Positions 1 through 42,504 of a DNA stretch of 42,504 bases are shown in pieces; the first letter of the stretch is position 1, and every line of letters begins with the position of its first letter. Source of the DNA: Deltaproteobacteria bacterium (GTDB taxonomy: Bacteria; Desulfobacterota; Binatia; Binatales; Binataceae); NCBI GenBank assembly GCA_021799495.1, contig JAJZAI010000029.1, positions 1 to 42,504 on the forward strand, read 5' to 3'. The translations under genes were made by a program, and so were the position numbers. The notes beneath the pieces were generated by a model. It saw only the letters and a program-made list of their open reading frames with translations. It was not told the origin of the DNA and did no database searches.

Positions 1-22
1 GCTAACCCACAGTCGACAGATA

Positions 23-2236
23 TTAGCCGCGAGTTGACGAAGCGGGAAGGGTTTTTGTTCCGGCGTCCGAACATTCAGCCGGCAACGGCGGAATCTCCCG
101 CAACGCCTGTTGCGAAATTACGGCGGCTCGGCCAAGGCCCGCGCGGTCGAAAATCAGCGTAAGTTTTCCAATCGCCGGATGGCCGGTCGCGGCTCGTTCG
201 AGATGGAAATCCGCCGTCCGCGCGGTCGCGCGCAACCGCTCGATAATCCCGCCGGCGTCGGCGCTGTACGCAAGCAATTGAATTTCGATTTTGTTTTGGC
301 TGAAACCGCGAATCCCGAGATGGTAGCGATCGGCGAGCGGCGTCGCGAACGGCGGCCCGACCACCTCGCCGGCCGGAATAAGCCCAAGCTTTACCGCGTC
401 GATCGCGTTCAGGCGCAAGGGATCGCCGCCGCGGGAAAGATAATTCTCGATCAAAATAATCAGGCGGTAAATGCGAATATCGTCGAAACGCTTGCGCATC
501 TCGAGCATCGGCGGCAGCGGCGATGGCGTCCATTGAGGATTGGGACTGACGATCGTCACCCCTGCGACGTCTTCGCTGGACGCGCACATGCGGGAAACGA
601 TCGGCTTCCAATCCGCCATCAGGCGATCGTCGATCAAAACGTGGCGTACTTGTTTGTCCTCAAGAAACGCCGAGAATTGCCGCGGCCCCTCGGGCATCCA
701 GGTCTCTAGCGCAAGGCCGTCCAAGATTGGCCAGGCCTCGACCTGCCGCGGCCACGGACCGAATCCATCGGCCAGGTTGAAGTACATCGCGGCCCGCGCC
801 TGCGCGAGCATCGTTTCGTCGCGGTACATCACAGGCAGGATCAGATCGGTCTCGCCGCGCTTCAGGTACGAGCGATAGACGCCATCCCGATAAAATCGCG
901 GCAGGAAAACCGGACGCACCCAAGTCGATGCGGAGAGATTGGGCGTCATGAAAATCGCGACCGCCGCCATCGACCACGCCTTGGTTCGCGCCGACGCCGC
1001 GGATTCGACCAGCCATCGCGAGGCCATAATCGCGAGCAGAAGGAGCGTGTATAACGACAAACGCGCCGGACCGCAGTTAGCCAAAGGCGTTGCAGAGAGG
1101 ATATTGCCCGGCAGTCCGATTGTCGTTTCATGGCCGCGAACCATCAGTATCGGACCAAGCGACAGCACGGCGATCATCACGAGCTGGTCGAACAGGTACC
1201 TGCCGGCCTGCTCGCGCCAATGCCGCCGCGCATATAAAAAAGCGATTGGCAACAGCGGCAGAGGAATCCAAACCAACGCCTCAGCCAGCAGGCCATGATT
1301 GAAATGGCCCGAAATTTTCATCAAAGCCGGAATTTCACCGAATTCGTTCGCGATGGTGGGGACGAAAAGGTTCAAGAAATCTCCGGCGACCATCGATTCC
1401 GGCCAGATAACTCCGCTAACGGGATGCGGCCCGAAATAGAAGTAATAAATAAGTGGACTCGCGGCAGCGAGACCGCACACAAATCCAACTCCCGCCGGCA
1501 ACGCCACTCTGAGAAAAGCCCTCGTGCCGCCTTCGACGCCGCAACTCCACGCCAACAATAGAGCGAGGCCGCCAAACATCGTCATCGTGCCGGCAATTTC
1601 GAGGCTGCAATAAAATTCAATTGCCAGAAGCGCGGCGACAATCGCGCCATAGGCGATGGCGCTCAATTCGGAACGCCATCGCTTGACCGAGGCGAGAACA
1701 ACCAGCGGAATCGGCCATACCGAAAGCAGATGGAGCCGGCCGAAGCTCAGCGACCCGAGCATGTACGGGCTGAATCCAAAGATGAACCCGCCCATCAATG
1801 CCGCCCGCCAATCGCCGGTTAGATACCGGCAGAGGAGAAACCCTGAATATGCCGCGAGCGCGACGCTCAAAAGGCACAACGCATTCAACGACGCGATCGG
1901 CCCGAACGCCATCGTGATCGGCGTGGCGATTATCGCGAGCAGCGGCACGCTGGTCGTCCAGGTCAGATTGAAGCCCGCCGGCGCCCAATACGCGCGTGTC
2001 AGGAATGGATTGATATGATGTTCGATTGCGCGCGGCCACCACACGAACATCCAGCCCAGGAGGTCCGGATCATTGGAAAAGCCGAATTGCTTCGCGGTGA
2101 AACCGTCGATCAATCCGCGCCCGAAGAATGCGAATGCCAGCGCAAGGTAGCTGGCGAAAATCAGATACGAGTTAACTTCGCGGAGCCTTTTTGAATTCGC
2201 CGCGGCTCCGACTCGTTCATCGACAGAGAGCGCCAT
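23..2236 (-). CDS. GT-C-like polytopic membrane protein, hypothetical
   Basis: This 737-residue protein has an N-terminal half of many hydrophobic segments and a more soluble C-terminal third. An acidic N-D-P-D motif lies just after the first membrane segment, around residues 54-57, where GT-C glycosyltransferases (PMT/ArnT/YfhO-like) place their catalytic loop acid. The following W-W-P-R-A and the pattern of short loops also fit that fold. From this I infer a membrane glycosyltransferase that uses a lipid-linked sugar and acts on the periplasmic side; the acceptor is unknown. The ATG at 2236 gives a short charged N-terminus before the first membrane segment, and the gene ends with TAA at 23-25. 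It could also be a polytopic protein of unrelated function. It lies about 90 bases downstream of tspO on the same strand, with no obvious functional link. Confidence 0.7.
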   Translation of the reverse strand: MALSVDERVGAAANSKRLREVNSYLIFASYLALAFAFFGRGLIDGFTAKQFGFSNDPDLLGWMFVWWPRAIEHHINPFLTRAYWAPAGFNLTWTTSVPLLAIIATPITMAFGPIASLNALCLLSVALAAYSGFLLCRYLTGDWRAALMGGFIFGFSPYMLGSLSFGRLHLLSVWPIPLVVLASVKRWRSELSAIAYGAIVAALLAIEFYCSLEIAGTMTMFGGLALLLAWSCGVEGGTRAFLRVALPAGVGFVCGLAAASPLIYYFYFGPHPVSGVIWPESMVAGDFLNLFVPTIANEFGEIPALMKISGHFNHGLLAEALVWIPLPLLPIAFLYARRHWREQAGRYLFDQLVMIAVLSLGPILMVRGHETTIGLPGNILSATPLANCGPARLSLYTLLLLAIMASRWLVESAASARTKAWSMAAVAIFMTPNLSASTWVRPVFLPRFYRDGVYRSYLKRGETDLILPVMYRDETMLAQARAAMYFNLADGFGPWPRQVEAWPILDGLALETWMPEGPRQFSAFLEDKQVRHVLIDDRLMADWKPIVSRMCASSEDVAGVTIVSPNPQWTPSPLPPMLEMRKRFDDIRIYRLIILIENYLSRGGDPLRLNAIDAVKLGLIPAGEVVGPPFATPLADRYHLGIRGFSQNKIEIQLLAYSADAGGIIERLRATARTADFHLERAATGHPAIGKLTLIFDRAGLGRAAVISQQALREIPPLPAECSDAGTKTLPASSTRG

Positions 2237-2326
2237 CCGACCAATTCAAATCACGCTCGCGGCTAAAGCAAGTCGAATTCCGCGTGGATTTTGGCGCAAA
2301 CGCCAATCGACAAAATTCGTGAACAT

Positions 2327-2797
2327 TCAGAGATTCAGGCGCCAGATCGCGTAATTAAGCGCCGCGGCGTAGCCAACCCACGCCAAATATGGCGTCATCA
2401 GAACGGCCGACGCGACGCTCACACGTGAAAATTCCGCGACACACCCCAAAATTGCAATCCAGAGCAGGATAATATCGATAAAAGCCAACCCAATTCGCCG
2501 CGCTCCGAAAAAAATCACAGCCCAGGCGGCGTTGAGGAAAAGCTGCGCGATAAAAATTGCCATCGGCGCGCGTGCATCGGCATGGCCGCGATTTCGCCAC
2601 GCGAGCCAACCGGCGACCGCGATCATGACGTACAGCACTGTCCAGACCGGGCCGAAGAGCGCGTTCGGAGGCGTCCATCGTGGTTTCCGCAATCCCGCGT
2701 ACCACGTCGGCAGAGCGGGATTGGTGAAAAAGACGCCAATTACACCGGCGGCCAAAGATGCGAGCAGAAAAATTAGTAAGGACGCCAGTCCGCTCAT
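2327..2797 (-). CDS. tspO: TspO/MBR family tryptophan-rich sensory protein
   Basis: This is a 156-residue, five-helix membrane protein of the TspO/MBR (peripheral benzodiazepine receptor) family, which binds tetrapyrroles and regulates porphyrin- or stress-linked processes. Visible signatures are P-x-W-Y-A-G-L-R-K-P-x-W-x-P-P-N after helix 1, the G-P-V-W-T-x-L-Y motif opening helix 2, Q-L-x-L-N-A-A-W in the middle, and a tryptophan near the C-terminus. I chose the ATG at 2797, not the upstream ATG at 2839, because a near-perfect Shine-Dalgarno (GGAGGAGGT, 2807-2815) sits 9 bases before it and the first helix then starts at once. It is divergent from nuoA, with about 150 bases between them, and the substrate or partner cannot be told from sequence. 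Confidence 0.93.
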   Translation of the reverse strand: MSGLASLLIFLLASLAAGVIGVFFTNPALPTWYAGLRKPRWTPPNALFGPVWTVLYVMIAVAGWLAWRNRGHADARAPMAIFIAQLFLNAAWAVIFFGARRIGLAFIDIILLWIAILGCVAEFSRVSVASAVLMTPYLAWVGYAAALNYAIWRLNL

Positions 2798-2946
2798 ATG
2801 CTTCGCACCTCCTCCGGCCCCGCGACTGGCAACCCCCAAGGGATTCTGAGCTTGACGATATCGTTCAATGGAAAATGCGCGCCCTTCGCATCGGCGTCGA
2901 CCTCTGGTACAAGTGTTATTGTTGGCATTGAAAACGCAAGCAAGCG

Positions 2947-3315
2947 ATGAATTACGGACTCACCACCTGGTTTCCAATCGCGGTTACGATCGGCTTGGTC
3001 GGGTTAATCGTGCTCACGATGGTCACGATCAATCGGCTAATCGGACCAAGGCCGCCGCATACGAGCGTCAAGGGCGAGGCTTTCGAGTGCGGCAATCCGC
3101 CCAGCGGCAGCGCATGGGGCCGATTTTCTGTCCGATTTTATCTGACCGCGCTCCTGTTCCTCGTCTTCGACGTTGAAGTTGTTTTCCTCTATCCATGGGC
3201 GGCGGAATTGCGTTCGCTGGGGATGTTCGGCTTTGTCGAAGCGCTGGTTTATATCGCCATCCTGTTTGTCGGCCTCGCCTACGCATGGCGGCGCGGCGTC
3301 CTGGACTGGAGTTGA
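2947..3315 (+). CDS. nuoA: NADH-quinone oxidoreductase subunit A (complex I), isolated gene
   Basis: This 122-residue protein has three predicted membrane helices and is the NuoA/ND3 subunit of respiratory complex I. Diagnostic motifs are the loop F-E-C-G-N-P-P (around residues 47-53; its Cys is the mobile-loop cysteine of ND3), R-F-S-V-R-F-Y-L-T-A at the start of helix 2, and F-D-V-E-V-V-F-L-Y-P-W with the membrane acids. Length is normal for the family. NuoA is normally the first gene of a nuoA-N operon, but here the next gene is the convergent Kdo-kinase-like gene and no other nuo gene is in the window. No strong ribosome-binding site precedes the ATG. The gene looks intact, so it may supply subunit A to a complex encoded elsewhere. 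Confidence 0.93.
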   Translation: MNYGLTTWFPIAVTIGLVGLIVLTMVTINRLIGPRPPHTSVKGEAFECGNPPSGSAWGRFSVRFYLTALLFLVFDVEVVFLYPWAAELRSLGMFGFVEALVYIAILFVGLAYAWRRGVLDWS

Positions 3316-3386
3316 AGACTTTTCGCGGCGGTTTGAAACGCGCGCCGCTCGCCCATCCTCGTTCAATCAGTTATTGCCCGAAGCAG

Positions 3387-4148
3387 TCATCTGCCGGTCA
3401 GAATCGTCCGCAATGAGGCCTCGATTCGCTCGCCTGACGGATCGAGTTTTCTGATCGAGCGCGACAATCGCGCTAAATTCGCGCGCCGCCGCGACGCCGA
3501 AACCGGTTCGGTAAAAAGCCGCGCCTTGTCGAGATCGAGAATGAAGACCGGCAGGTCGTCGCTCGCCGTAGAAACGAAAAGATTGTGCAGGTTCAGATCG
3601 GCGTGGAACAGGCCCATCCGATGCATGACATCGATCGCGCGACGCGCCTGCCGTGCGACATGTGTGCGCGCGCTCGGATCGTCGTCAGCGCAAATAAATT
3701 CCCACAGCGTAAATCCGCTCATCGGCCTGGTCAAAAAGGCTCCGCGATACAAGCCCGGCGCGATCGCTTCAACCATCGCGCCCAGCGGCTCGGCGACCGC
3801 GATTCCGCGCATCCGCGCTTCCGCCGTAACCGTCAACTCGCGCACGGGCCGCGCAACCTGCCCGAAATAGACGTCATCCAGAACATATCGCGCCATGCCG
3901 CCGCGGCGTCCGTAGCGCACGAACATCTCGGGCGCGCCTTGCGGATGAATGAGGAACCCGCTCGACCGATTACCCTTTCCGATCGCCGATAGCGGATGTC
4001 GATCGTCTAACGCTACGAAAATTGCCGGCGCGTGAGCGGCCAGATCGCGCCGGATATAAAGCAATCTGCGCCCCATTCCGAAATGCGGGAAATCCGGACC
4101 GGGATCGCCCAGCGAACCGCGAATCCAGCGCATAGCGGAGGCCGGCAT
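3387..4148 (-). CDS. kdkA: Kdo kinase / lipopolysaccharide kinase family (KdkA-WaaP like)
   Basis: This 253-residue protein is a small eukaryotic-like kinase of the Kdo/WaaP family, which phosphorylates Kdo or heptose of the LPS inner core at the cytoplasmic face of the inner membrane. The catalytic loop H-A-D-L-N-L-H-N (182-189) and the metal-binding D-L-D-K-A-R (205-210, in place of the protein-kinase DFG) are characteristic of 3-deoxy-D-manno-octulosonic acid kinase. An R-x-Y-R-R-G-G glycine loop lies near residue 78. It is the last gene of the lipid A/Kdo operon, 33 bases after the Trm112-like gene, which supports Kdo as substrate. The start is uncertain: no clear ribosome-binding site precedes the ATG at 4148, and ATGs at 4133 and 4076 are alternatives. 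Confidence 0.8.
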   Translation of the reverse strand: MPASAMRWIRGSLGDPGPDFPHFGMGRRLLYIRRDLAAHAPAIFVALDDRHPLSAIGKGNRSSGFLIHPQGAPEMFVRYGRRGGMARYVLDDVYFGQVARPVRELTVTAEARMRGIAVAEPLGAMVEAIAPGLYRGAFLTRPMSGFTLWEFICADDDPSARTHVARQARRAIDVMHRMGLFHADLNLHNLFVSTASDDLPVFILDLDKARLFTEPVSASRRRANLARLSRSIRKLDPSGERIEASLRTILTGR

Positions 4149-4181
4149 CGTGAGAAGGCGTTTGCGCGCGAAGCCGGCGCG

Positions 4182-4352
4182 TTATCCGATTGTCTCGGCT
4201 TCGTCGATCAGCATGATCGGGATGTCTTCGCGAATTGGATAGCGCAAGCGGCATGCGTCGCACACCAGGCCGTCGCCGGCATCGGTCAGATGAATAACGC
4301 CCTTGCATTTGGGACAAGCCAAAATATCGAGCAAATCCCGGCTAATCGCCAT
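4182..4352 (-). CDS. Trm112-like small zinc-ribbon protein (YcaR/UPF0434 family)
   Basis: This 56-residue gene opens with M-A-I-S-R-D-L-L-D-I-L-A-C-P-K-C and has two Cys pairs, C13-x2-C16 and C31-x2-C34, that would hold one zinc. The C-terminal Y-P-I-R-E-D-I-P-I-M-L-I-D-E-A is the conserved end of the Trm112/YcaR family. A GGAGG ribosome-binding site (4361-4365) sits 8 bases before the ATG. In the family, Trm112 activates methyltransferases; the role of the stand-alone bacterial YcaR form is not settled. It follows lpxK by 29 bases. In Escherichia coli ycaR also lies a short way downstream of lpxK, so the linkage looks conserved. It is easily missed because of its size. Confidence 0.9.
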   Translation of the reverse strand: MAISRDLLDILACPKCKGVIHLTDAGDGLVCDACRLRYPIREDIPIMLIDEAETIG

Positions 4353-4380
4353 TTAGATAACCTCCGTTGCGCGCGCCATG

Positions 4381-5502
4381 CTAATCCTGATGCGCCGCGC
4401 ATTTGCCGCGCATCCGCGCTTCGGCGAGCGCGAGCAGCCGCGCTTCGTCGCCAGGCTCAAGCGCGACTCCAAGCTCCAGAGCGTACAGCGGCGTGGGCGC
4501 GGCGGCAAAGCGCTCGATTTTAACCAGGTCTTTCGTTGTCACGATCACCGCGTCCGCGCGCGCATCTCGCGCGGCGTTCGCGATCGCGCTCCAATCCGCA
4601 TCCGAATATTCGTGATGGTCCGGAAACGCCAGGTTCGCCGCGACGATCGCGCCTTCGGCTTCAAGCGTCCTCCGAAAGCCGTCGGGATCGGCGAGTCCGC
4701 TGACCGCGACGACGCGGCGGCCAGCCAGGTTCAGTGGCGCCTCGCGCCATCCGCCGCCGGATTGAATGAGCGCGCGCGGGCAAAGCCTTGCGTGAAAAGC
4801 TGGAATGCCGTGCGAAGCGGGCGCGGGCACACGCCGCGCAGGCGCTTCACCCGGACGTTGGACATAAACGATAGCGTCGGCCCGGACGAGTGCGCCCGCC
4901 GGCTCGCGCATCGGCCCCGCCGGCAGCACCCAGCCGTTGCCGAACCCTCGCGACTCATCGATCAGAACCAAATCAAGCTCGCGGGCGAGCCCGAGATGCT
5001 GGAACCCGTCGTCAAGGATTATCGCATCGAGCGCGCCATGCGCGGCCAGCAGGCGCACGCCGTCGATCCGGCGCCGCGCAATCGCGATCGGACCGGCGAA
5101 GCGATGCGCCATCATCACGGGTTCGTCGCCCGCCTCCGCGGCGGACGCGAAAATTCGTCCGCCGTCCGCGACCATCGCCGCTCGGCCGCGGCGCGAAAGC
5201 CGCCCGCCGAAACCACGGCTGAGAATCGCGATTCGCCATCCGCGCGCGCGCAGCAGGTTCCCCAGATAAAGCGCAAAGGGCGTTTTGCCATTTCCGCCGA
5301 CCGTGAGATTGCCGACGCTTAATATCGGAATCGCCGACCGCGCCGAACGGGTCTTCCAAAATCGCGCGCGCGCCGCCAGCGCGGACTCGTACGCGAAGGA
5401 AGCGGCGGCCAAAGCGCCCCACAGAGGAACCAGAGGCGGCGGAATCGGCGTCCGCCACAACCGCTCCATGAATGGACGGCGGCCGGCGTCGCGCGCGTTC
5501 AT
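4381..5502 (-). CDS. lpxK: Tetraacyldisaccharide 4'-kinase
   Basis: This 373-residue inner-membrane-associated kinase adds the 4'-phosphate to the lipid A disaccharide precursor, the step between LpxB and Kdo transfer by WaaA. The P-loop S-V-G-N-L-T-V-G-G-N-G-K-T-P (62-75) is the family hallmark, preceded by a hydrophobic N-terminal segment. The A-I-I-L-D-D-G-F-Q-H motif, with the catalytic and Mg-binding aspartates, follows in the middle of the protein. The ATG at 5502 is chosen because it overlaps the waaA stop as ATGA. A longer reading frame upstream lies wholly inside waaA and has no family similarity. The gene belongs to the large envelope operon. Confidence 0.95.
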   Translation of the reverse strand: MNARDAGRRPFMERLWRTPIPPPLVPLWGALAAASFAYESALAARARFWKTRSARSAIPILSVGNLTVGGNGKTPFALYLGNLLRARGWRIAILSRGFGGRLSRRGRAAMVADGGRIFASAAEAGDEPVMMAHRFAGPIAIARRRIDGVRLLAAHGALDAIILDDGFQHLGLARELDLVLIDESRGFGNGWVLPAGPMREPAGALVRADAIVYVQRPGEAPARRVPAPASHGIPAFHARLCPRALIQSGGGWREAPLNLAGRRVVAVSGLADPDGFRRTLEAEGAIVAANLAFPDHHEYSDADWSAIANAARDARADAVIVTTKDLVKIERFAAAPTPLYALELGVALEPGDEARLLALAEARMRGKCAAHQD

Positions 5503-6833
5503 ATATTCCGGAAAACCGGGGTTAGATGGTCGAGCGTGGCGATTGCGCCGCCGGCGAGGCTGGCAAACGCCGCACGCGCGCGGGCGCCGGCCGCGTGGCG
5601 CGCGGCGCCGTCGGCAAGCCATTCGCCGCAGACGATTTCCATCTCCGCGGCGCCTTCGATCACCCGGGCGCCGCCGGCGTTCAACAGCGCATCGCCAACC
5701 TGGCGCTGATTTTCATAGTGCGGACCAAAAATTACCGGCACTCCCGCCGCCGCCGGCTCGGCAAGGTTCTGTCCGCCGCGCGGCGGCGCGATGCTGCCGC
5801 CGACGAAAGCGACCGCGGCGCATCCATAAAGCGAGCGCAGTTCCCCCATCGTATCGAGCAGCAGCACGGACGCATCGCGAAACTTGAGATCGAGCGACAA
5901 CGGATCGTAATCCGCGGGGGGCAGCTCGCTCGCCCGCACGTACCTGAAACCGGCCGCTTGAATTTCGGCCGCGACTTCGCCGGCGCGATCGAGATGGCGC
6001 GGCGCCAACGCCAGCGCCAATCCGGGAAAGCGATCGCGCAGGTTATCGTACGCCGTCAGGCTCATGCGCTCCTCTCCGGGCGCGGTCGAGCCGGCGATCA
6101 GCAGCGGCCGTCCGCCGGCGAAATTACGCAACGCGAGCCGCGGCGGCGCCGGAGTATCGCCCGGATCGAACTTGGTATTGCCGGTGATCGCGACGATCCC
6201 GGCGGGCGCGCCGAGCGCGACAAAACGATCCGCGTCTTCGCGGCTTTGAACCAGCGCGATTTCGAGCCGTCCGAGCGCGGCGGCGATAAGCCCGTAAACG
6301 AGCTTGTAGCGGCGCAGCGAACGCTCCGACAGGCGCCCGTTCACGATTCCAACCCGCGCGCCGGCGCGGGACGCTTCGCCGATCAGATTAGGCCACAGTT
6401 CGGTTTCGGCGAGCAGCACGATTTCCGGCCTTACACGGGCGAGAAAGCCGCGCAACGCCGCGGGACAATCCAGCGGAGCCAGCAGGCACGCCGCGGCGCC
6501 TGGAATCCGGCGGCGCGCGGCGTCGCGGCCGGCGGCCGTCATCGCCGTCACCACCAGCTCGAATTCTGGAAATCGTTCGCGCATTCCGCGCGCCAGCGGC
6601 CGTATGGCTTCGATTTCGCCGACCGAAGCCGCATGCATCCAAACCCGCCGGGCGGCGCCCGTTATGGCAATCGGCGGGCGGCCCAGCCGCTCGCGGCGAT
6701 CGGGACCGCGCGAACCGCCCGCGGCCAAAAGCGCGAACGGCAACGCCGGGTACCAGAGCGTGCGATAGAGGGTTTCGAGCAGGCCCGCGGAGATGCCCAC
6801 CGGCGGACGGGCGGCGTGCGGCGCGGCGCTCAA
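5499..6833 (-). CDS. waaA: 3-deoxy-D-manno-octulosonic acid (Kdo) transferase
   Basis: This 444-residue GT-B glycosyltransferase (GT30) transfers Kdo from CMP-Kdo to the lipid A precursor at the cytoplasmic membrane. An N-terminal membrane segment (about 19-40) anchors it. The catalytic Glu lies in A-S-V-G-E (E73), followed by the A-E-T-E-L-W-P-N motif, and the C-terminal half has F-V-G-G-S-I and G-G-Q-N-L-A-E-P-A used for CMP-Kdo binding. The start is a TTG at 6833 that overlaps the msbA stop as TTGA, so translation is probably coupled. Whether one or two Kdo residues are added cannot be told from sequence. The gene lies between msbA and lpxK. Confidence 0.94.
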   Translation of the reverse strand: MSAAPHAARPPVGISAGLLETLYRTLWYPALPFALLAAGGSRGPDRRERLGRPPIAITGAARRVWMHAASVGEIEAIRPLARGMRERFPEFELVVTAMTAAGRDAARRRIPGAAACLLAPLDCPAALRGFLARVRPEIVLLAETELWPNLIGEASRAGARVGIVNGRLSERSLRRYKLVYGLIAAALGRLEIALVQSREDADRFVALGAPAGIVAITGNTKFDPGDTPAPPRLALRNFAGGRPLLIAGSTAPGEERMSLTAYDNLRDRFPGLALALAPRHLDRAGEVAAEIQAAGFRYVRASELPPADYDPLSLDLKFRDASVLLLDTMGELRSLYGCAAVAFVGGSIAPPRGGQNLAEPAAAGVPVIFGPHYENQRQVGDALLNAGGARVIEGAAEMEIVCGEWLADGAARHAAGARARAAFASLAGGAIATLDHLTPVFRNI

Positions 6834-8599
6834 TTTCCGATCCCGCCGGCCCCGCCCAGTTCCGGCGCGTCATGGAATTGGAGGCCGTGCAAGCGGCTGT
6901 ATTCGCGGCCAAGCGCTATCAACTGATCGTGCGTGCCGGTCTCGACGATACGCCCGCGCGCCAGCACGACGATTTGATCGGCGCGGCGCACCGTGGAAAG
7001 CCGATGCGCGATCACCAGCGTCGTGCGGTTTTCGATGAGATGCTCGAGCGCCTCCTGCACTTGCCGTTCCGAGTCGGAATCGAGCGATGAGGTCGCCTCG
7101 TCGAGAATCAGGATGGGAGCGTTTTTCAGCAACGCCCGCGCGATCGCCAGCCGCTGGCGCTCGCCGCCCGAGAGCCGGACGCCCAGCTCTCCGATCAGGG
7201 TGTCGTAGCCCTGCGGCAGACGCATGATGAAATTGTGCGCGTTGGCGGCCCGCGCCGCGGCGATTACGTCTTCGAGCGATTTGTCGGCCGCGCCGTATGC
7301 GATATTCGCGCGCACGGTGTCGTTGAAGAGAAATGTATGTTGGGTCACAAGACCAATCTGCGACCGCAACGACGCGATCGAGCATTGCCGAACGTCAACG
7401 CCATCGATCGTGACGCGGCCGCGCTGCACGTCGTAAAAGCGCGGAATCAAATCGGCGATCGTGGATTTGCCCGCTCCGCTCATCCCGACCAAAGCGACCA
7501 CCTTGCCCGCGCCGATTTCGAGATTGACGTCCTCCAGCACCCACTCGTCGCCGTACCGAAAGCTGGCGTGCTCGAGCGCGACGGTATGCATGCCGGGAGG
7601 AATAACGACCGGATCGGGCGCCTCCGGCACGTCCGACGGCTCGTCCATCATCTGGAAGACCCGTTCGGCCGCGGCGAAGCCGGCCTGGATGTTGTTGTTC
7701 GTGCGAGTGAGGCTCTTGAACGGCCGGTACAGCAGCAGCATCGCGCCGATGAACGACAGGAACACGCCGGGCGTGCGCGAACCCGCAATCACCGCGTGCG
7801 CGCCCCACCAGATTACCGCAACGATCGCGAACGCGCCCATCACTTCCATCGTCGGCCCGGTGATCGATTTGATGCGCGCGACGCGCATCTGGATTCGGAA
7901 CAGCCGGCGCAGTTCTTTCTTGAAGCGAACGCGCTCGTAGTCCTCCATGCCGAACGCCTTGACGACGCGATTGCCCTGATACGTTTCTTGCAACAGAACC
8001 GTCAGCCCGCTGAGCTGGCGCTGCGCGTCCTTCGTCATGCGCCGCATCCCTTGCGAAAACCGTACGACGGGAAGCACGGCCGCGGGAAACACCGCGATCG
8101 CGATCAGAGTGAACCGCCAATCAACGTAGAAAGCGCCCGCCATCACGGCGACCAGCCGCGTGCTGTCGCCAAACACGGAAAAGAGGCTGTCGACGCCCTG
8201 AACGGCGACGACCTGAACGTCGTTGATCACCCGCGACAGCATCACGCCGGTCGGGGTGCGGTTGAAAAATGAAAGCGACTGATTCTGCAGGGCTTCGTTC
8301 AGCTCGTCGCGCAAATCCACGGTGATTTTCTGAACCACGTAGCTTTCCAGATAATCCGCGCCGAACGACGCGGCCGCGCGTGTCACGAAAATTCCCAGCA
8401 GCGCGGCGGACAACGCCGGCAGCATCGCGACGCTGCGCGCGACCGTAAGCTGATTGGTGAAGTTGCGAATCAGCACGACGATCACGCCCTCGGTCGAGGA
8501 GAGCAGAATCATCGCCGTGAACATCAACGCCACGTATGGAAAGAAATACCGGCGCGCGTATTTCAGCAGCCGCCGCTGGAGCGGAGGGAGCTTCAGCAT
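6830..8599 (-). CDS. msbA: Lipid A exporter, MsbA-type ABC transporter (fused TM and ATPase)
   Basis: This 589-residue half-transporter has a six-helix exporter domain (about 15-310) joined to an ATPase domain. It would flip lipid A-core from the inner to the outer leaflet of the inner membrane as a homodimer. Walker A is G-M-S-G-A-G-K-S (372-379), the Q-loop is V-T-Q-H-T (418-422), the signature is L-S-G-G-E (476-480) and Walker B is I-L-I-L-D-E (496-501), all intact. Many ABC exporters look alike; the MsbA call rests on its place between lpxB and waaA. It overlaps lpxB by 7 bases and waaA by 4. Confidence 0.9.
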   Translation of the reverse strand: MLKLPPLQRRLLKYARRYFFPYVALMFTAMILLSSTEGVIVVLIRNFTNQLTVARSVAMLPALSAALLGIFVTRAAASFGADYLESYVVQKITVDLRDELNEALQNQSLSFFNRTPTGVMLSRVINDVQVVAVQGVDSLFSVFGDSTRLVAVMAGAFYVDWRFTLIAIAVFPAAVLPVVRFSQGMRRMTKDAQRQLSGLTVLLQETYQGNRVVKAFGMEDYERVRFKKELRRLFRIQMRVARIKSITGPTMEVMGAFAIVAVIWWGAHAVIAGSRTPGVFLSFIGAMLLLYRPFKSLTRTNNNIQAGFAAAERVFQMMDEPSDVPEAPDPVVIPPGMHTVALEHASFRYGDEWVLEDVNLEIGAGKVVALVGMSGAGKSTIADLIPRFYDVQRGRVTIDGVDVRQCSIASLRSQIGLVTQHTFLFNDTVRANIAYGAADKSLEDVIAAARAANAHNFIMRLPQGYDTLIGELGVRLSGGERQRLAIARALLKNAPILILDEATSSLDSDSERQVQEALEHLIENRTTLVIAHRLSTVRRADQIVVLARGRIVETGTHDQLIALGREYSRLHGLQFHDAPELGGAGGIGN

Positions 8600-9816
8600 C
8601 CGAGCATTTCCAGCGCCATTGCGGCGACCCGGTCGGCGGCTCCGGGCGCTCCGAGCCGCGCGCGCACCGCCCGCAGCGCCGCGGCGGTTTCGGAGCGATG
8701 CGGCTCGGACAACATCGGCGCTGCCGCCGCGGCCAGATTTTCCGCCGTGACTTCCCGCTGGATCAGTTCCGGAACGATTCGCCGGCCCGCGAGGATGTTG
8801 GGCATGCCGATAAATTCCACCCCATGCACCAGCATCCGCGCCACTTGATAGGAAAGCGATGACATTTTGTACGCGATAACCATCGGGATGCCGAGCAGCG
8901 CCGTTTCGAGCGTCGCAGTCCCGGACGCGACCAGGGCGAGTTCGCTGGCCGCAATAATACTATACGTGTCGTCGCGAATAATATGCATCCCGTCCAGTCC
9001 GCCCGGCGGCGCCAGCGCGCGCAGATCGTCTTCGTCCAGAGTTGGAGCGAGCGCGATTGCTGGCGTGAGCCCGTTGCGTTCACGCAAAATGCGCGCCGCG
9101 CCGAGCATCGCCGGCAAGAGATATCTCACCTCGGCGCGCCGGCTGCCCGGCAATAGCGCGAGCGGCCGCGCATCGGCTGGCAGGCCATGACGCGCAAGGG
9201 TTTCCGCGCGGCCCTGGGCGGGCGCGACGCGGTCGAGCAGCGGATGGCCGACGAAGGTTACGTCGCCGCCGGCCTGCGCGTAAAGGTCGGCCTCGAACGG
9301 AAACACCACCGCCATCTTGCGCGTGCGGCGGACCAGCTTGCGAATTCTTCCGCGCCGCCACGCCCATACCTGCGGCAGGATGTAGTAGAGCACGGGAACG
9401 CCCGCGCGGCGCGCCACGCCCGCGAGCATCAGGTTGAATTCGGCGTAATCGATCAGCACCAGCAAATCGGGCGGGTCGCCGCGCAGGATTTTCCTGAGCA
9501 TGCGGAAAGCGCCGGCCGTGCGGCCGATCGTCGAACTTAATTCGGCCAGCCCGAGCCCGGCGATATCCTCCATCCGCACCAGCGCGCGCACGCGGCGCGC
9601 CCGCATCCGCTCGCCCGCGATTCCGAACAGCTCGCACTCCGGCGCGCGGCGCAGCAGCGCGGCGGCAAAATCCGCCCCGTGCAGATCGCCCGACGCCTCG
9701 CCGGCGACGATCATCACACGGCGGCGGGCGCGCGGTTCGGAATGCTGGGACACGATCGGCGGAGGTTCGGCGGGCATCGGCAGAGGATTTTGATCGATAC
9801 GCGGGGGCGGCGCCAT
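8593..9816 (-). CDS. lpxB: Lipid-A-disaccharide synthase
   Basis: This protein of about 407 residues condenses UDP-2,3-diacylglucosamine with lipid X to give the lipid A disaccharide. It is a GT-B enzyme (GT19) peripheral to the inner membrane. The start motif G-E-A-S-G-D-L-H-G (39-47 from the chosen start), D-Y-A-E-F-N, Y-Y-I-L-P-Q-V-W-A-W, L-L-P-G-S-R-x-x-E and the late S-G-T-A-T-L-E and Y-K-M-S motifs are all typical. The ATG at 9816 is chosen because it lies 16 bases after the upstream stop and has a weak GGGGCG ahead of it. ATGs at 9861 (inside the SCO gene) and 9777 are possible. The N-terminal 30 residues or so are Pro-rich and not part of the fold. Confidence 0.94.
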   Translation of the reverse strand: MAPPPRIDQNPLPMPAEPPPIVSQHSEPRARRRVMIVAGEASGDLHGADFAAALLRRAPECELFGIAGERMRARRVRALVRMEDIAGLGLAELSSTIGRTAGAFRMLRKILRGDPPDLLVLIDYAEFNLMLAGVARRAGVPVLYYILPQVWAWRRGRIRKLVRRTRKMAVVFPFEADLYAQAGGDVTFVGHPLLDRVAPAQGRAETLARHGLPADARPLALLPGSRRAEVRYLLPAMLGAARILRERNGLTPAIALAPTLDEDDLRALAPPGGLDGMHIIRDDTYSIIAASELALVASGTATLETALLGIPMVIAYKMSSLSYQVARMLVHGVEFIGMPNILAGRRIVPELIQREVTAENLAAAAAPMLSEPHRSETAAALRAVRARLGAPGAADRVAAMALEMLGC

Positions 9817-9832
9817 ACGCCCCGCGCCGTGG

Positions 9833-10480
9833 TCATCCGCGGGCGAGCGCGCGATCGACATCGGCGATCACGGCCTGCGGCGGCGCCTGAAGGATGTCAT
9901 AGATGCGCAACTGCCGGCCGTCCGCGCCCAGCAGAAACGCCGTCGCCACATGATTGATCACGCCGTCCGGCTGGCGTTCGCGCTTGAGCCGGTAGGCTTT
10001 GAGCAGCGCGTCTATATCCGCGGGCTTTCCGGTCAGGAACAACCAGCCGGGGTAATCCGCCTGATGCGTCTTGGCGTATTCGAGCAGTTGCGCCGGATGG
10101 TCGTGCCGGGGATCGATCGTCACCGACACCATCGTCAGCTTCGAGCCGAGCTCCGGCCCAAGCAGGCGCGCGATCTGAACGAAGTGCGCGGTCAGCAGCG
10201 GGCAAACGCTCGGGCATTGCGCGTAAATGAAATCGATCAGAACCGGCTTGCCTTTGAGCGCTTCGAGCGCGACCGGCCTGCCGTGTTGGTCGATCAGGCT
10301 GAGCGCGGGCAGGCCGTTCGCGGGATTGTTAGCGGGATATGAGCCGTCGGAATTCTGAGCCGCGTCCGGGGGCGGCGGCGCGATGTTGCTCTGGCATCCG
10401 GGCAGCGCGCCCAGACTGAAGACTATCGCGAGCGCGATCGCAACCCGGCGGAAGCGATCGGTAAACGTTGGCCTGCGCAT
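9833..10480 (-). CDS. SCO1/SenC family copper-binding lipoprotein
   Basis: This 215-residue thioredoxin-fold protein of the SCO1/SenC/PrrC family has the copper-binding C-P-S-V-C motif (C89, C93) and the distant ligand His in N-H-V-A (H177). The N-terminus is a lipoprotein signal with the lipobox L-P-G-C (Cys29), so it should be anchored on the periplasmic side. The family delivers copper or manages thiols for the CuA site of cytochrome oxidase. Its place inside the lipid A operon, between the Gfo/Idh/MocA gene and lpxB, is unusual, and no oxidase gene is in the window. The ATG at 10480 gives the cleanest signal peptide. An in-frame ATG at 10522 only adds 14 residues with no support. Confidence 0.92.
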   Translation of the reverse strand: MRRPTFTDRFRRVAIALAIVFSLGALPGCQSNIAPPPPDAAQNSDGSYPANNPANGLPALSLIDQHGRPVALEALKGKPVLIDFIYAQCPSVCPLLTAHFVQIARLLGPELGSKLTMVSVTIDPRHDHPAQLLEYAKTHQADYPGWLFLTGKPADIDALLKAYRLKRERQPDGVINHVATAFLLGADGRQLRIYDILQAPPQAVIADVDRALARG

Positions 10481-10553
10481 CGACAAAATTATCGCGCCGG
10501 CCCCTCGCCGGGCCTGCGCCAATCTTTTATCCTCGCGCGCGCCAGCGGCGGGA

Positions 10554-11504
10554 TCAACCGGTGGCCGCCGATTCCATGGCGAGCCGGATCCGCTCGCTCA
10601 ATTCCATCACGCGCAACCCGTCGTCGGCCGTCACCGGCGGCGGCGTGCGATCGCGCACGCTGGCCACGAACGCGGCGATTTCGTCGCGCAACGGATCGGC
10701 CTCGCCGAGGTCGATCTGTTCGGCCGAAATGGTTGGGAAAGCCGCGCCGGGCGCGGGCGGGCTTTTGCGGTAAATCTGGATCCGGCGCGCCTCGTAATCG
10801 ACCGAGATATAAGCGTCGGGCTGGAAGAAACGAATTTTCCGCTCGCGGCGCGGTGCCACGCGGCTGGCGTTGAGGTTCGCGATGAGTCCGTTGGCGAACC
10901 GGATCCGCGCGTTCGCGACGTCGATTTGATCGGTCAGCACCGCGACGCCGAGCGCTTCGAGCGCCGTCACCTCGGACGCGCCGGTGACGCATTGGATGAC
11001 GTCGAGATCGTGCACCATCAGATCGAGCACCACGTCGACATCGACGCCGCGTTCCGTGAACGGCGCCAGCCGATGGCACTCGACGAAGCGCGGCGCCGCG
11101 ACCATCGACCTGAGCCGCAGCACCGCGGGATTGAACCGCTCAAGATGGCCGACCTGCAGGATACGGCCGGTGCGCCGCGCGATTTCCTTCAGATCGCGCG
11201 CCTCGGCGAAGGTCGCGGCCATCGGCTTTTCGACCAGCACGTCGATTCCCGCCGCCATCAATTCCGAGGCGATCTCGTGATGGCTCACGCCCGGCGCCGC
11301 GACGCTCGCCAAATCCACTTTTCCGGCCAGCTCGCGATGGCCTCTGGCTGCGCTGGCGCCCAATTCCGCCGCGAGGGCGCGCGCTCTTTGCGGGTCGATA
11401 TCGGCCACATGCGTGAGCCGCACGCCTTCGATCGCGGCGTATTTGCGGGCGTGAAAAGCGCCCAGCCGGCCCGCGCCGATCACCGCGGCGCGCAACTCAG
11501 GCAT
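10554..11504 (-). CDS. Gfo/Idh/MocA family NAD(P)-dependent sugar oxidoreductase
   Basis: This 316-residue protein has an N-terminal Rossmann fold with G-A-G-R-L-G (10-15), the E-K-P motif (92-94) and a C-terminal Gfo/Idh/MocA substrate domain with H-D-L-D-V near the active site. Genes of this family often sit beside lpxI and lpxA in deltaproteobacterial lipid A operons. In Acidithiobacillus and Leptospira a related enzyme, GnnA, oxidises UDP-GlcNAc at C3 so that GnnB can aminate it for 3-amino lipid A. A GnnA-like role is therefore possible, but no gnnB-type aminotransferase is in the window. The start overlaps lpxI by 8 bases. The substrate is an inference from context only. Confidence 0.88.
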   Translation of the reverse strand: MPELRAAVIGAGRLGAFHARKYAAIEGVRLTHVADIDPQRARALAAELGASAARGHRELAGKVDLASVAAPGVSHHEIASELMAAGIDVLVEKPMAATFAEARDLKEIARRTGRILQVGHLERFNPAVLRLRSMVAAPRFVECHRLAPFTERGVDVDVVLDLMVHDLDVIQCVTGASEVTALEALGVAVLTDQIDVANARIRFANGLIANLNASRVAPRRERKIRFFQPDAYISVDYEARRIQIYRKSPPAPGAAFPTISAEQIDLGEADPLRDEIAAFVASVRDRTPPPVTADDGLRVMELSERIRLAMESAATG

Positions 11505-12300
11505 GGCCGAATACCGTCACGCCGAGCGCCTGCGCGCGCGCCAGCGTCGCCTCGCGCTCCAGTATCATCGCGCCGCCCGCTTCGAGCCCAAGCATCGACG
11601 CGCCGATTTCTCCGAGCAAATCGATCGTCGCCGGACCGATCGCCGGCCGATCGAACCTCAGATCCTGCCCGGGTTTGGCGGCTTTCGCGACGACCAGTCC
11701 GCGGCCCATCAGCGCGGCTGCGCGCCGCAGCGCGGCGTCGGTGCCTTCGACCGCCTCGACCGCCGCGACGATTCCGTCGCGCACGGCGACCGCCTGGCCA
11801 ACGTCGTATGGACCCAGCGCGCGCATCACGCCGAAAGCCAGCTCCAAATCTTTCAGTTGCGCGGCGGTGGGCGCCGGACCCGCTTCGAGGCCTGGCCGCG
11901 CCAGCAGATTGTCAACCATCGGCGCCGGATCGATCACCGGAATTCCGTCGGCCTCGATCTCTCCCGCGAGCGCGCGCAGCACCGCGTCGTCGCTGAACCG
12001 GCCCACGCGCGCGAGCATCGCCAGCGCGCGGGCGTCCGGAGCGAACGAATCGGCGAGCCGTGCGCGCGAAATTCCGCCCGCCATCGCGGCTTGTTCGACG
12101 CCGCCCGACTTGAGCGCGTCGATCATACGTTGCAGCTCGCCGATTTTGATCCATTCGATTCGATCGACCAGCGTTGCGAGCCGCCGATCGGTCTCGTTCA
12201 GATGCGCGACGGCGATAATGCTGATTCCGTGGCGGCGCGCGGCGCGGGCGACTTCAAGCGGGAAAACTCCGTTGCCGGCGATCAGGCCAAGCCTATTCAC
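11497..12300 (-). CDS. lpxI: UDP-2,3-diacylglucosamine pyrophosphatase, LpxI type (DUF1009)
   Basis: This 267-residue protein hydrolyses UDP-2,3-diacylglucosamine to lipid X, the step done by LpxH in Escherichia coli and by LpxI in Alphaproteobacteria and many deltaproteobacterial lineages. The N-terminal L-G-L-I-A-G-N-G-V-F-P motif and the D-G-I-V-A-A-V-E-A-V-E-G-T-D motif in the second half are family hallmarks. The start is GTG at 12300, overlapping the end of lpxA by 8 bases. It lies directly after lpxA and upstream of the Gfo/Idh/MocA gene and lpxB, so the pathway genes are adjacent. Confidence 0.94.
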   Translation of the reverse strand: MNRLGLIAGNGVFPLEVARAARRHGISIIAVAHLNETDRRLATLVDRIEWIKIGELQRMIDALKSGGVEQAAMAGGISRARLADSFAPDARALAMLARVGRFSDDAVLRALAGEIEADGIPVIDPAPMVDNLLARPGLEAGPAPTAAQLKDLELAFGVMRALGPYDVGQAVAVRDGIVAAVEAVEGTDAALRRAAALMGRGLVVAKAAKPGQDLRFDRPAIGPATIDLLGEIGASMLGLEAGGAMILEREATLARAQALGVTVFGHA

Positions 12301-13084
12301 GTTCCCGGCCTACGACGCCGCGATCGGAGCGGGCGATAAAATCGACCAGCCGGCGGACTTCGGGCACCCCGCCGGATTCCTCCAGCACTTGGCGCATCGC
12401 GTCTTCGCGCAGCAGCTTGCCGTAAAAGAGCGTGCGGAAAGCGCCGCGCAGCGCCGCGATCGTCTCGGCATTGAAGCCCCGGCGCTCCAGCCCGGTGGCG
12501 TTCACTCCCACCAGCCGCGCGCGGTCGCCGGCGACCATCGAGTACGGCGGCACGTCCTGCGCCACTTTCGATCCCGCGGCGACAATCGCGTGCGCGCCGA
12601 TCCGGCTGAACTGATGGACGCCGCACATGCCCGCCGTGACCACCCATTCTTCAAGCACGCAGTGGCCGGCGAGCTCGGTCGAGTTGGCGATAATCGAATG
12701 ATCGCCGATCGAACAGTCGTGCGCGACGTGCACGTAATTCATCAGCAGCACGTCGTTGCCGATCCGCGTCACCATCCCGCCGCCTTCGGTGCCGCGATGG
12801 ATCGTGGTGAATTCGCGAATGCGGTTGCCGTCGCCGATGATCAGCCGCGAAGGTTCGCCGCGATACTTCAGGTCCTGCGGCTCGGCGCCGATCGACGCGA
12901 ACTGGAAGATGCGGTTGCCCGCGCCGATCGTCGTGTCGCCTTCGATCACGGCATACGGACCGATTACGGTGCGCGCGCCGATTCGCGCTTGCGGCCCGAT
13001 CACGGCGCCCGGCCCGACCTCGACCGACGAATCGAGCTCGGCGCGCCGGTCGATCACCGCCGCAGGATGGATCCGGCCGCCTAT
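12293..13084 (-). CDS. lpxA: UDP-N-acetylglucosamine acyltransferase, probable ATA start
   Basis: This is the first enzyme of lipid A synthesis, a trimeric left-handed beta-helix acyltransferase. The hexapeptide repeats, the F-A-S-I-G-A-E-P-Q-D-L-K-Y block and the catalytic-loop H-V-A-H-D (His125 type) are intact. The conserved N-terminus G-G-R-I-H-P-A-A-V-I-D lies just after the fabZ stop, but no ATG, GTG or TTG is in phase there. The codon that fits is ATA at 13084-13082: it overlaps the fabZ TAG as ATAG, has GGAGGGG 8 bases upstream, and gives 263 residues, close to the 262 of E. coli LpxA. The nearest in-phase standard codon upstream is a GTG near 13170, deep in fabZ. The start call is an inference; the gene identity is firm. 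Confidence 0.93.
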   Translation of the reverse strand: MGGRIHPAAVIDRRAELDSSVEVGPGAVIGPQARIGARTVIGPYAVIEGDTTIGAGNRIFQFASIGAEPQDLKYRGEPSRLIIGDGNRIREFTTIHRGTEGGGMVTRIGNDVLLMNYVHVAHDCSIGDHSIIANSTELAGHCVLEEWVVTAGMCGVHQFSRIGAHAIVAAGSKVAQDVPPYSMVAGDRARLVGVNATGLERRGFNAETIAALRGAFRTLFYGKLLREDAMRQVLEESGGVPEVRRLVDFIARSDRGVVGRERE

Positions 13085-13530
13085 GGTAGTCGCCCCTCCA
13101 CTTCCATCGCGGATAAATCGGCCTCCGCCGCCAGCTCGTCGCCCACCCGCGCCTCGCCATGCATCTTCCACAAGGGATGGTGATGCTTGATCAGGCGAAT
13201 CTCCATCCGCAACTGATCCCCCGGCCCGACCTGGCGGCGAAAGCGCACCTTGTCGAGTCCGGTCAGCATGAACATGCTGCGCCGTTCGCCGATCAGCGAA
13301 ATCGCCAGAATCGCCGCCGATTGCGCCAGCGCTTCGCAAATCAGCACCCCCGGCATCACCGGATAGCCGGGGAAATGGCCGACGAAGAACGGCTCGTTGA
13401 CGGTCACGTTCTTGAGCGTCACCGCCCGTTCGCCGTCAAGCTCGACGACCCGATCGACCAGCAAAAAGGGATAGCGATGCGGGAGCAGGCCGAGGATGCG
13501 GCCGAGCTCGCTCTGGTTCCGAATCGCCAC
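13081..13530 (-). CDS. fabZ: (3R)-hydroxyacyl-ACP dehydratase
   Basis: This 149-residue hotdog-fold dehydratase of type II fatty acid synthesis removes water from 3-hydroxyacyl-ACP and competes with LpxA and LpxD for the same substrate pool. The motif L-L-P-H-R-Y-P-F-L-L-V-D opens the protein. The catalytic His52 lies in G-H-F-P-G-Y-P-V-M-P-G-V and the catalytic Glu66 in C-E-A-L-A-Q. The start is GTG at 13530, 24 bases after the ompH stop. Its last bases double as the translation-initiation region of lpxA, since the GGAGGGG ahead of lpxA is inside the fabZ codons for V-E-G. Confidence 0.96.
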   Translation of the reverse strand: MAIRNQSELGRILGLLPHRYPFLLVDRVVELDGERAVTLKNVTVNEPFFVGHFPGYPVMPGVLICEALAQSAAILAISLIGERRSMFMLTGLDKVRFRRQVGPGDQLRMEIRLIKHHHPLWKMHGEARVGDELAAEADLSAMEVEGRLP

Positions 13531-13554
13531 GATTATTCGCTTCGCCCCGCAAAC

Positions 13555-14193
13555 CTATTTGGAGATCGTCGAACGCCCCGAGTCGATGGACGACGAAGCG
13601 GGAGGCGCGCCGCCGCCGGCCCTCGACCCAAAACTTGTGGCGCCGGGGTTTTGCCCGGCCGCGGCCGCCAGCGAACCCGGCTTCACGTTCATCGCGTCAT
13701 AAGCGCGGATCACCTGGTCCGTGATGTCGATCGAAGGGGTCGCCCACAGCAGACTGCCCTTCTCCATCACCATGGTGTAACCGTCGCGCCGGCCGATTTG
13801 CTGCGCCACCATCGCCAAATCGCGCACGATCGCGCCGGTCATCTGCCGGTCGCGCTGCTGGAGTTCTTCGCTCGAGGTTTTATAGTCCGCCTGGAAATCG
13901 CGCAGCTTCTTGGCGTATTCGTTTTCGACGTTCTGGCGCTCGTCAGGCTGCATGAGCGAACCTTTCTTTTCAATCTCGTCCTTAAGGGACTGAACTTCGC
14001 TTTGCTCGCGTTCGAGTTGCGATTGCACGCGCTGGAGGCGGGACTTGAATTCGGCACTCGCGACCTTGCCGTTGCGGCAGTCGTTCAGCGCGCGCTGGAT
14101 ATCGACGAAGGCGAGCTTTTCCTCGGCGTGCGCTGCGCCGGCGGCCATAATTGCTGCGAGCGCCAGCGCGGCGACCATAAAACGTTGCCTCAT
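13555..14193 (-). CDS. skp: OmpH/Skp-like periplasmic chaperone
   Basis: This 212-residue exported protein has a signal peptide (M-R-Q-R-F followed by a long hydrophobic stretch and A-A-H-A), the family start F-V-D-I-Q-R-A-L-N, and a long charged coiled-coil region that forms the tentacles of the Skp trimer. It would hold unfolded outer-membrane proteins on the way to BamA. The C-terminal 40 residues or so are Gly/Ala/Ser-rich and go beyond the usual Skp end. The ATG at 14193 is preferred because AGGAGG (14207-14212) precedes it and it starts the signal peptide. It lies 97 bases downstream of bamA, as in most Gram-negative genomes. Confidence 0.92.
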   Translation of the reverse strand: MRQRFMVAALALAAIMAAGAAHAEEKLAFVDIQRALNDCRNGKVASAEFKSRLQRVQSQLEREQSEVQSLKDEIEKKGSLMQPDERQNVENEYAKKLRDFQADYKTSSEELQQRDRQMTGAIVRDLAMVAQQIGRRDGYTMVMEKGSLLWATPSIDITDQVIRAYDAMNVKPGSLAAAAGQNPGATSFGSRAGGGAPPASSSIDSGRSTISK

Positions 14194-14289
14194 ACGAGCC
14201 TGCGTTCCTCCTGAGCCGTTGTGCGAAATTCCGCGCCGCACCAGCGCGCGATCCAATCCCGTCATCAAAGCAGCTTCACCAAACTTGCG

Positions 14290-16656
14290 CTAGAGCGGGG
14301 CGCCAGCGCCGAAATCGAACACTTCGGGTTGATCGTTGGGCCGCGGGTTGATCGGTTTAGCCACGTCCACCGCGATCGGTCCGAAGGGCGATTTCCAGCG
14401 GATGCCGACGCCATAGGCCGCCTGCAGCGAGGTGAGCGAAGGCGTTTGGTGCAGGTAGTACGCCTGTCCGGAATCCAGGAAGAGGGCGCCCCGCAGTCCG
14501 AGCTCGGTCAAAATCGGGAAAGTGGTTTCCGCGCTCATCAGCAGTTCCTGGCTGCCACCCACCTGCTGCACCGCGAACGGCACGCCCTGCTGATTGTATA
14601 AAGTGACTTGCGGACCCAGCGAGTAGATCTCATAGCCCCGCACGTCGCCTTCGCCGCCCAATCCGCCCGGAAAGAAGCGCTCGAACAGCGGAAGTTCGCC
14701 GCCATTCGGACCGCCGAGACTCGTTCCGATGCCATAGGTCACGCCGGGCGAAAACACCCACTCGCCCCATTTCGGGCTTTTGATATACGGAAAGAAAAAC
14801 CGGGTATGGAACACGCCTTTGACAAACGCCTGTCCGCCCAGCCCGGCGATTTCCATATTCAGGCTCTCGACCGAACCGCTGCGCGGATCGGTCGGATTAT
14901 CCACCGTGAAGCGCTTGATGCTCGGCATCAGTTCCGAAACCTTCCAGTAGCCGGCCCATCGCGAAATGCCGAAGGTGGTGAACGGCGCAAGGCCGCTGAT
15001 GCCGATGCTTTGGAACTGATAACCCAGGCCGGCGGTCGTGTTATCGAGCGAAAAAGGCCCGATTTTGCTCAAGCCCAGTTCCGAAAGCGGATAGGTCGTG
15101 TTAAGCGCGAAACCCGCGTTGGTCTGATCGAACGAAAATAGATAGAGCTCGTTGTAGGACAGTGATGGGCTCACCGAAAGCGGAATGTCGAGGAACCACG
15201 GCTCGGTGTAGGTCAGGCTGTAGTCTTGGTACAGGAATCCGATTTCCGCGTCTGCGGAAACCGATTCGCCGCCTCCGAACAGATTCGAATTGCCGATGCT
15301 GAAGTTGCCAAAAACCGACGTGTAGCTGTCGTATCCGCCGCCGATTTGCAGCGACGCCGTGTTCGCCTCCTGCACGGCGATATCCAAATCGATCGTGTCC
15401 GGCGACTGGCCGGGCGAAGTCGTGATGCGCGTGTTCGAGAAATAGCCCAGCGAATCCAACTGGCGCTTGGATTGCTGGATTTTCGACGTTGAATAGGGCT
15501 CCTGCTCCTGAATCGCAAGCTCCCGCCGGATCACCTTGTCCGAGGTTTTGGTGTTGCCGGTGATGTTGATCCGGTCCACCACGACTTCGCGGCCGGGATT
15601 GACATCGAAATTGACGTTGACCGTCCGCGCCGCCGGATCGATCTGCGTGCGCGGATCGACGTTGACGTAGGCGTACCCACGATTCGAATAGAAATCCGAC
15701 AGCGTCAGCACGTCGTGCTGCATCGTCGTGCCGCTGAACACCGAGCCGGGCTTGAGCGTGAGCCGCTTGAGCAGGTCCTTGCGCGGGACCCTCAGATCGC
15801 CAACCACATCGACCGCGCCGACATGATATTGCGGCCCTTCGTCGATATAGAACGTCACGGTCAGCGAGTCGCCGTGGCGCTTCACCACTGGATCGGCGAC
15901 GTGCGCGTTGAGGTACCCCTCGTCATAATAAAGACCCGTAATCCGATCGACGTCGTCGAGCAGTTTCTTCTGGTCGAGTATGCCGGTCTTGAAAAAGAAG
16001 CTCAGCCAGTTGTGCTGATGCGTGGTGATCGAGTCCATCAGCGTGCTTGACGCGATGTGCTTGTTGCCGACGAACTTGATCGCCGAAATCGAGACGATCG
16101 GCCCTTCGACCACGTCGAACACGCCGATCGCCGTATTCTGCGGTCCCGGCACCGTGCGAAACGTGATCTTTGCGTCGAGATAGCCCTTGTCCTGATAGAG
16201 CACCTTGAGATTCTGGATCGTCGCCTGCACCCGCCCGGGATCGAGGATCGATCCGCCATGCAGCTTCACCGCGTTGATCACGCTGTCCTGGTTGGGCTTC
16301 AGCGCCTTCATTCCGCCGAAGCGCACGTCGGTGATCAGCGGCCGTTCGCGCACGTCGAAAATCAGCACGGTGTTGGCGCCCTGCTGCTCCTCGTGCGCCG
16401 TGACATAATCGAAAAATCCCATCCGGTAGATCGCCTTGATATCGCGGTCCACCGTCGCCGGATCGAGCGGAAGGCCCGGTTTCGACTCTATATGCAGCAG
16501 AATGGCGTCGGTTTCGACGCGCTGGTTTCCAACGATCTTGATTTGGCTGATGATCGGAGCGCCGCCCTGCGCCCGCGCGACCGCCGCGCAGAGCATGACC
16601 AATGAGATCGACGCGGCGATCATGCCAGCGAAGTTTGAGTAATTTTCGCGTTTCAA
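14290..16656 (-). CDS. bamA: Outer membrane protein assembly factor BamA
   Basis: This protein of about 788 residues is the Omp85-family insertase of the outer membrane. After a signal peptide ending A-A-V-A-R-A come five POTRA domains and a C-terminal 16-strand barrel with the conserved V-R-G-Y motif (residues D-V-R-G-Y-E). The last residues, V-F-D-F-G-A-G-A-P-L, end in Leu rather than the usual aromatic residue. Start choice: the TTG at 16656 gives a Lys/Arg-containing n-region and has AGGG 6 bases upstream. The ATG at 16623 gives a signal without positive charge. A GTG at 16770 overlaps the lolD stop but adds 38 unlikely residues. The gene lies between lolD and ompH. Confidence 0.95.
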   Translation of the reverse strand: MKRENYSNFAGMIAASISLVMLCAAVARAQGGAPIISQIKIVGNQRVETDAILLHIESKPGLPLDPATVDRDIKAIYRMGFFDYVTAHEEQQGANTVLIFDVRERPLITDVRFGGMKALKPNQDSVINAVKLHGGSILDPGRVQATIQNLKVLYQDKGYLDAKITFRTVPGPQNTAIGVFDVVEGPIVSISAIKFVGNKHIASSTLMDSITTHQHNWLSFFFKTGILDQKKLLDDVDRITGLYYDEGYLNAHVADPVVKRHGDSLTVTFYIDEGPQYHVGAVDVVGDLRVPRKDLLKRLTLKPGSVFSGTTMQHDVLTLSDFYSNRGYAYVNVDPRTQIDPAARTVNVNFDVNPGREVVVDRINITGNTKTSDKVIRRELAIQEQEPYSTSKIQQSKRQLDSLGYFSNTRITTSPGQSPDTIDLDIAVQEANTASLQIGGGYDSYTSVFGNFSIGNSNLFGGGESVSADAEIGFLYQDYSLTYTEPWFLDIPLSVSPSLSYNELYLFSFDQTNAGFALNTTYPLSELGLSKIGPFSLDNTTAGLGYQFQSIGISGLAPFTTFGISRWAGYWKVSELMPSIKRFTVDNPTDPRSGSVESLNMEIAGLGGQAFVKGVFHTRFFFPYIKSPKWGEWVFSPGVTYGIGTSLGGPNGGELPLFERFFPGGLGGEGDVRGYEIYSLGPQVTLYNQQGVPFAVQQVGGSQELLMSAETTFPILTELGLRGALFLDSGQAYYLHQTPSLTSLQAAYGVGIRWKSPFGPIAVDVAKPINPRPNDQPEVFDFGAGAPL

Positions 16657-16766
16657 CGGCGCCCTGAGCGTTTCCACCTGCGACGATCCACCCCGCGGCG
16701 GCGACCAACCTAGCCAATCGCAATACGCAAGTAAACCAAGCGCGCGCGGCAAGTGAAAACTCGCCG

Positions 16767-17495
16767 TCACGCGGCGGCTTCGGGAAAGAGCCGCCCGTCG
16801 CGCAGGCGCAGCGTGCGCGTCATGCTCCGCGACAGCCGTTCGTTGTGCGTCGCGACCACCAGCGTGATGCGCAGTTCGCGGTTGAGCCGATGGAACAGCT
16901 CGTGGACTTCGTCGGCGGTATGCGGATCGAGATTGCCGGTCGGCTCGTCGGCCAGCAGCAGCCGCGGTCCGAGCACCACCGCCCGCGCCACCGCGACCCG
17001 TTGCTGCTCGCCGCCGGAAAGCTCGGCCGGCCGGCGATGAAGCTTGTCGGCGAGGCCGACCAGTTCGAGCATATTGGCCGCGCGCGTCTGCGCCTCGCGC
17101 TCCGGCATCCGCGCGATAAGCGCCGGCATCATCACGTTCTCGAGCGCGCTGAAGTCGCCCAGCAGGTAATGGAACTGGAAGACGAAGCCGAGTTCCCGAT
17201 TGCGAAACTCGGCCATTTCGCGCTCTTCCAGCGCGAACAAATCGCGGCCGGCGAAAAACACCTTGCCGGCGGTCGGCCGCTCAAGGCTTCCCAGCAGATG
17301 CAAAAGCGTCGATTTGCCAACCCCGGACTGGCCGACAATCGCCAGCTCTTCTCCCGCCGCCACCTCCAAATCGAGGTCCTTCAGGACCACGATTTCCCGT
17401 CCGGCGTCATGAAAGGTCTTGCCGACCCTGCGCGCGCTCAACAGGACCGCGGCGGCGCTTGCCAGCGCGGCCCCCTCAGCCATCGCGCCGCTCAT
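16767..17495 (-). CDS. lolD: Lipoprotein-releasing system ATP-binding protein
   Basis: This 242-residue ABC ATPase drives release of outer-membrane lipoproteins to LolA. Walker A is G-Q-S-G-V-G-K-S-T (55-63), the signature L-S-G-G-E (159-163) is followed by Q-Q-R, and Walker B is L-L-L-A-D-E (179-184) followed by P-T-G-N-L-D, the form typical of the LolD/MacB/FtsE group. The ATG at 17495 overlaps the stop of the permease gene as ATGA. The order permease, LolD, BamA links lipoprotein and barrel-protein delivery in one transcript. Confidence 0.95.
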   Translation of the reverse strand: MSGAMAEGAALASAAAVLLSARRVGKTFHDAGREIVVLKDLDLEVAAGEELAIVGQSGVGKSTLLHLLGSLERPTAGKVFFAGRDLFALEEREMAEFRNRELGFVFQFHYLLGDFSALENVMMPALIARMPEREAQTRAANMLELVGLADKLHRRPAELSGGEQQRVAVARAVVLGPRLLLADEPTGNLDPHTADEVHELFHRLNRELRITLVVATHNERLSRSMTRTLRLRDGRLFPEAAA

Positions 17496-18772
17496 TCATA
17501 ACGCAACACCTCGACCGGCGAGAGAGCGCGCGCCTTCAGCGCGGGATAAAGCGCGCCCAACAGGCAGAGCGCCATCGCGGCCAGCGCCACGGCCAGAAAA
17601 TTGAACGCATACAGGCGCACCGGCACGGCGCTAACCATGAACAGATCGGCCGGCAAATGGATCAGATGGTATTTGCCGATCGCCCATGACGCGACAAATC
17701 CCGCCGTCACGCCCAACGCCGCGCCGCCGGCGCCCAACACCGCCCCCTCGGTCAGAAAAATCACCGCGATCGAGGCCGCCCGCGCGCCCATCGCGCGCAT
17801 GATTGCGATTTCCTTGCGCCGCTCCATCACCACCATCACCAGCGTCGCAACGATATTGAAAGCCGCCACCAGCACAATCAACAGCAGCACGAGAAAATAA
17901 GTGAACTTTTCGAGCTTGAGCGCGGCGAACAGGGCGGCGTTGTCCTGCGTCCAGTTGGTGATCGTAAAGCCGGGCCCGGCGAACGCCGCGATTCGCCTTC
18001 CGATCGCCGGCGCCGCGAATAGATCGCGCACCCGCACCTCCAAGCCGCTCTCAAGCTGCGGATCGTCGGCGAGCAGCGCCGCGCCGTCCTTGAGCGCCAC
18101 AAAAATCAGCGATGAATCGAATTCGTACATCCCGGAATAGAAAAAACCGCCGACGACAAAGCGCCGCAGCCGCGGCGTTCCCGCACCCGCGCCGAGGCTG
18201 GCCGGCGAAATCACCACCATCGGATCGCCCAGCTTGAGTCCAAGCTCGGCGGCGAGCGATTTTCCGATAATCGCTCCCGGCAATTCCACCATGCGCCGCT
18301 GGCCATGGACGGTGATGGTCACCGGATGGTTTTCCGCCAGCGCGGCGAGACTGCCCGCGGTCAGCGTGCGATCAAGCTCGGTCAAAACCGGATTGTTCCC
18401 GGGCACGACGCCCCGCAGGGTTCCGCCGGAAACGAAGCCCGGCGCGCCGCTCGTGGTGGTCGAAACCGCCATCACCTGCGACGAAATGAACGGCGCCACG
18501 GCCGCCACTCCCGGCATCGCGGCGATCCGCGCCTGCAAGGCGCCAAGGCCGGCCGCGGGCGCACCGGTTTTTTCCACCGTAATATGCGGGTTAAACGACA
18601 GCAGGCGATTGCGCAGGTCCTCCTGAAAGCCGCTCATCACCGACAGCACGACGGTCAGCGCGAAAGTGCCGATCGTCACGCCGATCAACGAAATTATCGC
18701 GATCAGCGAAACGAACCGTTCGCGCCGCCGCGAACGCATGTAGCGCGCCGCTATCAGGTATTCGAAGCGCAA
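17492..18772 (-). CDS. lolC: Lipoprotein-releasing ABC transporter permease (LolC/LolE)
   Basis: This 426-residue permease has one N-terminal membrane helix, a large periplasmic domain (about 50-260) and three C-terminal helices, the topology of the LolC/E and MacB group. The opening F-E-Y-L-I-A-A-R-Y-M-R-S-R-R-R-E and the F-V-S-L-I-A-I-I-S-L-I-G-V block are typical of LolC/E. Only one permease is present, so the complex may be a LolC2D2-type homodimer as in many non-enteric bacteria. The start is TTG at 18772 with GGAGA 8 bases before it. It is the first gene of the envelope operon and is divergent from gspD across a 274-base gap. Confidence 0.93.
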   Translation of the reverse strand: MRFEYLIAARYMRSRRRERFVSLIAIISLIGVTIGTFALTVVLSVMSGFQEDLRNRLLSFNPHITVEKTGAPAAGLGALQARIAAMPGVAAVAPFISSQVMAVSTTTSGAPGFVSGGTLRGVVPGNNPVLTELDRTLTAGSLAALAENHPVTITVHGQRRMVELPGAIIGKSLAAELGLKLGDPMVVISPASLGAGAGTPRLRRFVVGGFFYSGMYEFDSSLIFVALKDGAALLADDPQLESGLEVRVRDLFAAPAIGRRIAAFAGPGFTITNWTQDNAALFAALKLEKFTYFLVLLLIVLVAAFNIVATLVMVVMERRKEIAIMRAMGARAASIAVIFLTEGAVLGAGGAALGVTAGFVASWAIGKYHLIHLPADLFMVSAVPVRLYAFNFLAVALAAMALCLLGALYPALKARALSPVEVLRYE

Positions 18773-19046
18773 GCTGTTTCTCCGACGCTCAGGCGCGCCA
18801 GCAGCGCTGGCGGCGCCGGACGATCTGAATTATCATGGCGGGCACAACGTCTAAGTGCGCGAAGCGTTTGCGGCCGTTGTCGTCGCGTCGGCAAACCCGA
18901 GCCATCCGACTTGGCCTGAGCCTAATACTCTCCGAGGCCGATGGTCATTGCAACCTGTAGCTGAGCGCGCGCCGACAAGAAGGTTGCCAGCGGAAAAAGC
19001 CGCCGTTAGACTCCAGCCAGTCGACGGCCTGCGGAGGTAGGATGGC

Positions 19047-21647
19047 ATGGCACGTTTCTGGTCATTGGCGCTGGCCTGCGCCATGTTTATCTTTATCGCT
19101 TCCTCCACTCTCCATGCCGCTGACGGCACCAGCGCCGGCGACGACTCGGCCGTTAATGCGGATTCCTCCGCGCCGGGCGCTATCGCCGATTCCGATCCGG
19201 CGGAACGTCCCGGCGATCAAGATCTGATCACGATGAATTTCCAGAACGTGGATATTCCCGTTCTCGCCAAATTCATCAGTGAAATCACCGGAAAAAATTT
19301 CGTTCTCGATGAAAGCGTGCGCGGCAAAGTCAGCATCATCTCGCCCACCAAGGTCACGCCGCAGCAGGCTTACTCGATATTTCAGTCGGTTTTGCAACTT
19401 AAGGGATTCACCACCGTCCAAGCCGGTTCGATCACCAAGATCATCCCGGCGCGCGACGTGCGCCAATCGGCCGAGTTAACGCAATCGCAGGAACCCGGCC
19501 TGACCCAGGGCGACCAATACGTCACCCGGATGGTCAAGCTGCAGAACGCGGATGCGAACTCGGTGATGAGCGTGATACAGCCGATGGTCTCCCATGACGG
19601 GCTGATCGCCGCTTTCCCACAGGACAACACGCTAATCATCACCGACGACGCTTTTAACGTTCAGCGCTTGCTTAGAATCATCGGAAGCCTCGACGTGAAG
19701 AGCATCCAGCAGAACGTCGCGGTCATCCCCCTGAAGCTCGCGTTCGCCGATGACCTGGCGCAGCAAATCGACAAGATCATGAAGTCGCGCGAAGCCAGCC
19801 TGCATGGCGGCGGCAACGGCGGCTTCATGCGGCCCGGGATGGGCATCGTGGCGCCCACCGTCGCCGGCGGCGGCACGAATTTCAGCGTGGTGCCGGACGA
19901 GCGCACCAATTCCCTGATCGTGCTGGCCAGCCCGATGGAGATGCGGCAAATCAAGGACCTCGTCGCCAAGCTCGACATCCGGTCGCCGATGGAACTCGGC
20001 CGTCTCCATGTTTATCACCTTAAATACGCCCCGGCGGGCGAAATGGTGAACGTGCTCAACGGATTGTTGGGCGGCGGCGGCGGTCCGCAAACCCTCTCGC
20101 CGCAAACCGGCCGTGATTCCCTCGGCCGCGGCAGTTCGCTCGGCATGTACAACGGCAGCGGCATGGGCAGCGGCTTCGGCGGCGGAATGGGCGGGGGCAT
20201 GGGTGGCGGCATGATGGGTGGGGGCATGGGGGGTATGAGCGGCGGTTATGGCGGAATGGGCGGAGGCATGGGCGGCGGCATGAGGGGCGGGATGGGCGGA
20301 GGCATGGGCGGCGGCATGGGCGGCGGCATGATGGGCGGGGGCATGGGCGGCCGCGGCGGCGGCGCCAACTCCGCGCCCGCGACCGCCAGCACCGGTGGCG
20401 GCCCGACCGCCGATTTTGAAAAATCGGTCAGCATCACCGCCGATCCAGCGACGAATTCGCTTGTCATCAGCGCGGCGCCGCAGGACTACGACACCCTGCA
20501 GAACGTCATCAAGCAACTTGACGTGCCGCGCGTGCAGGTTTTCGTGCAGGCGATTATCGTCGAAGTCGACGTCCAGCGCACGAAAGAAATCGGCGTAAAC
20601 TTCTACTCCGGAGCGGGACTCGGCAATAATCTCCTGGGCACCGGCGTGTTGAATTTCGGCAACCTGCAAAACACTCTGGGCAACCCGCTGGGCCTCAGCG
20701 GACTCGGCTTGGGACTGGCTTCGGGCAGCCAATGTTCGATTCCCGCAGCCGCGCTCGGGGCCGCGACCGGCGCGATAACCGGGACCACCACCACCGGCAC
20801 GGTCACCGCGCCTTGCGATCTCGCACTGATGACGGCGATCGAAACCGACGAGCACACCAACGTGCTATCGGCGCCTACTTTGCTTACCGCCGACAATGAA
20901 GAGGCGATGATCGTGGTCGGCCAGAACCTGCCGTTCGTCGGTTCGTCCGCGGCCAACGCCGGCCTGCCCGGTCAGATTTTCAATTCGGTCGATCGTCAGA
21001 ACGTCGGCATCACGCTCGACATCATTCCGCAGGTCGCGCAGGGCGAGTACGTCAACCTGGACCTGTACGAAGAAGTTTCCAACGTCGTCAACGGCACCGC
21101 GAACAATCAGCTTGGGCCGACCACCACGATTCGTTCGGCCTCGACCACGGTGCTGGTGCAGAACCATCACACGGCGGTGGTCGGCGGGCTGCTTTCGAGC
21201 GAATCGGACGACACGCGGCAGGGCGTGCCGTTTCTTTCCAATATCCCCGTGCTCGGCAATCTGTTCAGCGACAATGCGGAAACCCTCACCAAACAGAACC
21301 TTCTGGTCTTCCTCACTCCGCATATCGTGCGCACCCGCATCGATTTGCAGGCGCTGGCGCTGGACGAACGGATGAAATTTGTCCGCGCGCTCGGCCGCAG
21401 GGAAATCAACAACATGCCGCAGGGACAGTTCGAGCAGCTTTACGCGCCGACCTTCAACCGCGGCGTTTCTCCGCAACAGGATCTGCAGCAGTATCAGCCG
21501 CAGCCATCGGCGTCGTTCACCGCGCCCGCGCCGGGCGCGCCGATGGGACCGACCAGCAGCCTGTCGCCATATTCGACCGGCCGCTTCGTCGGCAGCGCGG
21601 CGCCCGCTTCATCTTACGGCTCGGCGCTGCCGCCCGTGACCCATTAA
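19047..21647 (+). CDS. gspD: Type II secretion system secretin with Gly/Met-rich insertion
   Basis: This 866-residue exported protein (signal peptide ending T-L-H-A-A) forms an outer-membrane ring. It has the N0 domain (about 57-130), N1 (about 155-215), N2 (about 220-315), N3 (about 320-495, split by the insertion) and the secretin domain with V-P-F-L-S-N-I-P-V-L-G-N-L-F near residue 730 and V-F-L-T-P-H-I-V-R. Residues 366-440 are almost wholly Gly and Met. GGAGG (19033-19037) stands 9 bases before the ATG at 19047. No other gsp genes are near, so the rest of the system must be elsewhere, or this is a stand-alone secretin. A 50-residue Pro/Gln/Ser-rich tail ends the protein. Confidence 0.93.
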   Translation: MARFWSLALACAMFIFIASSTLHAADGTSAGDDSAVNADSSAPGAIADSDPAERPGDQDLITMNFQNVDIPVLAKFISEITGKNFVLDESVRGKVSIISPTKVTPQQAYSIFQSVLQLKGFTTVQAGSITKIIPARDVRQSAELTQSQEPGLTQGDQYVTRMVKLQNADANSVMSVIQPMVSHDGLIAAFPQDNTLIITDDAFNVQRLLRIIGSLDVKSIQQNVAVIPLKLAFADDLAQQIDKIMKSREASLHGGGNGGFMRPGMGIVAPTVAGGGTNFSVVPDERTNSLIVLASPMEMRQIKDLVAKLDIRSPMELGRLHVYHLKYAPAGEMVNVLNGLLGGGGGPQTLSPQTGRDSLGRGSSLGMYNGSGMGSGFGGGMGGGMGGGMMGGGMGGMSGGYGGMGGGMGGGMRGGMGGGMGGGMGGGMMGGGMGGRGGGANSAPATASTGGGPTADFEKSVSITADPATNSLVISAAPQDYDTLQNVIKQLDVPRVQVFVQAIIVEVDVQRTKEIGVNFYSGAGLGNNLLGTGVLNFGNLQNTLGNPLGLSGLGLGLASGSQCSIPAAALGAATGAITGTTTTGTVTAPCDLALMTAIETDEHTNVLSAPTLLTADNEEAMIVVGQNLPFVGSSAANAGLPGQIFNSVDRQNVGITLDIIPQVAQGEYVNLDLYEEVSNVVNGTANNQLGPTTTIRSASTTVLVQNHHTAVVGGLLSSESDDTRQGVPFLSNIPVLGNLFSDNAETLTKQNLLVFLTPHIVRTRIDLQALALDERMKFVRALGRREINNMPQGQFEQLYAPTFNRGVSPQQDLQQYQPQPSASFTAPAPGAPMGPTSSLSPYSTGRFVGSAAPASSYGSALPPVTH
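20158..20352 (+). repeat. In-frame Gly-Met triplet-rich repeat inside gspD
   Basis: A run of imperfect 9-12 base units of the type GGCGGVATG encodes about 17 Met residues, most spaced by three Gly. The unit is repeated with small changes (GGC/GGG/GGA third-base variation, one Ser, one Tyr, one Arg). Third-base drift shows it is kept at protein level and not a very recent slippage product. It falls in the N3 domain loop before the conserved return strand. Confidence 0.9.
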
Positions 21648-21664
21648 ACCGGCATCTTCGCCTT

Positions 21665-21703
21665 CCGGAGCGGACCGCGTTTCCAGCGCGCGATCCGCTC
21701 CGG
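21665..21703 (+). terminator. Stem-loop after gspD, possible terminator
   Basis: A perfect 10-base stem (CCGGAGCGGA, 21665-21674, with its complement at 21694-21703) lies 18 bases after the gspD stop and before lpxL. The loop can add a few inner CGCG pairs. There is no T-tract after it, so it is not a classical intrinsic terminator and might be a transcript-stabilising structure. Confidence 0.45.
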
Positions 21704-21751
21704 CTTGCGCCACTTGCGCGCAGGCTTTCGCTTTGAAACGCTCTTGAACTT

Positions 21752-22687
21752 ATGCCGCGTCAGATTGGCGCTTTGCGAGCATGGGCGGAATGCGCCGCGA
21801 TGGCGCCGCCGTGGGCCGTCCTGCGCGCGCTACCCTTGGATCGGGCGGTGCGCGCCGGCGCCGCGATGGGAGCTGCGGCGATGGCGTTGGACCGGTTAAA
21901 CCGGCCCATCGCGATGAAGAATCTAGCGATCGCCTTCCCCGACATGGATCGCGCGGCCCATTTACGGATCCTGCGCGACTCTTACCGGAATTTTGGGCGG
22001 ATGGCGGCGGAATGGGCGCATTTTCCCAAACTCTCGCGCGAAAAAGTGATCGAAATGGCCGGTTACGCGAATCGCGAGAATTGGAACGCCGCGATTCGAG
22101 TTTCCAGCGGACGCGGCATCCTCGCGTTGACCGGCCACTTTGGCAATTTTGAATTGCTGTCGGCGGGCCACGCCGCCCACGGCAATCGCATCGCGCTGGT
22201 CGCGCGGCCGATTCGCAATCCGCTGGTGGACCGCGCCGTGGTTGCGCGGCGCGGCCGCTTCGGCGCCGAAAGCATCCCGCGCAAGGGCGCCGGCCGCGCG
22301 GTAATCAAGCGTCTGCGCATGGATTGGATGGTCGCCGTGCCGCTCGATCTCGACACGCGCGCAGGCATCTTCGTCAATTTTTTCTCGCTGCCGGCCGCCA
22401 CCAGCCCGGCCCTTGCCCGCCTTGCGATCGCGACGGGAGCGCCCGTGCTGCCCGCATTCATGGTGCGCGAGGGCGCCGAAGCGCGGCATCGCATCACCAT
22501 CCTTGAGCCGTTCATTCTCGCGGGCGAAGGACCGCGCGGAGAGGCCGCCCGCAACGACCTGGTGCGGATTGAAACACAACGCTACACGGCGGCAATCGAG
22601 CGGATGGTGCGGCAACACCCGGACCACTGGAACTGGATTCATCGGCGCTGGAAGTCGCGCCCGGCCGGCGAGCGGCGTTTTTACTGA
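21752..22687 (+). CDS. LpxL/HtrB-family lysophospholipid (lipid A) acyltransferase
   Basis: This 311-residue protein belongs to the LpxL/LpxM/HtrB family, which adds secondary acyl chains to Kdo-lipid A at the inner membrane. The catalytic H-x4-E motif is H-F-G-N-F-E (H129, E134). Other signatures are N-L-x-x-A-F-P (59-63) and the C-terminal P-D-H-W-N-W-I-H-R-R-W. An N-terminal hydrophobic region would anchor it. Which chain it adds cannot be read from sequence. It follows gspD by about 100 bases with a stem-loop between, so it may be transcribed separately. It completes the lipid A set begun in the minus-strand operon. The ATG at 21752 has no strong ribosome-binding site. Confidence 0.88.
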   Translation: MPRQIGALRAWAECAAMAPPWAVLRALPLDRAVRAGAAMGAAAMALDRLNRPIAMKNLAIAFPDMDRAAHLRILRDSYRNFGRMAAEWAHFPKLSREKVIEMAGYANRENWNAAIRVSSGRGILALTGHFGNFELLSAGHAAHGNRIALVARPIRNPLVDRAVVARRGRFGAESIPRKGAGRAVIKRLRMDWMVAVPLDLDTRAGIFVNFFSLPAATSPALARLAIATGAPVLPAFMVREGAEARHRITILEPFILAGEGPRGEAARNDLVRIETQRYTAAIERMVRQHPDHWNWIHRRWKSRPAGERRFY

Positions 22688-22712
22688 TCTTGGTCAGGCC
22701 GCATCCGGTTCT

Positions 22713-22740
22713 TTGTAAAATTCAGCAAGTCGTGGATAAT
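22713..22740 (+). promoter_or_regulatory. Predicted sigma70-type promoter
   Basis: TTGTAA (22713-22718) and GATAAT (22735-22740) are separated by 16 bases, matching the -35 at four and the -10 at five of six positions. It points toward the small reading frame at 22751 and the Rieske gene. The first ATG is only 10 bases from the -10, so a transcript from here would be nearly leaderless for that frame. Confidence 0.4.
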
Positions 22741-22750
22741 TAAGGCGGTT

Positions 22751-22945
22751 ATGAAGGGGGTGTATCCATCGGCCGAGTCTCGCGCCGCCGGTAAGGGCGA
22801 CGTTCGCCAAACGGACGCGACGGCATCCGATCAACCGGAAACCGCGACCCGCAGTTCCGAGATTAAACAATCGCTGCCGCTTTATCTGCCGGCTTGCGGC
22901 GTGTTGTGCGACGTCTTGTGGTGGGCGCGGCGGCGAACGGATTGA
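22751..22945 (+). CDS. Doubtful 64-residue hypothetical protein
   Basis: The frame is polar for its first 40 residues and ends with a short hydrophobic stretch followed by W-W-A-R-R-R-T-D. I recognise no family. Support is limited to the promoter-like sequence immediately upstream. Against it, there is no ribosome-binding site and the codon use is unremarkable. The gap 22688-23011 is otherwise empty. It may be part of the 5' leader of the Rieske gene. Confidence 0.2.
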   Translation: MKGVYPSAESRAAGKGDVRQTDATASDQPETATRSSEIKQSLPLYLPACGVLCDVLWWARRRTD

Positions 22946-23011
22946 AAGCCGAACTATTTTCGCCGCGGCGCGACGTTCGCATTCCGTCGTCTCGCGGCCG
23001 GTAAATCCATC

Positions 23012-23326
23012 ATGGCGACGATCAAAGTTTGCAAAGTCAATGAACTTGCGCCCGGTGCGGCCCGGCGGGTCGCGGCGGAACCCGAGCCGATCGCGTTATT
23101 CCACCTTGAAGATGGCTTTTACGCCACCAGCGACACCTGCACGCATGCGCAGTCGTCGCTGGCGGCCGGGGAGATCGATTTGGAGGATTGCTCGGTCGAA
23201 TGTCCGTACCACGGCGCCGTTTTCGACATCCGGAGCGGGCGCGTGATGGGATTGCCGGCGACCAGGCCGGTGCGCACCTATGCAGTGACGGTTATAGATG
23301 GCGAAGTTTTCATAGAAACGGAATAA
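23012..23326 (+). CDS. Rieske [2Fe-2S] ferredoxin
   Basis: This 104-residue soluble protein carries the complete Rieske cluster motifs C-T-H (C43, H45) and C-P-Y-H (C64, H67) and the G-A-V-F-D-I-x-x-G fold signature after the second motif. Its size and lack of a signal peptide match the ferredoxin components of aromatic-ring oxygenases and the NirD-like proteins. It would pass electrons in the cytoplasm. No oxygenase or ferredoxin reductase lies beside it, so its partner is unknown. A single-domain response regulator follows 75 bases later. Confidence 0.93.
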   Translation: MATIKVCKVNELAPGAARRVAAEPEPIALFHLEDGFYATSDTCTHAQSSLAAGEIDLEDCSVECPYHGAVFDIRSGRVMGLPATRPVRTYAVTVIDGEVFIETE

Positions 23327-23401
23327 ATTGCTAATCGAAACTTTTGTGGCGGGTTTCCGTGACACGAGATCGTCGGCGGGCGGCCGGGATGGAATGGTTC
23401 G

Positions 23402-23797
23402 ATGAGTGGTGAAAAAAGCGGCGATCTGACGACCCTGTTGGTGGTCGAGGACGACGCCGACACGCAGGTTTTCATGACGGCCCTGCTAGGCCGCTATTAC
23501 CGGATTCTGACGGCCGCCAACGCCGAGGAATTCTGGACGAAAATCGAGGAGAATCTCGCTTCGTTGCGCCTGATCCTGATGGATTTGTCGTTGCCCGGAA
23601 CCAAAGACGGGCTTGAACTGACGCGGGACTTTCGCGCCGATCCGCGCTGCGCCGGAATTCCGGTGGTGGCGCTGACCGCGCACGCCACCACCGGCGACCG
23701 CGAACGGGCGCTGGAAGCGGGTTGCGCCGAATACGTATCCAAACCGGTCGAGCGCCGCCGCCTGCTGGAATTGATCGAATCCCTGATCCGGACTTGA
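23402..23797 (+). CDS. Single-domain response regulator (CheY-like receiver)
   Basis: This 131-residue receiver domain has no output domain. The acidic pair D17-D18, phosphoacceptor D61 (in L-M-D-L-S-L-P-G), switch Thr92 and Lys114 (S-K-P) are all present, so it should be phosphorylatable. It resembles stand-alone DivK/Spo0F-type regulators that pass a signal by protein contact. No histidine kinase is in the window. Upstream is a Rieske ferredoxin, downstream a convergent dehydrogenase, so context gives no target. Confidence 0.93.
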   Translation: MSGEKSGDLTTLLVVEDDADTQVFMTALLGRYYRILTAANAEEFWTKIEENLASLRLILMDLSLPGTKDGLELTRDFRADPRCAGIPVVALTAHATTGDRERALEAGCAEYVSKPVERRRLLELIESLIRT

Positions 23798-23806
23798 GCG
23801 CGACGC

Positions 23807-24862
23807 TCAAAGCCGCGCGATTACGGCGCGCGTGAACTCCGCCGTGCCGGCGCGCCCGCCCTGATCGACCGTCAGCGCGGCGCCCTCCGCGTAAACCGCG
23901 CGCAGCGCCTGGTCGAAGCGGCGCGACTCTTCGATAAATCCGAGATATTCCAGCATCATCGCCGCCGACAGCATCGTCGCGGTGGGATTGATGACGCCCT
24001 GACCGAGGATATCCGGCGCGGTGCCGTGGACCGATTCAAAGTACGCGTAGTCGTCGCCGTAGCATCCCGACGGCGCAAGCCCAAGCCCGCCGATCGTGCC
24101 GGCGGCCGCGTCGGACAGGATGTCGCCGTACAGGTTCGGCATCACCACCACGTCGAGCGCGTGCGGGCTTTGCACCAACCGGCGCGCGAAGTCGTCAACG
24201 ATAAACTGTTCGTAAGCGATGTCCGGATAGTCCGCCGCGGTCTCTTCGACCAACTGCCGGAAAAAGCCGTCCGATTCGCGCAGCATGTTGTATTTCGAGG
24301 TGCAGGTCACTTTGCCGGGACAGCCTTGCGCCTTGCGCTTGCGCGCGAGCTCAAAGGCGAAACGGGCGACTTGGCGGGTTTTGCGCTCGGTGATGACCTT
24401 GACCGCGAACTTGCCGCGCTCGGAGGTATTCAGGTCGGCGCGCAGGATGCGGCTGTGGAGATGCAGCGGCGCGAGGGCTTCGAGCGGCCCTTCGAGGCCC
24501 AGATAAAGGTCTTCGAGGTTCTCGCGCACGATTACGTAGTCGATGCCGTCGGGATGTGCGAGCGGACTGCGAAAACCCTTGAGATAGCGGCACGGGCGGA
24601 CGTTGGCGTAAGTCTGCCGGCCCCATCTGAGGTAATTGATCGCGGTGGTTTTGCCGGAGGTCGAACCGAACAGGGTCGAGTCGGAGGAATCGATCGCCGC
24701 GCGCGCGGCCTTGTCGGTTTCGCCGCGCACCCATTTTTCGCCGACTGGAAATTCGATGAATTCGAGGTCGAGCCTGAGCGCGCGCATCACTTCGAGCGCG
24801 GCGAAAACAGTTTGCGGCGCTTCGTCGTCGCCGGGCAGGACCACCACTTTTTTTGTCGCCAC
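23807..24862 (-). CDS. Isocitrate/isopropylmalate dehydrogenase family protein
   Basis: This 351-residue beta-decarboxylating dehydrogenase has the family signature N-L-Y-G-D-I-L-S-D-A-A-A-G-x-x-G-G-L-G-L with metal-binding aspartates (about 244-264), the V-H-G-T-A-P-D-I cofactor loop near 280, and R-E-N-x-E-D-L-Y-L-G in the substrate region (about 113-122). The substrate loop differs from true LeuB and Icd, so isocitrate (NAD type), isopropylmalate, homoisocitrate or tartrate are all possible; no leu genes are adjacent. The start is GTG at 24862, with AAGGAG about 8 bases upstream. It ends about 10 bases from the convergent response regulator. Confidence 0.9.
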   Translation of the reverse strand: MATKKVVVLPGDDEAPQTVFAALEVMRALRLDLEFIEFPVGEKWVRGETDKAARAAIDSSDSTLFGSTSGKTTAINYLRWGRQTYANVRPCRYLKGFRSPLAHPDGIDYVIVRENLEDLYLGLEGPLEALAPLHLHSRILRADLNTSERGKFAVKVITERKTRQVARFAFELARKRKAQGCPGKVTCTSKYNMLRESDGFFRQLVEETAADYPDIAYEQFIVDDFARRLVQSPHALDVVVMPNLYGDILSDAAAGTIGGLGLAPSGCYGDDYAYFESVHGTAPDILGQGVINPTATMLSAAMMLEYLGFIEESRRFDQALRAVYAEGAALTVDQGGRAGTAEFTRAVIARL

Positions 24863-24973
24863 GGACGGCTCCTTGAATCAATCCGGCGCTTGCGGCGCGG
24901 GCGGAAAAATTATTCGATGACGCCGCGGACCGAAGCCCTGTCCAATCCGGCTCCGGCCGCGGCGCGGCCGCAA

Positions 24974-25450
24974 TCAGCCCCCGTAGTTAAATCCGCATTC
25001 CTTGAGCGTCAGCGGATCGCTTTCGCGATGGAGATAGGCTTCTTTGACCTCGCCGACGACGATGCTGTGGTCGCCTTTCTCGAAGAAATGCACCACGTCG
25101 CATTCCACCGCGGCCGGCGCGTCGGTGATGATCGGGCATCCGTTTTTACCCGCGGAGTATGCGTAATTGCCGAATTTGCCGTCCTTTGGATCGACGTGCT
25201 TGAAGAATGCGAGCGCCAGTTCCTTCTGGCCCGTGCCAAGCATCGAGAGCGTGAATTTTTTCGCTTGTTTAACGAGTTCGTGCGCGGTCGAATCGGTCTT
25301 CACCCCGATCACCACGAGCGGCGGCGCGAAACTCGCCTGAGTGGTCCAGTTGATGGTCGCCACGGTCTGCCGGTCGCCATGTTTGGCGCCGAGCACCTGC
25401 AGGCCGTAGGGAATCATGCGCAGTCCTTTTTTCTTCGCGTTCTCGTCCAT
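24974..25450 (-). CDS. Flavin reductase-like FMN-binding domain protein
   Basis: This 158-residue protein has the flavin-reductase split-barrel fold. Typical elements are the N-terminal P-Y-G-L-Q-V-L-G strand, T-I-N-W-T-T-Q-A-S-F-A-P-P-L-V (FMN loop), and E-C-D-V-V-H-F-F-E-K-G-D-H-S-I-V-V-G-E-V at the C-terminal half. It would bind FMN and use NAD(P)H to supply reduced flavin or act as a flavin-dependent reductase. GGAGG lies 10 bases before the ATG at 25450. It lies 111 bases upstream of the dehydrogenase on the same strand and may share its transcript, but the partner is not evident. Confidence 0.9.
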   Translation of the reverse strand: MDENAKKKGLRMIPYGLQVLGAKHGDRQTVATINWTTQASFAPPLVVIGVKTDSTAHELVKQAKKFTLSMLGTGQKELALAFFKHVDPKDGKFGNYAYSAGKNGCPIITDAPAAVECDVVHFFEKGDHSIVVGEVKEAYLHRESDPLTLKECGFNYGG

Positions 25451-25602
25451 TGAATAATGCCTCCGCCATGATGAGTGAAAGCGGCGACGCCGTCGCGCGC
25501 GTTGGGCCGGCGGCCGCGCGCGCGGCGGCGGTCAACGCCGCGCCTGAAGCCATCGCCGCGTCATGCGGCGCGATGCTACAATAACCGGCCAAGAGTGCAA
25601 CA

Positions 25603-25947
25603 ATGGACCCGCTCAAGTCAAAGACGGCGGCGATCAAGCCGCCGCGCATCAAGGGGCTCAACGAGGTCGGCCGCTACGCGATCGGCGTGCAGTGGGCTGA
25701 CGGCCACGACAGCATTTTCCCGCTCGCCAGCCTGCGCCGCTTTTGTCCGTGCAACGAGTGCGGCGGCGACGCTGACGCCGGCGCGCAAGCGCAACACCTG
25801 TCGCAGCTTTCCCGGCTGGGCGAACACGGCGTCTATTTGCGCTGGGCGGACGGTCACGAAACGCTCTACACCACCGCGCAGATGCGGGCGGCGTGCCGAT
25901 GCGCGTTCTGCGCGGGCGAGCCGGAACGGCCGCTGACGGGCGGCTGA
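25603..25947 (+). CDS. DUF971 (GBBH-like N-terminal) domain protein
   Basis: This 114-residue protein matches the DUF971 family: W-A-D-G-H, the F-P-L-A-S-L-R-R-F-C-P-C-N-E-C core, then the second half with L-R-W-A-D-G-H-E-T-L-Y-T. The Cys cluster C-P-C-N-E-C together with a C-terminal C-R-C-A-F-C suggests metal or iron-sulfur binding. The domain is found fused at the N-terminus of gamma-butyrobetaine hydroxylases and also alone, often near iron-sulfur assembly genes. Here it stands alone between a divergent flavin reductase and a small exported protein. Function unknown. Confidence 0.88.
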   Translation: MDPLKSKTAAIKPPRIKGLNEVGRYAIGVQWADGHDSIFPLASLRRFCPCNECGGDADAGAQAQHLSQLSRLGEHGVYLRWADGHETLYTTAQMRAACRCAFCAGEPERPLTGG

Positions 25948-25980
25948 ACTCTCGGCGCGCAATTCCCCGCCGCAGACAAC

Positions 25981-26008
25981 TTGCATTTGCGCCACTGAAG
26001 GTTAAAAT
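25981..26008 (+). promoter_or_regulatory. Predicted sigma70-type promoter upstream of small exported protein
   Basis: TTGCAT (25981-25986) and TAAAAT (26003-26008) with a 16-base spacer match the -35 at four and the -10 at five of six positions. The ATG at 26024 follows after 15 bases with AGGA between. Confidence 0.45.
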
Positions 26009-26023
26009 CTTTAGGATTAGCGG

Positions 26024-26380
26024 ATGTTTGCGCGGAATCGAAAGCTCTTGATGGCAACGACGGTCTTGCTCGTCGTCGCAATAATCGGTTTCGCGCGGCA
26101 GCTTCCGGGCGCGAACGGCGGCGCCGTCAACTGCCGCACCCACAGTTCCACGCTCCGCGGCACCCACCAGTTCACCAACGATTTGGGCGACGAATGCGGC
26201 GCCGGCAAAATTGAGCCGGCGCCGCACACTGGACAGTTCAAGGTCGCCGAGGTCATCATGCCCGCCGCCATGGCGAGTCCCTCGGCGGAGCGCCGTCAAG
26301 CCCCACCGGATCGCAGAATAATTAAACAAAAACTAAAGCTTTGTTCATCCCGTGCTGATAGCGACGACCCGCTGATCTAA
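26024..26380 (+). CDS. Small exported or membrane-anchored hypothetical protein
   Basis: This 118-residue frame starts with a positively charged n-region and a hydrophobic core (about 8-24), as in a signal peptide or anchor, then G-A-N-G-G, a Cys/His-containing stretch (N-C-R-T-H and D-E-C-G-A-G) and a polar tail. A promoter-like sequence and an AGGA ribosome-binding site 7 bases before the ATG support it. I recognise no family. The opposite strand also has open frames here, one with C-P-V-C-G-A-G, so the coding strand is not beyond doubt. It lies between the DUF971 gene and the RND pump. Confidence 0.4.
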   Translation: MFARNRKLLMATTVLLVVAIIGFARQLPGANGGAVNCRTHSSTLRGTHQFTNDLGDECGAGKIEPAPHTGQFKVAEVIMPAAMASPSAERRQAPPDRRIIKQKLKLCSSRADSDDPLI

Positions 26381-26443
26381 GCAAATCGCCTGTTCATGAT
26401 CGTTGCCGCTCGGACTTGATACTTCGTGGACGGCAATATGGAA

Positions 26444-26461
26444 ATTCGGTTGTGGCCGAAT
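26444..26461. promoter_or_regulatory. Inverted repeat ahead of the RND operon
   Basis: ATTCGG (26444-26449) and its complement CCGAAT (26456-26461) flank a 6-base centre, 32 bases before the GTG of the pump gene. The position suits a repressor operator or a leader hairpin. No regulator gene of the TetR or MarR type is nearby. Confidence 0.3.
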
Positions 26462-26493
26462 CGATCCGAAAATCCTGAGTAGAGGTTTGCCTC

Positions 26494-29400
26494 GTGCCAA
26501 GTTTTTCGCTGCGCAGTCCGTACACGATAATCGTCGGCGCGCTGATTGTGGCGATCATGGGTCTGACGGCGTTCACGCGGATGCCGGTGGACGTTTTCCC
26601 CGATATCAAGATTCCCGCCGTGGTGATCGCCACATTTTATCAAGGGATGCCGCCGCTCGACATGGAAGACAATATCACCTTCCGTTACGAGCGGTTTTTC
26701 ACGCTGGGCAGCAACATCCAGCATATCGAGTCGCGGTCACTCTCCGGCGTCAGCATCATCAAGGTGTTCTTCCAGCCCGGCACCAACGTCGAGGCGGCGG
26801 CGGCGCAGATGGGCACGCTGGCGATGGCCGACCTCGGCATCATGCCGCCCGGCACGCTGCCGCCCCTAGTGCTGCAGTACGACGCGTCGTCGCTGCCGGT
26901 GGTGCTTGTCACGCTCAAGGGCAGAGGCTTCAACCAGACGCAGCTCGAGGATCAGGCGCGCTACAATGTCCGCAACCAGCTCGCGACGGTCCCTGGCGCT
27001 TCGGTGCCGATTCCGTTCGGCGGAAAATTTCGCCAGGTGATGGTTTACGCGAACGCGCAGGCGTTGCAGGCGCGCGGACTTTCGCTGATGAACCTGGTGA
27101 ACGCGCTCAACACGTCCAACCTGATTTTGCCCGCGGGCGACGTGAAGGTCGGCGCGAAAGACTTTTACATCTACTCCAACAGCATGATCGAGGACATCCC
27201 GCGCATCGGCAACGTGCCGGTGAAAGTGGGACGCGGCCAAGCCCCCGTGCTGGTCAACGACGTCGCGAAGGTCGAGGACTCAGCGCAGATTCAGTACAAC
27301 AAGGTCCTGATCGACGGCCAGCCGTCGGTCTATATCCCCGTGCTCAGGCAGGTCGGCGCGAACACGATTGCGGTCGTCAACGGCGTCAAGAACCTGCTGC
27401 CGAACGTGTTCGGCCTGCCAGCCGGAATGAAGCTCAAGGCCATCTTCGACCAGTCCACGTACATCCGCGAGGCGGTCGAAAGCCTCGCGCATGAGGCGGT
27501 CTCGGGCTCAGTGCTCGCGTCGTTGATGATCCTGATCTTCCTCGGCAGTTTTCGCTCGACATTCGCGATTTTCCTGTCGATTCCGCTTTCAATTCTGGCG
27601 GGCGCATTTGGCCTGTACATGAACGGCTCGACCATCAATATCATGACGCTCGGTGGTTTCGCGCTGGCGATCGGGCGGCTGGTCGACGATTCCGTGGTGG
27701 TGCTTGAAAACATCAACCGCCATCTCGCCGAAGGCAAGGATCCGAAGGCTGCCGCGCGCGACGGAGCCGAGGAAGTGGCGCTGCCCGTGCTCGCCTCTAC
27801 GATTACGACCTGCATCGTCTTCGTGCCGGTCATGTTTCTCTTCGGCGTGGCGAAATATCTCTTCAGCGCGCTCGCGCTGGCGGTGGTGCTCTCGATGGGC
27901 GCCTCGTACCTGGTCGCGATGAGCGTGATACCGATTTTCTGTTCGCGCTTCCTGACCACCGAGATGGCGGTCGCCGCGGAACATCACGAGGGTGGCGGCA
28001 TAATCGGCGCTTTCAATCGCGGCTATGAACGGTTCGCGACCTGGTATGAAGGCGTATTGCGGCGTTCGCTCGATCGGAAGCTCGTCGTGATCGGCGGGGT
28101 CGCGGCGCTGTTTTTCGTGAGCCTTGCGATGTATCCGCTGCTCGGCACGGAACTTTTCCCCGAGACCGACGCGGGAGCGTTCACGATCAATTTTCGCGCT
28201 CCGGCGGGTTCGCGAATCGAAGTCACGACCGACCTGTCGCGCAAAATTGAAGCGCTCGCGCGCCAGGTCATTCCGCCCGCGGATCTCGATATGGTCGTGT
28301 CGAACATCGGGCTCGCCCCAAGCATCTCGGCCATCTATTCGCCGAACTCCGCCGAGGATGCGGGCTTTATCGAAATCGAACTCAAACCCGAGCATCGGAT
28401 GCCGACGAAGTATTACGAAAATCGCCTGATGCGCGTATTAAGGAATCAGTTGCCGGAGGCGCGCACGCTGTTTTCGTCAGGCAGCATCATCGATGCGGTG
28501 CTCAACTTCGGCGCGATGGCGCCGATCGACGTGCAGTTCGCCGGGCCTAGCTTCGCCCAGCTTTTCCAACTCGCGCGCCAATCGAATGAGATCGTCAAGG
28601 GCCTGCCGCAGGTGTCGCAAACCTATATCGCGCAGGAACAGCAGTATCCGACGCTGTTCGTCCGCGTCGATCGGATCAAGGCGGCGCGTCTGGGCCTGAA
28701 CCAGAAAGACGTCGTTTCGGACGTGATTACCGCGCTCGATTCGAACCTCTATATCGCACCGTCAATCTGGATCGACCACGCGAACAAGAATGACTATTTC
28801 CTCACGGTCCAGTACGGCCAGGCGGAAAATGGCTTCCCGTCGCTCGAGGCCCTGCGCGACATCCCCGTCCACAGCTTCGCGGGCGAAACCGGCCACGCCC
28901 AGAGCCTGCTGCTGCGCGACGTCGCTTCGGTCGAACAGCAGTACCATCCGTCCGAAGCCGACCATTACAACATCCAGCGCGTGGTCGATTTGCTGGTCTC
29001 GCCGAACACCCAGAATCTCGGCGGCACGCAGGCCGCGATCCAGAAGGCGCTCGCGCCCGTCAAGCTGCCGCACGGCGTCAGCGTGCGCTACCGCGGATCG
29101 GTGGCTGCGATGCAGAAGTCGTTCTCGAGCTTCGGCTTCGGACTGTCGCTCGCGGTGGTGCTGCTGTATCTCGTGATGGTTGCGCAGTTCAAGTCGTTCC
29201 TCGACCCGTTCATCATCATGTTCGCGGTGCCGATGGGCCTGATCGGCGTCATCTGGACGCTGTGGGCGACCAACACCACGCTCAACATCGAATCCTTCAT
29301 GGGCATCATCGTGATGGTCGGCATCGTCGTGTCGAATTCAATTCTGCTGGTTGATTTCGCCAACGAACGGCGCCGCCACGGCGAGGAGTTGCGCCGCGCC

Positions 29401-29634
29401 GTCATCGAATCCGCGCGCATCCGGATGCGTCCGATCCTGATGACCGCGCTCGCGACCGTCGCGGGCCTGATGCCGATCGCGCTCAAGCTCGGCGAAGGTT
29501 CCGAGGCGTCCGCGCCGCTCGCGCGCGCCGCCGTGGGCGGTCTGGTCGTGTCAACGATGCTGACGCTGATCCTCGTTCCCTGCATTTACGAATTTTTCTA
29601 TGCGCGGATTGAACGCGCGGGAGGCAAAAAATGA
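26494..29634 (+). CDS. RND efflux transporter, inner-membrane subunit
   Basis: This 1046-residue protein has the two-fold repeated RND architecture of 12 membrane helices and two large periplasmic loops. The proton-relay acids of helix 4 are present as V-D-D (D398, D399), and the helix-11 R-M-R-P-I-L-M-T motif is kept. In helix 10 the position of the AcrB relay lysine (K940) is Ser947 in V-V-S-N-S-I-L-L, a form I associate with an AcrB-like group of unknown substrate. The start is GTG at 26494 with AGAGGT upstream. The stop overlaps the adaptor gene as ATGA. Order pump, adaptor, outer-membrane channel makes a complete tripartite system. Confidence 0.94.
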   Translation: MPSFSLRSPYTIIVGALIVAIMGLTAFTRMPVDVFPDIKIPAVVIATFYQGMPPLDMEDNITFRYERFFTLGSNIQHIESRSLSGVSIIKVFFQPGTNVEAAAAQMGTLAMADLGIMPPGTLPPLVLQYDASSLPVVLVTLKGRGFNQTQLEDQARYNVRNQLATVPGASVPIPFGGKFRQVMVYANAQALQARGLSLMNLVNALNTSNLILPAGDVKVGAKDFYIYSNSMIEDIPRIGNVPVKVGRGQAPVLVNDVAKVEDSAQIQYNKVLIDGQPSVYIPVLRQVGANTIAVVNGVKNLLPNVFGLPAGMKLKAIFDQSTYIREAVESLAHEAVSGSVLASLMILIFLGSFRSTFAIFLSIPLSILAGAFGLYMNGSTINIMTLGGFALAIGRLVDDSVVVLENINRHLAEGKDPKAAARDGAEEVALPVLASTITTCIVFVPVMFLFGVAKYLFSALALAVVLSMGASYLVAMSVIPIFCSRFLTTEMAVAAEHHEGGGIIGAFNRGYERFATWYEGVLRRSLDRKLVVIGGVAALFFVSLAMYPLLGTELFPETDAGAFTINFRAPAGSRIEVTTDLSRKIEALARQVIPPADLDMVVSNIGLAPSISAIYSPNSAEDAGFIEIELKPEHRMPTKYYENRLMRVLRNQLPEARTLFSSGSIIDAVLNFGAMAPIDVQFAGPSFAQLFQLARQSNEIVKGLPQVSQTYIAQEQQYPTLFVRVDRIKAARLGLNQKDVVSDVITALDSNLYIAPSIWIDHANKNDYFLTVQYGQAENGFPSLEALRDIPVHSFAGETGHAQSLLLRDVASVEQQYHPSEADHYNIQRVVDLLVSPNTQNLGGTQAAIQKALAPVKLPHGVSVRYRGSVAAMQKSFSSFGFGLSLAVVLLYLVMVAQFKSFLDPFIIMFAVPMGLIGVIWTLWATNTTLNIESFMGIIVMVGIVVSNSILLVDFANERRRHGEELRRAVIESARIRMRPILMTALATVAGLMPIALKLGEGSEASAPLARAAVGGLVVSTMLTLILVPCIYEFFYARIERAGGKK

Positions 29635-30824
29635 TTCGCGCGATTATCCGCCGCCGCCACAGCTTCGCTCGGTTCGCCGCCGCAGCGGCTTTCCTGTGCC
29701 TCGCCGCGCCGGGATGCGCGCGCAAGGCGGAAACCTCCGTCGCTCCGACCGAACCCACGGTGGCGGTCATCCATCCGCAGCGCGGCACGATGCTGCGCAC
29801 GATCGAACTGCCGGGCGACGTCGTCGGCTTTTACGAAACCGCGCTCCACGCCAAAGTCACCGGCTATCTCGAATCGATCAGCGTGGACAAGGGCGACTTC
29901 GTGAAGAAGGGCCAGGTGCTCGCGCTGGTTCAAGTGCCTGAACTGCACTCGAACCTCGCCCGCGCCAAAGCCAACCTCGTAATCACGCGCGTCACGTATC
30001 AGCGCCTGCTGCGCGTCCAGAAGAGCGATCCGCGGCTCGTCTCGCAGGAAGACGTCGATATCGCGTTCGCCAAGTACGGCGAGGCGCAGGCCGCCGTGCA
30101 CACGCTCGAAACGATGGTCGGCTATACGCAGATAATCGCGCCCTTCAACGGCGTGATCACCGGCCGCTTCGCCGATCCCGGCGCGCTGATCCGCGCCGGC
30201 GGCGGCGATTTCGGCATCAACGAAACCTCGGCGCTGATTTCGCCCGGCGCCACCGAGGGCGCCGGCGGCCATCGCACCGGCGGAGGTCCCGTACTGACCA
30301 TCGCCGACATCGACAAACTGAGAATCTATGTTTATGTGCCTGAGAAATCCTATCCATATATCCATCGCGGCACGTCCGCCGTTCTCCACTTCGAGGAATT
30401 TCCGCATCGCGTGTTCAAAGGGACCGTCGCGCGCTACGCCTCTGCGCTCGATCTCGCCACGCGCACGATGCTTGCCGAAATTGATATCGACAATCCCGAC
30501 CGCCTGATCTATCCGCGCAGCTACGCCCACGTCAGCATCGTCCTCCAGCGCCATACCGGCGTGCTGCGCCTGCCGGTCGCCGCCGTGCACGGAGCCGGCA
30601 AAGCCAGCCGCGTGCTGGTGGTCGAAGACGGCCATCTGAAGTCCGTGCGCGTCACGACCGGAATCAACGACGGCAACCACGTCGAAATCAAGTCGGGCCT
30701 GAACGAGAACTCGCTGGTCCTCAGCACTTACACCGACACGCTCGGCGCGGGCGAGGCGGTGAATTATACTCTCGCCGAGCCGGCCAAGGAGGCGCAGGCC
30801 GATCCGGCCGGCGGCGCGAACTGA
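29631..30824 (+). CDS. RND efflux periplasmic adaptor (HlyD family) lipoprotein
   Basis: This 397-residue membrane-fusion protein links the pump to the outer-membrane channel. The lipobox A-A-P-G-C (Cys29) anchors it in the inner membrane. The first half of the lipoyl domain is at about 70-100 (V-T-G-Y-L-E-S-I-S-V-D-K-G-D-F-V-K-K-G-Q), then a short alpha-hairpin, the second lipoyl half (about 160-175), a beta-barrel domain and a membrane-proximal domain. A Gly-rich insertion around residues 188-222 lies in the second lipoyl half. The ATG overlaps the pump stop and has GGGAGG upstream, so translation is coupled. Confidence 0.94.
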   Translation: MIRAIIRRRHSFARFAAAAAFLCLAAPGCARKAETSVAPTEPTVAVIHPQRGTMLRTIELPGDVVGFYETALHAKVTGYLESISVDKGDFVKKGQVLALVQVPELHSNLARAKANLVITRVTYQRLLRVQKSDPRLVSQEDVDIAFAKYGEAQAAVHTLETMVGYTQIIAPFNGVITGRFADPGALIRAGGGDFGINETSALISPGATEGAGGHRTGGGPVLTIADIDKLRIYVYVPEKSYPYIHRGTSAVLHFEEFPHRVFKGTVARYASALDLATRTMLAEIDIDNPDRLIYPRSYAHVSIVLQRHTGVLRLPVAAVHGAGKASRVLVVEDGHLKSVRVTTGINDGNHVEIKSGLNENSLVLSTYTDTLGAGEAVNYTLAEPAKEAQADPAGGAN

Positions 30825-30874
30825 TCATGCAGGTGGTTATGCGCGGTCGCGCGTCCGCCGTGGAAGCTTATCCG

Positions 30875-32395
30875 ATGTTGAAAGTTCGATTTTTCGCCGC
30901 AGCCCTCGCGCTCGCGGTTTTGGCCGCCGCCGCGCCCAAAATCGCCGGCGCCGCTCAAATCAGCCAAAACGCGCCGGGCGTCTCCGTATCCGGAATTGCG
31001 CCCGCGCCGCGCGCGCTCCCGCCGCCCGGCGCGGGCGCCGCCGCAACGCGGACGATCGTGCCCGTCGGACAACCATCTATGGCCGCACCTGAACCGATTC
31101 CGCCCGGCAGCGAACTCACGCTCCAGCGAGCGATTCAAATCGCGGTCGGCTACCATCCGCGCCTTAAGGAAGCGGCGCAGACCACCAACGCCGCAACCTC
31201 CCGTATCGGCGAAGCGCGTTCCTACCTAGGACCGCAGCTATACGGCAACGCGGATTATCTGCGCACCACCGACAATGGCATTGGCAACACCAGTTATTAC
31301 AGCTTTCAAGATTTGTACCCGCGCATGACCGGCCGCAACCACACCCTGCCATCAAACGATTTTGCGCAGAGCTGGGACACGAGCAATAATTATCTAGGCG
31401 GCTTCTCCGCTTCCCAATTCCTGTTCGACTTCGGCCGCCGCCACGGCTTCGTCACCCAGCGCCGCTTCGAAGCGGCGGCCACCGCGGCGACCCAGCGGAT
31501 GACCGAATTGCAACTGATTTTCGAAGTCTCACAACGCTACTACGCCGTCCTCGAGGCGAAGCAGTTGATCCGCGTCTATGAAAAGGCGGTCGAGCAACGC
31601 GAATTTCATCTGCGTGAAGCGACGGTCAAAGCTCGTGCCGGCCTCAGGCCCGCACTTGACACGTACGTCACCAAAGCGGAAGTCGAGCGCGCACAACTAC
31701 GGCTGGTGGATGCGCGTAATGACTATGCCGACGCGAAAGTCGCGCTCGACAACGCCATGGGTCTCAGCGACAGCGCGCCCACCTATACGGTGGCCGAAAT
31801 TTTGACCTACAATCCAGTCAGGCAGAAACTGACGCCGCTCCTGCGGACGGCTTTCACCATCCGGCCCGATCTCAAGGCGATGCAGGACCAGGCGCGCGCG
31901 ATGGGCGCCCAGATTACCGAATTCAAGAGCGACTATCTGCCCACCGCCAGCGCGGTCGCCGGCTATGCGGGGTTGGGCACGGGATTGCCGGTCATCAACA
32001 ACTTCAATGTTGGAGTGGTGATTAGCTGGCCCATCTTCAACAGCTTTCTTACGACCAGCCAGGTCGCCGAAGCGCGTTACCAGCGCCACGCCATCGAGGA
32101 AGGCATCGAAGATCTGCGCCAACGCATTATCTTGCAAGTCACCACCGCTTTCCTTAACTGGCAAGCGTCGGTTGAGCGTATCGAGCGCGCGCAAAAGGCG
32201 CTGGCCGCCTCGCGCGTCGAACTGGATCTGGCGCAACAACGTTATGAAGCCGGACTTTCTAATATTGTCTTGCTGGAAGACGCGGAGCGCCATTATACCT
32301 ATGACGACGCCGCATACGCCGACGCGCTTTATAAATACGCGATTGACAAGGCGGCCGTCGAAGAGGCGACCGGCGAAGCGCTCTCCAGCGTCTGA
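30875..32395 (+). CDS. TolC-family outer membrane efflux protein
   Basis: This 506-residue protein has two internally related OEP halves with long coiled-coil helices and the barrel strands, as in TolC/OprM. A signal peptide (M-L-K-V-R-F-F with a long Ala/Leu core ending I-A-G-A) starts at the ATG at 30875. Another in-frame ATG at 30827, 2 bases after the adaptor stop, would add 16 residues ahead of the signal and has no ribosome-binding site. A Pro-rich linker follows the signal. The gene completes the efflux operon and would form the trimeric outer-membrane channel. Confidence 0.92.
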   Translation: MLKVRFFAAALALAVLAAAAPKIAGAAQISQNAPGVSVSGIAPAPRALPPPGAGAAATRTIVPVGQPSMAAPEPIPPGSELTLQRAIQIAVGYHPRLKEAAQTTNAATSRIGEARSYLGPQLYGNADYLRTTDNGIGNTSYYSFQDLYPRMTGRNHTLPSNDFAQSWDTSNNYLGGFSASQFLFDFGRRHGFVTQRRFEAAATAATQRMTELQLIFEVSQRYYAVLEAKQLIRVYEKAVEQREFHLREATVKARAGLRPALDTYVTKAEVERAQLRLVDARNDYADAKVALDNAMGLSDSAPTYTVAEILTYNPVRQKLTPLLRTAFTIRPDLKAMQDQARAMGAQITEFKSDYLPTASAVAGYAGLGTGLPVINNFNVGVVISWPIFNSFLTTSQVAEARYQRHAIEEGIEDLRQRIILQVTTAFLNWQASVERIERAQKALAASRVELDLAQQRYEAGLSNIVLLEDAERHYTYDDAAYADALYKYAIDKAAVEEATGEALSSV

Positions 32396-32417
32396 ACATT
32401 AACGGGGGAGATTCTTC

Positions 32418-32867
32418 ATGCTCGGGTACAAAAATATCGTATGCGCGCTCAACTTCGACGAACATCAGAACGCCGTTTTGAAACTCGGCGCCGCGCTCAC
32501 CCGCGAAAGCGACGCCACCCTGCACCTGCTCCACATCGCGCGGATTCCATTCCCCGACATGGACGTGCCCCTGCCGATCGGCGCGAAGCCGCGCTGGGAA
32601 GATGAATCGCGCGCGCGCCTCGAAGCGATGGTCAAGCGCGCTGGAGCGCAAGACCTCAAGTATTCCATCGAGATCAAAAGTGGCGTGCCCGATCTCGACA
32701 TCGTTCAGATCGCCGCCCGCCTCGGCGCCGATCTGATCGTCATCGCCACCCACGGCCGCACCGGCTTCCAGCATCTCGCGCTCGGCAGCGTCGCCGAACA
32801 GGTGATTCGCCACGCCGAATGCCCCGTGCTGGTGATCCGCCCACGTCCGCCCGCCCCGCCTGAATAG
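32418..32867 (+). CDS. Universal stress protein (UspA family)
   Basis: This 149-residue single USP domain ends with the ATP-binding signature G-R-T-G-x9-G-S (G113 to S124) and V-L-V-I-R-P, so it belongs to the ATP-binding UspFG/MJ0577-like class. A GGGGGAG ribosome-binding site lies 8 bases before the ATG. It follows the efflux operon by 22 bases and may be co-transcribed with it. A block of short repeats begins on its stop codon. Confidence 0.94.
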   Translation: MLGYKNIVCALNFDEHQNAVLKLGAALTRESDATLHLLHIARIPFPDMDVPLPIGAKPRWEDESRARLEAMVKRAGAQDLKYSIEIKSGVPDLDIVQIAARLGADLIVIATHGRTGFQHLALGSVAEQVIRHAECPVLVIRPRPPAPPE

Positions 32868-33008
32868 TCATTCCCGGGATTTCTTTCAGTCATTCTCAGG
32901 TATTTTTTCAGCCACCCTCGAGCGGTTTTCTCAGTCACCCTCGATCTCTCTTTTCGTGACCCTCGGGCGATTTTTTCTCTGTCACCCTCGGGCTTGACCC
33001 GAGGGTCC
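32867..33008. repeat. Six degenerate 22-25 base tandem units ending in a perfect hairpin
   Basis: Units begin at 32867, 32889, 32911, 32934, 32956 and 32981. Each opens with a form of GTCAYYCTCGG and, except the last, closes with a pyrimidine tract rich in T (for example TTTTTTC). The last unit carries a perfect stem of 9 base pairs, ACCCTCGGG (32984-32992) and CCCGAGGGT (32998-33006), around a CTTGA loop. That hairpin is of the type of dispersed palindromic elements of high-GC proteobacterial genomes. The block fills the gap between uspA and the convergent MFS gene, and there are no spacers as in CRISPR. Confidence 0.85.
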
Positions 33009-33044
33009 ATCCCCGGCCGCGCAGTTCCCATTCGAGCCGCGATG

Positions 33045-34643
33045 CTAGTGGGCGGACATTCCCCCGCCCTGCTTCATCTCGCCGCGCAACAGCAGGTACG
33101 ACGGAATCATGATCACGCACGCCGCCGCCAGAATCAGGTAGATATCGTTGAACGACATCATCGCCGCCTGCGCCTGAATCGCCCCGTACACCATCGCGAG
33201 ACCCTGCTTGCGGCCGCTGATTATTTGCGGCGCGAAGGCGAACGCCGGCGCGCCCGGCATCCGCGCCGCCGCGTTGCTCAGCCGCCACGCGTCGAAAACC
33301 GAAAAATGCTCCGTCAGGCGCGCCTGATGGACCTGCTGCTGGCTCACCAGCCGGTTCGTCATCCACGCGATTCCGAGCGCCGCGCCGGTGTTGCGCACCA
33401 TGTTGTAGAGGCTCGCCGCATAGCCCATCCGCTCGCGCGTCACGCATGAAATCGCGGCCGCGCTCGAGGGCGGAAAGATCATCCCGAAGCCGAACCCCAT
33501 CACCATCGTCGGCCATACGATTTCCCACATCCCCATCTGCAGGTTGAAGCGCGACGAATACCAGCATCCGATCGCAATCAGCGTGAATCCAAGCCCGATG
33601 AATTTGCGCGTGTCGATGCCGAAGCTCGCGAGATTGCCCACCAGCATCATCGACGCCATCGAGCCGACCCCGCGCGGCGCCTGCACCAGGCCGGCCTTCC
33701 ACGCGTCGTAGCCGAGCAGTTCCTCCAGAAATACGGGACTCAGCAGCAGCGTGCCGAACAGAACGGCGCTGAAGGTGACGGTCACGGCGAGCGCGGCGTT
33801 GAAAATTCCGAGCTTCAGGATGCGGAGGTCGAGAATCGGCGCGCTGAATCTAAGCTCCCGCAGCGCCAGCCCGACGAAAGCCAGCCCCGACAGGATCGTC
33901 GCATAGACCACCCACGGCGACGCGAACCAGTCCGCTCGCTGGCCACGATCGAGCACGATCTGGAGCACGCCGAGGCTCAGGATCAACAGCAGGATGCCGG
34001 CGTAATCGATCGCGCCCCGTGCCTTTTCGCGGTCCCGCAGGTAGGGCGGATCGTGGACGAACGCCGCCGCCATCGCGAACGCGGCCACGCCAACCGGCAC
34101 GTTAATATAGAAGTTCCAGCGCCAGTTCCAGTTGTCGGTGATCCATCCGCCGAGCGTGGGGCCGAGAATCGGCGCGACCATCAGGCCCACGCCCCACAGC
34201 GCCATCGCCATCTGCTGCTCTTCGGGCGGAAAGGTCTCCATCAGTATCGCCTGCGACGACGGAATCATCGCGGCGCCAGCCGCGCCCTGCAGCAGCCGAA
34301 AAAGGATCATCTGGCTTAAGGATTGCGCCGCGCCGCACAGCGCCGACGCCGCCACGAAGGTGAACACCGAAAGCAGGAAATAGCGCTTGCGGCCGAAGCG
34401 CGACGAAATCCACGCGGTCATCGGGATGACGATACCGTTGGCGACCAGATAGCTGGTCACCACCCATGCGATTTCATCGACGCTGGCGGAAAAAGCGCCC
34501 TGCATATGCGGCAGCGCGACGTTGACGATCGAGGTGTCGAGCACTTCGAGCGTCGTGCCCAGCATCACCGCGAACGCGATCAGCCACTTGTGGGCGTGGA
34601 GGTCGTGCGCGGCGTCGTGATGGCCTTCCAAGATGGCCGCCAT
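33045..34643 (-). CDS. EmrB-type MFS multidrug exporter (DHA2 family)
   Basis: This 532-residue protein has 14 predicted membrane helices. DHA2 signatures are L-D-T-S-I-V-N-V-A-L-P in helix 1, G-R-K-R-Y-F in loop 2-3 and L-G-P-T-L-G-G-W-I in helix 5. The family exports drugs, dyes or toxic acids by proton antiport, usually with an EmrA adaptor and TolC. No emrA follows it here, though the RND adaptor and TolC-like genes lie on the opposite strand just beyond. A His-rich N-terminus (H-H-D-A-A-H-D-L-H-A-H) precedes helix 1. No strong ribosome-binding site is seen at the ATG at 34643. Confidence 0.92.
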   Translation of the reverse strand: MAAILEGHHDAAHDLHAHKWLIAFAVMLGTTLEVLDTSIVNVALPHMQGAFSASVDEIAWVVTSYLVANGIVIPMTAWISSRFGRKRYFLLSVFTFVAASALCGAAQSLSQMILFRLLQGAAGAAMIPSSQAILMETFPPEEQQMAMALWGVGLMVAPILGPTLGGWITDNWNWRWNFYINVPVGVAAFAMAAAFVHDPPYLRDREKARGAIDYAGILLLILSLGVLQIVLDRGQRADWFASPWVVYATILSGLAFVGLALRELRFSAPILDLRILKLGIFNAALAVTVTFSAVLFGTLLLSPVFLEELLGYDAWKAGLVQAPRGVGSMASMMLVGNLASFGIDTRKFIGLGFTLIAIGCWYSSRFNLQMGMWEIVWPTMVMGFGFGMIFPPSSAAAISCVTRERMGYAASLYNMVRNTGAALGIAWMTNRLVSQQQVHQARLTEHFSVFDAWRLSNAAARMPGAPAFAFAPQIISGRKQGLAMVYGAIQAQAAMMSFNDIYLILAAACVIMIPSYLLLRGEMKQGGGMSAH

Positions 34644-34944
34644 TGGCAGTGCGCTTTCAGCGATTCACGGAGGCGGGCAAACAGCGAAACAGCCTCCTTA
34701 CGCTCCTTTTAGCACAGGCGTCTCATCCCAACCACGCCCACCCAAGCCGAGTAGTGCCCTAATTTGGGCATCAAAATACTTCACTCAGCGTCGGTGCGAG
34801 GCGCTTCTCCTGAGGTGACTGGCTGGCAAAACCTTTCTACTGTCTGCGAGCTATGAGATAATAGATGTGGAAGCTGCGGATTTTTCGCAGACCATCCTCT
34901 TAACTTTTGCTCGACGTTCGGATCACTTATGCGCGGATTGGTGG

Positions 34945-35214
34945 ATGATGGCACAAGCAAGAAGAGTCCAAGTCCCTTTTCAGGGGAAAATGGTGATGGG
35001 AATGGATGTTCCAATAGAGGAATCGACTGAAAGATGGAGCGAGATCAAGCTTGCTGACGGCACGATATTGCGCGTGAAACAGGCTGTTGCGGCAGTGGTA
35101 AGACTTGACCAAACGTGGGACGCGGAAGGAAACCCGGTTTACGTAGTTAGGAGTGGCCCTGCATTAGCGATCGTGCAAGTAGACGAGAGTCTTCGGAAGC
35201 CTTCGACCAATTAA
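34945..35214 (+). CDS. Small conserved hypothetical protein
   Basis: This 89-residue protein has a core E-S-T-E-R-W-S-E-I-K-L-A-D-G-T-I-L-R-V-K followed by a V-x-R-x-D-x-x-x-D-x-E-G-N-P-V-Y-V-V pattern that I recall from unnamed bacterial proteins. The fold looks all-beta. The frame is open further up (ATG at 34867), but that extension lacks the conserved style. Either ATG at 34945 or 34948 is likely; the ribosome-binding site is weak. Base composition is AT-richer than the flanking genes, and two more hypothetical genes follow at once. The 220 bases before it hold no gene I can support. Confidence 0.6.
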   Translation: MMAQARRVQVPFQGKMVMGMDVPIEESTERWSEIKLADGTILRVKQAVAAVVRLDQTWDAEGNPVYVVRSGPALAIVQVDESLRKPSTN

Positions 35215-35218
35215 GAGA

Positions 35219-35701
35219 ATGCGCACTGATCAAAATCATTTTTTGCTGATGACTGTGACTTGTTTTGCGTTTGCGACAGCGCCAGCAATTACAACCGGAA
35301 TGCTGGAGACAGAAGCATTTACGACAGCTCCTCGTTGTATCTCTGAAACTTCGTGTTCGTCTGTTGAATCTCGTACCGCCGACTTAGACAAAACGCTCAC
35401 AGAATCCGTATTTTTGGTCGCGCCAGCAGCCAAATTTGCTAAACTCGCCAAGGAATGGCACGAAGAAACGCGTTACTCTTCTTCGGCGATTGGCATGGTA
35501 CTCCACCCAGCGTATCAGGAAATTATGCAAATGCGGGAAGAGGCTCTGCCGTACATTTTGAAGGACTTGGAAGAGCACGGTGGGCACTGGTTTTTCGCGC
35601 TCCAGACTATAACTCGCACCGTGTTGGGTGAACCAAGCGACAGCTTCGAAACTATCCGGCAATTATGGTTGAATTGGGGACACACAACTGGCAAGTTCTG
35701 A
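35219..35701 (+). CDS. Uncharacterised protein with W-H-E-E-T and H-P-A-Y-Q motifs
   Basis: This 160-residue frame starts 4 bases after the preceding stop. The C-terminal 85 residues carry a conserved-looking set: W-H-E-E-T, S-S-S-A-I-G-M-V-L-H-P-A-Y-Q-E-I, M-R-E-E-A-L-P-Y-I-L-K-D-L, H-W-F-F-A-L-Q-T-I and W-L-N-W-G. I recall this from a widespread unnamed family of about 110-residue proteins whose gene is often followed by one with an N-C-I-A-W-A motif, as seems to be the case here. The first 75 residues, with a hydrophobic stretch at 8-26, are not part of that core and could be a signal or anchor. Function unknown. Confidence 0.65.
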   Translation: MRTDQNHFLLMTVTCFAFATAPAITTGMLETEAFTTAPRCISETSCSSVESRTADLDKTLTESVFLVAPAAKFAKLAKEWHEETRYSSSAIGMVLHPAYQEIMQMREEALPYILKDLEEHGGHWFFALQTITRTVLGEPSDSFETIRQLWLNWGHTTGKF

Positions 35702-36170
35702 TCAACCACCCGCTATCGAGCGAAAATTCCCGCAGCTCAAAGCAAGCGGATACCAAGAAACTAGCCCCTGCGCCGATGCCCCGAATTGTATCGGTTATGC
35801 CCTGCGTGATGGTAAAAACTGGGATCCCATCGCGACGTGGGGTGTGCGAGGTTATCACTGACCGGTTTATGTCGCGGGCGAAGCTACCATAGCGACCATA
35901 TCCGCGATTTTCGCCCGAGAACAGAACTATGAATCTTCAATGGACGGAAATCTCGAAGCGGGATACGAAAAGATCGCGATATATTATCGACCAGGTACCG
36001 TCGATTTTCTTCATGTCGCGCGTCAATTGTCGGATGGTCGATGGACGAGCAAGCTAGGCAGAGGCGAAGATATCACTCACAATACGGTTGAAGGGCTAGA
36101 AGGGGTCGGCGCATATGGGCGCGTTGCCAGATTTATGCGTCGGTCGTTGTCAGAAGAAGCGAATGGTTGA
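35688..36170 (+). pseudogene. Interrupted partner gene (N-C-I motif protein, cut by in-frame TGA)
   Basis: Read in one phase, this stretch codes L-A-S-S-D-Q, then R-K-F-P-Q-L-K-A-S-G-Y-Q-E-T-S-P and A-P-N-C-I-G-Y-A-L-R-D-G. A TGA stop follows at 35859-35861, and the same phase continues to L-E-A-G-Y-E-K-I-A-I-Y-Y, H-V-A-R-Q-L, W-T-S-K-L-G-R-G-E-D-I and G-R-V-A-R-F-M-R-R. These blocks, in this order, resemble an unnamed family (possibly Pfam DUF7689, unverified) encoded next to the W-H-E-E-T protein. The family region between N-C and L-E-G-Y looks altered. The phase has no standard start codon near 35688; it overlaps the end of the upstream gene. The fragment from the ATG at 35940 could be translated alone. 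Confidence 0.6.
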
Positions 36171-36586
36171 GGAAAAATTCTCTAAAGACAACATTTCGCC
36201 TTTTGAACGGCTCTAACGCCTTATTCGGGGGCTGGCCGTGGTTCTGAAAAAGGAAATCGAAGCTGAAGAGGCGAAGTGGCGGGCAAATCGAGAGTTGCAG
36301 AAGAAACCCGAAAAGGTTTGACTCGCCGGCGCTTGCTTCTTTGCTGGCGCCCCATCCCATTTAGCAGGAACCGCCTCTTCCTTACCCGCCAATTTTTGAT
36401 AGGTGAGCCGGTGTCCGGCTAGTCCGTTCAGTAATTCCAGAAATCGGCCCTAATCATCATTCTTTCGTTCGTTGAAGCGAAACGCCTGTTCCTCCAAATA
36501 TCGGAACAAACGGAAGGGCTTTGCACTTTAAATCAAGACCGGCGGCGGCTGGCCGGGGCGGCGCGTTCAGTGCTATCTGTCGGGAC
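36171..36586. other. Intergenic stretch, AT-richer, with a tiny charged frame
   Basis: No convincing gene. A 27-residue frame from a GTG at 36238 to TGA at 36321 is lysine- and glutamate-rich (E-I-E-A-E-E-A-K-W-R-A-N-R-E-L) and could be a remnant of a helical protein tail. The rest up to the LLM oxidoreductase has no repeat or hairpin that stands out. Confidence 0.5.
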
Positions 36587-37429
36587 ATGAAATTCGGACT
36601 TTTCGGCATCAATACCGGCCCCTGCGCCAATCCCGAAACCGCCGCCGCCGCCGCCCAGGCGGCGGAGGCCGCCGGCTTCGAAAGCCTCTGGACCGGCGAG
36701 CATATCGTCCTGCCCGATCCGCAGGTTCCGCCCTCCCCGGTGCCCGCCGAAACTCCCTTCATCGATTCGGCGGCGGCGCTCGCCTTTGTCGCGGCGCATA
36801 CCAAAAAAGTGCGCCTCGGCACCGGCATCATCATCCTGCCGCAGCGCAATCCCGTCGTGCTGGCGAAAGAGCTGGCGTCCGTCGATGTGCTCTCCAACGG
36901 CCGGCTCATCTTCGGCATCGGCATCGGCTACCTCAAGCCGGAATTCGCGGCGCTGGGCGCGCCGTTCGATCACAAGGGGCCGCGCAGCGAGGAATTTCTC
37001 GCCGCGATGATCGCGCTGTGGTCGATGGAGAAGCCGGCGTATCGCGGGCGCTTCGTTTCGTTCGGCGGCGTCAACGCGATGCCGCGGCCGGTGCAGCAGC
37101 CGCATCCCGAGATCGTCTTCGGCGGCCATACGCCGCAGGCCTACGATCGCGCGGCGCGGCTGGCCAAAGGCTGGTTCGGCTTCGCGCTCGACGTTGACGG
37201 AACGGCGGGATGCGTCGCCGGGCTGAAGGCGGCCTGTCAGAAACATGGCCGGGCGATCGGCGACCTCGAAATCAGCGTGGCGCCGCGCGGCCGGATCGAT
37301 CGCGACACGGTCAAGCGCTTCGCCGACCTGGACGTGAGCCGGCTAATCCTGCTCCATCGCGCGAGCGACCAGCGCGGCCTGCTCGATTTTATCGCGGCGG
37401 CGGAACGCGACCTGATCGCGCGAGCCTGA
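36587..37429 (+). CDS. LLM class flavin/F420-dependent oxidoreductase
   Basis: This 280-residue bacterial luciferase-like TIM-barrel protein starts M-K-F-G-L-F-G-I and has F-E-S-L-W-T-G-E-H, T-x-x-V-R-L-G-T-G-I-I-I-L-P-Q-R-N-P and L-S-N-G-R-L-I-F-G-I-G-I-G, typical of the subfamily often annotated as F420-dependent. The cofactor (FMN or F420) cannot be decided by eye. The ATG at 36587 is chosen because the fold starts there; an upstream ATG at 36521 adds 22 low-complexity residues. GC content returns to the genome norm here, marking the end of the AT-rich patch. Confidence 0.9.
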   Translation: MKFGLFGINTGPCANPETAAAAAQAAEAAGFESLWTGEHIVLPDPQVPPSPVPAETPFIDSAAALAFVAAHTKKVRLGTGIIILPQRNPVVLAKELASVDVLSNGRLIFGIGIGYLKPEFAALGAPFDHKGPRSEEFLAAMIALWSMEKPAYRGRFVSFGGVNAMPRPVQQPHPEIVFGGHTPQAYDRAARLAKGWFGFALDVDGTAGCVAGLKAACQKHGRAIGDLEISVAPRGRIDRDTVKRFADLDVSRLILLHRASDQRGLLDFIAAAERDLIARA

Positions 37430-37975
37430 GCGATAGTTCGGCCGAGCGCCGGCGGTCGTGCGCGTGCATCGTCGGGCGCCGCGGGACGGTCCGGGCGCGT
37501 CCGGGGCGCCGCACTAACGCGCCCGCTTCGCGGCTCCGCTCGGGCGCGTCGCGGACGCCGTAGTACATCATGTGGCGCCCTGTGGCGCAGGGCTGTCTGG
37601 AGTGGTTAAAACGGCTCCCATGAACGCTTGAAAAAATTACCAATTATCGGGTTTTGGACCAAAAATAGCCGAATAGTTCACGCTAAAGCGTGAAAAAGAC
37701 GCGCGGGTATCGGCCACAACAGCGCCGTTTGTGGCGTTACAATCATTGCAGAGTTGAAACGGGCAGTGATCAGCTTTGCACCGCCGTGGCGGGCAAAATT
37801 GAGCCAAAAATCTGCCGATTGGCATTTTTTGGGCGCTAAAATAATGGCAATTCAGCGAAACATTGCTTGTTTTCGCTAAAAATGGACCGTCTAGAACGCG
37901 CGGCACGGAGCTTGCTGATTTCGAGAGCGAAGCCCATTATCGGGCGGAAAAGAGAATCAGGAGGTAAATTGCCGC
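37430..37975. other. Palindrome-rich intergenic region upstream of the HTH gene
   Basis: No gene. The first 130 bases are very GC-rich, the remainder AT-richer. Four inverted repeats are visible: GCCCTG/CAGGGC (37577-37593), TTCACGC/GCGTGAA (37677-37694), GCCACAA/TTGTGGC (37713-37735) and GCGAAA/TTTCGC (37855-37876). CGCTAAA occurs three times (37681, 37834, 37874). A strong AGGAGGT ribosome-binding site lies just before the next gene. The set suggests operators or a structured leader. Confidence 0.6.
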
Positions 37976-38179
37976 ATGAAAGTTGATAACAGCAGGGTGA
38001 TGACCGTGAAGGAGCTATCCGATTATCTGAAAGTTCATCCTTCGACCGTCTATCGTCAGCTAAAGCGTGGCCAGTTGCCGGCTTTCAAGGTCGGCAGCGA
38101 CTGGCGTTTCAACGTCGAATCGATCGATCGCTGGCGTTTGGAACAGGACAGCTTCGGCGCGGCCGAAGCGAATTCCTGA
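37976..38179 (+). CDS. Excisionase-type helix-turn-helix DNA-binding protein
   Basis: This 67-residue protein is a MerR-like winged HTH of the excisionase family (HTH_17): T-V-K-E-L-S-D-Y-L-K-V-H-P-S-T-V-Y-R (10-27) then R-G-Q-L-P-A-F-K-V-G-S-D-W-R-F (31-45), the wing. Such proteins bind DNA near their own promoter or help site-specific recombination. AGGAGGT precedes the ATG by about 10 bases. No integrase or phage gene is adjacent. The palindromes and CGCTAAA repeats upstream are natural candidates for its target. It ends 38 bases from the convergent RNase gene. Confidence 0.92.
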   Translation: MKVDNSRVMTVKELSDYLKVHPSTVYRQLKRGQLPAFKVGSDWRFNVESIDRWRLEQDSFGAAEANS

Positions 38180-38217
38180 CCACCGCCGATCTGCTGGCGG
38201 CGGCCGTTGCGGGCATT

Positions 38218-40194
38218 TCAGCGGTCGCCGTCCGTATCGTGCCCAAGCGTGCTTAAATATTCCAGACTGAGCACGCCGCGCACCGGATCGATATTCCCGA
38301 TCTGAGCCAGAATTCGCGCCTGACTCGAAATATTGGGCGCGCCATGGAGCGACCCGCGCACCGCGTAATCGAACAATTCGGCGCTCGCACCGTCGCGCGT
38401 GACGATCGCTTGAAGCGGCGCGCCGAGGCATTCGCGTTCCAGAAAACGTAGCGTCCAATAGCGCTTCGCGCGCCGTTCCAGCTCCTTGCTGGCCGCATCC
38501 GACGCCTCGGCGTTCGCAATCACCGTCAGCAGTTCATCGGCTTCATAGGGCAGCTTCGCGTTCGTGTCCGCCAACGCCGCGACAATCTGGCGCTGTAGCA
38601 CCAAATCCATATAGCGCCGGATAGGCGAACTAATCTGCGCATAGCAATCGAGTCCAATCCCGGCGTGGTATTCCGGATAGATCGAGAGCCGGGGCCTCAG
38701 CGTCGCCAGATCGCCGCCGCCGCTCGGCTGCACGCGATAGATTATCGGAATCCGATTATTCGTCGCATGGCGCGCGAGAACGTGATTGCTCAACACCATG
38801 AATTCAGCCACGAGCATCCGGCTCGCCGACGCGTTATCAATCACGCTGATTTCTATCGAGCCGTCCGCGGCAACTTTTACTTTAGGCTCGCGTCGGCTGA
38901 CGATCACGGCGCCGGCCGCACGGCGGCGCTCGCGCAACCGTTGGGCCGCTTCGTACATCCGCCGCACCTGCAACGTCTCCGGCTGATCCGATTCAGCCGC
39001 GATCCAGGCGTCGGCGCGCTCGTAGCTGAGCCGTTTGGCGACTTTTAGTCGCGACGGATAGATCGCATAGCCGACCAGATCGCCGGCGGCGGAAAGCCGC
39101 AGATCGGTGGTCAGAACGTGGCGCTCGACGCCCGCGATCAGGCTCGCCGATTCGCACGCGATAGCGTCCGGAAGCATCCGTATCGTCGCTTCAGGCAAAT
39201 ATATCGTGGTCGCCCGCGCGGCGGCCTCGCGATCCACTGCGCCGCCGCGCACGACGAAATCCGCCACCAGCGCGATATGGACGCGCACCCGCAAACCGCC
39301 GTCGGCAAGCGGCTCGCACGACAGCGCGTCGTCGATTTCGACCGTGTCGTCGTCATCGATCGTCACCGCCGACGAATCGTCGGATTGCGAGCGCGCCGGC
39401 GGCGCCGCGGCGGCGGCTTCGGCGACCGCCGCGGCGGGGAATTTCGTCCGAATTCCGCCGATAATGACGTAGCGCGGACCGTCCAGCGCGGAGCCGAGCC
39501 GCTCCAGGATTTCGACCGCCGCCTCGCCCGGCAGCAGTTCAGGCGCGGCCGCCGCGAGCATCGCCTCAAGATCCTTGTTGCGCGTGAAGGGATTATCGAG
39601 AAACGCCTTCAGCTCAGCGATCAGCGGCGCGGCTTCCTCGACCGCCGGCGCAAGACCGCCGGCCAGGATACCCTCGAGCAGGCTGCGCGTGCGGCGGTTG
39701 GCTTCGCTGCGCAAACGAGTCTTGTCATGTTGGATCCGCAAGCGCTCGACCTGTTCGGCCGGCCGCGGCAGAAATTCCATATGACGGCGGACGAAATAGA
39801 GCCGGTCGTTGAGCAAGGCCTCGATCATCACGGAAACGTCCACCGGCGCGCGCCTGCCGAAAAAAAGTTCGGAAAGCTCTTCGGCGACAAAGGCGCGATT
39901 CTGTTCCTGGACAATTTCCCAGAGCAATCCCAGATCGATCTCCGCCGCGAGCGCGACGCGCTCGGCTTCCAGCCGGGCGACTTCCGCGGCAAGGTTGCCG
40001 CGATTCACCGTGCGATCCGGATAAACGTTGAGGACGAGCGCCCGCGACAGCGTGCGTTCGCGTCCGCCGGCTTCGACGACCGCGACCTGCCGATCGGTCT
40101 CGCGCAGCGCGAGAGCAGGCCGCATCCGGCCGTCGTCGAGAAATTCGACCAACAGTCCCGCAAGTCTCAGATGACCAATCACGACAGGTTTCAT
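38218..40194 (-). CDS. RNase II/R family 3'-5' exoribonuclease (RNB domain)
   Basis: This 658-residue protein has an N-terminal region without recognisable cold-shock domains and a C-terminal RNB domain. Catalytic metal ligands lie in T-I-D-D-D-D-T-V-E-I-D-D-A-L (278-291), with D280, D288 and D289 matching E. coli RNase II D201, D209 and D210, and Glu286 where D207 usually stands. S-S-P-I-R-R-Y-M-D-L-V-L-Q-R-Q carries the conserved arginines. The C-terminus is short, with no S1 domain obvious. It degrades RNA in the cytoplasm, probably in turnover. The start at 40194 is divergent from a ribbon-helix-helix-like gene. Confidence 0.9.
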   Translation of the reverse strand: MKPVVIGHLRLAGLLVEFLDDGRMRPALALRETDRQVAVVEAGGRERTLSRALVLNVYPDRTVNRGNLAAEVARLEAERVALAAEIDLGLLWEIVQEQNRAFVAEELSELFFGRRAPVDVSVMIEALLNDRLYFVRRHMEFLPRPAEQVERLRIQHDKTRLRSEANRRTRSLLEGILAGGLAPAVEEAAPLIAELKAFLDNPFTRNKDLEAMLAAAAPELLPGEAAVEILERLGSALDGPRYVIIGGIRTKFPAAAVAEAAAAAPPARSQSDDSSAVTIDDDDTVEIDDALSCEPLADGGLRVRVHIALVADFVVRGGAVDREAAARATTIYLPEATIRMLPDAIACESASLIAGVERHVLTTDLRLSAAGDLVGYAIYPSRLKVAKRLSYERADAWIAAESDQPETLQVRRMYEAAQRLRERRRAAGAVIVSRREPKVKVAADGSIEISVIDNASASRMLVAEFMVLSNHVLARHATNNRIPIIYRVQPSGGGDLATLRPRLSIYPEYHAGIGLDCYAQISSPIRRYMDLVLQRQIVAALADTNAKLPYEADELLTVIANAEASDAASKELERRAKRYWTLRFLERECLGAPLQAIVTRDGASAELFDYAVRGSLHGAPNISSQARILAQIGNIDPVRGVLSLEYLSTLGHDTDGDR

Positions 40195-40230
40195 TTTGAC
40201 CGGAGCGGAAGCGCAAGACTATATGAGACT

Positions 40231-40464
40231 ATGGCTGATCCGAAAAGGCGGATGATTCTGGATTTACCCGGCGAGCTTTGGGCCGATCTGGAAAAGGTCG
40301 CCGAGGCGTTCGAGTTCGCCGATGCGACCGAAGCGGCGATGGCCGGATTGGCCGACTGGATCGCGCGGCGCAAATCCGAACTTGACGATCGCGACCCTTC
40401 GCAACGCTATTTCGTCAACGAGGCGTTGGACGAACTGCTGGCGCGCGGGCCGGGCCGCAAATGA
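40231..40464 (+). CDS. Small ribbon-helix-helix-like protein, hypothetical
   Basis: This 77-residue frame opens with K-R-R-M-I-L-D-L-P, a candidate beta-strand, then two helix-forming stretches, E-L-W-A-D-L-E-K-V-A-E-A and D-A-T-E-A-A-M-A-G-L-A-D-W-I-A. That is the layout of a ribbon-helix-helix (Arc/CopG-like) DNA-binding protein or antitoxin. No ribosome-binding site is seen, but the ATG lies 36 bases from the divergent RNase gene start, as in a regulator facing its target. No toxin follows. It may equally be a non-DNA-binding small protein. Confidence 0.5.
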   Translation: MADPKRRMILDLPGELWADLEKVAEAFEFADATEAAMAGLADWIARRKSELDDRDPSQRYFVNEALDELLARGPGRK

Positions 40465-40479
40465 CGGAAATTTCCGCGC

Positions 40480-41151
40480 TCAACGCAGAGGGCGGCTCAC
40501 GACCTCGGTGTCGCCGCTCTCCTGATCGACCAGCAGCATCTGAATCGATTCATAATCGCCTTTGGGAAAATAAACATAGCCGCCGACGCTGAAACCGCGG
40601 CGCACATCTTGCGCGGGCAGCGACAGCGCCGTCATCTGAATCGAGGCCTGCTGATCGGCCCGTCCCTGTCCGGCGGGCGCGCCCTGAAAGACGCCCTCGC
40701 CCGCGCCGATCGCGCCGCCGATCGCCGCGCCGGTCGCGCCGCTATGGACGAACGCGCCCGCCAGCGCGCCGACGCCGGCGCCCAACGCGCCGCCCGCGAT
40801 TCCGCCGGCCGCGCCGCTCTCGAGCGCGGCCCGCAATTCCCCGGCGCCGCCCGCCTGGCGGGCGGCCTCCGCAGGCGGAAGCGGCGCAATCCGCTCGCCC
40901 GCCTGGTCGATCGCGAAGACCTGATTGGGCACGACCGAGCAGGGCATGTTGGCGCCGTTGGCGACCGAAACGTAAACGGGCAGAACGCCGCCGACCGGCG
41001 GCTCCGGCGTGACCGCCACGCTGAGTTGTCCCGCGACCGGGGTGGCCGCGACATGAGGGGTATTTTTCAGCGGCGCGGAACCGAACGCGCATCCGGAGCA
41101 GACGGCGGCGGCGAGAACAATCAAGAAAATCCGGGCGCTGCACGTAACCAT
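40480..41151 (-). CDS. Glycine-zipper outer-membrane-type lipoprotein
   Basis: This 223-residue protein has a lipoprotein signal with V-C-S-G-C (Cys21) and a Gly/Ala-rich G-x3-G repeat region (about 112-155, G-G-I-A-G-G-A-L-G-A-G-V-G-A and G-A-A-I-G-G-A-I-G-A-G). This is a glycine-zipper membrane segment, as in SlyB- and Rick17kDa-like proteins. Beta-rich domains flank it. The family helps keep the outer membrane intact. No neighbour points to a more specific role. The ATG at 41151 starts the signal peptide. Confidence 0.75.
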   Translation of the reverse strand: MVTCSARIFLIVLAAAVCSGCAFGSAPLKNTPHVAATPVAGQLSVAVTPEPPVGGVLPVYVSVANGANMPCSVVPNQVFAIDQAGERIAPLPPAEAARQAGGAGELRAALESGAAGGIAGGALGAGVGALAGAFVHSGATGAAIGGAIGAGEGVFQGAPAGQGRADQQASIQMTALSLPAQDVRRGFSVGGYVYFPKGDYESIQMLLVDQESGDTEVVSRPLR

Positions 41152-41398
41152 CGTCGATCATTATGGACGCGCGAGCGCATGATGAGGCAACCGGATCGAC
41201 CGCGCCGGTTCAGCACAAATCGTGCGTCTCTTCGACGTGCGGCCGAAGGCGAGCCTTTTGGATCATTAAGGAACCGGCGAAGCGCGACCAGCGGCAAATT
41301 CGCACGAACGGACGGATATGCCCAGCCGCGTCGGCGTCCAGAACGCTCCGGGATGCGCCCGGCGGTTTGGTGCGGTATTCTGCGGAGAAGTCAGGTTT

Positions 41399-41483
41399 GC
41401 CGGGGTGGTGAAATGGCAGACACAGAGGACTTAAAATCCTCTGGGGCGAAAGCCCCGTGCGGGTTCGAGTCCCGCCCCCGGCA
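41399..41483 (+). tRNA. tRNA-Leu (UAA anticodon)
   Basis: The 85-base cloverleaf has the acceptor pair GCCGGGG/CCCCGGC (41399-41405 and 41476-41482) with A as discriminator. The anticodon arm is GAGGA-CTTAAAA-TCCTC with TAA in the loop. A long variable arm (GGGGC GAAA GCCCC) marks a class II tRNA, and GGTTCGAGTC is the T-loop region. CCA is not encoded. The sequence downstream is AT-rich. Confidence 0.97.
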
Positions 41484-42143
41484 TTGAAAATCGCACGTCA
41501 TGATTGGCCTTTGGCTCTCGACCAAGAAGATGTCAAGCGCAACGCGCGGTGAAAAAATGGCTAACTTTTGTGGGTCTATATTCCTTCGTCGTCCGAGAAA
41601 GGTAATCTGTGTTAAGAGAGAACGTGAGTCGGTTTCTATAGAGACAATCTTTCGACCTGTAGCGACTGATTTTTAGGTTCGATCTACACAACGGCGTGTT
41701 GCCGCTAATGATAACCGGGCCGAACGCGCCCTTGCGAAGTTCAGAAACCTATATTTGCAGGAGGAGGATAAGGAGAGTTTATATCATCAAATCACATTAC
41801 CCGCGCATGCATGCAAACGAAACCTGTCGCAATCGAACCAAGCCTCTCACGCCAGCCACTTCAGGTTGTTGTTGACTAATATTGTCTCTTAAAACATACA
41901 TAACAATGTATCCGTAGAAAATGCACGAAGTTGAGCCGATTTTTGCAAAGTGAATCAGAATTAGCCGCTTTTTCCCGCACTTGGATCCGAAGACTCGGCT
42001 CTCTTGGCCCAAAAGTTGCTACATCGCTTATCATTGCCTATCTGTGATTGAATGTAGCCTGCAAGCGGCTCACCTTTACTGCCAAACCATTCACGTTACA
42101 GTCAACCGTTTTGTCGTGCTCCACGACATTCAGATTTATACTC
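41484..42143. other. Gene-poor AT-rich stretch after tRNA-Leu
   Basis: No gene over about 40 codons is convincing. A strong AGGAGGAGGA ribosome-binding-like run (41759-41768) has no start codon at a useful distance. The composition differs sharply from the GC-rich left flank. I find no copy of the tRNA 3' end inside the window. The bases 42303-42504 are likewise empty of supportable genes. Confidence 0.6.
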
Positions 42144-42302
42144 CTAAAATAGCCAAGAGAACGGGAACGGACTGACTCGCCGACACTTTGAACAACGGTA
42201 CGATTCGGTCAGAACGATCCTCGCCGCACTGTGCCGTGATATTTGAAACTTTGACTTACATTTGGGACACACCAGACTTTGACTAAGCACTTCGTCCAGC
42301 AT
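42144..42302 (-). CDS. Small zinc-ribbon hypothetical protein
   Basis: This 52-residue frame has C-P-K-C-K-S-K-F (12-19) and R-C-S-K-C-R-R (36-42), two Cys pairs spaced as in a zinc ribbon, followed by a short hydrophobic tail F-P-F-S-W-L-F. The start is the ATG at 42302. The open frame continues upstream for about 25 codons and contains a third pair, C-G-Y-C, but has no standard start codon there, so the gene may be 5'-truncated. I do not recognise a family. Composition is AT-rich like the surroundings. Confidence 0.35.
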   Translation of the reverse strand: MLDEVLSQSLVCPKCKSKFQISRHSAARIVLTESYRCSKCRRVSPFPFSWLF

Positions 42303-42504
42303 GTCTTCTGTTTTCCCTTTGCCCTCAACGAGACAATAACCACATGTACTCCGAACGTAGAAAGCGTTTCTTGCGCTATCGGGTGGTGTCTGTCAATTGG
42401 TAGAAAAGCAGTGGCATCCGAGATCCGCGAGAGTTGCGCAGTTGAATTATCAAGTTGCTACTAGGCAGCCTCCGGATGTTCGCTGATGGTGGTCAGGTTC
42501 TGCC

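Follow-up and report, generated by a model that had tools for sequence, protein, structure and literature searches.

DUF7689 cassettes with an exchangeable third component: a candidate type of tripartite toxin–antitoxin system

Do the three small genes that lie in an AT-rich patch of a Binataceae contig form a system and, if they do, of what kind? The window, which is the whole stretch of 42,504 nucleotides analysed here, comes from an 89-contig assembly. The original prediction, made from the letters alone, had marked out a patch of low GC holding three uncharacterised genes, the last two of them recurrent neighbours, and had guessed at a co-translated and undescribed system. The drop in composition is indeed there, since GC per 500 bases is 0.488-0.518 over 35001-36500 and mostly 0.6-0.7 in the flanks. 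At 41501-42500, GC is lower still (0.456-0.482) and the listed ORFs reach at most 71 residues. The features discussed below are the following.

35001..36500, no strand: AT-rich patch with the cassette, supported by its GC and by the lack of gene 2 in the six congeners searched; its neighbours are an MFS exporter gene (minus strand) and an LLM-type oxidoreductase gene, as named in the original prediction
34945..35214, plus strand: gene 1, for a small beta-rich protein of the kind X, the third components that replace one another between loci
35219..35701, plus strand: gene 2, predicted antitoxin
About 35219-35434, plus strand: variable N-terminal tail of gene 2, followed from about 35435 by its helical core (from the alignment)
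35673..36170, plus strand: gene 3, DUF7689 frame, predicted toxin, interrupted; profile match at 35760-36140 with one TGA
35859..35861, plus strand: in-frame TGA, at a position that is Trp in 54 of 58 relatives compared here and a gap in the other four
35940..36170, plus strand: residual ATG ORF, which covers the C-terminal part of DUF7689 and lacks the conserved Cys

The cassette of the window and its interrupted third gene

The motifs quoted in the original prediction are all present in the sequence, and the four-base gap between genes 1 and 2 is as described, with the stop codon of gene 1 at 35212-35214 and the ATG of gene 2 at 35219. The end of the cassette has to be moved from 36321, which by eye is the stop of a short ORF further on, to 36170, where gene 3 ends. 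The term "uncharacterised" suits genes 1 and 2, which have no usable match in Pfam, NCBIfam, PADLOC or PHROGs; gene 3 belongs to a Pfam family, DUF7689 (PF24738), albeit one whose function is unnamed. The last two proteins were therefore not assigned to known, unrelated families, as neither is in a family of known function. Weak matches of the window proteins (Vat acetyltransferase at E 0.0036, HAD-IB, PHROGs) were far below cut-off or at E >0.003 and were ignored.

Gene 3 had been taken for one intact ORF, and the TGA that interrupts it had been missed. When the frame is read across this stop, with the letter X in place of the TGA, it matches DUF7689 with an E-value of 2.2e-24 and 86.9 bits, above the curated cut-off of 22.6 bits, and the C-terminal ORF alone scores 62.6 bits. 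The TGA sits between the conserved Cys and His, so that the A-P-N-C-I and W-T-S-K-L-G-R-G-E-D-I blocks fall on either side of it. Upstream of the stop, ATG and TTG are lacking from the frame, and its one GTG (35844) comes only after most of that half has passed. Thus, the overlap announced between genes 2 and 3 applies to the open frame, whereas no ORF of gene 3 that begins at an ordinary start codon reaches gene 2. Because the predicted toxin frame carries a nonsense codon and lacks an ordinary start, the toxin copy of the window is probably a disarmed and decayed remnant, next to helper and antitoxin frames that are still open.

We also weighed the idea that gene 3 of the window works through readthrough of the TGA, or that the stop is an assembly error. 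Y25 and W49 are the sole changes among the 19 conserved positions listed, C27 and H98 are retained, one on each side of the stop, and the 89 contigs of the assembly were counted in favour of an error. However, the missing ATG or TTG ahead of the stop stands against this idea, as do the high divergence of the neighbouring gene 2, the most distant sequence of alignment A5 (31% identical to its first row, compared with 42-63% for the others), and the broken DUF7689 genes of other loci, and we find it distinctly unlikely. Recoding of TGA as Trp was considered given that the stop falls on a conserved Trp, and was set aside since locus L093 carries a TAG at the very same Trp and since the window frame has no ordinary start.

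Breaks are not confined to the window. Eleven of the 53 loci, the window (L006) among them, have a DUF7689 gene that is interrupted or truncated (the others are L010, L085, L086, L093, L094, L185, L187, L189, L190 and L191), versus two loci for gene 2 (L094 and L173, the latter in the tail). Without L085 and L094, nine loci have a broken DUF7689 and one a broken gene 2 (sign test, p 0.02), and assembly errors may add to the breaks in both genes. Within the family, gene 2 was found in one other genome, G121, out of 57 genomes searched in all.

The gene 2-DUF7689 pair

The claim that genes 2 and 3 are recurrent neighbours was borne out from both sides. Starting from DUF7689, gene 2 is directly upstream of it, or fused to it, in 50 of 53 loci, or in 45 of 48 when L051, L052, L057, L063 and L071, from genomes already reached via gene 2, are left aside. 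Three loci depart from this: L085, L095 (the RHS case) and L188, whose contig begins inside the cassette. Starting from gene 2, DUF7689 or a remnant of it lies downstream in 30 of 30 loci, four of which had supplied the query and one of which (L044) has its remnant 1.3 kb away. When the genes are separate, gene 2 comes first. We thus observe two small adjacent genes that are kept together, as in a type II toxin-antitoxin system, and the guess of a co-translated, undescribed system appears to hold for the last two genes.

The two domains also occur in one protein and in the reverse order in L008, L009 and L047 and, by eye, in L076. The L047 fusion (5839-10060; Bacteroides plasmid NZ_CP041231.1, which is conjugative) has a lipoprotein-like start, by eye, and stands two genes ahead of a MACPF protein. 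Two other unusual proteins were noted: in L042 (2613-5270), gene 2 forms the C-terminus of a protein of 885 residues whose other domains are HSDR_N and N6-methyltransferase, DUF7689 coming immediately after it, and in L175 (3090-3990) it stands in frame behind a stretch that looks sigma-factor-like by eye. In L044, a protein with a BrxC-like helical domain is encoded upstream.

In the window's phylum, 9 of 395 genomes contain DUF7689; a second and a third phylum sample, both centred on genomes first reached via gene 2, have it in 11 of 294 and 8 of 199 genomes. It is also present in 21 contigs of IMG/VR, a collection that includes proviruses, and in 11 plasmid records, all from Bacteroides or Phocaeicola; the annotated phage records contained none. 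Our literature search returned no paper on DUF7689 or on TIGR04255, the main family of third components described below. Altogether, the cassette family is probably a widespread, undescribed type of toxin-antitoxin system with exchangeable third components.

What could the two proteins be? The structure model of a DUF7689 relative has a mean pLDDT of 93.9. Foldseek returned nothing for it at E <=0.001. In a second structural comparison, the leading neighbours were papain-like, NlpC/P60, CHAP and C39 enzymes (Z values up to 5.8); they include AvrPphB, the papain-like toxin/immunity pair 9l5u, the CDI toxin 8ssk/8ssm and Tae3. Since these Z values are modest, we regard a papain/NlpC-like fold as probable, short of proven. 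All 58 aligned sequences have N26, C27, H98, W108, K111 and G113, so that a conserved Cys precedes a conserved His as in papain-like and NlpC/P60 enzymes. H120, present in 56 of 58 sequences, could be the third catalytic residue; several papain-like families use a Cys-His-His triad, according to a review (PMC10318531). In L095 (1366-3258), a DUF7689 homologue ends an RHS-repeat protein with an open frame of 4777 residues. The end of RHS proteins is a usual site of toxin domains.

For a gene 2 relative, the model is all-helical with a mean pLDDT of 86.4. Foldseek returned no match at E 0.001 and the best VIA Z was 4.5, with no known antitoxin fold among the matches. A HEAT-like reading of this fold found no support in the searches.

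Three phage contigs, L045, L046 and the 484-kb record LR756508, also carry gene 2, with no DUF7689 in the flanks of 3-5 kb that were examined. These phage copies have 6-10 residues before the core, i.e. they are tail-less, and the three cases fit captured antitoxins. Two further scans made with them revealed no new phage orphan.

The third component and the tail of gene 2

Gene 1 is a part of the cassette and no bystander, because its homologues directly precede the gene 2-DUF7689 pair in four further loci (L088, L171, L173 and L177), and another four loci (L103, L105, L106 and L107) have them ahead of DUF29-like proteins. Its start is inferred as ATG 34945 or 34948 in an ORF open from GTG 34867, and the profile of its family matches the window at 34960-35202. 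Behind the gene 1 homologues, the DUF29 domain begins at residue 83 (L103), 61 (L106) or 75 (L107) of the open frame, and the tail of the L105 protein was read by eye; in plasmids, the four DUF29 genes examined, of 83 records matched, start 15-27 bases ahead of the match. No obvious toxin gene was seen in the gene 1-DUF29 units. Of the five gene 1 relatives found in the family, L104 is followed by no DUF29 and by no gene 2. The gene 1 family occurs in 3 of 198 genomes of the window's phylum, window included, and the plasmid search found no relatives. Compared with solved chains, its profile had a designed protein as best match (E 0.0034), which we took as chance.

Gene 1 belongs to one of three classes of proteins found in this place. 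A recognised X stands directly upstream of gene 2 in 37 of the 73 distinct loci: TIGR04255 in 25, a COMMD-like protein in 7 and the gene 1 family in 5. Two of the TIGR04255 proteins were tested against the NCBIfam model (E 2e-42 and 7.1e-43). The profile of the COMMD-like X from L004, L005, L031 and L035 matches PDB 9q6a with an E-value of 7.9e-28; it is unrelated to TIGR04255 when the two profiles are compared. COMMD-like X proteins were found in 1 of 198 genomes of the window's phylum and in 5 of 187 genomes of another phylum sample, where three precede gene 2-DUF7689, one precedes a different pair and one is a fragment; the plasmid search detected no relatives. Profiles of all three classes gave no SecB match against solved chains, a comparison made with sequence profiles. 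In eukaryotes, COMMD proteins act in endosomal sorting. The literature searched held nothing on bacterial COMMD-like proteins, wider searches on COMMD brought nothing relevant, and the publication behind PDB 9q6a was not found.

The presence of X goes with a tail on gene 2. Counted from the first possible start, and with starts that are uncertain and loci that are related, a tail of at least 45 residues is found in 36 of the 37 loci with X, and in the 37th (L173) the tail is open in another frame. It is found in 17 of 30 loci without recognised X, 6 of these 36 loci being unusable (Fisher p 5e-5; Mann-Whitney only p 0.035). The count omits the longer proteins of L008, L009, L042 and L175, the contig-edge cases L187 and L094, and ten duplicates; L011, L012 and L096 are not separate loci, as they are second pieces of the same gene. 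From 36/37 versus 17/30 it follows that X implies a tail and that a tail does not imply a recognised X. There may be further X families beyond the three recognised here. A like pattern was seen for DUF29, whose proteins carry a stretch ahead of the domain behind gene 1 homologues and hardly any in the four plasmid genes examined.

The most frequent X is also common to other toxin modules. In two phylum samples, 16 of 198 and 29 of 189 genomes encode TIGR04255; 48 of the 56 matches were classified by the genes that follow, eight of the 38 from the 29/189 sample being left out. The genes downstream are gene 2-DUF7689 in 6 loci, PIN in 5, PemK/MazF-like in 2, HicA-like in 3 and putatively HEPN-like in 2; 11 loci encode a QDCD protein, 10 a WDGYG pair and 9 were given no class. 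Pfam backs the four PIN proteins submitted (E 5.8e-19 to 7.7e-8) and both PemK proteins (1.6e-13), and the HicA-like proteins stay below its cut-off. A Vibrio plasmid has TIGR04255, next to it a hypothetical gene and then a zeta toxin gene (Pfam 3.1e-12). The same X is thus shared by different toxin families, as it precedes DUF7689, PIN, PemK and zeta. By eye, most of the proteins encoded between X and the toxin are extended at the N-terminus, and the extension often contains a hydrophobic stretch.

The commonest class behind TIGR04255 and a tailed protein is an unnamed protein with a QDCD-like motif (L111, L120, L123, L125, L139, L140, L142, L144, L148, L149 and L155), two of which were submitted to Pfam and had no match. 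The WDGYG pair, whose first protein has a W-D-G/S-Y motif, was seen in L117, L150, L153, L157-L162 and L165, and that of L117 had no Pfam match. Because TIGR04255 precedes several different toxin modules, both sets of pairs are candidate toxin-antitoxin families.

A proposed mechanism, its rivals and the closest known systems

With some reserve, we favour reading the cassette as a tripartite toxin-antitoxin system, with DUF7689 as predicted toxin, gene 2 as predicted antitoxin and X as predicted helper that binds the tail. The constant pairing, the papain-like structural neighbours and invariant residues, the RHS case, the association of tail and X, an X common to other toxin modules, the tail-less phage copies and the more frequent breaks in DUF7689 speak for it. 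The modest fold scores, a gene 2 model with no known antitoxin fold, the long tails at loci without recognised X, the lack of a SecB match, the fusions, the gene 1-DUF29 units and the empty PADLOC result weigh against it, and the breaks in DUF7689 may be assembly errors. From the pattern of these loci, we infer an enzyme activity, toxicity, neutralisation, tail binding and a trigger, which would work together as follows. DUF7689 would be a small intracellular cysteine hydrolase of papain/NlpC fold, held inactive by gene 2, whose translation would be tightly coupled to that of the toxin. Gene 1 would be one of a set of interchangeable third components, together with TIGR04255 and the COMMD-like proteins; these would attach to the variable tail at the N-terminus of the antitoxin and protect the antitoxin or maintain its fold. 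Once the third component is occupied, for instance by a phage protein, or lost, the tailed antitoxin would be degraded, the hydrolase freed and growth stopped.

A defence module would account for part of the data as well: X would be a sensor or guarded protein, and gene 2 would tether the DUF7689 effector and release it upon a phage product or damage. The origin of X from unrelated families agrees with such a role, as do the fusion of gene 2 to HSDR_N and N6-methyltransferase in L042 and the BrxC-like protein upstream in L044, but each of these two contexts is a single locus. Moreover, the association of tail and X, together with an X common to ordinary toxin pairs, is what a tail-binding helper predicts, and we hold the sensor or guard to be unlikely. 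Still less probable to us is a secreted effector aimed at other bacteria with its immunity protein. One DUF7689 homologue does end an RHS protein, and the lipoprotein-like fusion (by eye) lies near a MACPF gene on a conjugative Bacteroides plasmid; yet the DUF7689 proteins examined start at or near the domain and show no trafficking region, and the order with gene 2 first and X ahead is the arrangement of toxin-antitoxin operons.

The fold class of DUF7689 takes in many cell-wall and processing enzymes, and could thus suggest a peptidase or amidase that has house-keeping duties and works beside a partner or scaffold, outside any conflict. Such a gene would hardly be so rare and patchy in the three genome samples, so often broken, or accompanied by a gene 2 that the six congeners searched lack; X being common to PIN, PemK and zeta modules also speaks against it, and we give this explanation very little credence.

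The tripartite toxin-antitoxin reading can be carried further, in a form that we put forward tentatively and consider possible rather than probable. TIGR04255, the COMMD-like proteins and the gene 1 family might be independent non-SecB helpers that read an N-terminal tail and are swapped among unrelated toxin pairs; bacterial relatives of COMMD proteins would then guard antitoxins, and phages would carry tail-less antitoxins as a counter-defence. If the tripartite reading itself is true, DUF7689, the unnamed family of gene 2 and TIGR04255 would each receive a function, and the logic of toxin-antitoxin-chaperone (TAC) systems would reach beyond SecB.

Several known systems resemble the cassette. 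Type II toxin-antitoxin pairs (PIN/VapC, PemK/MazF, zeta) likewise consist of two small overlapping genes with the predicted antitoxin first, and in loci of this analysis their PIN, PemK and zeta toxins follow a TIGR04255 helper as DUF7689 does; gene 2 and DUF7689, however, belong to no described toxin-antitoxin family of the libraries searched. Papain-like and NlpC/P60 toxins (9l5u, Citrobacter CdiA-CT 8ssk/8ssm, Tae3) are similar to DUF7689 in model fold and in the order of Cys and His, whereas DUF7689 has no sequence match to a relevant solved chain and mostly no secretion part. The prokaryotic COMMD-like protein MBK5214510 (PDB 9q6a, 9q6c, 9q6d) is matched by the COMMD-like X profile described above; such an X precedes gene 2-DUF7689 in other loci, while the window has gene 1 in its place.

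The closest counterparts are the TAC systems, such as HigBA1 with its SecB-like chaperone in M. tuberculosis and CmdTAC in E. coli, which have three genes as here. According to PMC5105189, TAC antitoxins bind a dedicated SecB-like chaperone through an extension that chaperone-independent antitoxins lack and that is still functional when grafted N-terminally on test proteins. For CmdTAC, PMC11618068 describes a phage capsid protein that pulls the chaperone off, after which the antitoxin is degraded. A further likeness to both sources (PMC5105189, PMC11618068) is that one helper family serves several toxin families. An antitoxin extension that is tied to the helper and missing in many helper-less relatives may be another, although here 17 of 30 loci without recognised X have a long tail. 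By contrast, the predicted toxin is here a cysteine-hydrolase-like domain and the helper gene comes first. The TAC helper is SecB-like, whereas TIGR04255, COMMD-like and gene 1 proteins have no SecB match by profile, and the TAC extension is C-terminal whereas the variable extension of gene 2 is N-terminal. Since their helpers are not recognisably SecB and their tail is at the opposite end, these cassettes are TAC-like and set apart from TAC.
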